Assembly (NCBI GenBank): GCA_028554795.2
Contig: CM068825.1
Coordinates: forward strand, 153,094,053-153,158,052
DNA: 64,000 bases
Direction of reading: 5' to 3'
From: Sinohyriopsis cumingii
Taxonomy: Eukaryota; Mollusca; Bivalvia; Unionida; Unionidae
Below, one piece after another: positions 1 through 64,000 of the stretch; the stretch's first letter is position 1; every line of letters starts with the position of its first letter. The position numbers and the translations under genes are program-made. The notes below the pieces were generated by a model that was not told the origin of the DNA, searched no databases, and was given only the letters and a program-made list of their open reading frames with translations.

Positions 1-2
1 CA

Positions 3-467
3 GAACAGCTTGCAAGGAAATCGGCACATGAAGTCCGAAAACACCGGAGTCAGTCAGAAACTGCTGTCAAGGTAGAACTACTGGTGCAGAAATTAAGATG
101 GTTTCAAGAAAACCTTGATCCTCAAAAAACTACCTTTATGAAGAGTGAGCTTGCAGAACTTTGTGATAAATATCTTCATAGGTTTGACCAAGAGCTGGAA
201 CAGATTCAAATAATAAATTCTGTTGGTTGTCGACAAAAGGGAAACCAGCATGTACAAAGAGAGGTGGCCATCAAATTGACACTAGAAAGAGAAACAAAAG
301 AATTCGAAGACTATGGTATGGAAGTTCCAGACCTTATTAATGGGAAAAACTTGCAAGCTTTCAAAAGCTGGACAGGAGAAGCTAAATATCTGCCTAATCT
401 GAAGTTGAGGAAAATTTTAAAAAGAGACTGGATGTCGGGAAAGAATTCAGAAATGTCTTCATCTTAA
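3..467 (+). CDS. TMA16: TMA16 (translation machinery-associated protein 16), C-terminal part
   Basis: The reading frame is open from the window edge to a TAA stop at 467 and gives about 154 residues. The start lies upstream of the window. The block KLRWFQENLDPQK, followed by a helical stretch containing YLHRFDQELEQIQ, then FEDYGMEVPDL and LPNLKLRKI, matches the conserved order in TMA16, a small basic nuclear protein that associates with pre-60S ribosomal particles. The upstream residues (EQLARKSAHEVRKHRSQSE) are basic and helical, as in the N-terminal half of the family. The acidic tail of vertebrate TMA16 is much shorter here, ending in SEMSSS. No intron is seen in this part. Family identity is from recalled conserved motifs and is fairly sure. 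Function is inferred from the family. Confidence 0.85.
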   Translation, partial: EQLARKSAHEVRKHRSQSETAVKVELLVQKLRWFQENLDPQKTTFMKSELAELCDKYLHRFDQELEQIQIINSVGCRQKGNQHVQREVAIKLTLERETKEFEDYGMEVPDLINGKNLQAFKSWTGEAKYLPNLKLRKILKRDWMSGKNSEMSSS

Positions 468-1389
468 ACAGTGACTTCAAAAGAAACAAAGACTGTAGTA
501 TGCATTATAAATTCAAGTTTTAAAGATTTGTGATAATGATTATGTCCATCTTATTTCAAGGTAAAATTTGTTCCAGAATGCATCCATAATTTTATTATCA
601 ACATCAACATGGGTAATAACCAATCAGATGCAACTATTCCTTTGACTTTGTGACAGACCCGAGCATTACGTTTTGAGTACATACAGTTATTAGGCAGCAC
701 ACTGTTTGTTTCTTTTTTCAGTAAGTGGAAATGTTGTTAGGATTTTTATGGTATGGTACAAGGAGGGGTTAGAGGAGTGAGTGAGTAATACAGAACTGAG
801 TTTCATCCATTTGTCGCTGATACTTTACTGTCCATAATAATTTTCAACTGATCTGGGGACCCCCCCCCCATCGAAAAATGTAGTGCAAATCAACCAATGG
901 ACTTGAATGTGAATCTATATCAATGAATCTTGGCTCTAAGTTGACCTTGTCCAGATCTGCAGCTCTCAACTGGTGCTAGTTTACAGAATTTTGTGCATGA
1001 CAACACCAACTAGTCTCACTGTTTTTGATATGCATGAAAATTTACGCCAACTGTCCAGTCCATAGATAGCTAGAACAAATACTCTTGCTTCAGTTAATAG
1101 TAAAATGAACTGATTACATCTATTATACTGAAAAAAAGAAATCTTGTGGTACTGCATTAAAAAAAATCAAAACTCAGCTAGCTTGAAAGAAAATCTCGTC
1201 TCCCCCACACATTGGTATCAGATTTGACCTTGAAAATAGCAGCGTCATGAAAACAGGCATACACAGTGTTAATAGAAGTTATGTTAATCAAATTGTTACA
1301 TACTTGTACCCATTTCCCTATGGTCATTGTCATGTTTGCTCAGCCCCAGTTCGTAAGTTGTGTATAAACAAAGGTATTATTACAAGCCA
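468..1389. other. TMA16 3' flank and intergenic DNA
   Basis: This should contain the TMA16 3' UTR, but no convincing AATAAA signal was found close to the stop. A short C homopolymer sits near 861. No other gene or repeat was recognised. Confidence 0.5.
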
Positions 1390-1835
1390 TGGTTTCATTC
1401 AAAAATAGTGTCTTTCCACTCCTCCCATATGGATTTCTGTATCTACATGGGTTTTTCACCAGAATACTGGTTATAATCTCCTGTTGGTCCTAAATCAAAA
1501 TGATGCAATACGGCTTTTTTATCTCCACTTCTCCCAAATGGATTTCTGTATCAACATGGGGCTTATACCAACAGTTGCTAACACGACTACCCCAGAATGG
1601 ATGGTTTTATTGACATGGAATGTTCACCAAAAGACTTCAATTATGTCTGCTTGGTCCTAAATGAAAATGGTGCCAGTGTGACGTACATTTCCACTACAAC
1701 ATCTAATTTGAAATCTTGTTGCTCAAGAACACTGGTGATGGTTCCAACTCTCGGCTGTAAAAAAAAAACAAGGAAGAAATGGCTTGATCATGAATTGCTG
1801 GAAATTATTTTCACCCAGCTAAGCATCAGTCTCTT
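1390..1835 (+). repeat. Copy of a ~140-bp diverged repeat family, about 3 units
   Basis: Units share a recognisable core: 'ttggtcctaaatgaaaatgg', then a segment naming a stacked 'ccacaacagccatcttgaaa'-like motif, then 'ctcccaaatggatttctgta' and 'caacatggg'. The same units form a longer array at about 42930-44170. The homology also covers the downstream flank (about 1740-1835 here against 44055-44160). The open frame that crosses this copy is therefore repeat sequence and not a gene. Confidence 0.65.
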
Positions 1836-1989
1836 TAACTGGCTCATTTTTTCTTTTTAAATACAATAAAACCATGCATACACTAGTTGAGTTCCAAGTT
1901 TGTATGTTCAGTTCACATCCATTTTTCTTTCTTTAGCATATGGTAGGCTACACGAGACAGCCAGTATAGGAAGCAACTGGCTTTCTCAA
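1836..1989. other. Unassigned spacer
   Basis: Contains an AATAAA hexamer near 1865 that could serve a transcript from the left. Nothing else was recognised. Confidence 0.3.
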
Positions 1990-1998
1990 TTACAGATG

Positions 1999-2237
1999 AA
2001 GGCCCCGAGTGGTCTAAAGTGCTTACCGTTCCGGATCACTGCCATCTCACCGCTGTCTGCGTGGGTTCGAGTCCAAGACTCAGCTAGCGTGGGTACGTGG
2101 GAAAAGCCTGCCAGTAGCTTCTCATGGGTCGGTGGTTCTTCCCTGGGTTTTCCAGGGTTCTTCCTCCACCAATTATACTTGCCGCCATGTATAGCCTGTC
2201 TTGTGCTGAAAAATGGCATTGAACCCTAAAACAACAT
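1999..2237 (+). mobile_element. SINE1, tRNA-derived, full length with target-site duplication
   Basis: The head is tRNA-like, with an A-box-like region and a B box (gggttcgagtcc). A body follows with the family motifs gccagtagcttctc, ggttcttcc and ccgccatgtatagcc, and it ends gctgaaaaatggcatt then an acaaca tail. A perfect 9-bp duplication, ttacagatg, flanks it at 1990-1998 and 2238-2246, so this is a real insertion. Other copies lie at about 2925-3123 (-), 3955-4198, 22561-22712, 44496-44664, 50853-51019 and 57846-57960. Confidence 0.85.
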
Positions 2238-2246
2238 TTACAGATG

Positions 2247-2924
2247 TTAGTTGAACAAGGACTAGAACCCACAGGGACAAAGGCAAATTGGAGTGATCTG
2301 AAGTTGAATTGCCTTAGACCACTCATGGGTTTTTTCCAGATACACAAGATATTTATTGCAATACTACCTGTTACTCATACTATTCTTAAATTAAAATGTG
2401 CTTCAAATGTCCATGTACAAAAATATAGCAACTAAGAGAATGCTGTGGGAATGGTGAAATATGAAAAAATTATTGGAAAAGTACCACTTATCATTCAGAT
2501 ACTGTGATCACAATGGACTCCACACTAATATCCATATTTCTGCTATACATGCTGTTGCCCCCCAAAAATGTATTTACAAGTTTTCTATTGTTGGTTCTTT
2601 TCCATGTCCTCTTTTGTATACATGTATTCCATTTGAAATAATAAATTTGGAAAGGTATGATCAGAATCTCACTGCAAGTAAATTTATCAGAATTTGCATA
2701 TTAGGAAACTTTGCAACCATGCTTTTACATTTTCTTCGAGTACAAAGCTATAATCTCTGTCCCTCCCTCTTGAAACTTCTGTATTCCCTCTGGACACATG
2801 TCGCAATAGAAATGGGCAATTAGCTTAAATAAAACATCTCAGCATTTGATATTCACATTTAGCTCCTTGACAAAAAGTTGTTGTAGTTGTGGGGATTAAT
2901 ACTATTGACCAACACAAGATAGGC
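2247..2924. other. Intergenic, nothing recognised
   Basis: An open frame of 120 codons (2461-2823) crosses this A+T-rich stretch. It has no recognisable domain, promoter or splice context and was not annotated as a gene. Confidence 0.4.
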
Positions 2925-3123
2925 TACACATGGTGGCTAGTATAAATGGTGGTGAAAGGACCCAGGAAAACCCCAGAAAGAACCAACGACCCACAGGAAG
3001 CTACTGGCAAGCCTTCTCACATACCCCAATTGGCCGAACCTGAGACTCGAACCCACGCAGAAGAGGTGAAATGGCAGTGATACATAACGGTAAACGCTTT
3101 AGACCACTCGGCCACTCTGAGTC
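2925..3123 (-). mobile_element. SINE1 copy, reverse orientation, 3' end truncated
   Basis: On the - strand this reads from a tRNA-like head (gagtggcc A-box region, gggttcgagtctc B box) through gccagtagcttcctg to catgtgtagcc. The final gctgaaaaatggcgtt and CAA tail are missing. It abuts a second, more diverged SINE1 piece in the opposite orientation at 3124-3240. Confidence 0.75.
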
Positions 3124-3240
3124 CCTTGACAAAGAGCGGATCCGGCCAACGTATCTACCAGTAGCTTCCTGTGAATTAGTGGTTCTACCGCCACCAAATA
3201 TATTGTCCACCATGTATATAGTGCTGAAAAATGACCTTGT
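3124..3240 (+). mobile_element. Diverged SINE1 3'-half remnant
   Basis: The segment aligns to the second half of SINE1 (ccagtagcttcctg, ggttctaccgccacca, accatgtatatagtgctgaaaaatg) with many substitutions and no tRNA head. It ends just before the target site of the 3251-7899 element, so that element inserted next to or into old SINE sequence. Confidence 0.6.
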
Positions 3241-3250
3241 AGTCACAAAA

Positions 3251-3575
3251 GTAGTATAGAGGGATGATAGGGGGACAATGGAAAATCCAGTCAAAAAGGT
3301 CGTGGGACCTTAGGGGGACAAGATTTATAGGGACACTGGAAAATCCAGTCAAAAAGGTAATGGGACCTTCTGGGGACAATGAGACTTATCAATAATATAG
3401 GGATGAAAGGAATGGGACAGGTGAGGTGACATCACGGTACTGAAGATTGGTAACAATCTTGCAAGGAGCTGACCTCAGTCGGATCAAAGAGCAGGGAAAA
3501 AACTTAGAACGCTTGACGGGACATAGACATATATAACACATACAACATACAAACAAATATATAACTAAAAAAATT
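3251..3575 (+). repeat. Left terminal inverted repeat
   Basis: Matches the reverse complement of 7622-7899. It carries an extra internal duplication at about 3313-3370 that repeats the tccagtcaaaaaggt and gggacctt block. The shared region contains caggtgaggtgacatcacgg, a CRE-like site that is a perfect TGACGTCA in the right copy. Confidence 0.85.
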
Positions 3576-3591
3576 CGATTTTCTCAAATTC

Positions 3592-4380
3592 TTCCACCAT
3601 CTCCTCACTTTCTCAATAATTCCTTTCCTCTTCCTCTTTTGCATCTCTGGAATCCAGTCAGGATGTCCCATCAATCGAAATTTTTCCTGTTTTCATTCAG
3701 TCTTTCAAACTACCTTTTTCTTTGTTTTCTTTGTCCTTTCTTTCTTTAGCCCATCTGTAGTTTTTACTTCTTCACCTCTTCTTCAGTCACTTTTCTCATT
3801 ATTTCTTCTCCTTATTTAGTTGGTCCAGACCCACTTCACAAATGACCGCTCTGTCCAAAGCACCTTACTTTGATGATATCATCAAGTGTCTCCTTCAAGG
3901 TTCCCACTCTTACATATGATAGTTGAATGAAACCTCTTAATGTTTCTACTTCCTCCTCTGGGGACCCCAAGTGGCAGAGTGGCCTAAAGCGCTCTCCGTT
4001 ACGGATCACTGCCATCTCACCTGTCTGAGTGGGTTCAAGTCTCCGATTCGGCCAATGTGGGTATGTGAGAAAGCTTGCCAGTAGCTTCTCGTGGGTCGGT
4101 GTTTTTTCCCGGGTTCTTCCTCCACCATTAATACTGGCCGCCATGTATAGCCTATCGTGTGCTGAAAAATGGCGTTAAACCCTACAACAACAACAACAAC
4201 TTCCTTCTATCATACCTTGTACCAGATCCCTGGCTACTTTCAGGCTAGTGACAAAGTCTAGGCTACCTTGATGCTTCCATTCCTTCTCAATCCTTTCCAC
4301 CACATAGGCTGCATCCATGATCAGTACCAACATTCCTTCAATTTGTTGAACAAATCTATTGCCATCTTTGTTTACTCACT
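3592..4380 (-). pseudogene. Element gene 4: decayed helical-protein gene split by a SINE
   Basis: Once the SINE at 3955-4198 is ignored, the - strand shows a coding-like stretch. From about 4375 downward it encodes a helical, charged segment including MDAAYVVERIEKEWKHQG and LKVARDLVQGMIEG. It continues below the SINE as PEEEVETLRGFIQLSYVRVG and ends GQSGHL before a stop near 3836. The two halves are one frame apart, so there is at least one indel besides the insertion. The region 3592-3835 is strongly purine-biased on this strand (Lys/Glu-rich if translated) and may be further coding remnant. The protein family is not recognised. No histone-type stem-loop was found at this gene's end. The motif EV-TLRG also appears in the tail region of gene 3, near 5190-5210, which hints at shared ancestry. 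Confidence 0.5.
3955..4198 (+). mobile_element. SINE1 inserted inside element gene 4
   Basis: A full-length tRNA-derived copy (head gtggcagagtggcctaaagc, B box gggttcaagtctc, end gctgaaaaatggcgttaaac, CAA tail). It is flanked by the 7-bp duplication acttcct at 3948-3954 and 4199-4205. It interrupts the coding-like region on the opposite strand and so post-dates the arrival of the TIR element. Confidence 0.8.
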
Positions 4381-4381
4381 T

Positions 4382-5040
4382 CACATATTATCTACTATAC
4401 ACACACGGAAAGGACAACAAAAAAACAAACCCTTACTATACTCTCCACAAACCCAAATATACTATCCACACACAGGAAGGAGAAAAAACCAAACCCTTAC
4501 TATACCATCCACACATGGGAAGGAGAAAAAACAAACCCTTACTCTACTATCCACAAACCCAAATATACTATCCACACATGGGAAGGAGAAAGAAACAAAC
4601 CCTTACTATACTATCCACACATGGTAAGGAGAAAAAAAAACTTACTATACTATCCAAAAAAACTATACTATCCACACACGGGAAGGAGAAGAAAGAAAAA
4701 AAACTTACTATACTATCCACACACAGGAAGGATAAATACTATCCAAAAAACCAAAATATACTATCCACACACGGGAAGGAGAAGAAAGAAAAAAAAATTG
4801 CTATACTATCCACACACAGGAAGGAGAAGAAACAAACCCTTACTATACTATCCACAAACCCAAATATACTATCCACAAATGGGAAGGAGATAAAACAAAC
4901 CTAAATTATACTATCAAAAACCACAATATCTACTATCCACACAAACGTACTTGAATGCTTACAAACCCCAAAAATCTACTATCCACACAAACATATGTGC
5001 ACTTACGCAAACACACTCTACTATCCACACAAACGTAAGG
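4382..5040 (+). repeat. Irregular tandem repeat inside the TIR element
   Basis: About 650 bp built from tatccacacatgggaagg-type units alternating with tatccacaaacccaaatata-type units, with A-rich insertions of variable length (unit length about 40-63 bp). Long open frames here (up to 181 codons, Lys/Tyr/Thr/His-rich) are a product of the repetition. Confidence 0.85.
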
Positions 5041-5151
5041 CAGCTCATACACAAACTATCACATTAGTAATAGAGTGAGTGTTTATAATTACATTACTCC
5101 ACACTCATGCCGGCTGGCAACTTGAATAGTCTCTTTTCTAGAGATTTGGGT

Positions 5152-5167
5152 AGCCCTGAGAAGAGCT
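5152..5167 (-). terminator. Histone-type 3' stem-loop A (end of element gene 3)
   Basis: On the - strand the sequence is AGCTCT-TCTC-AGGGCT: six pairs (one G-U) around a 4-nt loop. It is followed by ACCCAAA and then CTCTAGAAAAGAGAC, which resembles the purine-rich histone downstream element bound by U7 snRNA. This matches the layout of metazoan replication-dependent histone mRNA 3' ends. Confidence 0.75.
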
Positions 5168-5317
5168 GTTTTTTTTTTTTTTTAAACTCCAAATACACCT
5201 CTTAATGTTGTCACCTCCTAGGTCTAGCCCCACACACGCATCGTGTGCTCCAGTCCTGCTCCCAATTGATGCGTGTGGTTGGGGTGTTGATTTGCATCAT
5301 TATCCCCCTCTTCCGTT

Positions 5318-5683
5318 TTAGGGATAGTGAACACTTGTTGCTGTTGTTCCCTCTGTCTTATGTGCAACACTCGGGGATAAATTGGCCTCCTGTGGACACT
5401 GTACTGGTTGTGACTGTGGCTGTGGTGCTGCAGCTGGCTGTGGTACTGGTGTTAACTGTGGTGTTATCCTCACCTCAGGCTTGACCTCACACAGAGGTCT
5501 CATCATGAGGTGAGGCAGGATCGTTCTTTTCCTTTCCATTGCCTCTTGCTTCTTCTTTTCCTCCTCTTCTTTTTCAATTCTTTCACTTTCCTAGATTGCC
5601 TCCATGGCCAGCTCATCCAGGAGGCGCCTGACATATTCCAGGTGCATCTGGACTTCCATCAGTTTTGTGAGTCTGTTGCTCAT
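5318..5683 (-). pseudogene. Element gene 3: small helical protein with Pro/Gln-rich tail, one in-frame stop
   Basis: The start codon at 5681-5683 is preceded by AAG and lies about 50 bp downstream of a TATA box. The frame gives about 121 codons with one TAG at 5591-5593 (codon 31). Residues 1-65 are predicted helical and rich in Leu, Glu and Lys (MSNRLTKLMEVQMHLEYVRR, then after the stop a Glu/Lys/Arg run). Residues 75-100 are Pro/Gln-rich (TPVPQPAAAPQPQSQP). The family is not recognised. It ends about 150 bp before stem-loop A. The promoter, short length and lack of introns resemble a histone gene, but the protein is not a histone. I infer a decayed formerly functional gene. Confidence 0.6.
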
Positions 5684-5731
5684 CTTTAGTTGATGAATCA
5701 ACGATGGGTAGTCAGACTGACGATCGCTCCC

Positions 5732-5739
5732 TTTATATA
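5732..5739 (-). promoter_or_regulatory. TATA box of element gene 3
   Basis: TATATAAA on the - strand, about 50 bp before the gene 3 start codon. A plausible start region (tcgttgattcatc) lies about 30 bp downstream of the TATA box. Confidence 0.6.
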
Positions 5740-5909
5740 TGTCAAGCACGAGCGTGAAGTAAAACACCTCCGACACCAAAACGTAAAAGGTCCATATCAT
5801 TACCCCAAAAACATGAAAGGTGCGGATCCTAAAAGAAACAATTACTTTTTACTTAAAAACACTAGCTACAAACACAAACACATACTGATTATTTTTTTTG
5901 ACAATCTAC

Positions 5910-5980
5910 GGAAACGAAGTGCTTATAGACACACTTCTAACAAAGGCAAACAAACGAAGTGCTTATAGACGCACTTCTAT
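5910..5980. repeat. Duplicated imperfect palindrome upstream of gene 3
   Basis: Two copies of acgaagtgcttatagac(a/g)cacttct lie about 40 bp apart (near 5914 and 5954). Each has gaagtg/cacttc arms, so it could form a hairpin or bind a dimeric factor. They sit in the 250 bp between the gene 3 TATA box and the end of gene 2. A regulatory role is only a guess. Confidence 0.45.
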
Positions 5981-6020
5981 TTTTAACTTACTAACATACC
6001 ATTGGCAATTTAATTATTTT

Positions 6021-6269
6021 CTATTTTCTAGATAATATTTGGGGTAGCCCTGAAAAGGTCTGTTTTTGTGGAAATGGAGTTATGGCAATCTTTAACTGTC
6101 TAAGATTGCGTCCCCGTCTGGTGACAAGCTTTGCCACAGGATAGGGTCTGCTTCTTCGGAAAGAACAGAGAGAGTGAACAAAGACACATAAGAAGTCTAT
6201 GAACTTTTTAAAGTGTTGTTTTGTCTTGTGAATTGGATTGTAAAATTTGTACCAGAATAAACCAAACAT
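6021..6269 (-). pseudogene. Element gene 2: truncated paralogue of gene 1's 3' end
   Basis: An open - strand frame of 82 codons ends in a basic segment, RRGRNLRQLKIAITPFPQ, that resembles the C-terminus of gene 1 (GRGKGLRQLKRITSRS). The frame runs through stem-loop B, so the original stop is gone or shifted. The N-terminal part (FGLFWYKFYNPIHKTK) has no counterpart in gene 1. Only about 350 bp separate stem-loops B and C, too little for a full gene 1 copy, so this looks like a 5'-truncated duplicate. Confidence 0.4.
6046..6061 (-). terminator. Histone-type 3' stem-loop B (end of element gene 2)
   Basis: On the - strand AGACCT-TTTC-AGGGCT, with the canonical TTTC loop and one mismatched pair. 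It is followed by ACCCCAAA and a purine-rich AGAAAATAGAAAAT segment. Confidence 0.7.
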
Positions 6270-6418
6270 GAAACGTAAATGTCTCTTGGTTTTGATTTTT
6301 TAGAATATGGATCTACACTCACGCACTCACTGACACGTACATCATGATCAAAAATGGGATTTTGAGTTTGAATTGATTTTGCTAAAATGAATGATATCTC
6401 TTTTCAAGAGAAGTGGGT

Positions 6419-6434
6419 GGCCCTAAAAAGGACC
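6419..6434 (-). terminator. Histone-type 3' stem-loop C (end of element gene 1)
   Basis: On the - strand GGTCCT-TTTT-AGGGCC, six pairs including one G-U. It is preceded by CCAAAC and followed by ACCCACTTCTCTTGAAAAGA. Upstream CCAAA, the stem-loop, ACCCA and the GAAAAGAG downstream element all fit the metazoan histone mRNA 3' end. This is the best of the four. Confidence 0.85.
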
Positions 6435-6462
6435 GTTTGGGTATTTGTTTAAAAAATCAAAC

Positions 6463-7083
6463 TCAGGAACGGGACGTAATCCGCTTTAATTGCCTTAAGC
6501 CTTTGCCACGGCCAAGGCCTACTTCTGGGCTGTCTCCTGTCGATGATGATGATTTGGTAGACATCACTAGGGGTGATATTGAAAGCATAGTAACAGGTTT
6601 GGGTTGTTTGGCTCGGGAAGGTCTTTTTCTCTTTGGTCGTAGTGAAGAAGTTTGATACATTTGCTTTAGACTCCTTAACTCTGCCAAAATGTCTAAAAGT
6701 ACCGTCCTCGTTTGACTTTCACTGTCCTCCTTCTCCCTTAGACTTTGTTTCTTCTCTGCTGATTCTTCTTCCTGTCGTTTCTTTCTTGCTTCTTCTTCTC
6801 GCTGTTGCTGTTGAAGGAGAAAAACTTGTTCTGCTTCTTTCTGCTATTGTAAAAATTTCTCCAATTCTTCTTTCTGACTTTGTTTAAAATCCTCGAAGAT
6901 GGAGAAGGTGGCGAAGGTAATGGTACCGGAATAAATTCTTGCGAAGAAGAGAGAAAATCGACTAAATCCGAATTAAAATCCACCTTTTCTGGAAGTAGGA
7001 CTGCGTTGACTTTGATAGCCGCTGCTATACCGTCGCTTCCCGTCCGGTGCACCCCAATTCAGTGCCTTCTTAGTTTCCGTCAT
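6463..7083 (-). pseudogene. Element gene 1: coiled-coil/basic-tail protein with two in-frame stops
   Basis: ATG at 7081-7083. One frame runs 206 codons to a stop at 6463 but contains TAA at 6973-6975 (codon 37) and TAG at 6844-6846 (codon 80). N-terminal residues (MTETKKALNWGAPDGKRRYS) are basic. From about codon 65 to 130 the protein is Gln/Glu/Lys-rich and probably coiled-coil (QSQKEELEKFLQ, EEEARKKRQEEESAEKK), then LLDILAELRSLKQMY. The tail is basic (RPKRKRPSRAKQPK, GRGKGLRQLKR), like a nuclear protein. Between codons 27 and 65 another frame reads more protein-like (VDFNSDLVDFLSSSQEFIPV), suggesting two compensating indels. It ends 29 bp before stem-loop C. The family is not recognised. 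Confidence 0.6.
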
Positions 7084-7312
7084 GTTTGAAAACTCTTTCG
7101 CATGGATTCACGACGTACAAGCGCTAGTGCACCTATAACGAGAATGTGACGTCATAGGCAGTTATCTTCGGATTGGAAGACAGACTCCACATTGTGACTG
7201 AATTTTGTAACGCATGTTTGGATTGGTGAATAAACTCAATCCGTTTCTTTCCACTCTTCCACTATAAATAACCGCAGTTCACTGCATTCCCTTCACCTGT
7301 TCTCGTCTCAAG
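7084..7312. promoter_or_regulatory. Divergent promoter between element gene 1 and gene 5
   Basis: This 229-bp gap separates the two divergently oriented starts. It contains a perfect CRE (TGACGTCA, 7147-7154), two CCAAT boxes read as ATTGG on the + strand (7172-7176 and 7222-7226), and TATAAATA (7263-7270) 43 bp before the + strand ATG. On the - strand a TATA-like gttataggtg lies near 7130-7140. Paired divergent starts with CCAAT, CRE and TATA elements are typical of H2A/H2B gene pairs. Here neither product is a histone. Confidence 0.65.
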
Positions 7313-7554
7313 ATGTGGACAAACGTAGAATCATCTACTCTCGTATCGTCAATGCTGTTCCGTACGGACTTACCCATGTATGTCAGATCATAATGGACAA
7401 TCATCCGGATCACCGTCACGAGCGTTTGGAAAAAACAAATCTATGTGGAGAAACAAGGCTGTCCGAAGAGAGTCCTTATCTACGGTTCAAAGGTCAGAAG
7501 AAGTTTGAGGAAGAGAAGAAGACCTATGTGTTGCCCTCTATGTTAACGGTATGA
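7313..7554 (+). pseudogene. Element gene 5: small basic Cys/His-containing protein, frameshifted start
   Basis: The first ATG after the TATA box is at 7313, but its frame stops after 26 codons. A frame one base pair-step away, from 7315, is open for 79 codons: DKRRIIYSRIVNAVPYGLTH, then VCQIIMDNHPDHRHERLEK and SPYLRFKGQKKFEEEKKTYV, stop at 7552-7554. The protein-like composition of the second frame suggests a small indel just after the ATG. It has several Cys and His residues but no classical zinc-finger spacing. The family is not recognised. The stop lies only 17 nt before stem-loop D, a short 3' UTR as in histone mRNAs. Confidence 0.55.
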
Positions 7555-7571
7555 TGCAAACAAAAAATAAA

Positions 7572-7587
7572 GACCCTATTCAGGGCC
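7572..7587 (+). terminator. Histone-type 3' stem-loop D (end of element gene 5)
   Basis: GACCCT-ATTC-AGGGCC: five pairs plus one mismatch around a 4-nt loop. It is followed by ACTCATATGCC and TCGAAAAGATTT, a plausible U7-like downstream element. It is the least perfect of the four but lies in the expected place. Confidence 0.6.
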
Positions 7588-7621
7588 ACTCATATGCCTC
7601 GAAAAGATTTGCTTTCTTGTC

Positions 7622-7899
7622 TAAAAATTAATTTAGTTGTATAGTTGTTTGTGTTTGTATATTGTATGTGTCATATATGTCTATGTCCCGCCAAGCGTTC
7701 TAGGCTTTTTTCCCCGCTCTTTGGTCCGGTTGAAGTCAGCTCCTTGCAACACTGTTACCAATTTTCAGTACCGTGACGTCACCTCACCTGTTCCAATCCT
7801 ATTGTCCCTATATTAATGATAAGTCTCATTGTCCACAGAAGGTCCCACGACCTTTTTGACTGGATTTTCCTTTGTTCCCCTATCGTCCCACTATACTAC
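7622..7899 (-). repeat. Right terminal inverted repeat
   Basis: The reverse complement matches 3251-3575 through caggtgaggtgacgtcacgg (with a perfect CRE), aagagcggggaaaaaagc, and the cgggacatagacatatat segment, ending in gtagtatag at the border with the TSD. Confidence 0.85.
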
Positions 7900-7907
7900 T
7901 CACAAAA

Positions 7908-8349
7908 CCTTACAAATGACATTTGTGATATTCAGGGTTCCTGCCACAAATTCCTGACCACACACAAAATTTCCATACCCATGAAATAAACGAGGCAGAT
8001 TAATTCTTAGCATGTCTGCACAAGGACCAGTCAAGATGATGTGGACTTCTCCCACAGTTTTATCACTTTGTGAAGTTGAATTCTATAGTTACTTCTGAAG
8101 ATCTCAAAGTCCACATAAAAAACATATCCTAGACACAAAAGAGCAGCCATGTTCCCTGTTTCCATAATTTAAAAAAAAATAAGTTTATTTCAAGACTTTT
8201 TACAAAAAATTTCCATACATTTTCAAGACCTGGAAAAGCAATTTTAAAAATGTATACCTTTTCCAGACCTGGACATTGTAGGCCGATTGTTACAAGATTC
8301 TCTTCATTGTACAAAAAGCTACCAATAGTGATACAGTGTAACTACAACT
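7908..8349. other. Intergenic
   Basis: A pair of inverted motifs (caagacctggaaaag and ttttccagacctgg, about 8225-8275) may belong to an old dispersed repeat. No gene was recognised. Confidence 0.35.
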
Positions 8350-8490
8350 AACCATTGGGACTAGTAGATATAACAATATTTCAAAATGATCATGGCAGCC
8401 ATATTGGACGTCACACCGCCTTTGTTTTAAATATAGGACCAACAAATTATAAGTGACAAGTCTTTTACTGAAACTCCACGACACTTGTTG
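8350..8490 (-). repeat. Single unit of the ~140-bp family, reverse orientation
   Basis: On the reverse strand this contains the family landmarks: a ggtcctatatttaaaac core, gtcttttactgaaactcc as the counterpart of 'tcaccaaaagactt', and atggctgccatgatcatttt for the 'gccatcttgaaa' region. It is strongly diverged. Confidence 0.45.
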
Positions 8491-9099
8491 CCATTAATTT
8501 TGGAAAATTAGCCATAACTAAATTTGCTAGATGGAGATGGACACATCCACATTGTTGAGATAGGCATCATTCCATTTTCCGACCATCCTGACCTAATAGA
8601 AAATCTCAATGAAAACCCAATGTTGCTACTGAAGAAAACAAAACGTCAAGAAAGGAGCAACAATATCTGCAGTCATGTCAGATCAACAACATTATTGTAC
8701 CAAACAGACATCGCTGTTTTTTATAGTAAAAACACCAGGTAGATATTAGCAAATGTTCAGAAGTAGAGACAATTATGGCTGCTGTACTGCACCTCTGACG
8801 GACTGTTACATTCGGGTTCAAAGGACACACAAACACCACGTAAGGGTCCTACAACTTTATGTAAAATAAAGCTAAAATCTTAAAAATAAACTAGAAAAAC
8901 CAGTGTTCATTACAGTACCAAGCCCAGCTAAAAACTGCCTGCTCTGTCACTCTGCTCTTGTTTTAGCAAGGGTTAGAGACAAGAGATTCTAATTAAATTA
9001 ACATTTGTACCTTATCCAGGCTCAGATAGCCATGGGATGGACATCTGTGGACGTATAGCAAAAGGATTTATCAGATTAAACCTGTGACAACCCTAATGT
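8491..9099. other. Intergenic, nothing recognised
   Basis: No coding sequence with support, no RNA gene and no clear repeat was found. Confidence 0.35.
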
Positions 9100-9240
9100 C
9101 AAATCGACACCATTTTCATCCAGCACCAAACACGTTTTCAGTGAAAGTACTACATCAATTCATTCTGGAGTTGCCATAGCTTTGTATTCATGATGGTATA
9201 AGTGGCAGCCATGTTGTACATCAAAATGACGCTTCTGAAA
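9100..9240 (-). repeat. Second reverse unit of the ~140-bp family
   Basis: Begins with caccattttcatccagcacc (inverse of the 'ggtcctaaatgaaaatggtg' core), continues gttttcagtgaaagtact, and ends with gcagccatgttgtacatcaa. The order matches the unit at 8350-8490. Confidence 0.45.
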
Positions 9241-10439
9241 TACTGTATGGGCCGATTGAACTTGTATGCCATGTTGCATGGTTAAGATACAAATTGTATC
9301 CAATTTCTCAGACCTTTCTGCCTGTATGAACACATACTCTAATTGCTGTCAGCATGACTTGGGTTAACGACAGTGACAGGTTCATAAAAACATCTTTTCT
9401 GAAACATCCAAATTTTATCACCATGTTAGAAAACTAATTTTATCCAAGTCTATGTTCTCTGTATTGTTTTCTTCAAGCCAACTAGGGGGGACATATTTCT
9501 TCCAAATAGTTAGTTCATTTAGCAAACCAACTGTTAGAAACCAGAAAATCAAACCCATCAAAATGGAATGCAAACAATGGTGTCTGCAAGTCATCTGTAC
9601 TTCAGCATGAATTTAAATATTCAGTTTATTCTGCAAAGACTCGATTACATACTTTACCAAAGATGCTTGATAATCTGCCTGAACCGTGTCACTACAGCCC
9701 AGCCAAATTCACAACAATGGTTTTTGCTGGCACACATTGCATATGACACATCAATCCTTTACAAATGACATTGCACTTTTCCAATTTTTTGACATCTTGT
9801 AACCAGGATTACCTCACTTTTTGGAACAAATTTTTCCAGGTTTTTCTCTTGGATAAAATAATATTTCAAGGTCTACATACACCGTGCAGTGGTCACGCAA
9901 ACATGCAAAGTGGGTGACTAAGTCGCCTAAAAAGTGTAAACTTCGCCTTCTGTTATGAAAGCGAAAAGGACTTGGCCGTGATTATTTTTTTTAGATACTA
10001 TCCCATTTGAGATGCTCCCTCGCTTTGGCCAAGTTAGTTCCAGTGTTAATGTTACATAAAGATCAAGGCAAAATGTACACTTCAATTCATCAAATAGTTG
10101 GTGTTGATATCAATTAGGCAATCAAACTCTTGTACATTCACAGGCACGTGTTTTTGATAGCTGAGGGACCATTAACCATTTCCTGAGTAAGTTAGCAACT
10201 ATTACTGCCCGATTTCCGCAAGTTATCCTTTGATGATAAAATCATACAAACTTGTGCTTCGAAACTTAAATTTATGTAAATAGCAATTTGAGCTTTAAGA
10301 ATAGAATAGCTAACATGAATATTTTATCTGCCGCGTGTACATTATTTTCTTGATAAAAATCAGTTTGAAACAGTAATGGCAGACTTCACTGTTCTGGGAA
10401 GTACCGTTTTATTAGATTGTCTGTTTTCGTGAATATATG
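9241..10439. other. Intergenic, nothing recognised
   Basis: A+T-rich, with only short open frames. No domain or repeat was identified. Confidence 0.35.
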
Positions 10440-10660
10440 GGACAATGCTATGTTTCGGAATTGGACAAGATGTTTCAAAGTCAAGGTTATATTCTGAGTT
10501 CACAATTTTTTGTGTGTTGAAAATACGATGGAAAAAAAAGAAAGCAACAAAACAGCAAAGCAAATACTTTTTAACCAATGCCTAATATTACACCAAGTAC
10601 ATAGACGAATAATAAAATCGTATATGTGCAATCCTATCATTGGACTGTTGTAACGAAGCT
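10440..10660 (+). repeat. Dispersed repeat, partner of 28690-28876
   Basis: Shares ordered blocks with the later copy: gacaatgctatgtttcgg/ataatgcaatgttgtgta, ggtcaaagt/agtcaagg, agcaaatacttttt/agcaaatatttactttt, ttacaccaagtacatagacgaata/ttacaaggacatagacaaata and atcattggactgttgtaacga. Identity is high only at the 3' end. The element type is unknown. Confidence 0.55.
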
Positions 10661-11204
10661 ATCAAGTGAGTGTTTACATTAAGAAAACCTCTCTTTCTAA
10701 AAAATAGATGCATTTACATGTTGGTTGTGTCGGTTCGGTTGAAAAGAGTTCATTCATGTACTGACTTTAATTCTTCAGTGTCTTGTCTACGAACAGTTAC
10801 GGTAAAGTTTTATCGGCAGCAAAGAAATTAGGACGAATGATCTGATATACTTGTGCATTTTCTGTCATGTGCATGGTTTGTTTCAAACAAGTTTAGAAAT
10901 CTCTCCAAATGCAAAAATTCTTGATTAAGGGTAGTTGATAAACATTTGTATTAACTTGTACTAACTTGAAATTACTGTAATCTAGTTACTCAGTTAAAAT
11001 TCATTACAATGTACATCTTCTGTTGTTCTCGTTTTAAGTAATATTGCCAAAATACAACATGCATCAAATGTGTTTATAATATTGACAGAACTCAGAAAAT
11101 TGCATACTTAAAAATAAAGTTTTGCTTAAAACCAATGTTTGATGAAAATATGCATACTGGGAAATAGATGGCATAATTCAAATATGAAAATGAAAAAACA
11201 CACC

Positions 11205-11208
<4 letters not shown>
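10661..11208. other. Intergenic, nothing recognised
   Basis: No supported coding sequence or repeat. Confidence 0.35.

Positions 11209-11270
<62 letters not shown>
11209..11270. repeat. (TA)n microsatellite
   Basis: About 31 uninterrupted TA units. The Tyr/Ile open frames on both strands are artefacts of this run. A short G-rich homopolymer (about 11405-11416) lies downstream. Confidence 0.95.
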
Positions 11271-11273
<3 letters not shown>

Positions 11274-11600
11274 CTCTCCCTCGATCACTTGCGCACAACG
11301 CGGTCCACAAACATAGACCGCACTATAAGCGAGGGCGCGAATTACCGAGGGACCTCCAAATATTAAAGAAGAAAAAAACGCTCACACATTGAGAGAAAAA
11401 AAAAGGGGGGGGGGAGGGAACTGGGCTGTTTAATGACTGAATCCTAGTTTTACAATCCCGTCGATAATAATTGTTGATATCGCGCTTTTTCTAGTATAGT
11501 TTTTCTTAATCCAGAATAAATAACATTTATTTTGAAAATATCCAACATGTGAAAGATCGTTTCTTCTGGTTTCAACAACCATCACGTGTACGCAAAAAAT

Positions 11601-11793
11601 ATGTGTATTACATCACTGCTTTTTGTTCTGTTGATTAGTCTGCTTCCTGGAGTGGTATGTTATCGTATGGTGCCAAGTGGGGAGTCAGAGCAGCAGGGAA
11701 CCAGACTAACTGTTGATACACCGCCGAACAATATTCTTTTTGTCTTTTCTTCAAAAACTAGCGACATTTATTTTGTGAGACAATCGTCTACAT
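11601..11793 (+). CDS. Possible first exon of a secreted or membrane protein
   Basis: From ATG at 11601 the frame encodes a classical signal-peptide pattern: MCITSLLFVLLISLLPGVVC, a hydrophobic core with a small residue before the likely cleavage site. About 45 further residues follow, including QGTRLTVDTPPNNILFVFSS. The frame then runs into a hAT MITE that starts at 11794. No donor site was identified with confidence, and the rest of the gene is not found downstream. It could be a real small gene, an orphan exon or chance. The peptide QGTRLT recurs in a decayed coding-like region at about 30195-30212, and the underlying 18 bases are identical. Confidence 0.3.
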
Positions 11794-11967
11794 CAGGGGT
11801 GCACAACCTTTTTCGACTAAGAGCCAGATTGAGTTTCCTAAGACCACTCGACGGCCGCAAACACTAATTTCTTTAGTAGAATTACTTTTCACGGGCCAGA
11901 TTTCTGTTTTAATTTGCCCTGAGGGCTGGACAGACCGTTTTTGCGGGCCGGGGGTTGTTCATCTTTG
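11794..11967 (+). mobile_element. hAT-type MITE, 174 bp
   Basis: The left end CAGGGGTGCACAACCTTTTT is a typical hAT terminal repeat. The right end, read inverted, matches it at 11 of 15 positions (CAAAGATGAACAACC). The interior has the usual gggcc/ggccc-rich hAT subterminal motifs. No 8-bp target duplication survives. It truncates the open frame that begins at 11601. Confidence 0.65.
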
Positions 11968-14900
11968 TCAAAACTATTTAAAAAAATTATTGTTCAATTA
12001 GGACAATATTGAGGTCGCGATTTCATGGAAAGTAACAGTGAAATTTCTTATTATCCTTGAGGATATCTCTAATTGCCAGTTCAAGACTTCTCTGAAACTC
12101 GCTTACCCACAATGGTTTGTATCTGCTAAACCATGCTCTTTATTTTACAAAATAATCATTTTGCTTGGTTGCCTTGTTAACTTTGATCAGTTATGAACGC
12201 GTCGGTTAGTTTAAGGTAGTTTAATTATGCTACAGACACTATAACATTTGCAACAGTGATCGATTAAAATGAGTTCACCCGACATACGACTGTGGCGAAT
12301 TATGGAGAACTCGCCCCATGGTGGTCGAATAAGTCGCCCCAAGGATAATATATACTATTTCTGAGATGTCGCTTTATTTATTAATATTTTTCTTCAACTT
12401 AATAACTTATTAAATCTGTCAAATTTGCAACTTTCAACTTTTTCATTTTATCAACTCCGCTTCTGTACTTAACGAAAAAGAAGTGTTATCTGTCTCTTTT
12501 GCTCTGCTGTTCAAATCATTAGATGCCTTTTGTTTGGAAAAGTAGAGCGGGTGTAAGCATGATGTGACGTCTGCGGTTTTATATATGAAAGGGTTCCAAC
12601 CTAATAACCAAAGACATCCTGAGATGACTTTATGACATGGACCTCTATAACCCGAAATCGACTGAACTGGTGCTGACCGTCAATAAACCAAAGGGTTATA
12701 GTATCATCTCTCAAACCGAACAATTTAATCTGATTTTTCAGAGATTTGCTAACCATTGAGAAATGATACTTGAAACTCGATAAAAAGCATCATTGACGCC
12801 TACTCAGGAAATGCGGTCACTACCGAGTTCATCATCAGGTTAATGCGCATAATTCGGACGGTTTCCAAAAGATCACTTGTACTTACGCCCATCATTTAGT
12901 TTATTTCTTCTTTTTTGTCAGTGTTCGTAATTTTATTATTTCTCAATAAAACAAATTATTTCAAGTTGAACGAGAAGTTTAAAAAATATTTCACTACTAA
13001 ATTACCAATGCAAAATAAACAAGATTACTTTATTTTATTATATATAAAAACTCCATGATCACGCGTACTAGCGGGATTTTGTGACCTTAAATGCATATTT
13101 GAACTGCTCTACGTACTTGGGACATAAGGATAAGATTATCCTTAAAAACAAATTTAAATGTCACATTTAAATCCTTGACTAAACTGAATAATAGTTCACA
13201 TGGTCCGAATCAGCTTGGAAGTTTGGAGAATCAGCCAGGAATCTGGGCCGATTCAGTCAGTAATTTGTACCGAACCAGCCTGGTCCAAGTTTGAGAGTAA
13301 TTACCACATTAACGAATAATGTTAATATCATAGATGTATCAATCAAGAAAGTTAATAGTAACATTTGGTTTTTTTTTTTTAAATTCTCGTGGTGATCCTG
13401 TGTGTGTTGTTATAAGAAATCTAACGATTTTATATGAACACACAAACTTTCAATTATAAGTGATTTATTTTTTTTATCATCAACATTACTCAAACAAGAT
13501 GAGTGCAGAATGGGAAGGATGTGTTTATTATACAACGAGTGGAAAACAGTCTTGTACGTAAGTGTGGAAGAAAAATACATATTCATCCGATTCAGTTACA
13601 TACAAAAAGGTGCATAATAAATTGATGTTGTTAACATTGAATGAAAAAGCATAAATATATCTTTAATGTTATTTCATTTGGTAGTTAATTTCTTATATTT
13701 CAAAGATGGAGATACAAAAAGTGCCCAAAAATTGAGGATTGTTCCAGTACCCATGTTAATATAATTTTACAATATAAATATCATAGTTCAAGAACGAAAT
13801 AAAGTAAGAATTTCAAAACGAATACTTTTTGCTACCTAAATTGAAACAGATTTACCGTATAACTGTCAGAGATGAAGACTGATGGAAAAGAACAACAATA
13901 TTTCCTATATTATTCAGTACCAAGCATAGGATCGTCTAAGTGAAGGAAAAAAAAAAGTATTCGGATAAGCAATCAACATATTTAATCAAGGAAAATGTAT
14001 ATAACGATCAATTTGACAATCTAAACCATCTACTTACTCAAAAATGACTATGACTACTTAATAGTACGTTTTATAAAATTAATTACATTTATTTGAACAT
14101 CGATGAACCACTGATACCATCAATATTCATTTTTATACAAGTGTTCCTGTTGTTTTATTAGATGTCCGATGAAAAGTAGGATCTCAGCAAATGTGACAAT
14201 GATTTTAATATCACTGCATATTTCTATGAACTTACCGAAATTTACCAAATGACAAAAAATGAATATACATTTTGCTATGATGACATTCTTACCATTACGT
14301 TTGAATGACAAACATAATAAAATAGAATTAGGATACAGGCGCAGTATATAATATGGAACATTTATTCATCAATGCATTGACACTTAGTTCTTTTTTGAAC
14401 ATATCCCACGAATGAAAGATTCTTCCTTGTTTTTCTTCAGTTTCCCTTCCGAAACCATCTTCAGTTGCATAGGTATGGAGTTTAAAATAGAGACAAACAG
14501 TCATACATATAATTATATTGTTATAAAGGATATGGTATCACGGTACCAATTGTTTTTCCATATACCTCAATGCTAATGTTTTGTTAAATAAATATACTTT
14601 CTATCCTACCTCAGCATGATAGTCTATTTTACAAGGACAAAACCAGGTACTCCAGTGCATTTGAGAGAGATAACTCTGCTGGAACTAGACAGGGGTAAGA
14701 GTTATCTAGTCACAACAGACTCAGTTTCAGCCATGTGTACCACATTTTAAAAAAATCATAAAAAATACAAAGTATGATCTGGATAGGAATTAACATAATC
14801 TCACATGTTGCCAGGAGGCTGAACTTTTTTTTAAAGCCTAACAGAAAGTACAACTCTTATATAACCTTTCTCTTGACAACTCGCCATTTCTGACATTAAT

Positions 14901-15654
14901 TTTTTTACAAGGGGTTGGTCCCCCAACACCTACCTCCATATGGGGAAAACCAGAGGGCACAATGCTGAATGGAAGCTGACAGGTGACAATACTGTATGGT
15001 GCATACCCAATTTAAGCTTAACATTTAATGATTTTATATCACTTCTATGACAACAAATATATAAAGTAACTGCATGCCAAATTTTGATTGCTAAATATTC
15101 TCTGCACATCATTCCATTTCTTCAAAGCCTTTAAAAACAAAAAATGGTCTATATGACCCCCCTTGTCTTTAGTTTGTGTCAGAACAGTTTTCCTCTGGCT
15201 TTACAGTATCGAGTATAGCAGACAACTTACAGTAAATAAATCAGTCAACGATTGTTTCAACAATCATAAAACTCGCTTTGTTATGCTCTATAGAATTATG
15301 TTATGGCCGATTAATGAATCTAAATCATACGGATGCTTGTATTCAAATACTAAATATACTGTAGTAAAACTTGATTGAGATCACTAGCAAATGCACACCC
15401 AAGAGTTAAAACAACTTTATTCAATTTTGGTTTAAAAACAAAAGATGTACAAAAACAAAAACTGCATACATTATGTACAATTGTAGGAATTCTACAAATA
15501 ATTAGTACCACCTTTTCCCAACTGGTTTCGAGAAATTGCGTGACTAACAATGTTTGGATAAATCGGCAGCATCTTTGAAACCATATCTATAAACAGACAA
15601 CACTAAAAATTAGGGTGCTTGTTAGAGGGGTTAATGAGGGTACCAACCGGGTTA
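11968..15654. other. Gene-poor intergenic DNA
   Basis: About 3.7 kb with short open frames only. Nothing recognisable was found on either strand, apart from simple T and A runs. Confidence 0.35.
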
Positions 15655-15830
15655 CACATCAAGATTACACCGTGGCATCATGCTGCAGACGTGTAGCATT
15701 ATGCCCCACCCAGTCACATTATTCTGATACCAGATCGACCAGTCCCAACACTAACCTTTTATTGCTGAGCGCCAACCGGGGCAGCTGCTAGTACCAGTTT
15801 TCAAACCTGGGACCTCCCACATCAAAGGAC
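15655..15830 (-). mobile_element. SINE2 fragment (middle and right part), reverse orientation
   Basis: On the - strand it reads aactggtactagcagctgcc, ggcgctcagcaat, ggttagtgttgggactgg, aataatgtgactgggtgggg and atgctacacgtctgcagc, which is the order of the full copies at 63003-63324 and 63477-63800. The tRNA head is too diverged to recognise and the tail is absent. Confidence 0.7.
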
Positions 15831-18800
15831 ACCGGCGATGACCATGAAAAGAGGCTAGCTGCACTGTTTAATGGCTAATAATTGCACTGGTAATAGCTTT
15901 ATAATGATCTACACAGAAGTTGTCAATAAACTGCTTTCTGCACAAAAATATATGGTTCCTTTTGGTCAAGCCATAGAGATATTAGTTTTGTTGCAAAAAG
16001 TTTGGATATTGAAACTAATTATGAAAAAGTATATAGTAAATTAATGGTGCAGCAATATCATTCCAAAAGTGAAACTTCGGCTCAAGCAAATCTCTGAGTG
16101 TCAATTGTAAATTCACTACAAGCTTGGAAACTTTATCAACTGTAGCTATTAAAGCTTCTCATTTTTTCTGGGTACTCCTTTGCCTTGAGACTTTTTCATA
16201 ACATTTGTGAATGACCACATAACCAGTAGTTAAATTTACAAAAACTGTCTAAGTGAACAATTAACTTGACAAGACTGATTGCTGGCTCTTAAAATTTGAT
16301 CCTTAAAAAAAAATATCCATTCAATACAAAATACATTGTGCGACATTACAAGATTACAGGTTTTCATCTCACTACTCACAGAAAAGACCACCGACACATG
16401 AATTCACTTGAGAAGTCATTTCATTACCATTTATTTCTTCAAGTGCTGCCGCAGGTAGATAGATGGGTCATTTTCATTGATCAAAATTTTGTCTGGTTTT
16501 GTACCGAGAATATTTATTTGTAAAGAAAATGTAGCAAATATGTTACATGTTGAGGATTTCATGATGTAGATTCAAATTTCCAGACAATTTGCATAGCATT
16601 TTCATACTCGACATTTTTCGGAGAAAAAGATTCACACCTGCACATGCACTAAGTGGGATCAAGAGTTGTTGAGTGAGCAGTGTACAATCCTTACTATATG
16701 GAATCAAGAAATTATGTTGCAACATTAAATTTTTTGTCAACTTTCTTAATAATTTGAGCATCATATCCTTCATGTAGTATTAAAGTGAAATCAGAAAGTG
16801 CAAGAAAAGGAATTAGCAGAGTTCTCACTAAATATTTATGATCATTTTATTTTTTAATTAAAAGTGATATGCAGAGCTCAACTGTTTGTGTATAGCATTA
16901 TAATATCAATAATCAGAATAGGTTGATATTCACAATAAATGACATGAATTGGTTTTCTTTTCTTCAAAATAATTTAAATTTTACCTCTTTTTGCCTATAT
17001 TAAACAGAATTTTTTTAATTAAACAGACTACTAATGATCGTGAATACAAGTCCCGAGTCTAAACTAAAAAATACATTACACAAAAAAACAACCAAATGTT
17101 TTCAATACATTTAGGATAATAAATGAAAACACATGCTTCATCCAATTCCTTCACATAAATTTATTAGCTTTGGCATAAAACAAGTTTGTTTTTGAACTGT
17201 TTACATTTTTACAGACCCATGCACCAGAAGAGGTAATGCTTTTTCTAGCATGAGTGACCTATTGAAAATCGTAATTTGGTTGTTTTCTGCAAATGTTCTC
17301 ACAATGTATAATTATTTTTGTAAAATGATATGCAAAGTAGTTGTAGAAAAGCATTCCTGTTCGTTTAATATTCTTGTTTATGTCTGCTGAATATGTTGTA
17401 CATAAGGCCCAATGTCATACGCCAAAGTTAGATAGTTAACTTTCAAACCATGAATACATTTTTATGTGTTAATCTCGACATTAATCCTCAGGGCTATTCC
17501 ATTTAAACATACCCCGGGGGGGGGGGGGGGGGAGGAGACACATTAAAAAATGGGTGACCACACGTGATTTTTTTCCATACCACCACCAAAATGAATTTTG
17601 GACACCCATGCCCATGCATAGAAGCAAATTTCGGAAATTCATTACCGTGTATACAAATTATTATTACAGAAGTGAATTTTATATTCATTTTTATTATTGG
17701 TAACTTGAATCGAAGTATTAAACTTTGTCAGAAATAAAATGTAATGGATCTAATTAATTTTTATAATTAAAGACAATATGATAAATATAAAAGATTTTGT
17801 GAATAGTAATAATAAATAAGTTGTTCATTTGTGATCAATCAGGTATTTGTTTTTCTCAGGATTAAGGATGAAACAATGTCGACAGTTTATTTGGATTAAA
17901 AACCCAATATTTACATGGTTTACAATCAATCTGTTTATAAGCACCTAAATAATAGTACCCAGATGTTATATATGAAATTTGATAGCAGGGCCATACATGT
18001 AAGTTATCGCCTCCTTACCATATATGGCTACATCCGGAGATCTACGCTCGGATTGTTTTCATATTTCTGTTACAAGTCACTGGATATTGCCGGTTTAGTT
18101 TTTCTTTTCCCTGAAATTCTGCAAATTACGACGAGTAATCTGGAATGACATTATTTTTTGCTAAATGGAGGGGAGGGCAGAAGAGAAAACAAACAACGGT
18201 GGCATGACAGAAACATTAACCCTTTACCTCAGAGTGTATGGCTTTTCAGGCCTTCGATACACATGTAGCAAAGTTACCCAGTGCAGTGTACTATAAATAG
18301 AACATGTTACGTTTAACAGCAATTTTAACCATTTTAGTTTTGTATTATGTATGGAAAAATTTAAAGTCTGATCGTTATAGCTGTGTAATTAATTTTCAAT
18401 GAAGAATTTTTTATGTGCTTTAAAATCTTGAGGTAACTCGTTCACCACCAAACCACTTGACCAAGCGTAGCTGCCATTTCTCATACTCGGAATTTACAAG
18501 TTTTTTGTTTGCATCTACATCACCAAGTCATCTGAATTTATAAAAACTAATTGCTGCCTACATCAATATAAGCGCCTTTACCCAAGTTATTGAAGCTTTA
18601 ATAGTGGAAATTCTAATTGTGAAAACTTTTAAGTACTGAACAAAATCCGTGACCTCCATTTTGGTGTGGAGAATACGAACCAGTTGCTTTAAATAGCAGA
18701 TTTCGACCAGAAACAGTGACCAATAATGGTCATTCACAGAAATGAATGTATTATGTAATAGGCAGTTTACCCCACAGGTGGAGTTATAAAAACCTGCTTA

Positions 18801-20011
18801 AAATGGTCTACATTTACAGTAGGCGTCAAAAGGTGCTTGCATTAGGTAAAGGGTCACCACTGATAGAGGTATTTTTTCTTTTGATATGACATGGCACAGA
18901 AGTGATTATTTTTTATTGATGAACTTGCATCGAAGTTTTTTATTCTGTCATCCATTTGGTAGTTTGTTTTAAATAGAATAGCTATCAACAAGTCAGCAAA
19001 CACCAGTTAAAACATTGCGTGGCCTTCTCCTGCAAACTTATCAGCTATGAGCGCATAGCTATGTTCTACACTAATGCCCGAAAAAAGCAGTTACATTTCC
19101 AAAACAACAATAATTTAAAACTTTCCAGTCATTTTAGTTGGTTTTAAATTTTTCCAGACCTTGTCAACCAAATTTCAAATTTAAGACTTCTTCCAAATAA
19201 ATAATCTAGGGCAAGTACTTAAGTGTTCAATCAGAAATTGCATCTCAAGGGATTAACAATTCCACAACCTAAAAAAGTTATTGCAATAACCAACAAATGT
19301 ATTTTTTCAGGTGACAACTGAATATTATCCGACAGGAATAAACCCATTCTTTCTTCCAGTTTTTACCGAATTACCTCGTAGCATGGAAAACCCACAAAAT
19401 AACTATTGTATTGCTATAAATACACGGTATGATAAATGTCATTTATTTTCTTTACAACAATGGTATGCCAGTAAAAATACTTGTAAAGAAATTAATGCAG
19501 ATGAGAACAAAAACACCAACAAACAAATATTACAATTTTATTATAACTAGTTTATAACTTTTGCTCAATGACTGGAGTCCACAGAATCAGTCTTCAATCC
19601 AACTGCCGTTTTATTGGATTACTCTCCAGTTCTTTACAAATTTCTAAACTGATGTTGATTCGTCTTTTTTCTGATTGGACTTGTTTTGAAGTTTAAAAAG
19701 ACCCATCCAAGTCCATTGCGCATATCTGGTGCAATTTTCTTTAAAAGTACAGACTGATCTGTTATCTAATATTATCACTAAGTTTCAAATTAAAGAAACA
19801 AGTTTCTAAGAAATCGGTCATGTATTTCCTGTATATAGAAAACTAAAGGTAAATAGCTCTATGATGAACAAATTAGCTCTTGCACTATTCTTATGCACCA
19901 GTCATTCATTTCAAAAGAATATTCTCATTTGTTTTAAGTGCAATTCAAGAGCTGACAATATATGTTAAAACTATTGCCATATTTTCATTGTTTGGTTAAA
20001 AAGTGTAAATG
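15831..20011. other. Gene-poor intergenic DNA with a poly-G run
   Basis: About 4.2 kb without a recognisable gene. A G homopolymer of about 19-20 bases lies at 17515-17533. The - strand frame at 16543-16773 (76 codons) was considered, but it has no known domain. Confidence 0.35.
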
Positions 20012-21559
20012 CAGGGCTCAAAATTAGCATTAGTCCGCTAGCCCGAAGCTAGCCGATTTCCTGTCGGACTAGTGACTTTCATAATGTTAATAGTCCAATG
20101 GGCTAGTAAGTTTTGGTTATCAATAGTCCGCGTTTGTTTATGCCATTCCCTAATAAAGACTTGACTTCGCAGATGTTCGTAGAATCAAAGCAGTGGCCAT
20201 TGTAAACAGGGCCATAAAATAACTAGCACGAGAAGTCAATTTCTGCATCGGAAAGGTGCGTTTCTACAACACGAATCCATCCAATTTTGTGCATTTCACT
20301 TAACAGCGCAAATCATGTCCCGTCATCAACAACGTAAGTTTGATAATTGATCCTAATTAATCTGATAACGAATTAAATGAAAAAAATGATGTGGCATCAC
20401 TTTATTCACTCAACCATAGTAACAAACTACAGAGCGGTATACCACACACAAGAACACGACAAAAACTATTCAAAGAAATTAATTTACACATTTTTTTTTG
20501 TTTAAGGAAACTACATGTTACATTTGCATCAAAATAATTATAAGAATTAGATCAATTTATTACGATTACATTATTGACACATCCTTTCCAAACAACTACT
20601 TTTTCTATGATGATAAGAATAGTTTATATTTTTCCCTTACAAGAATGAACAAATAACTGAATACACGTGATATATCCTAGCAGAATGCCATACATTTGTT
20701 GGGAACTAAAATCTCTGAGCATGGTCATCTAAGATTTGGAAATTTTCTGCCTTATTATTAATTTCAACAATACATCGAGGTTCGATTAATTAGGAATAAT
20801 TACCAAACTTATGACTTATGATACCGTAATTGGAGCTGTTAAATACAACGCAGTGTCAGATGGCTTAGTTTGATGGGAACACACCTTTTCCAAGCTAAAA
20901 CTAACACTATCTTCTGATGCCAATATTTTATAACAGTGTTTACAATAGCCACTGCTTTGATTATGTAGAACATCCACTTAAGTCAAGTCTTTGGTTAGGG
21001 AGAGGCCTTTTAATCATGGGAGGAGCAAAGACGTGTTTCTTGCTATGACTTTCTTATATAAAGGACTCACTGTGCCATTCCTTTTCTTGCTTTAAATAAT
21101 TTGCATCATCTATACTATAACATCTTGTATTTCAAAACAAGGCACAATTCCCTCCTTATAAGACAGGCAAAATGTGGCATCAGATAGAAGGTGTTAAGCC
21201 ACCGAAAAAAAAGAGCAAAAGTTGAATGAGAATGATGAGGAACAATTCTTATGATAGGGAAAAGAATAATGGAAAGTTTCAGACGAAATGGACAAAAGAC
21301 AGGGAATGGCTAAATTATGATGAGGAAAGGAACATTATGTGGTGATAACTGGTTTACGCAATTCGCAAAGCAAACACATAGGAAATATCGAATTTTGTTA
21401 CGGGTTGTTCGAACTTTAAAATTGAATCAGTCAATGTACATGAAAGCTGTGTGACATTGTTTTGTGAACAGGACTAGTAAAGATTTGGCAGGTCTAGTAA
21501 ATTTCTCAATATACTAATCCTTCTGGCTACAAAGAAATATGTGTGAAATTCGAGCCCTG
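20012..21559 (+). mobile_element. hAT-type element with transposase exon remnants
   Basis: Bounded by inverted CAGGGCTC(A/G)AAATT ends (20012 and 21559), a common hAT terminal motif. Inside, an ATG followed by a short exon ends in a good donor (atgtcccgtcatcaacaac|gtaagt, near 20312-20336). The 3' part carries a coding remnant of a zinc-finger transposase (see 21172-21470). An internal inverted repeat pairs about 20172-20212 with 20930-20976 (both contain aatcaaagcagtggc(c/t)attg). No exact 8-bp duplication was found. The length of 1.55 kb is too short for a complete hAT gene. Confidence 0.65.
21172..21470 (+). pseudogene. hAT transposase N-terminal (TTF/ZNF862-like zinc finger) exon remnant
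   Basis: The frame starts ATG WHQIEGVKPPKKKSK, then after stops and a frame change continues KFQTKWTKDREWLNYDEERN and later NFVTGCSNFKIESVNVHE. The pattern W...REWL.YDEE followed by FVTG.SNFK.E..H matches the N-terminal zinc-binding region of hAT-derived proteins such as ZNF862/KIAA1586-like sequences. The Cys pair expected between these blocks is disrupted by stop codons. The copy is not functional. Confidence 0.6.
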
Positions 21560-22560
21560 TAAAAGTTGGCATATATGCCATCCAGTATCCAAGAACAGTA
21601 CTATCCAGATAAAAGCACTCATTAAATTCCACTACAGATGCAACAAACCAAATGCAAGTTGGAAAAGCGAAATTTAAATAATCGTTATTAAAAAAATACA
21701 AATACAATGTAGACAAAGGGCATCACACCACAACGGAGTTCAGTAGATTTTAATCTTGTCCAAGCTCATCAAGCTAGCTGTGATATGAATATATTACATA
21801 CACATCATCAGCAATCTTGACGACTCTTCCAAGGCATCTATCTTATAAACTACTTTGACCACATTTCCGTCTTCAAACGCACGACCAAAACGACTTCGCT
21901 GTAGATTTAAAGCTGCAACATGACAGCCTAATCTGCTTTATTTTTTGCATCATTAACTGGGATTAGTCTGTAAAATTTACTTTGCACACTATCTCCATTT
22001 CTTCAACATCATAAAACTACTCGTGTTTAAGGCACTGTTTAAACCTACAAAAACCAAAAAATTTTTACCCTTGGTCTTTACCTTGACAAATAATTTGTTT
22101 TCATAGTAGTTGACAGAAAATACTGGCATAGTCCCATAGAACAGACTGGTATAAAATGCAAATTAACAGACAGGACTTTTGTCAAACGGTATAATTTAAT
22201 TTATTTACAACTTCCCCATTTTTATCATTAAAGTGCAACATAATAAATTATGCATGACCAACCTATGATCAACCCACAAGTCAAATTGCATCAGTTTCTG
22301 TAAAATGTGTATTAAAAAAACATTGAATTTAGCAAAATACCCACACGATGTGTAAAAGGTTTATTTTATTATGGTAAATACATGCACTGCCCTCCACTCA
22401 AACTGTACCAATCTTGATGACAGGCAAGTAATCAAGCTCATCAAAGCAGGCTGTGATATGAAGAGATACGACACATCATCAGCCACTTTGACGAATTAAC
22501 TACCAAACACTTTTAAGATGTACAATCCACATTCAGTGCCTGGATAGTACATAAATAGGC
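21560..22560. other. Region downstream of PCNA, nothing recognised
   Basis: Lies beyond the 3' end of the - strand PCNA gene. No open frame with support was found. Confidence 0.35.
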
Positions 22561-22712
22561 CTAACATGGATACATGGGAAAGCCTGCCAGTAGCTTCTCG
22601 TGGGTCAGTGGTTCTTCCCTGGGTTTTCCAGGGTTCTTCCTCTACCAGTTATACTGGCCGCCATGTATAGCCTATCTTGTGCTGAAAAATGACATTAAAC
22701 CCTAGAACAACA
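22561..22712 (+). mobile_element. SINE1, 5'-truncated, perfect 12-bp duplication
   Basis: Starts within the body (gggaaagcctgccagtagc), ends gctgaaaaatgacattaaac then an acaaca tail. The duplication acataaataggc occurs at 22549-22560 and 22713-22724. The tRNA head is missing. Confidence 0.85.
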
Positions 22713-22724
22713 ACATAAATAGGC

Positions 22725-23281
22725 ATAAAATGTCATCAGTATGTTACCAATATTAACAAGTAATAATTAACGAAGCGTTTCATATGTGGCATTGATATTC
22801 TGATGCAGAAAACAACTTTTCCAGCAAGTTTAAATAAACGCACCTCAAAACAAGCGAAGAGATCGAAAATATATACTTTATTTCGAGCTATGAATAAAAT
22901 GACGTGACGAATGTGAATTAAATATGCCATTTCATTCAAACACTTTTGTAATCGAGACCACCTCCAATATTTCTACTGCTTCCTTTTCTCTATGAAAATA
23001 TCAATGTGCTATTCTTTGATGACACTTGTTCAAACTGAATGTCTTTCAATGAGAATTTTTTAAATGCACTTTTCCTTTGAATTGTCATCACTTTCAAAAT
23101 GTGCACGTTTGGGTATAGTGACCAAACCAATTTGTTGAACACAACAGACCTGCAGAATTTAGAATGGTTCTAGTCAACCCATCCATCTTGCAATTTAAAA
23201 GACACTGTGAGCTAAGACAACATTAATGTTAAGTATCCACGATAAAAACGAGTAACACCAGTTGCATTGTCCTCTTCCTCA
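22725..23281 (-). other. Probable PCNA 3' UTR and flank
   Basis: Follows the PCNA stop codon. AATAAA candidates on the - strand occur near 22870. The 3' end cannot be fixed from sequence alone. Confidence 0.4.
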
Positions 23282-31988
<8,707 letters not shown>

Positions 31989-32126
31989 TCAAAATAATTA
32001 AAAATTATATTTAGGTTCTGAAATTTAACCAAAGTGATCAAGAACAGCGATATCAGGTGTGATGAAAACAGATAACACGAACACCAACTTCTCTATTTCT
32101 GCTGACCTTGGTAAAATGGTGACCAA

Positions 32127-32181
32127 CTCCCGCCAATTAGTAATGGCGGGAAATATCACTGAAAGCTGAATTCTGATTGGT
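32127..32181 (-). promoter_or_regulatory. PCNA promoter: inverted E2F-type sites and CCAAT box
   Basis: About 160-180 bp upstream of the PCNA ATG, CTCCCGCC (32127-32134) and TGGCGGGAAA (32144-32153) form an inverted pair of E2F/DP-type sites with a 10-bp spacer. The second is a consensus TTTCCCGCCA on the gene strand. ATTGG near 32176 (CCAAT on the - strand) may bind NF-Y. PCNA is a classical E2F target in animals, so this fits S-phase control. A further GGCGGGAA occurs near 31697, in intron 1 just past the exon 1 donor. Confidence 0.7.
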
Positions 32182-35100
32182 TTGTATTTTTCTTCTCATC
32201 TTTAACGAGAAAATACGAGAAATTGCATTTACAATCGGATTATCTCTATCTTTTCTCTTTACGATGGGATGTTGACATAAATGTATCAAAATAACATTAA
32301 AATGTGCATTTAAGACATTTATTGATTCGTAAGTTACAGTATATGTTTCAAAAGCGTTTGTTTTCTTTGTATGTCTCAGATGCATTGGAATTTAAGAGCT
32401 TAAAACCCAATTTTCATCTGGACAAATTGGTTCCAGATCTTTGCATTTTGCACCATGAAAATTTCAATATACTGTAGCTGACGTACTCGTTATCTTGTCA
32501 CTGTGACTATGACAAATTGAACAATTACAGTTTTCTTGAAGCAGGAAGCATATTAATATTATAATCTCTACATCCGGTTGCTTCGCCATTCTTGTAAATA
32601 GTAGCATAGAGGCTCGAACAAATCCAGAATTTGGGGGTAGGGTCACCTCATCCTCTAAGGACCATTATGATGGTTAAATTTTAACACGCAGGGACACTGG
32701 TTTGTGTCGGCAAATAATTTCCTTTACGCATTTATATTTCAGCCATATATGTATGTTTATATGCATTATGCCATTTGATGGCTGACTATAATAAACAGAC
32801 GGCCAGGGCCAGCATGTTGTTATACAACTTTTGACCTTGATCAAAACGATTGAGCAGGCATACTTAAGAATGAATTGTCTTAGTTTTATAATGATCCATC
32901 CATAATATGAACGAAATTCGTCATTCGATTTTATAAATATAAGCAAATGAGAAAACTTCAACCAAAATCGTAACCAAGATCTTTTGTGCCTGTACAGTGT
33001 AAACTGAATATCATTACATTACCATAAAATGTGTGCATAATTTAAGAACAATTCCCTTGATCCATGTGGTAATTTAAAATGACAGTAGTTCTACCCAAGC
33101 ATAATATCCAATCAGATGACACAGATGGTATGCTTCAAAGATCAATGTCGGATTTCCTTATCAAATGCTGACTTTGATTTCAGTTGTTTGCATTTTACAA
33201 ACTATCACTTCACTTTCCCCCACCAAGTCCGTCATTTGCATTACATGTATCAATTATTTATTTCATTAAATAAAGTCACATGCTATTTGTTTGAACAGGA
33301 TGTGGAATTAGTTATGTTAAAACAGTGTGGAGTCAGACAGTTAAGAACGTTTCTTTTTCAGTTTCACCCATTCACATGTGCCAAGTACATACTTTGAGGA
33401 AAGTTTTATAAAGAGCACAATTGAGGTTTCATCTCTTCATGGATTTAATCACATTAGAAGATAGCTGTTTGGTTAGATGAGACATTTTCCTTGGTGTTTC
33501 TTGAAAATAAAATTTTACTCGGCAAAGGTTATGATAATGAACTTTTTTTCAACTGAGGTAAATAGTTTTAAAAAATTGGTGGTGGAGGGATTGTGAACGA
33601 GATCAATGAATCAGCATTGGCTTTTACTGCATTACCTCATTCAGTACGAAAATGATATAAATGATTTAAAAGAAAAGCCATACTAAACATTTGTTTTAAA
33701 CAAAAGATTGTGTTGATAACTCATCCTTTATTTATAAAGCTTGACAAAAATTGTATTCTTGATTTTTGTGTGTGTTAAGTTGTAAATATTTATGCATTTC
33801 ATCAGTTCCATTAGACTGTGTATGCTTTTTGTGTTAAGCTGTAAATATTGATGCATTTTATCCATTAGACTGTATGATTTGCAATAGTGAATCATTTTTG
33901 AATTCTTGAGGCTTTTATTTGTTATTGAGATCAGCACATGCATTTCGTTTTGCTCTATTACTTGAGATTTTCATAATGACATTTTGTGCAGATAAGTAAG
34001 GAAGCAGAGTTTTGACATGAAATGATGGAATTATTTGAACACATGTTTATATTATCATAATGTTAGATGACAAAAACTCAGTGATACTACATCTCTGTTT
34101 CTTTGGAATGATCAAAAGAATGATGTTGAGTTTGCATGAGTAAAGGTTAAGCAGTTTTATTCAGAATTATTATAAAGGGTGCAATGATCAACACTTAGCT
34201 AAGGTGCGATACTATGTAACAAAAAGCCAGTCTTGTTAATATTTGAAGGAATTGCAGACTGTTAAATGATATGTCAACCAGGAAATGAACTTAACTACAC
34301 TAATTTATGAGCTAAATTAAAGAAAGAAATCAATTGTACTTTACAAAGGCACTGAGAGAAGGCAAATTTGTCCATCATGAAGAAATCTGCAAGAAACATC
34401 TTTCTTCCACCAAACCACAATCATTTACATAAACTAGCAAAGTTTTCCTGAAAATGATGTAAACTTTTATGGCATTATATTTATTACTATTACATTCTTT
34501 TATTTAATCTCATATAATAAAAACCCACCTTTTGTTTGACATGGTTGGTTATTAAAGTAAGATTTCTCCATAACTAAGATCCCTTAACCCACTATCAAAG
34601 CTCCAAACCCAGTACTCCTTAAATCCTGCCATAAGTACTTTCTATAACTAACAAAGGCATATTTACTATTTTTTTAAACCTCAGATAAGGAAAATGCCAT
34701 ATGCCTGAATGAAATTATTTTCTGTTGAGTTTTAGTCCACATTCTATCAGAAATTGGAACTTTTGGAAGGACTTACTTGGAGAGGACTCATTTCCAATCA
34801 TTAGTACATTTCCATCTTTAAGGAAAACATAAGGAATATTGAAAAAATAGTTTTGCATAAACAATTGTTGCAAAATATGTACAGTTGGATATAGCTAAAA
34901 AAATGGTCTGTACACCTACCGACTTGTATGGTATAAGAATTCAAAAATGCAATAACAAAATGCTGTGATTATAATATTTTGTATATTCTTAGAACTTGTT
35001 TGCATTTTGAACCTGGGTCAAAAAAATGTAGTTTATAATTGTTTGGAATATTAATTTTTTTCATTAAGGATGTGAAAAGATATTTTAAGTATGAAGTTGT

Positions 35101-35450
35101 AAATATTAGGAACAATTGCATTTGCATTTTTTTTTGTCCTTTAATTTACAAAACTGGAAATGAAGACTTTTCATTTTATCACTAGATCTACCCATTACCA
35201 GATCAAGAGGTTGCATTGTATCACTTTCCAAGCTTTACCTGCTGATATCCTTGAAGTTAAATTATGTATTACCACTAAATAATATAGTTGCTCATTTATT
35301 GTCATGATGAAAATTAAATAGAATGAATTATTTATTTTTGACCACAAAGACCCAAGTAATAGTAATGCTTATCTCTACATCCATTTATAGACAAGGATAG
35401 ACAAGGTGATTTCCAGATCATAATGTTATATTTTTGTGGTTTTTCTAATT
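32182..35450. other. PCNA-MICU1 intergenic region or MICU1 5' UTR intron
   Basis: MICU1's first coding exon has its own splice acceptor, so a 5' untranslated exon probably lies here, but I could not place it. A duplicated segment of about 58-60 bp (gtgttaagttgtaaatattt ... ccattagactgt) occurs at 33770-33880. The start of a diverged 'ggtcaaggtcac' type repeat is seen just to the right. Confidence 0.4.
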
Positions 35451-35880
35451 AAAACCTTAGGTAGCTTGCCCATTGACATAAGCAAATTCAGTTTGGGCAC
35501 TGCATATTCCAAGATCATGGTCACTGGAGCTGAAAATGTGATTTTCATTTTTGTATAATAAGTCAAATTTCCTTTGCCTAATTGTCATCAAACCTCATTG
35601 GTAGACTACACTTGGGCATGGCAGTTACCTATTGATTCAAAAGCCCTGAGTTAATCTTGTAATTTGAGGCGTCTTTTTTGTGCTCAGTAAGTCAATTTTC
35701 TGGGATACAGTTTTTATCATAGGTAGCCTTTGCATTGATGGAAAAGCCTCCCTATTGATTCTAGCATGCAGATATCTTAGGTCAAGGTCACCAGATGATA
35801 TGATTTCATTTTGGTTCCAATGATAAGTCTGCTTTCATCAGGTTTCCCAGACCTAATTTTATGCAATTTCATAGTTACAT
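35451..35880 (+). repeat. Diverged ~250-bp repeat with 'aggtcaaggtcac' motifs
   Basis: Two loosely similar blocks share cccattgacataagc/gcattgatggaaaagc, agatcatggtcactggagc/aggtcaaggtcaccaga and a 'cattttngt..aataagtc' tail. Such motifs are common in old dispersed repeats. A coding role is not supported. Confidence 0.4.
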
Positions 35881-36699
35881 GATATATTTATTTTCGTTTG
35901 CTTCCACATTCCATTTTGCATATTTGGAAATTCAGTAATAGATTGTAACTGAATTTATGGATTGAGTAGACTTCAAACAGTTCTAAACATAACAAAAATA
36001 CAGACATTGCAGCATTATAGCCTAAATAGAAATACTCATTTTTGCAAATTCACTGCTGAAAGTTTGTAATAATAACTATGTTCATTTCAAAGAATAGTAT
36101 TCATCATGAACTTGACCAACTTGTGTCTGGACATTTTGAAGCCATAACTGCCTAACTAACCTTGGAGCAGAGCTATGACCCATGTTATAATTAGATTTCA
36201 TTTACTGATATCATGCATTTTAAATGCTCATCAGTCAGTATTGTCAAAATGAAAATTTTATGCCAGTGATTGAGTAATATTTTCAGCTCAGCTGATCATG
36301 CTACTAAGTATGCATTTGAAATTATTTTCTCTCCAAACATTACAGATTTTGTTCATTCTGGTATGGCAGTTGATTTCTAACATGTAGATTAACAGCAGGC
36401 ATTTGGATAGTCTTTGCTACTATGACCTGCAATTTCTGATATATAATTATGCTTTAAGAAAAAAGTTTTGTTGGAAGCAGATATACTCTTAATTTACCAG
36501 TATTTATACATAATCCTGCTTACATTTTCCATGGCTATGACCTTAACCTTGAGATTGGGGGTTATGACTGTATTAAATACTATACAGAATTTTGAATTTG
36601 GGTCCACATTATTGTCAGACTGCAAGCACTGACTTACAATTTGTAAATAAAATACATTACAATCTGATGCATACGGTATAGCAGCATGTGTAAGTTAGA
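35881..36699. other. Intergenic or intronic, nothing recognised
   Basis: A+T-rich sequence with no supported feature. Confidence 0.35.
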
Positions 36700-37260
36700 T
36701 CCAACTACAAACAACATAGACCCAAATTTTCCATCAGATAATGCACTGGCAGATCTGGGTCTATTCTCTGTGTTAGGATTAATTAGTGGAACAAATAATA
36801 TAGACTCAAATTTGTGATCATGATGCACTGGTAGATTTGGGTCTATTTTGTTAAAATTAGTGGAACAAATAACACCCAAATTTGTGATCAGATGTTGCAT
36901 TGACAGATCTGGGTCTGGGTATTTTCTGTTTGTTAAAATTGACTGGTGGAACAAGTAACATAGACCCATATTTGTGATCATTTGATGCATTAGCAGATCT
37001 AAGTATTTTCTGTTTGTTAAAATTGACTGGTGGAACAAGTAAGATAGACCCATATTTGTGATCATTTGATGCATTGGCAGATCTAGGTATTTTCTGTTTG
37101 TTAAAATTGACTGGTGGAACAAGTAACATAGACCCATATTTGTGATAATTTGATGCATTGGCAGATCTAAATATTTTCTGGTTGTTAGAATTAACTAATG
37201 AAACAAATAACATTGACCCAAATTTGCAATCTCATGATGCAATTGCAAATCAGGGTCAGT
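36700..37260 (+). repeat. 84-bp satellite, about 7 units
   Basis: The landmark tagacccatatttgtgatca recurs at 36961, 37045 and 37129 (exact 84-bp steps) and, more diverged, at about 36717, 36801, 36874 and 37213. Each unit also has gatgcattggcagatct and ttaaaattgactggtggaac. Because 84 is a multiple of 3, long repetitive - strand frames (up to 174 codons) appear. They are read as by-products. Confidence 0.9.
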
Positions 37261-37567
37261 GTTGTTTGTAGTACTTACAGGTGAGATTATATGGTATTCT
37301 GTGTGAGGGAATTTACAATTTCTATGTAAATGATTGTGTTCAGTTTATTTGGGTTGTTTTTGTTTTGGTTATTTACAGAATGTTATTTGATTGTGGCCAT
37401 GTCTGTTTGTAAAAAAAAATTGAAAACTAGATAGGAACAGACTAGTTAACCAGGCTGTTCTCTTAATACAGTTTTATATAATGCATTGCTAGGCTATTTA
37501 TGATTTCTTTTTTCAGTTATTTAACTTTAGTTATGTTTTTCAGCTGCTGACCCTGAGATCAAACACA

Positions 37568-37917
37568 ATGTGGCATAGCTTTGGGCATCTGCTGCCTTGG
37601 AGGCATTTGAAATTAAGACCTGGCAGTAATGGCTTGTCGATCTTGTGTAGACAGACTCAAGAGAGGACATTTTTGCTGCAACTCATCCCTGCAAGGACCA
37701 GGACCCACTGCATTGGTAGTTCAGAAAAGAATTTGAAAACTTTGTTAAGTGTTGGAAAAGTGAATTGTATACTTAATCAGCAGCCTCGAAGATGGATGAA
37801 AAAATATGGATTAATTGGCTATACAAAGTTTGGACACAAAACAGTGAAGGCATCCAAGTGGTCTTGGTTCTATCATTCATTCTTGGTCTTTACAATACTC
37901 TTTTCACTTGTTGATGG
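37568..37917 (+). CDS. MICU1: MICU1 first coding exon
   Basis: ATG at 37568, 116 codons plus two bases, donor GATGG|GTAAGT. Acceptors ttttttcag (37516) and gtttttcag (37543) lie upstream, so a 5' untranslated exon must exist further left. It codes a basic presequence ([20 protein letters not shown]) and the first half of the membrane-spanning segment ([16 protein letters not shown]). Confidence 0.8.
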
Positions 37918-40900
37918 GTAAGTTTTGTTTGGGTATTTTATATTTTTTTGTGGTGATATCTCAAGTTGGGTATATAACTTTTGACCATTACATTTGTTAA
38001 TATTTTGCCTGGGAAATAAAACTCCAGTATTGACGTATTAGCCTGGCATAAAAAGCTTGACATCATAAATAATAAAATTAACTTTGGTTTTTTGATGATG
38101 ATACACATTGCTTCCTCTTTCCAAGACTGTTCAGGTGGAGGCACCTATACATTGGTTTGTCTTAATGGAGCACAAAATGAACAATTAAGATATTTTATGA
38201 TGTAAATCCATGCTATATATTCTGCTTTTAAATTCATATAATTTGGAGAATATCTACACCCTACACCTTCATCAAGGTATTACTGAGCACAGAACATATC
38301 ATTTTGCAAATCACGTCAAGGAGAATGCACAAAACTTGCTGCTGATGTTACATCCATTTCATAATAAAGAAAGCTGCAGGGGATGTAACTTATTGGTTTT
38401 GTGTTACATGGTTTACTGCGCCTGAAAAAAAGTGCATGAGAATCAGATCAGAGTCTTTATTTTAATAAAAAATACATTAAAATAAAATCAATTATAGTGA
38501 CAAAAAATATCAAATTAAGTATAGAATATGTAAAAATAAAGTATTATTAATAGAGTCAAAAGACCATCATCTTATGTGAGAAACCTATGATGAATAGGAA
38601 CTCAAAAGAAACCCTATATGGCTGTTCTTTGTGGAACATGAATTGAAACATTGCCAGCCATTGCAGACAAGCTTCAAATATTAGATGACCCTAATGAAAA
38701 GGAATGTAACTTGTATCTTTTCTCAAAGACAAACTTTTTCATCAGAGAGGCCAGTAGATGCTGCCTGATAAGGTCACTAGCAGACAATCTTCTGCCCATT
38801 TTACCTGGACGATGGGCAACCTGGCAGTTTTTCCTACATGCGACCACAAAATTGCCATTTTGAACAAGGCCCATTGAGGCAAAATCAGTGTATAAATTAT
38901 AAATATAGATACTAACAGAAAGCCTGATTTACATTCTGTTTATGTGTGTATGTTTTATAACAGTGTCTGGAGATTCAGTTAATTTATTTCAACTTCCAAA
39001 CACCATATAAAATCAAAAGTAAATCTGCAAGCTCACCACAGATATGGCAGCCGATAATTTCAATTGGGATCTATCTGTAGATGAGGATATCAAACCATAT
39101 CTGTAACACTGGCACAGTAGGTAACTTCCATTTCTGCTTCAATAACACAACTAATTTTCCCACCACCCAGCAAACAATTGCTTTGTCCCTGTAACTTAAT
39201 GATAAAAACTGCCTCACTTTCAAATTTGATCTATTGATACCCTTGAGACACTATTAACGTGACTAGAGTATGGTGAGTACAAGTGAGGTAAAAAAAGGTT
39301 GCACATTAGAAATTGAAACCAGGCATGTGCAACTTCCTCCAGGACACAGGCAGGATAATGATTTTGAGCCACACCTTATGATGTAAATATGCAAATAAAA
39401 TACATAGACCTTGTTTTTATTATGATTTGTATCCTTGATAAATTTTGTTATGTGACCAGGTTCAGTTTAAATGGAGTATAGTTTTATGAAAGAAGGAAAG
39501 GGTATCAAATGAGAAAAAATATTAATTACAGCAAAAAAATACTTTCTACCAAATGCTGCGAGGATACACATTTGCTTCCAGGTACATTCAAAATTATAAT
39601 AATAAAATTAGTGTTTGGGATTTAAAAATTACTTTGGGGCAGGATTTGAGTTAATCTCAATGATATAGACTGACATCTTCTGTAATACCATGCAACAGTA
39701 ATTATGAGATAACTGACTAAAGATGTCCATTCCTTGAATTATGCCCAATGACCTCCCCACCCCCATGGGACCAAACACCAAGATTTTAGCTTGACCCCCC
39801 CGCACAATGACTAGAAGTGTATGCATTGAGGCTTCTACAGCCCAGCATAATGCTGTGAAATTTACCTCCTAATACAAATGTTTGCTTAAGGAGGTTTATT
39901 TATACCATAACTTGGGGTAAGGTACTTAAAGCAGCTATTAAATATTGGTGATTTCTTTTTAAGGCAGTTTTTAAAGTACAATGGCAGGATTTCAGACTCT
40001 TAATATGTCTGGTATTTTTATGTGTAGTGGTTGTGTCCCATATCTTTTATTAAAGTAATTTATGCAGGAAGATTCAAACAACAAGACTCACATTATCATG
40101 CAGATAACACACAGGCAGCCAACTGACACTAACACACAGCATTCAAACACTAGTCTTTCTATACCCTTGCCTTTCAAAAGGCAATAGGATAATCTATACA
40201 TTTCTATTTATGTCCCTCCATTTGCCCATATATCTGTAACTCATTTAGTTTCATCCTTAACTAAAGGGTGGAATTTACAAAACTTTGTACAAAGGTTATT
40301 CATGTGAGTCATCTTTGAGTGAGGTCATCATCAGGGGTATTTGGGAGGGGGTCAGAGGCCCAATAGGCAAACTATTGCAACTACTGTGACATTTTTAACC
40401 AAACATTATACATGCATTTGTGACAGGTGCATATATAAGACCTATAATGGATTATGGTCTAGAATGGGAAAGGTTGTAGACTGAAAAGAGGGCAGGGGAG
40501 GAGGGCATGATGATATATTGGAATTTGCCAGAAGAAGTAGCTCAGGGTCAATAGTGTCCAGAGTTTGAGACGACAATCTTGTCTCATTTATTTAGTTTAC
40601 AGAGGGGCAGTGATCTAACGAAAATAAGACTAGTTCTGTCCAATTCAGTCCAGTGAATCAACGCAGATAATAGAATGTATATTCTCACAGACTGACATAA
40701 CTGTTTGAAATGGTCAGCAGTGAAACCAACATTTATTCGTTTGGATTATTAACTTCTAAACAATATTTATGTCCTGTGAACATGCAAATTTTGTTACCAC
40801 CAAAACTCTTTTTTTAACAAACTCCTATTTGAACATTGTTTATTTCCCACAGGAGTTCGGATGAACTCAGTTTTGTAATTGCTTAATATATTGGGCATTT

Positions 40901-43900
40901 GCACCATTTTTCATCAGGCTTTATTTTTAATTCTTACTTTATAGAATAGGCATAATAACAGGTCGCTACAAGGATGTGGAGGCAGCCGCCCCAGAAGTCG
41001 AGAGCAATGCTGGCAAGAAGATCTCCGAGTCAGAAGAAGAAAGTGAAGGAGAAGAGAAAAAGAAGAAGAAACACATTGGTTTTCGTGATAAGAAGGTACC
41101 AGTGTTTCATTGATTTCTCTTGTTCAAGTTGTAAAAGTTGTGACACTTCAAAATGATTTTCAGGTCAACTGGTTATTATGCCAAGTGAGGCTTCAGCCTT
41201 CTCTTTGGCTTGCATAGTCCATTATGTATTGACCTCGACATTGCTGTTTACCATGTTTCCTCAAAACCCAGTGAATTAGTTTGAACCTGAATTCACATAG
41301 AGCATTCTGGCATGGAGACCTTTGTGGTCTGTATAAATGATGATGATCAGCCATCCCATATTGCCACTGCTTCTACAAAATGAAAAACCTTTAAAACTCT
41401 CTCTGAAACCACTGGACAGAAATTTGCAAAGTTGATGGGCAATATCCAGGATTAACCTTTTAGTTCTGTACAAATTATTGTGATGTGCTCTCAAATATGT
41501 CTTTGTTACTACAAATTTTAACAAATACTTTACAGGGTCTATCCTAGAACTGAAAATTTAAATTCAGTCTGGAAATTCATCCTCATTTTTTTTTTTAAAT
41601 CTGAAGATTTCTGACAATATGAGAGATTTATGAAGGAAAAAAGCAAAAAAATGTGATGCATATTTTTTTGCATTCTCTTGATATTTTCAGCACAATTGTT
41701 TTTAGAAATAAGTGAATTGCCTGTCTTTGAATATATGATTACTTTATATAACTTCATATCAAGAAATGCTTGACAGAATGAATGCAAATTCCTAGAGATA
41801 GTTTTTAGCATCAAGTCTTGGTTTTGTACAAATAATGTTGGTTGACCATTAATTGCTGAAAATAGAAGAACCATGACACAGCTTCTCAAAAACCACTTAA
41901 ACAAATTTGAAAGATAACACTCTGTCATCAAGGACTAATAATTTTATAAAAATGTTGCAAACGCACTTATGAATATGGTTATTTCCAGTACAATAGAAAT
42001 AACTTTTAACAACTAAAGCAGTTGCTGTACTGAAATTTTGTAAAGTTTTATAGCTGGCATTCTTTCATAAACAATGACCATATGGTGATGGGCTGCCTTC
42101 AAATCTCCATGCACAAAAGCGTAAAACATTTTCTTCTCAGTAATTCTTAATATGAATTTGACCCTTGTTGACATACATCATCCCAGTAATTTCTTTACAA
42201 TGCCAAACCAACATCACTTAAAGGTACAGTTTTTAATGACTTCTTAAGAACTGCTTGATATAATCTTATCATGAAGACCTGTAAGTCTGTACCGTTGATG
42301 CTGATCTGCCATTACAAAAAATGTGACAAAAAGAAACTTAATTTGACCTCTTTTGAAGTGCAACTTAATTTGAGATATAGCATCCTGGCATCAATGCCTG
42401 TTAGGTTAGTGGAGTTATTTAAGGCTACAATTTCACCATAATCTTTAAAATACAAACTATGGTTAAATATATCACAATTTTGGGCACTCTTTTTCTGCAA
42501 ACATCCAGCATGCCAGAGTTTCATGCATTCATTAAGATAATCAACACAGTCACAGGCATTTTGGGATGCACATCCGAGCATCTGTAACATTATAAATTAA
42601 GCACTCCAGTTTGTTGATGGGATTTATTGTCATTGTTAGTATCAAATGAGATAGTCATACTGGAAAATGAAGGTATGCAACAGGGATTGTGACCTTGAAT
42701 TAAGTTATTCATTTAAACTCTAATGTTAGCAGTGTCGCTGCTTAGTTGTGCTGTCGATGGTATGTACCTCAGACCCACATTAATGATCAAGATATGGATA
42801 TTTTGTGTAATTAGGGGGCAGATTTGGGGTATAACACTTCGCTAGATCAGTCTCATTTTTTAACTTGATGTAGAGTAGATGAGCTTTGGGGATGGACTAT
42901 TTGTCATCTGACATCTGTCTGCCCATTAGTACAAATTTGTTATCGCTACCCCTAAATGACTTGGAGGATTGCAATGAAACTTTATGCTCACATTTATCCC
43001 AAGGTCTAGTTGGTCTTAAATGAAAATGGTGATGCCCATACATCCAGTATGGATGCTACAACAACCATATTGAAAATCTTTTTGTAGTAGCTACTTCTCC
43101 CGAACTGATGGTAGCGTAGAGTTTTCACTAAAAGATATCTTATGATGTCTGGTTGGTTCTGAATTAAAAAGTGGCAATTTGCAATCCAATGTGGTCACTA
43201 CAGTAGCCATCTTTAAAATCTTGTATTCGCTACTCATTCTGAAAGGAAAGTTATTTTGACATGGGGTTTTCTGCAGAAGTCTTTGTAAGATATCTAGTTG
43301 GTCCTAAATGAAAATTGTGCTGTCAAGATAGTCAGTATCTCATTGTTACTACTTCACGTGAATGGATGGTCATATCAACACACATTTTTCCAAAAAGATT
43401 TTGTATGATGTCAGGTTGGTCCTAAATGAAAATGATGCCCATCTGACATCCAGTATAATCACCACAACAGCCATCTTGAAAAGCTTGCTTTTGCTACTCC
43501 TCCTAAATGGAAAATCATAGAAGCATTATGTTTTCACAGGAAAACTTCTTATGGTGTCTGCTTGGTCTTGAATAAAACTTGTGTTGTTCTGATGTCCAAT
43601 ATGGTTGCACAGTTGCCATCTTGCAAATTTTATTTCTACTTGTAGATTAAAAGTCATCAGCATTGGGTTTTCACCATCATATTTCTGATGATGTCTAGTT
43701 GATACTAAATGAAGATTGTGCCAATCTGATAACCAGTATAGCTATGATGAAAGCCATCTTAAAAATCTTGTTGCTGCTCCTAAATGGAAAGTCAGATCAA
43801 CACAAGGTTTTCACCAGAATACTAATTATTATATCTGATTGGTCCTGAATGAAATTGGTGTTAATCAGAACTCATATATGGCTGCCAGAAGGAACATATT

Positions 43901-46900
43901 GCAAAATCTTTTTACTAATTCTCCTGGTCCTATCAACATGTTTTTTGTATTCTTCAAGCATGTTTTTCATGATATATGGATTGTCCTGAATGAAAATGGT
44001 AATGATCTTAGATATGGTTACGACAGTGGCCAAATTGAAACTCTTTTCCCTCAGATATATCAGATATGATTTCAGCATTCAGCAGTTAAAAAGAAGAAAT
44101 GGTCTTATCATGAATTTCTAGGAAATTCTTTTCAGATAGTAGAACACCAGTCTCTTCAAGAGACTCTTGTTTGGAGAATAAACATCACATAGGTGGCTGA
44201 AGTTATGGACAAAACATTTCCAAACCACTGATAGACTCCTGTCAGGGCAATCAGATCAGAATTGATGCCAGTCTGCCACCAAATATGGCCTCTTATGCTG
44301 AAAGTATAAAACTCTGTTAAAAGACTTGACAGAACTTCCCAAATTTGAGAAACATGATTCTCACATGAAGAACTTTCCAGTTTTTTTCAAATGATGTTGA
44401 TAACTTATGCTGACCATTACTAAAAGAAAAACAACCTTAAATGACTTTGCTCTAAAACACTCAACAGAATTTGATAAAATTTGATAGATCACAGGTGGGG
44501 TCCCAGGCTCAGCTAATGTGGGTACGTAAGAAAGCTTGCCAGTAGCTTCTCGTGGATCAGTGGTTCTTCCCAGGATTTTTCAGGGTTCTTCCTCCACCAG
44601 TTATACTGGCCACCATGTATAGCCTGTCTTGTGCTGAAAAATGGCATGAAACCCTACAACAACAATAGGTCACAGGATACCCATTTAGAGGCTTTCTGCT
44701 CTTGCATAAGAATGTTTTGATCAATGTCAACCAAATGATTGGTTTCACTAATTTGGTTCACATCAACAAGAGATATGATAATGTTTTCATTTAAAATTTA
44801 AACAACTGCAAAATGTTAGGTATTAGAACCTAATTCTTGGTTATGAAATGATGTGAATTCATTTATTTTCACAGGGAGGAATTTTTTTATTAGTTGTGTT
44901 AGAATTTGTGCCCTTTAGGTCAAGTCCCATAGGGGTAAGAATCTGTGCCCCAAGGGTGTAGTCTGATATGGAGAAGAATATACCTGTAGCCAACATGCTT
45001 AAAGGGGATGATTTGGGAAGTAGATAGTTACCAAGCTGTAACCCAGGGACTAAGACCCAGGAAGTTAGGGATGTGTGTTGGAGTTCATAAAATCGGACCA
45101 TGTTGTGTACCATACCATTTTATAACCAACCAAGTCAGTTAGCTGAAGAAAATGATGCATGTACCAAAACATGGCTGGAGGGAGTATTAAAAGCAGGGCA
45201 CAAATATGTGTGTTCTTTTGATTAAATGAAGACAAAACTAGTCTGAAACAAACTTGTATGTTGACAACTTACATATGTATAGTACAATCCATAATGTATT
45301 AAGTACTGTATATGTATATGAAAAAATCCATGTGTTTGAGTGTAGATCAAATGTTATAAAATTGATGTATCAGTCACATCCCATCAGAAAACACAAATAA
45401 CACATAAAAAATGGTAGTCATTTGATCTATATCAAATTGTCAACGAATGTTAGTCACTAAACAATTCACAATGATACTCATAGTTGCCAGTCTAGTTGTT
45501 TACAGGCTACATATACATTGGCCTAGATTGTGGTCATCTGGAGACAGCTATCATCTTGCCGAGGCTACCCTTGGGATGAGGCTGTTCATGCTGTTCATGC
45601 AGAAATGAAAATATGAACAAATTAGAAAGTTTAGTGAACACTTTTGTGAGATGCCCCACCTGGAGTAACTTGACAGTAAGATATCTGTGATTTCGAAAGA
45701 TTGGAAATTTAGTTTGCATTTTATGCTGCTGTTGGTAGCGATCATAAGCATAAACTTTCTTCCAGCAAAAAGAAAAGGTTCACAGCACAATATACATTTT
45801 TCAGTCATTTTTGAAACTGCAACAATCCAACAGATCCCATTGCTTTTATTTAAGTTTGGTGCTGATTTCCTGTGATGAAAGGTGTTTTGTTTTATTGAAG
45901 ATTGTAGTTGGCTTGCTTTGATGAAGGTTGCATGTTTTGTTAAAATCACCAAAGACCAATTTTGGAGGCTCAAACAAATGCATATTTGTGATTGCGGCGG
46001 CAAACATCAAATAATTATAGAACATTGATTGCAGCTGAGATTTTCATTTGCTTAGTATTTATACAGAACGATCAGTGCATCAGAGATAGTCAGTTTTCTT
46101 TGAATTTTCAACTATGGTACATTAAAAAATAAGAATTAGATGTCATTTTGGTCAATTGTAGCTGTTCTGCCTTCAGAGGTTGGTTGATTGTAGCTAGTCA
46201 TGCAGCAAGACTATATGAATGTGTCACAGCATCCAGTACTCTGGCCAGGTGTCAGATTGTGATATAACAATGCACTGGTAAGAAGGTTTGTCATTATGAA
46301 CAAAAGATTTGTTTATGTAACAGTAGATAGATTCCAGTGCATTTTATATCCAAGTTTGCAGCTTCCTTTTATGGTGCCTTTAATTTCACCACTCCAAATC
46401 CAAAATTGTATATAGAAGTTTAAACAGCCAACAATGTTGTCACAATAAAAAATCACCAGATGTTATATTTTGATGCCAATAAGGAAAAAAAATCGCAACT
46501 TGAGACATTGGCAAAGCCCAGTAAAATAAAGATTTTACACATTATTTTTTTTGTACTTTTAACTAGAAAAGTTATTTTTTCGTGTAAGAGAAAAAATACA
46601 TGTATATGAAATTGCAGGACCCACATTACAATCATCTTACATTAGAATTCTTATGCAATCTCTTCCCGTTACATACATAATATTTAGTACCTTTAAGAAG
46701 AAAAACATGTTTTCATGTACATGTACATAAAATTTGGAGGCCATGCTATGATCGTGTTATATCCGAATTCAAAATATAATGGAGCATGCAATGAGTCACA
46801 CTCTCTCGTGTGTGTTGTTTGTCTTTTTAACAACAAGGTGCAAGCCCCTCATTTAGTCTGTACCCATGTGTTAGAAGGTTAAGGAATTCCAATTTTTTTC

Positions 46901-49900
46901 ACCATCAATGTTTCATGGAAGCTTAAGTTTTTAAGTAATAATCTTGGATGTATTAATGAAATGTGAAATCCAATTGATGTTCATGAGGTTATTATGCACT
47001 TTTTGGCGAATGAGTATTCTGGTAATATCCTTTTTGGCGACTTCTGGTAATATCCTTTTTGGCGAATTCTGGTAATATCCTTTTTGGCAAATTCTGGTAA
47101 TATCCTTTTTGGCGAATTCTGGTAATATCCTTTAGCACTGATAAATACTACAGTATTCCATAACATTATTCACCCAATTCCATTATTGTTACATCTAATG
47201 TATGAACTCCATTTTTTAAAATATTCTTACTTTAACTTTTTTAGGTCATAGAGTATGAAAATCGAATTCGTGCCTTTTCAACTCCAGACAAAATCTTCCG
47301 CTACTTTGCTACACTTAAAGTTCACCATGATAGTGGAGCATGGGAAGTTTATATGACACCAGAAGATTTTGTGAGGTCCATCACACCTGGAATGAAACAA
47401 CCAGAGGGTATTGTATTTTATTCATAATCTCATTGTCTTGTGTCGGTCTACTAGCAAATAATTTTATATAAAATATCTGTATAATGGACTATATTAAATA
47501 GTTGCCATTTTCTGCCACCACAAAGTTTCTTTAAATGATGTAAATTACATGTACAAGGTGGTGATATTTCATTTTTGACACAAGTTTGGGTATTGTGTTC
47601 CACTTGCCATAGAAATAACATGTTGGAAAGATAAAAGCGAAGAAAAATATTATTCAAAGCTTCACCGTACTTCTCATTGATACAGCCTAGCCAAAAACCT
47701 TTTACTGAATTTAAAATAAAAACAAATATTTTTATGATTAATCTGCATATTCAGATTAAATAGAAGAAAGGATGCAGACGTACCCTTCTTAGAGAACAAT
47801 GAATATCTCCATCTTATATGTCTGCCTTAAAAATGGTCAAGTTTATTGCAAAATTAAATCTGTCATTATGTTTTCATGAAGTAATAAAAAACCAAAGCAT
47901 GAAAAGTGTTCAGAATAAGGAAAACAACCATTCACTTAATGGGAACTGAACCACATCCTCCTGTAGCTGTCTTCTGTGAGTTACAACCCCTCTCATTTAA
48001 ACATTCAATGAACTGCTCATTTCTTTCCTTGGTTTCTCTCTGTTTCCAATGACCATGTCTCAAAATATTATAAGCCATATCGAATACACTAACTTGTTCA
48101 CCTTGAAACAAGGTTGTATCATATAATGGGTATTTTCAGCATCTGTTGACATGTTAGAAACATGAAAATAACAGCTGAATGTAAATTTTCTGGCATTATA
48201 TGTAAACAGAAAACTGTTACAACTGGTTCATTACTGACGATGCACTGCATGGAAGCACACATGATACATATGGGTGTTGTACACACAGCAGAAAAAATTT
48301 GATACCTTTCATTTAGGCCAGATAAGGATGTAAATGAATGATGTTTATCAGATAGTACAAAATTCTCCCTGCCACCAGGATGTTGTTTATCAGATAGTAC
48401 AAAAATCTCCCTGCCACCATGATGTTGTATGTCAGGTAACTGATTTCTTCCACAGAAGTTGTCAGGTTTCTACCCAAATGACATTGGCATGTGCAAAATC
48501 AGCCATCATCGTTGTTATGAAAGGGTTTTACTTTGCTAATTTGATAATTGTGATCATGCACCTGTGCGGCTGGCACATTTATATGAAATGTATTGACTGA
48601 TTTATAGTTTTCTCAGCCCTAAGACCAAGAGAGATTATGGGGTATGGTCCATGGTCCTTCATCCATCTCGCATTTGTATCAATGTAAGTTGTATGCCATC
48701 GGTTCACAGATGCTATTTACAAATTCTTCTCAAATCTTCTCATCATAATTTGACTAATGACAGAAAGCATCCTAGCATTGCAGTCTTTTAAATTTGTTCA
48801 GTGGTGTTGATCCACCATTAGATCTGGCCACTGTTACTAAAAATCAAAAAGAAAAAACATTTAGTTGACTTATTCTCAATAATTTGATCAGAATAATTTG
48901 ACCAGATTTTGACAGAAAGCATCCTGGCATTGAGGTTCTTCAAAATTATGTTCAAATGATGTTGATCCTCCATCAGATATGGCCACTGTTACTAAAAATA
49001 ACAATACTTTTAATCAGCTTCTCAAAACGTGTTGAACAGTATTTGAAAAAATTTGACAAAACATTCTGGTAATATAAGGGCATTTCAGATTTATTTTATG
49101 TTATGTATATTTTATTTAAATTATATTTGATTTTTTTTTAATTCCGTTACATGATATTGTAATTTAATTTTATTTACTGGATTTGACATTTTCCAGAAAT
49201 TAGTTTGACCTGACTACTAATAGTAGAAACTTTGTATCTAATTGCTGTCCTAGTTCCTGACCTTGATTCAGAAATCAGTGAGTTGAAGTAAACAACTTTT
49301 TTTATTATAATTCTTTCTAAGTGTAGATTCATAAAGTGAAATCGAGGTCATACTGGGAGTATGTGATGTTATTCATGTAAAGCTTCTATCTGGTTCTAGA
49401 AATATGATCATGTGACTTCATACGTGAATCTGTTTTACATCTTAAATTAGAGCATAACCTTTTTCATCAGAGAATTATGTCAGTTGGGCTAAAAACCATT
49501 GACACTTAAAGGTGTTTTGTTGTGACCAGTTTGAGTTGAAATTCTATTTTATGGAATTAGTAATTCTTTTCCCTGTGAATATTTAAGTGCTCATACAGAA
49601 TTCCTGGGCAAAGACATTTATTGAAACTTTATTCGGAATTCAAAGCATATGTCATTGTCCTCCATCTGGGATTTTTTTTATCAGGTCTCCAACTTAGATT
49701 CATTTAGGACAGTTTTATTACTATGACTTTTTTTATATAATTCTTTAATTATTTTTGGATTTTATTCATAGTGCCATATTTATTTGAAAACATTATGCCA
49801 GTCTGCCATATTCATTTTAAAACATGCCAGCCTGCCATATTTATTTTACAACATTATGCCAGTCTGCCATATTTATTTTACATTATGCCAGTCTGCCATA

Positions 49901-52900
49901 TTCATTTTAAAACATTATGCCAGCCTGCCATCAAATATGACCACCAATTTTAAAAGGCATTCTTCTTTTTGAAATTACACAGTGATTTATTACACTATAT
50001 AAAAAATCTTTCAACTTCTTGAACACCAAATAAATAGTTTCTTTCTAAGTTAAGAATTATGGACTGGGAGAAATGTTTTATGCCTGATAAGAAAATAATG
50101 GTATCTGCATAATAAGTTTTGTTCATGGCTGGATACCTTGATCAAATGTCCAGGTCCTTAAGACCAATTTGTCAATTTCATAGTCCAACATGGCCCGCGA
50201 ATACCTACAAAGGACTTTGGAACATTTGGCATGTGTATAATTACTGTTTGTGATAGTCTTGTTGTGTTATAAATTCCAGAACCTAACTAGTAAGCCTGGT
50301 ATGAGTGATGTGGTGAGACCCCATGAAGATATTTAAACCTTTCAAAACTTTAATTTCATCAGGCATTAAAGGTGTTTGTGAAATGAGTTTATCATTGCTT
50401 CATCTGTGGGTTTTATCATTTGGTCATTGGTAGTGGTATCATGCATGGTGTCTTTAGGTGTTCATTCTAATTTGGTTATAGGCTGGTCTCATACATGGGG
50501 TCTTTAGGTGTACATTATAATTTGGTTATAAATTGGTCTCATACATGGTGTCTTTAGGTGTGCATTATAATTTGGTTATAAACTGGTCTCATACATGGTG
50601 TCTTTAGGTGTGCATTATAATTTGGTTATAAACTGGTCTCATACATGGTGTCTTTAGGTGTGCATTATAATTTGGTTATAAACTGGTCTCGTACATGATG
50701 TCTTTAGGTGTGCATTATAATTTGGCTATAGACTGGTCTTATACATGGTGTCTTTAGGTGTGCGTTATAATTTAATAATAATGAGGACTTTGTATAGCGC
50801 CTAATCTTTAAAAGCTCTAAGCACTTTACAACATTAGACAAGATCTGTAACAAGATTCAGCCAATGTGGGCATGTGAGAAAGCTTGCCAGTAGCTTCTCG
50901 TGGGTCGGTGGTTCTTTCCGGGGTTTTCCGGGTTCTTCCTCCACCATTAATACTGGCCGCCATGTATAGCCCTATCGTGCTGAAAAATGGCGTTAAACCC
51001 CACAACAACAACAACAACAACAAGATCTGTAACATATAAAAAACATATATAATGATATTATTACAGAAAACATGCTGTAAATATTTAAGGTAGGGAACAT
51101 TATTAGGTCTGTAAGTTTGTTCTTGCAGTCAAAATAATTGAGTTTTAAGAGCACTCTTGAATGGGTCTAAGTTCAGTGGTCATTCATTCCACGTTGCTGG
51201 GCCCTGGTATGCAAAAGAACATTGTCCATATGACTGTGTTTTCATAGTGGGAATAATGAGTATACGATTGTCAGAAGAGGAGCGTAAGTATCTTGCTGGT
51301 GTGTACACATGGGTGAGGTCAGATAGATATGTTGGACTGGAGTCTGTCAGTGAAACGTAGCACAGAGAACAAATTTCGTGTTTGATTCTGGATTGAATGG
51401 ATAGCCAATATAGGGTAGAGAGCAGCCAGTAGGTGTGCTCGGATCGTGGTACTCTAAGTATGATCCAAGCAGCTGTGTTTTTAACTTTCTGAAGTTTCTG
51501 AAGTAGATATTGAGATGAACCAGACAGAATTGAGTTACAATAGTCCAGTCTTGAAAGTACTAATGAAGATACAAGTGTTTTAGTGGCATCAGCTGAAAGA
51601 TATTTGCAAATGGAGCTGATGCGTCTCAGCACAAGATATGCAGCCTTGCATATGTTCATGACATGTTGGTGCAATGTGAGAGTACTGTCCAGAGTGGCAC
51701 CTAGGTTTCGTACTGACTGTGTGAATTTAATGTTGGTGTTGCTGATATTTGTTGTTTGAGGTAAAGGATGTGAATGAGAAAGTCTTTGTGTTGTGATCAG
51801 AATGGCCTCAGTTTTATCATTCATCTGTAGCTTGTTACATGTCATCCATGATTTCAAATTAGAAATGCCCCTCTCTACACCTTGGATGGTAACTTCAACT
51901 TAAGTTGGATGGCTAGATTTGTATATTTGGGTGTCATCAGCATACAATTGGTGAGACACTGGATGATGATCTCTGACAATGGAGAGTGGCTGAGTTTATA
52001 GAATGAAGAGAACAGGTCCAAGACCCCTGTGGAAAACTACAACATAGATTAACTGGGCTTGAGTGTATTCCATTTGCAGACACAATTTGTGTCCTGCTTA
52101 TCAAGTAGGATTTGAACCACAGTAAGGCTGTATCGTGAATGCCAAACACATGCTGGAGTCGGTGAAGTAATATATCATGGTCTGTTGTGTCAAATGCTGC
52201 AGACAAATCAAGGAGGGTGAGGACTGTAATCTTTCCACCTTCCAAAGCAGAATGTCATTAAGTACTTTTAGAAGAGTAGTTTCAGTACTGTGGCAAGGGC
52301 GAGATGCAGATTGTACATTGCTAAAAAGACTGTTTGAATTCAGATTAGATACAAATTGGGACAGAACAACCTTTTCTAAGATTTTTTATATGAATGGGAG
52401 ATTAGAAACTGGGCAGTAGTTCTTCAAATCCTTCTGGTCGAGTGTTGGTTTCTTCAGCAGAGGCTTTACAGTGGCGGTTTTAAAAAATGATGGGAATTCC
52501 CCAGATGAGAGAGAGGTATTAATAACATCAGTTAGTGAATTTGGTTATAAACTGGTCTCATACATGGTGTCTTAGGTGTGAATTACAATTTGGTTATTGG
52601 CTGTTATCATACATGGTGTCTTTAGACATGCATTATGATTTGGTCATTGGCTGTGGTCTCATGCATAATATCTTTAGCTGTGCATTATAATTTTCTCATT
52701 GATTGTGATCTCACACATGCTGTCTATGATTTGTTCATTGACTGGTCTCACAAATGCAATCTAAATGTGAATTATGATTTAATCATTGTCTGGTCTCATA
52801 AATGGTGTCTATAACTGTGCATTAGTTTGGTGATTGACTGGTGTCACACATGGTGTTTGCTGTGCATTATGATTTGGTCATTTTGGTCTCATGTAGTGTC

Positions 52901-55255
52901 TATCTGTGCATTGTTATCTGGTAATCAACTGGTCTCATACATGATGTCTTTAGGACTCAGAGTAAAGCAATGTCTCTATTTTTGTTCATATACAACTTGG
53001 ATAAGCTCTCAAAATGTTCTTTTTCCTAAAACATAGCTTACATTATTAACCAATCCTTGTCAGCCAAACCCATATATACTCCATTTTATGTTCACCCATT
53101 TCCAGACTGGTTCCCATTTTTCCATATCATTAGTACCATGTGTCCTTTAACTATGCCTTTACGATCTGGTAATTGACTGTGGTCTCATATATGATGTCTT
53201 TAGCTGTGCATTATGATCTGGTAATTGACTGTTGTCTCATACATGATGTCTTTAACTGTGCATTATGATTTGGTAATTGACTTTTGTCTCATACATGATG
53301 TCTTTACCTATGCATTATGATTTGGTGATTGACTGTGGTCTCACACATGGTATCTTTAAATATGCATTATGATATGTCACTGACTGTGTCTCCTATGAAA
53401 GGAGAAAAGTAATCCACTAACTGTGTTGTGGACAGATTGAAATTATCAGGCAGTTTGGAATGAGTGATAAGATTACAGCTGGGAACTTTGTTATGACCAA
53501 GCATTTCATGGATCCTTGTTTTACAGTATTTATATCAGTGAAACCTGACTCTAATTTCGGGTCAGAGTTGTCTTGATATATAGATAAATCGTCATTAATA
53601 AAGTCAGATTCAGAACTTTGATCATCAGAGACATTCATTACTCATCAAACATCATCATGAATGGCAAGTTGCATGTGTATTCGTGGTGACTGTTAAAATA
53701 GAAACTTCGCAGCTTGCTGTGTAATTCCAAGTACCTGATGATAGGAAAAAAGAGACCCCTTGGAGTTAAACATGTCAAGTTCAATTCATAAATCCTCAAA
53801 CCAATAAGTAGATTTATTCAGTTTAGTTTAGCTTGTGGAAGCTGTGTGGGGTATTTTAATGGATCAGTGCCTCATAGGGCTGCAGATGTTCATGTGAACA
53901 CATTTAGATACTCTATAAGTGACAAGTGTTTGGTAGATATGTCACACAGATGAAAATGGCAGATGAAGAACAGACTAAAGAACAGGTATACAACTACTCC
54001 AGGAATTGTACCCAATCTAAAATGTGAAAGTTTCTGGATTTTATTAAGACTTGTGAAGGCTTCGTAAACAAGGAAAACACAGAATGAGAAGTATGCATTC
54101 AGATGTTGTCTAAACATGTTTATATTGTTTGGGTCACAATTCAGGACCAAATAATTCTTGCTCTCTTAATTCCCTGGCCCATTTCTTATACATGTAGTTT
54201 CATAGGTCTGGTTTTCCTGCAAATCATGCTTATAAGCTCTCTATTTTCAGTGTGCAGGTTAATTTAAAATGTAATGCATAGAAAAACCTGTGATGGCTTT
54301 TGCCATTGGGAGCGTTTTATAAACTTGAGCAAACTGAAGAAAGTAAAACTTTTATAAGTTAAAGAAAAGACAAAACTAGTAAAATGAAATAATATTAAAA
54401 GAACTGTTCAGAAGAAAAAAAAACCAGTTTAAAGCAAACAAAATATAAAAATGAAAAATAGAGAAGCGGTGATGCAGTGAAAAAAGCATCAAATAGAATA
54501 CAAATTTTCATGCTAAGTTAACCATTTATAGTCAGTCATTGTTTCCCATTACCCTCATTTGTGCATCAGAAACCACCTCATATGTGCATCAGAAACCTCA
54601 ATCTTTAATCTGACCCGTAGTTTTGGCACCAAGAATTGTTTTTTTTACTCAATATGACCCCAAGTTCTAATACCAAGGGGAGTTTTGACTCTCAATCTTG
54701 CACCCCTTGGGATATACTGTGAGTCATCAGTTACTTTTATACCACTGATGACTGTAAAATTTCAGTTGATTCCCAAAGCTAATGTTTATCGTAAGTAAGT
54801 GTTTCATTAGGCGATAAAGAGCTAAAGCTACAGATAATGTAAATTCACTATTTTTTTCGTACCAATTGTACCTCTTTCACCACATTTTTTCCTAAACCAC
54901 TGTTTGAAATTCAGCAAATTTCATAGCCATGTTGAGTTTGGGGTTACAATCTCAAGGCAGAAATCATCTTTGGCTCCCAACACTGAGGTGTCTGGAATGG
55001 GGTCAGAGGTCCAAGGTACAAAAGTGTCAGTTACTTTTCAAATTTATTTTGACCAAACTTTATATATACAGTCTATGCTGAAGAACGCATCATTTACATG
55101 ACAGATTTTGAATTATGACCACCTGGTCCATGACTTGGACCAAGCAGTTATTTCTATTAAAGGGGGATGGGGACTATGGGCTATTGGAATATGCAGTAAG
55201 GAGTATAGCAGTTTACGATAGTAAGCCATTGCAGTTGCTCTAGTTGTTATTATTG

Positions 55256-55298
<43 letters not shown>

Positions 55299-58167
55299 GC
55301 CTCACAACTTTACAGATGCTATCTTTTTCCAGGACTTGGTCTAGATTCCTTCAGAAAGTTTGATCCTCAGGTCAGTATAATGAAACAGAAAAGAATGCCT
55401 CTTGTTTTACTTTAGTTAGGAGATCAACTTCGATGAAATATAGTGTAGAGCTCTATAAAAGAGGAATATTTACAGATTTTATGCTGAGAATAGACTTATA
55501 ATTCTTAAAGATCATTTTTAGAGTTTGGATTATGCAAAACAGTTTAATTTTAAGCATTTACACCAAATCCAAAGTTCTAACATTATTGCTTGCTTCTGCT
55601 GTAAGCACAATCCATGTCATGGGATAGCATGTTCAGTCAACATAAGCTATACAGTCAATTCAAGTTCTAGTTGTTCCATGCATGCTTGAAATAATTGTAC
55701 ATGTACTTGCATCCTATGAGAATTCTCACTCAGATAACATGTACTTGATCACTGGGAAAATTCTCACTCAAATAATGTACTTCTTCACTATTAGAATTCT
55801 CACTCAAATTCTGTAGTATGAACAGATTTTGTGGGGGACCAATTTTCATGGTTTTTGTTGTTGCCTTAAATCACGAATTTAAATCCCCAATGAAAAATGA
55901 GCCACGTAGGACAATGGACCCCTCCGCCCAGTTTTCCTACAGTGTTTCATTCCTAGACATTAACACAGCTACTAGTATTTGATAAATTAAGGTCAATACT
56001 GTAATCTGGTAATTAAATATTAGCTTTTACATGTGTTTGTTCTTTTTTTTATTTTAACCTTTTGAAACAAGAATTATAAATCATTATATATTGTTTCAAT
56101 GCACACGTTTGATAAGGTATCTGATAGCTGTAATTTTACACTCACTGCCTTAAATCGATATGTGAGATAAGTAAGGATAGAGAGAAAATAGAGAAAAAGC
56201 ATAAGGTATTCAAACAATGGTAATACTGAAAATGAAAGAAAAAGTAATACAAAATAACAATATATGAAAATTAAATTTAATACTTGTTCAGATCGATCCT
56301 TCATTCGAGTACAGCTGTTGTTAAAGCATTTATATCCTTCTGAAAGGATATTTCATTTTATCCATGCATTTTTAATCCATATGAACAACAGTCCTGTAAA
56401 ATATTATAATTGTTTCTTGAAACACTATTATTAATGAAACACTATGTATATATACTAATTACAGCAGAGTATTAAAGCTCACACTTCACAGATTTTTGGA
56501 CAAAGCCACGGTATTAACATCGTGTCAATCAAGTCTCAAGGTACTCACAAATGCTTCTCATGTAAATAATCCCTAAATTGCTGAACTTAACAAGTCCAGC
56601 TTTCTCAAGACCAATGATAATTAGGTCCGATCTTTCACTTGTTGTCACGTGAGCTGCAATTATCCATTCAGCATGAATTGACTTGATTAATGAGGTAATG
56701 GTATCCATTATCTGTTTAGCATACCACTCATGGATGTGTGACTTTAATTCTTCTTGAATAACTGATTGGCCTAGTGTTGTTGGCTGCGACGGCTTCCTTT
56801 GATATTCAGCATTCAAATGAAATCAGGGAGAAAGTGATTAGTTGTGACAGGTGTTTTATTTGTGCTCATAGAGATGAAAGTATTGTTTTATTGTTGTTGG
56901 CTGCATCGGCTTTGACTGATGTTATTCACTTGGTCGAAAACACGGTGTAAGAATTGAACTTGACAGGTCTTTGATTTGTGCTCATACAAGTGGTAGTATT
57001 GCTTTAAACATTAAAGTGACTGCTGTTTGCATTGGCATAGTTTTATTCTTTTGTATTCTTTAGTTTGTGTATTTGTAGAGGTTAAACCTTGAAATTGAAT
57101 ACATATTAATATGCAAACTTTGAGAGCAAAACCACAAATTTAAGTACCCACTTAAATGCCTTTTTTTTAACAAAACCACGAAAATTGAGCCCAATGAAAA
57201 TAAATGATACTTCAGTAATGTGTACTTGATCACTGGGAGAATTCTCACTCAAATGACATGTACTTGATCACTGGGAGAATTCTCACTCAACTTGTACTTG
57301 ATCACTGGGAGAATTCTCACTCAAATAACATGTACTTGATCACAGGGAGAATTCTCACTCAAATAACGTACTTGATCACAGGGAGAATTCTCATTCAAAT
57401 AACATGTACTTGATCAGGGAGAATTCTCACTCAAATAACATGTACTTGATCAGGGAGAATTCTCACTCAACATGTACTTGATCACAGGGAGAATTCTCAC
57501 TGGATTAGTATTGGTCACTAAGGTGTTTGATTCTTTTAAGAAATTATTAAATCACGATTAATGACTTGATGATTCATGGTCAGCATGGAAATGTAGGTTT
57601 GTGTTTTGCAGTTTTTACAAGATATGTTATACAATTTTTAATAAAGAGTGTGAGTTCCAAACAGGGAAGATTTTTAAAAAAAATTCTTATCTAGAGCTCT
57701 GATACTGAATGCCATGTGATTGATTAAATGATATAAATGTACAAGCACACTTTCAGGATATTCATTATTTAGGGGGTAGAAATTCAAGAAATTCTAGCCC
57801 CTCTTTGCATGGGGTTGTACCCATTTTGCACATATATCCTAATTGTGCCTCGAATGACCAAGTGGTCTGAAGCATTCACCATTACAGCTCACTGCCCTCT
57901 CACGTCTGTCTTCATGGTTATGAGTCTCAGGCTCAGCCAATGTCTATATGTGAGAAACCTTGCTCAGTTTTATAATTTTCAGGGATGCAAACAGCTGTAT
58001 TACAGATGAATAAATAAATGATATCAAGATAAATAAATCATATTTTAGCTTTGTGTGACTTATTTGCTTCAATGTATTGTTACATGTATACATGTAGCTG
58101 TTTAACCATTAGATATTAGATGCCTAACCTTTTGTGAATCTCACAGAACGACAGCCTGCATTCACTG
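37568..58167 (+). CDS. MICU1: MICU1, mitochondrial calcium uptake protein 1 (5' part, gene continues beyond window)
   Basis: Exons are 37568-37917, 40945-41095, 47245-47407 and 55333-55370, plus a tentative microexon 58147-58167. All are joined in phase at GT/AG sites and give about 241 codons. The N-terminus is Arg-rich with few acidic residues (mitochondrial presequence). It is followed by a hydrophobic segment around residues 98-123 and an acidic linker. A polybasic [13 protein letters not shown] segment leads into [20 protein letters not shown] and then FATLKV, which is diagnostic for MICU1 over MICU2 and MICU3. [20 protein letters not shown] and [13 protein letters not shown] follow. The EF hands and C-terminal helix are not in the window. 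MICU1 senses intermembrane-space calcium and gates the MCU channel. Confidence 0.9.
37918..40944. other. MICU1 intron 1, nothing recognised
   Basis: About 3 kb. Frames such as 38651-38863 (70 codons) lack any recognisable domain or splice support. Confidence 0.4.
40945..41095 (+). CDS. MICU1: MICU1 exon 2
   Basis: 151 nt; acceptor ttactttatag, donor AAG|GTACCA. Codes [20 protein letters not shown], an acidic Glu/Ser stretch, then [15 protein letters not shown]. The Lys run corresponds to the polybasic region of MICU1 implicated in oligomer assembly and MCU/EMRE contact. Confidence 0.88.
41096..42929. other. MICU1 intron 2, left part, nothing recognised
   Basis: No supported coding sequence. 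A - strand frame at 41539-41931 (130 codons) has no recognisable domain. Confidence 0.35.
42930..44170 (+). repeat. ~140-bp diverged tandem array, about 8 units
   Basis: The core 'ttggtcctaaatgaaaatgg' in varied form recurs near 43013, 43151, 43297, 43414, 43561, 43698, 43838 and 43978. Most steps are 137-147 bp and one is 117. Between cores each unit has a 'ccacaacagccatcttgaaaa' block and a 'tcctaaatggaaagtc...tttcacca' block. Related units lie at 1390-1835 (+), 8350-8490 (-) and 9100-9240 (-). Confidence 0.75.
44171..44495 (+). repeat. Repeat flank related to 48710-49080
   Basis: Contains ccagtctgccaccaaatatggcc and ttcaaatgatgttgataac...gaccattactaaaag, resembling the units at 48710-49080. 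A SINE1 copy is inserted at its right edge. Confidence 0.4.
44496..44664 (+). mobile_element. SINE1, 5'-truncated
   Basis: Begins tggggtcccaggctcagc, includes gccagtagcttctcgtgg and accatgtatagcctgtcttg, ends gctgaaaaatggcatgaaac with a CAA tail. Near-perfect duplications atagatcacagg (44484-44495) and ataggtcacagg (44665-44676) flank it. Confidence 0.8.
44677..47017. other. MICU1 intron 2, right part, nothing recognised
   Basis: The longest frame (- strand, 45551-46003, 150 codons) has a Cys/Ser/Ile-rich composition, no domain and no splice or promoter support. Confidence 0.35.
47018..47132 (+). repeat. 25-bp minisatellite just upstream of MICU1 exon 3
   Basis: About 4.8 copies of ttctggtaatatccttttt-ggcgaa, nearly identical (one c/a difference in one unit), ending about 110 bp before the exon 3 acceptor. 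Confidence 0.9.
47245..47407 (+). CDS. MICU1: MICU1 exon 3
   Basis: 163 nt; acceptor aacttttttag, donor AGAGG|GTATTG. Codes [20 protein letters not shown] and then [20 protein letters not shown] with [14 protein letters not shown]. This is the most diagnostic MICU1 block. Confidence 0.96.
47408..48330. other. MICU1 intron 3, nothing recognised
   Basis: No supported feature. Confidence 0.35.
48335..48440 (+). repeat. Short tandem duplication, ~43-bp unit
   Basis: gatgtttatcagatagtaca and ctccctgccaccagg recur two to three times in succession. Confidence 0.75.
48710..49080 (+). repeat. Two units of a ~153-bp diverged repeat
   Basis: gacagaaagcatcctagcattg (48759) and gacagaaagcatcctggcattg (48912) begin matching blocks that both continue to ggccactgttactaaaaat. 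Blocks of this kind are familiar in old molluscan dispersed repeats, as I recall; that attribution is unverified. Confidence 0.6.
49080..49740 (+). repeat. Large dispersed repeat, copy A
   Basis: Matches 60560-61340 in order: tttgacctgac, cctgaccttgattcagaaatca, aagtaaacaactttt, gaggtcatactgggagtatgtga, tgaatatttaagtgctcatacagaattc, gacatttattgaaactttattcgg and tcattgtcctccatctggga. Gaps and substitutions are frequent. Confidence 0.7.
49770..49940 (+). repeat. Minisatellite, 32-37-bp unit
   Basis: About five units of ctgccatattcattttaaaa plus cattatgccagt. The open frames here are repeat artefacts. Confidence 0.85.
50440..50773 (+). repeat. 50-bp minisatellite, left part
   Basis: Exact 50-bp steps of aactggtctcatacatggtg, tctttaggtgtgcattataa and tttggttata. 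The array stops at a LINE insertion and resumes at about 52538. Confidence 0.9.
50774..52537 (-). mobile_element. 5'-truncated LINE (CR1/L2/Rex-like) with broken reverse transcriptase
   Basis: On the - strand, from right to left: [57 protein letters not shown], a [12 protein letters not shown] motif (the YxDD catalytic box, in a shifted frame), [15 protein letters not shown] and [13 protein letters not shown]. These are the reverse-transcriptase and thumb motifs of non-LTR elements. Several frameshifts and stops make it non-functional. The 3' end reads ggcgctatacaaagtcctca and closes with ATT repeats. A 5-bp aattt may be the target duplication (50769-50773 and 52538-52542). It sits inside the 50-bp minisatellite. 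Confidence 0.85.
50853..51019 (+). mobile_element. SINE1 nested in the LINE
   Basis: 5'-truncated copy from agattcagccaatgtggg to gctgaaaaatggcgttaaac and a long CAA tail. A perfect 15-bp duplication, acaagatctgtaaca, occurs at 50838-50852 and 51020-51034. Confidence 0.92.
52538..53390 (+). repeat. 50-bp minisatellite, right part, increasingly diverged
   Basis: Resumes with tttggttataaactggtctc and continues in degraded units (gatttggtaattgac, tctcatacatgatgtcttta, tgcattatg). Interrupted by unrelated sequence at about 52960-53150. Confidence 0.75.
53391..55257. other. MICU1 intron 3, right part
   Basis: Two - strand stretches look mildly protein-like: an acidic [20 protein letters not shown] at about 53640-53580 and a hydrophobic 86-codon frame at 53890-54150. 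No family, promoter or splice context supports them. Confidence 0.3.
55258..55299 (+). repeat. (TTA)n microsatellite
   Basis: About 14 TTA units, 30 bp before the MICU1 exon 4 acceptor. Confidence 0.9.
55333..55370 (+). CDS. MICU1: MICU1 exon 4
   Basis: 38 nt; acceptor atctttttccag, donor CCTCAG|GTCAGT. With the single base from exon 3 it codes [13 protein letters not shown], matching the GLDQ...KRFD region that follows the 'KQPE' block in MICU1. Confidence 0.88.
55371..57184. other. MICU1 intron 4
   Basis: Holds early copies of a 38-bp repeat (55715-55810), a - strand open frame of 95 codons at 56529-56816 (starts [17 protein letters not shown]; no known domain), and a two-unit duplication of about 119 bp (gttgttggctgc at about 56775 and 56894). 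Confidence 0.4.
57185..57500 (+). repeat. 38-bp minisatellite
   Basis: About nine units of atgtacttgatcactgggag and aattctcactcaaat with small indels. Three weaker units occur 1.4 kb to the left at 55715-55810. Confidence 0.9.
57846..57960 (+). mobile_element. SINE1 tRNA-like head fragment
   Basis: tgcctcgaatgaccaagtgg through gttatgagtctcaggctcagcc to gtgagaaaccttgc corresponds to the 5' half of SINE1. The body and tail are missing. Confidence 0.6.
58147..58167 (+). CDS. MICU1: Candidate MICU1 microexon (7 codons)
   Basis: Twenty-one bases between an acceptor (gaatctcacag) and a strong donor (gtgagt), phase 0 on both sides, coding NDSLHSL directly after FDPQ. Vertebrate MICU1 has an alternatively spliced 4-residue insert near this part of the protein, so a microexon here is credible. 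It is not proven and could be optional. Confidence 0.4.
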
Positions 58168-58449
58168 GTGAGTTTTTATGTGCTTGCAGTTTTGTTATTT
58201 TTTTTCTTCCCACTTTTATGATCGATTGTTTGCATATGCAGTTTAACATGAATCATTAATTCAGTAAAAGAAAGTACCAGTTAATATATATATCTGGTTT
58301 AATTGTTAATTTATTCTTGTTTTTGTCATACTTATATGAAGCTATCAAGGAAAGGTTTTAGCCTCAGCCGATTCAAGATATATGAGGCAATAAAAGTGTA
58401 TGATCAACAGGTTCAGTATCATGGTCACCTAAATTCAAAAATTCTTCTT

Positions 58450-58725
58450 TATTGTTAGGATTTCTCGGTCTGTGTATTGAGTGTTTGTTTATTGTTAGGA
58501 ATTCTTGGTCTGTGTATTGAGTGCTTGTTTATTGATAAGAATTCTGGGTCTGTGTATTGAGTGCTTGTTTATTGTTTGAAATTCAAGGTCTTCGTATCAA
58601 GTGCTTGTTTATTGTTGGAAGTTCAGGTCTTTGTCTTGAGTGCTTGTTTCTTGATAGGAAATCTAGGTCTGTGTTTCAGGTGCTTGTTTATTGATAGGAA
58701 GTTTAGGTCTGTGTATTGAGTGCTA
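58450..58725 (+). repeat. ~40-bp minisatellite, about 7 units
   Basis: Units of tgttaggaattcttggtctg and tgtattgagtgcttgtttat with increasing divergence to the right. Confidence 0.85.
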
Positions 58726-58737
58726 ATTGACTTTGTG

Positions 58738-58920
58738 CAGATGATTGATTGATTAATTGATGTTTAATGGCACATTAGCACATGAGTGACTGTTAATGAC
58801 AAGGTAATGGGAGTAAGGTATTATGCACAACAATGTAGTTGATCTGGGCTGTTCTTGGCAGGATTCAAACCCCAGACTGCGAGTCTGTCACCAAAATCAA
58901 TCAGCCACCACAACTCCATT
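58738..58920 (-). mobile_element. SINE3, tRNA-derived, reverse orientation
   Basis: On the - strand a tRNA-like head (ggtggctgattgattttggt ... gtctggggtttgaatcc, a good B box) leads to a body ending gccattaaacatcaatt and a TCAA-type tail (atcaatcaatcat). It is unlike SINE1 and SINE2. Confidence 0.6.
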
Positions 58921-59221
58921 TTATAATACAATCTCAATCAGCATAATGAGGCCATGCCATTTTGGTCAATTTGACAGTAACCTGCTTTATTTAACGTCAG
59001 ATCAGTAATATGAGGGACTGAATTTTGTTGCTGAAAATTGGTCAAGTTCCAAAATACAAATGGGCAAGTTTAACCAAGTTCCATTCTCAGTGCTGGAAAA
59101 TTTAACTTTTAAGTCACTGGTCCATGACAAGGAGGACCCAAAATTGCCCAGGTCCACATTAGTCAGGACTGATGCAACAGCAAAACCTGACATGCAGATA
59201 CTTACTACAGTGCATTACCAT

Positions 59222-59395
59222 AGACTGCTCCAGCCTCAGATGCAGGAGGTTGCAGGTTCGAACCCTGGCCGAGTCATACCAAAGATTTATAAAAATGGTA
59301 CTAGCAGCTGCCTCACTTGGTGTTTAACATTAGGAGGTTATAGCTAGGACAGGTTGGCCTGGTGCCAGGATAATGTGACTGGGTGGGCATATATG
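59222..59395 (+). mobile_element. SINE2, partial
   Basis: Includes B box gcaggttcgaaccctgg, ataccaaagatttataaaaa, tggtactagcagctgcctca and ggataatgtgactgggtggg. It stops before the 'atcactataaactgcc' section. Confidence 0.75.
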
Positions 59396-60559
59396 CCAAC
59401 CATTATGCTTTTGGCTTAATCATTATGCTTTTTTTCACTAAATTATGCCTTACACATAAATGTATTCGGATTACACATTTTCAGTATATCCTTCTCATCC
59501 AAAAATTAATGCTCTGTTTTATAATTTTTATCAACATCCTATTAATCTTTCAGACAGTATTCTAGTAAAGACAGCTTCTACATAACTATGACATAAGAGT
59601 ACGCTTGCCCGTAGACTTGTGTGCACTTTCCTAACAGTATTATGTTATATTTAGAGCAGCTGCCCTATGTCCAAGAAATATGCTGGTTTCTACTTTCAAA
59701 CTTTTGACTTCGGTTTCTATTTATAGCAGCTGTGTGGCTTAGTTTGGAGAGAAACAGACTGGTTTTCTAACTTTTAATCTTTCCTTGCAGATTCTTTGTT
59801 TTAATTCAGATCTGGTACAGAACCAGTCAGTAGGTATTTGGCACTAAAAATATTCTAGTCAGTGCGTGTATTAGAGCAAAAATGTTTTTCAAATAATTTC
59901 ACAGATGGATTAGAAAAAGATGAAAAACCGATTCAAAGATGAATACATAATTTACACAATACAGAGTTCCATTTTAGGGCAGCTTCACGCCCCTTGCAGG
60001 CTGTGTGGAAAGGATTGTAATACTGGTCATGGTGGTAAAACAAAGAAACCTTGAATTAGCTCATTTTATTAACTCCAATACTAAGGTAACTTCTTTTTTA
60101 AAGCAGAACTAAATTGTGGACACGAATTTTATAAATGCAGAGGCGTTATTTACTGAGTTCTTAATAGAATTTAAACTACCCCAGCAGTAGAAGACTATGT
60201 TGGTTTGCTCAAATGGTAGTTTCCTGATTCCAAAATTGCAGAAAATATGCATGTGCAAGAACAAAATCATCTAATATTGTTAGGTGTTTAGTAGAAAATA
60301 CTTCACTTAAAATTGCAGAAGCGATGAAAATTTGGCCGTTTAGTATTGCAACAGACGGGAGTAGTCATTATGACAAAAAGTAGTACCCAGTCTGTGTAAG
60401 AGACTTTGACAACAAAAAGGGCAAAGTCAGAGTGCTCTTCTTTCATTACCAGAATTAACAGTAAATTCCACTGGAGAAAACATTTTTTTATTTGCTTGAT
60501 AATGCTTTGAATAAACATAAGTTGGCAGAACTGTGTGGGGTGTTGTGTATATTTGATTT
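59396..60559. other. MICU1 intron, nothing recognised
   Basis: No supported coding sequence or repeat. Confidence 0.35.
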
Positions 60560-61340
60560 AATTTTCATTATATGTCAAAATAATGTAATTTTGTTTTCTA
60601 TTAATTTGATATTTTTCAGAAAATTCTGTTTGACCTGACACTTTTCATGATACCTAATAATAGAAGCACTGTTTCTATTTTGACTTAGTTCCTGAGTTTG
60701 ATTCAGAAATCACTGAGACAAGTAAACAACTTTCTATGTTTATTTTATTCTTGGAGTAAAATGATTGGAAAAACCAAGGTCATACAGTGAGTATGTGACG
60801 TTAGATTGTTAACAGCCCTATTTTGCAATTCTGGGTTTTCCAAAATTGCACAGTAGTTAGATTTATTAGTGGTGTTTAGAGAGATATTTTTCTGTTTGGG
60901 CTTTTATCTTGGACACTGGAAAAGTGTTTGTTTGTGACCAGTTTGGAGTTATATTTTAATTTTTATTTAAATTATTTGGATTCTAAAAGATTAATTCTTT
61001 TTCCTGGAAATATTTGAGCACTCATACAGAATTCTTGGACAAAGACATTTCACTAAATTTTATTCGGAAATTCAAACACTGGAATATTGTTTGTAAATGA
61101 ACAAAGAACTGTAGACACAATGACACCATACAATCAACAAAGAACTGCACCATACAATCAACAAAGAACTGTAGACTCAGTGGCACCATACAAGCTCAAG
61201 TATACATCATTGCCTTCCATTTTGGAATTTTTGTTGGGACTCTTACTCAGATTTCATCAGAACATTTCATTACTAGGAGTTCTAAAATTTGATTCATGGA
61301 TTATTCTTGGATTATTTTTGGGTTTGATTCTTAAAACCAT
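60560..61340 (+). repeat. Large dispersed repeat, copy B
   Basis: Partner of 49080-49740, with shared blocks from tttgacctgac to tcattgccttccattttgga. It carries an extra tandem insert (acaccatacaatcaacaaag, about 61120-61190). A hAT transposase remnant follows 140 bp to the right. Confidence 0.7.
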
Positions 61341-61479
61341 AAGTTCTTTTTTCTCTTCATTTTTACACGAGTTTTTCCAGAGTAATAAATTATTTGTTAA
61401 ATTTTTCAAAGCTTGTTGTTTTCACTCTTCCTTTTGTTACTGTTTATTAGAGCCTAAACATTTAACATAAGAGGGGTTT

Positions 61480-61837
61480 TCAGCTGATACTGCATCAGTG
61501 ATGACTGGAATTCATAAAGGAATTGCATTCTATATTTTGACAAAGTCTCCATCATTGTACGTATCAGGTTGTCTCTGTCATATGATGCACCATGCTGCAG
61601 GAAAGGCTGCTGATAAAATTAGAAGAACTGAAGTATCAGGTTGGCATTCTACCTGACAATATACTTCATGCGGACAGAGTTGATTTTTTTCACCTTATTT
61701 CCCAGCTAACAGACCCAATAACAGGAAGATATAAATTTCCTCTTCTTTGTCAGGTTATGAAAGGAATATTGGTTCTTTGCCATTCTAATGCTGACTGTGA
61801 GAGATTGTTCAGCATTGTTAACAAAAATAAAACTTAA
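61480..61837 (+). pseudogene. hAT transposase remnant (catalytic-domain piece joined to dimerisation domain)
   Basis: From 61480 the frame reads SADTASVMTGIHKGIAFYIL, then CLCHMMHHAAGKAADKI. This is the Asp-containing block and C..H motif of the hAT RNase-H-like fold. In another frame from about 61592 it continues LEELKYQVGILPDNILHADR and ends VLCHSNADCERLFSIVNKNK then a stop, which is the C-terminal hAT dimerisation motif. The long middle section (insertion domain and catalytic Glu) is absent, so this is an internally deleted, frameshifted copy. It is the same broad group as the 5' remnant at 21172-21470. Confidence 0.75.
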
Positions 61838-62137
61838 TTCACACCCAAGCTCTGTAACCCAGCACGTACTGCTCTCCTGGTATGCTAAACATTCATAGTC
61901 TCAGCTGGTACAAAGTGTTTTGAAATGCAGTATGAAAGTCTGTTGCTTTTCAAAGCTCAAAGTATTATATATGAAAACTTGAAGCAGTAATTGATGTTAC
62001 AAGTCCAGAGGGATAAATAAATCATTTTGTACATATGCTTATTGAATTTTTATCATGTTATATGTTGATTACTATTTTTCTGCTCAGATTACTCTTTTTG
62101 TCCACTTGGATTACACTTTTTCGTCATCAGATGATGG

Positions 62138-62298
62138 CATGTATGGGTGGGACATAATGCTACATGTGTGCAGCAAGATGCCTCAGTGCTAGACATCACT
62201 ATACAACTATCACACTGCAGACATCCTAGCGATATGACTGAAAAATTGTTACAGCTACGTTACAACCCAAATCACACACACACGCTCACATGCATAAC
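62138..62298 (+). mobile_element. SINE2 3' fragment
   Basis: tgggtgggacataatgctac, gtgctagacatcactata, cacactgcagacatcc, gatatgactgaaaaattgtt and the CA-repeat tail. Confidence 0.75.
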
Positions 62299-63002
62299 CA
62301 TAAGTGAAAGACTGGAAAAATCACAAAACTAATGCAAACTCAAATTACAGAAAACTTCATTGCTTATTAAATCGTAGAAATAGTTTACTAACCATAACAT
62401 TTTTAAAAAATTTTAAATCACATGATCATGCCTTATGTTGATGGATCCTCTTTGAATCTCAGTGCTGCATTTAACTAAAACTTCAAGTCTAAATGCTCTT
62501 TAAAAAAAAAGATATCAAGCACCCAAATAGAAAAGAACACATTTGCCACTCAAAGCTCTTTCAGTAAAACAGATGGGGAAACACCCATAAAGTCAATCTG
62601 TATGCAGTCATTTGCCCCATAAGTAACAGTTCACTTAACAGAGGGTCAAACTTTCCTCTGACCTTTCCCACCCATTAGATATATTTACATTTCTTTTGTC
62701 AAAATATCTAAAATGGAATGGGGAAGGTCAGAGAACACTCACACCACTGGATAGATGGCAACACATCTTGTGGCGGACAAATTCCCTGTGGTTGATTCTT
62801 GCCTTCATCCATATTTAAACAAACTCATTGCATCAAGAACATATCAGATACTATTGATGCTTAGTTTATGTTTTATTAAAGAAGAACAAGATTAGACTTG
62901 TTATCAATGTATTGTGTGCTAAATTTGCAGATTTCCTGTCATATTTTACATCACCAGTCTTTGTCAATCAGCTTCAACTGGCATCAGTGCACTTTTACAA
63001 CT
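62299..63002. other. MICU1 intron, nothing recognised
   Basis: No supported feature. Confidence 0.35.
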
Positions 63003-63324
63003 GACTGCTCTGGTGGCCTAGTGGTTAGAGCATCCGCCTCAGACAGAGGTTGAGGGTTCGAACCCAAGTCAAGTCATACCAAAGACTTATAAAAAATGGT
63101 ACTAACAGCCGCCTCGCTATTTGCTCAGTTTTATGACGTTAGTGTTAGGACTAGTTGGCCTGGTGTCAGGATAATGTGACTGGGTGGGACATCATGCTAC
63201 TTGTTTACAGTTTGATGCAGCAGTACTGGGCATCACTATAAACTGCCACACTGCAGACATCGTAGTGATTGACTAAAACATTGTTAAAGCGATGTTAAAA
63301 ATCCAAATCACACACACACACTCT
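63003..63324 (+). mobile_element. SINE2, full length
   Basis: tRNA-like head with A box (gtggcctagtggttagagca) and B box (gggttcgaacccaag), body with ataccaaagacttat, ggcctggtgtcaggataatg and atcactataaactgccacac, then a CA tail. No anticodon-stem fold supports a working tRNA. Confidence 0.85.
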
Positions 63325-63476
63325 TTTCAGATGTTGTAAGGATTATTATGGATTAAAAAGCAAATTTTCTGCAATTTGTGGAAATAAATAGGAAGTATTA
63401 AGTGTCCAATGGCCTAGTCCGCAGCTAAATAAAATTAAGTCTGGGACTTTAGATCACCATACTTTTCAGGCCAACC
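63325..63476. other. Spacer between two SINE2 copies
   Basis: About 150 bp of unique-looking sequence. Confidence 0.4.
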
Positions 63477-63800
63477 ACTCTGGTGGCCTAGTAGTTAGAG
63501 CATCCACCTCAGATGCGGGAGGTCGTGGGTTCGATCCCCGGCTGAGCCATACCAAAGACTTACAAATGGTTTTAACAGCTGCCTCACTTGGCGCTCAGCA
63601 TTAAGAGGTTAGTGTTAGGACTGGTCGGCCTGGTGTCAGGATAATGTGACGGTGGGGACATCATGCTACGTGTCTGTGGCATGATGCCCCAGTGCTAGAC
63701 ATCACTATAAACTGCCACACTGCAGACATTGTAGTGATATGACTGAAAAATTGTTGAAGCTACGTTAAAAATCCAAGTCACACACACACACACACTTTTC
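63477..63800 (+). mobile_element. SINE2, full length, same orientation
   Basis: Head gtggcctagtagttagagca, B box gggttcgatccccgg, then the same body as the copy at 63003 and a (CA)n tail. Its B box is the closest to a tRNA consensus. Confidence 0.85.
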
Positions 63801-64000
63801 AGGCCCTTGTAAAATAGTGGAACTTCATGTCCATCTGATAATTATTGATGATATCCATATTTCAGTGGCAGATTCGGCCTGTTTTGCCTCATTACACAAA
63901 TTCAGTATGAAATATTTTTTCCGGAACAAAGTGGATCTACAAGAAACAAGGATTGGTCTTATTACATTTCTTGTTCTTGTGGATCTTGAAACATTCAGTG
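63801..64000. other. Right window edge, nothing firm
   Basis: An acceptor-like catatttcag occurs at about 63857-63866, but no downstream frame matches MICU1. The next MICU1 exon must lie outside the window. Confidence 0.35.

Follow-up and report, generated by a model that had tools for sequence, protein, structure and literature searches.

Histone-type stem-loops at the ends of small terminal genes in a Polinton/Maverick-like element family of Sinohyriopsis cumingii

An internally deleted element and its parent family

The window analyzed here, a whole stretch of 64,000 nucleotides of contig CM068825.1 of Sinohyriopsis cumingii, carries at positions 3250-7900 an element of 4.65 kb with long terminal inverted repeats (TIRs) and a 6-bp target-site duplication, CACAAA, whose flanking copies (3244..3249 on the left and 7901..7906 on the right) correct to 3250 and 7900 the bounds of 3251..7899 given by the initial annotation. 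The left TIR (3250..3555; repeat pairs I1, I3 and I4, family D6) contains a 50-nt tandem duplication, and the right TIR (7652..7900) is 88-90% complementary to it. Between the two arms lie the remains of five small genes, named S1 to S5. On the minus strand, the S1 remnant (3574..4378), whose product in another copy (L044) is a coiled-coil protein of about 197 aa, is interrupted by a repeat inserted at about 3960-4198, and next to it are internal direct repeats (4384..5049) also present in loci L053 and L054; S2 (5318..5683) is broken, with open reading frame (ORF) pieces at 5318-5590 and 5591-5848; S3 is represented by its 3' end only (6067..6162), which stops at an internal deletion joint at about 6160-6162; and S4 (6449..7089), also broken, encodes 210 aa in uninterrupted copies. 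The plus-strand S5 (7313..7554), broken in the window copy and encoding 76-77 aa in uninterrupted ones, is divergent from S4, and the intergenic region between them (7090..7312) holds the S5 TATAAAT at 7263-7269.

This element derives by internal deletion from an abundant, virus-like Polinton/Maverick family of this genome, about 17 kb in length. TIRs, a family-B DNA polymerase, an rve integrase, an adenain-like protease, the total length of about 17 kb and the 6-bp duplication, which is the size characteristic of Polintons/Mavericks, are shared with both Polintons/Mavericks and adintoviruses, from which the family differs in its five small terminal genes with histone-type stem-loop ends. For the polymerase, pieces hit PF03175 twice below the curated cutoff (E 3.5e-4 and 9.7e-4), and a phage polymerase family at E 1.3e-21; two consecutive pieces of the integrase match positions 6-42 and 51-93 of PF00665 (E 3.5e-4 and 8.6e-4, below the curated cutoff as fragments); and the cysteine protease, of the Ulp1/adenain type, matches PF00770 (E 0.0024, under the cutoff) and the PDB chains 6lj9 (E 1.2e-5) and 1avp (E 9.3e-4). 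A BIR protein is also encoded by the parent. A candidate FtsK/HerA packaging ATPase was assigned by eye, with weak P-loop matches only (FtsK_SpoIIIE, E 0.043), as were candidate double and single jelly-roll capsid proteins, for which Pfam, PHROGs and PDB sequences returned zero matches. IMG/VR, queried with the polymerase piece and the ATPase-like piece, yielded no confirmed relative, and the stem-loop patterns were found there in 1 and 2 contigs, the match in L055 sitting within an ORF. The proposal that this is a mobile element is borne out by the TIRs, the 6-bp duplication and the Polinton genes of its relatives. As in internally deleted non-autonomous DNA elements, both TIRs have been retained and the core genes deleted; unlike them, the window copy still has portions of the small terminal genes, together with four of the five 3' signals.

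Stem-loops at the ends of the small genes

Positions 3000-8200 were scanned with cmscan against Rfam, and the matches to the histone model RF00032 (gathering score 34) at E up to 10 are four sites only, each comprising a stem-loop and a downstream element: those of S2 (5127..5172, model match at 5128-5172, 22.8 bits, E 0.0058), S3 (6021..6066, 18.4 bits, E 0.27) and S4 (6394..6439, 33.1 bits, E 8.7e-7) on the minus strand, and that of S5 (7567..7612, model match at 7567-7611, 24.6 bits, E 0.0012) on the plus strand. These are the four histone-type stem-loops, on the same strands, described in the initial annotation, and the covariance-model check that it had proposed places them above background, with nothing else in 3000-8200; the fifth, that of S1, has been lost, with no RF00032 match for it in the same interval. 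A 6-bp stem had been claimed for all four sites, but only those at 5152-5167 and 6419-6434 have six standard pairs, the stems at 6046-6061 and 7572-7587 having one non-standard pair each; likewise, the short coding region said to precede each site is present, but partly broken in this copy. A scan at the gathering level listed zero RF00032 matches in all 64 kb of the window, and all four sites score below 34. Because no site reaches the gathering score, the window copy by itself is suggestive only.

Better-preserved relatives retain the stem-loops, and in them short non-histone genes do end in histone-type signals. The search of the genome for other copies found such relatives, and the best 8 of 75 scored RF00032 matches (44.1-45.6 bits) all lie inside them. 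A near-complete copy has five histone stem-loops, S1-S5, each ending a small terminal gene, and L054 and L042, two loci that adjoin each other, hold the complete set; all four gene ends proposed at first thus stand, and a fifth is added to them, on small terminal genes only. Since the core genes carry no histone stem-loop in the copies examined, the signal is not an element-wide rule. The idea that S3 ends the protease gene was rejected: of 20 protease copies selected for an uninterrupted reading frame, 0 showed a histone-type stem-loop in the sequence covered beyond the stop codon, which in most spanned about 70-120 nt, and in L053 S3 comes after a separate small gene. No histone family was found in Pfam for the S1, S4 and S5 pieces, nor for the pieces from L054 covering S1 and S2, in agreement with the earlier statement that the products are not histones.

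All 20 sampled stem-loop places end S4 (16) or S5 (4) genes. The distance from stop codon to stem start is 23-26 nt in 20 of 28 S5 rows and 27-30 nt in three of seven S4 rows, the others being without a motif match, and in each set two rows are second fetches of a copy. S5 is under coding selection, with a median dN/dS of 0.19 (n=86 usable pairs). The position of the hairpins, toward both ends of the element, might also suit signals of the DNA or of a genomic RNA, for replication, packaging or integration, that merely resemble histone ends; we consider this extremely improbable, as orientation tracks the genes, the S4 and S5 stem-loops pointing opposite ways, each just beyond its own gene, and the loop, the flank and the 13-nt spacing are the same as in host histone genes.

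Abundance, conservation and likeness to host histone genes

The signal is commoner than chance would allow, as seen from the top RF00032 scores within relatives of the element and from a strict stem-loop pattern that matches the 2.9-Gb genome 14,815 times, its reversed control matching 0 times. In prokaryote DNA totalling 257 Gb, the pattern was counted in 48 stretches. To our knowledge, histone-type 3' ends are almost confined to replication-dependent histone genes, and those of the host share with the S genes the stem-loop, a GAAAAG element whose distance from the stem end is 13 nt in H3, H4 and H2B, 14 nt in H2A and exactly 13 nt at 55 of 63 element places, a short distance from stop to stem, a TATA-like box and, in the copies seen, single-exon ORFs. 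The four host histone genes score 35.9-39.4 bits against RF00032, below the best relatives of the element. They are arranged in arrays of 8.3 kb, whereas the stem-loop genes of the element are dispersed across the genome and, by Pfam on the pieces scanned, encode no histones.

Sequence and spacing this close to the host H2B and H3 ends could also be left by a single capture of a histone gene end, since copied within the element as a functionless relic. That account is very unlikely, for there are five sites with a different gene upstream of each, and both halves of the signal resist change between lineages. Between two S5 lineages the stem-loop (identity 0.86) and the downstream element (0.90) are each conserved, while the ORF (0.65), the spacer (0.61) and the flanks (0.48 and 0.38) have diverged. 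Some compensating changes of stem pairs also occur. In S5 stems 126 of 150 pairs are standard, with all six standard in 6 rows (counted in the 25 of 30 rows of the right length). Within one lineage conservation is only weakly raised, with identities in S4 of 0.88 for the stem-loop, 0.79 for the flank and 0.89 for the ORF, and in S5 of 0.73, 0.68 and 0.77, respectively, which is what decay of the copies once inserted should produce.

Poly(A)-signal hexamers lie close to 26 of 63 stem-loops, against 532 of 2,760 random windows; 21 of those 26 are one inherited ATTAAA/AATAAA site, located 61-66 nt beyond the start of the S4 stem. In the window copy, an AATAAA at 7566-7571 overlaps the 5' flank of the S5 stem-loop. 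The 3' ends might then be formed by ordinary downstream cleavage and polyadenylation, or by both routes, with selection keeping the stem-loops for an SLBP-dependent role in translation, stability or timing. In favor of such a route are the inherited S4 site and the searches for U7 snRNA in the same genome, which yielded a weak candidate only: RF00066 found nothing, although control genomes were also without a match to it; a loose U7 pattern matched 149 places (control, 96), and none of the 13 candidates fetched had a convincing 3' hairpin; and the single place matched by a stricter pattern (control, 0) scored 16.4 bits against RF00066. We nevertheless regard this route as unlikely, given that the downstream element is kept between lineages and the spacer is not, that it stands at the host spacing in most places, that no such hexamer was found near the stem-loop at any of 17 S5 places, and that two of the four host histone genes themselves have one nearby.

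A possible use of the host histone machinery

Taken together, these data suggest that the element borrows the histone machinery of its host for finishing its messages. In near-complete copies of this Polinton family the accessory genes end in host-type signals, which host SLBP and U7 likely process into mRNAs without poly(A), probably in S phase. Host SLBP would bind the stem-loop of an S gene, the U7 snRNP would pair with the purine-rich downstream element, and the transcript would be cleaved between the two, giving mRNAs that lack poly(A) and that would be produced and translated chiefly in S phase, at a time when copying of the element is possible, presumably to its benefit. The initial annotation knew of no described family with such an arrangement; the kind of element is a known one, Polinton/Maverick, and our literature searches found no paper describing Polinton or adintovirus genes with histone-type stem-loop ends.

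If used by a virus-like element, these ends would constitute a natural hijack of SLBP/U7 processing, and they open to experiment the reasons for which a DNA parasite would couple its genes to S phase and do without poly(A), the possible burden of thousands of added sites on histone production, and the chance that data from poly(A)-selected RNA overlook such transcripts. They also advise caution in that RF00032 matches in animal genomes are not necessarily histone genes. On balance, we lean slightly toward the broader view that an endogenous DNA virus lineage has taken over host histone pre-mRNA processing and ends its accessory genes in this way as a rule. This would be a two-class expression programme based on 3' ends, in which the S genes would follow host DNA replication and need no poly(A), and the core replication and virion genes would be expressed by another route. 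If this is true, the over 14,000 additional stem-loop sites of the genome may compete with the histone genes of the mussel for SLBP and U7.

Architecture and copies of the element

On its sequence features, the element between 3250 and 7900 is of a known kind, a Polinton (Maverick), an assignment made because of the polymerase, two rve pieces and proteases matching PF00770 and PDB entries in its relatives, and of its terminal inverted repeats (306 bp and 249 bp) and 6-bp duplication, seen as identical six bases directly outside each end. As the gene pieces are fragmentary, several of the Pfam matches score less than the curated cutoffs. The defining gene list used for comparison was that of PMC11071308. 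The copy studied here is internally deleted, since its homology to the left part of the loci L053 and L054 ends at approximately 6162 and its homology to the right part of L039-L044 begins at approximately 6160. Longer relatives were seen as adjoining pairs of these loci (L053 with L044, and L054 with L042, the latter copy of approximately 17 kb). In window orientation, the small terminal genes S1, S2 and S3 come first on the - strand (adjoining-locus copies), followed on that strand by a protease (PF00770 and PDB protease matches), capsid-like pieces (by eye), an integrase (two consecutive rve pieces), an ATPase-like piece (by eye), a BIR (inhibitor-of-apoptosis) protein (L041:507-1175, -; PF00653, E 5.3e-21) and a family-B polymerase with a zinc-finger piece (polymerase matches). 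According to the adjoining-locus copies, a CCHC zinc-knuckle gene (+), S4 (-) and finally S5 (+) complete the order.

The search of the 2.9-Gb host genome for further copies, proposed by the initial annotation, was productive: with 6400-7100 as DNA query there were 5,087 first-look candidates, among which 40 copies were scored, namely the window and 39 others at 82-85% identity. For a second S5 lineage 40 copies were also scored, the query itself and 39 at 97-98% identity to it, and this lineage has therefore multiplied recently. An inverted pair of copies of an interspersed repeat, apparently tRNA-derived (SINE-like, by eye), lies at 2964-3125 and 3961-4121, the second within the S1 gene remnant. 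Elsewhere in the window are two mir-2 family microRNA precursors over gathering score (21760-21827 and 22432-22498, both -) and a 239-aa ORF (51180-51899, -) resembling by eye part of a LINE reverse transcriptase. The mir-2 pair points to a protostome host, at a guess a mollusc.

Histone-type gene ends in the family

The histone-type gene ends of the element are real, and more extensive than a reading of its sequence alone could show. In a cmscan of 3000-8200, the Rfam histone 3' stem-loop model RF00032 matched exactly the four places and strands first noted, at the ends of S4 (6419-6434, -; 33.1 bits), S5 (7572-7587, +; 24.6), S2 (5152-5167, -; 22.8) and S3 (6046-6061, -; 18.4), all below the curated cutoff of 34 bits; at gathering level there was no match across the whole 64 kb. 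The 6-bp stems described for these sites are complete at two of them, but each of the others has one non-standard pair. Among relatives, L054 scored 18.1 (S1), 27.8 (S2) and 30.1 bits (S3), and the adjoining L042 31.7 (S4) and 36.2 (S5). Genome-wide, the best 8 of 75 scored matches (44.1-45.6 bits) were all within this Polinton family; four host histone genes, named from reading their products, scored 35.9 (H3), 37.7 (H4), 38.2 (H2B) and 39.4 (H2A). The core genes seem to be without the signal: none of 20 protease copies had a histone-type stem-loop in the stretch covered past the stop, for most of them about 70-120 nt, and the polymerase, BIR and CCHC gene ends in L039-L044, L053 and L054 had no RF00032 match at E up to 5.

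A strict stem-loop pattern, GGYYCTTTTYAGRRCCACC, had 7,291 + 7,524 matches in the host genome and 0 + 0 when read backwards as a control; it fits none of the four host histone genes examined, and occurred in 48 stretches of 257 Gb of prokaryote DNA and once in IMG/VR. When every fifth of the first 100 places listed, on a single contig, was located, all 20 lay at family gene ends (16 S4, 4 S5). As to whether stem pairs co-vary, compensating changes exist but are few. By eye count, the commonest form accounts for 94 of those 100 places, pair 3 being U-G for C-G at two and U-A for C-G at two, pair 4 U-G at one, and the loop different at one, while the C-A mismatch that the pattern permits was seen at none of them. 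At pair 1, several copies have A-U in their S2 and S3 stems, where in other copies S1, S4 and S5 have G-C.

Likeness to host histone genes and selection

GAAAAG starts exactly 13 nt past the stem at 55/63 places and is absent at eight, the same distance as in host H3, H4 and H2B (14 nt in H2A); because these places were found via a stem-loop expression, and 28 of the loci searched were retrieved for having a stem-loop, this result supports the downstream element only. From stop to stem start there are 23-26 nt in 20/28 rows of S5, 27-30 nt in 3/7 of S4 (4 of these 35 rows being repeat entries of a copy), 21 and 26 nt in two of three S1 rows and 86 nt in one of two S2 rows, the remaining rows having no motif match. 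Upstream of the start codon, TATA-like boxes stand at a distance of 35-52 nt in S5 (11 of the 14 rows whose upstream sequence is long enough) and of 42-56 nt in S4 (6/7 rows); ATTGG and TGACGTCA motifs were read by eye within the S4-S5 interval. The host histone genes themselves lie in numerous arrays, whose repeat unit is approximately 8.3 kb long (L045, L046 and further contigs).

Old copies decay freely, and conservation within a lineage is therefore weak evidence. We compared instead 30 rows of the window S5 lineage, picked by the S4 region and a few of them without sequence at the stem-loop, with 12 rows of the second lineage, picked with a query excluding the stem-loop. Mean identity between the lineages was 0.86 in the stem-loop and 0.90 in the downstream element, versus 0.65 in the ORF, 0.61 in the 8-nt spacer, 0.48 directly beyond and 0.38 farther on. 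The S5 protein is kept by selection, with a median dN/dS of 0.19 (86 pairs with usable dS, from 19 distinct uninterrupted ORFs), or 0.18 over the 65 pairs with dS of 0.25-3; the values were 0.52 for S4 (10 pairs) and 0.36 for S1 (one usable pair).

Probable processing and expression of the terminal genes

Histone mRNAs end in a stem-loop without poly(A), mainly in S phase, with SLBP on the stem-loop and the U7 snRNP pairing downstream (cf. PMC2781718 and PMC12775136), and transcripts of the element's terminal genes are predicted to be processed likewise. Searches of the host genome with U7-like patterns and RF00066 did not identify its U7 snRNA. The only match of the strict U7-like pattern (L177, approximately 1494-1546, +; 16.4 bits against RF00066) shows complementarity over 9 nt to the downstream motif of the element, and has a vertebrate-type Sm site but a weak hairpin.

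Poly(A)-signal hexamers lie near 26/63 stem-loops versus 532/2,760 random windows: 21 of the 26 share a common site 61-66 nt past the S4 stem start, and at five places the hexamer is 8 nt upstream of the stem. No hexamer lies near any of the 17 S5 places. Of the four host histone genes, two do have one nearby. These hexamers, mostly at S4, together with the AATAAA that overlaps the stem's 5' flank in the window S5, make dual processing possible, above all for S4.

The initial annotation knew of no described family with this arrangement. The element proves to belong to a known kind, but its histone-type gene ends are undescribed as far as searched: a full-text search, with most subscription papers outside its coverage, returned among the papers listed no report of such 3' ends in Polintons, adintoviruses, transposable elements or viruses. 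For a DNA element that integrates and encodes its own polymerase, having accessory proteins made during host DNA replication could be an advantage, and our guess is that the apparent restriction of the signal to the small terminal genes may represent a two-class expression programme.
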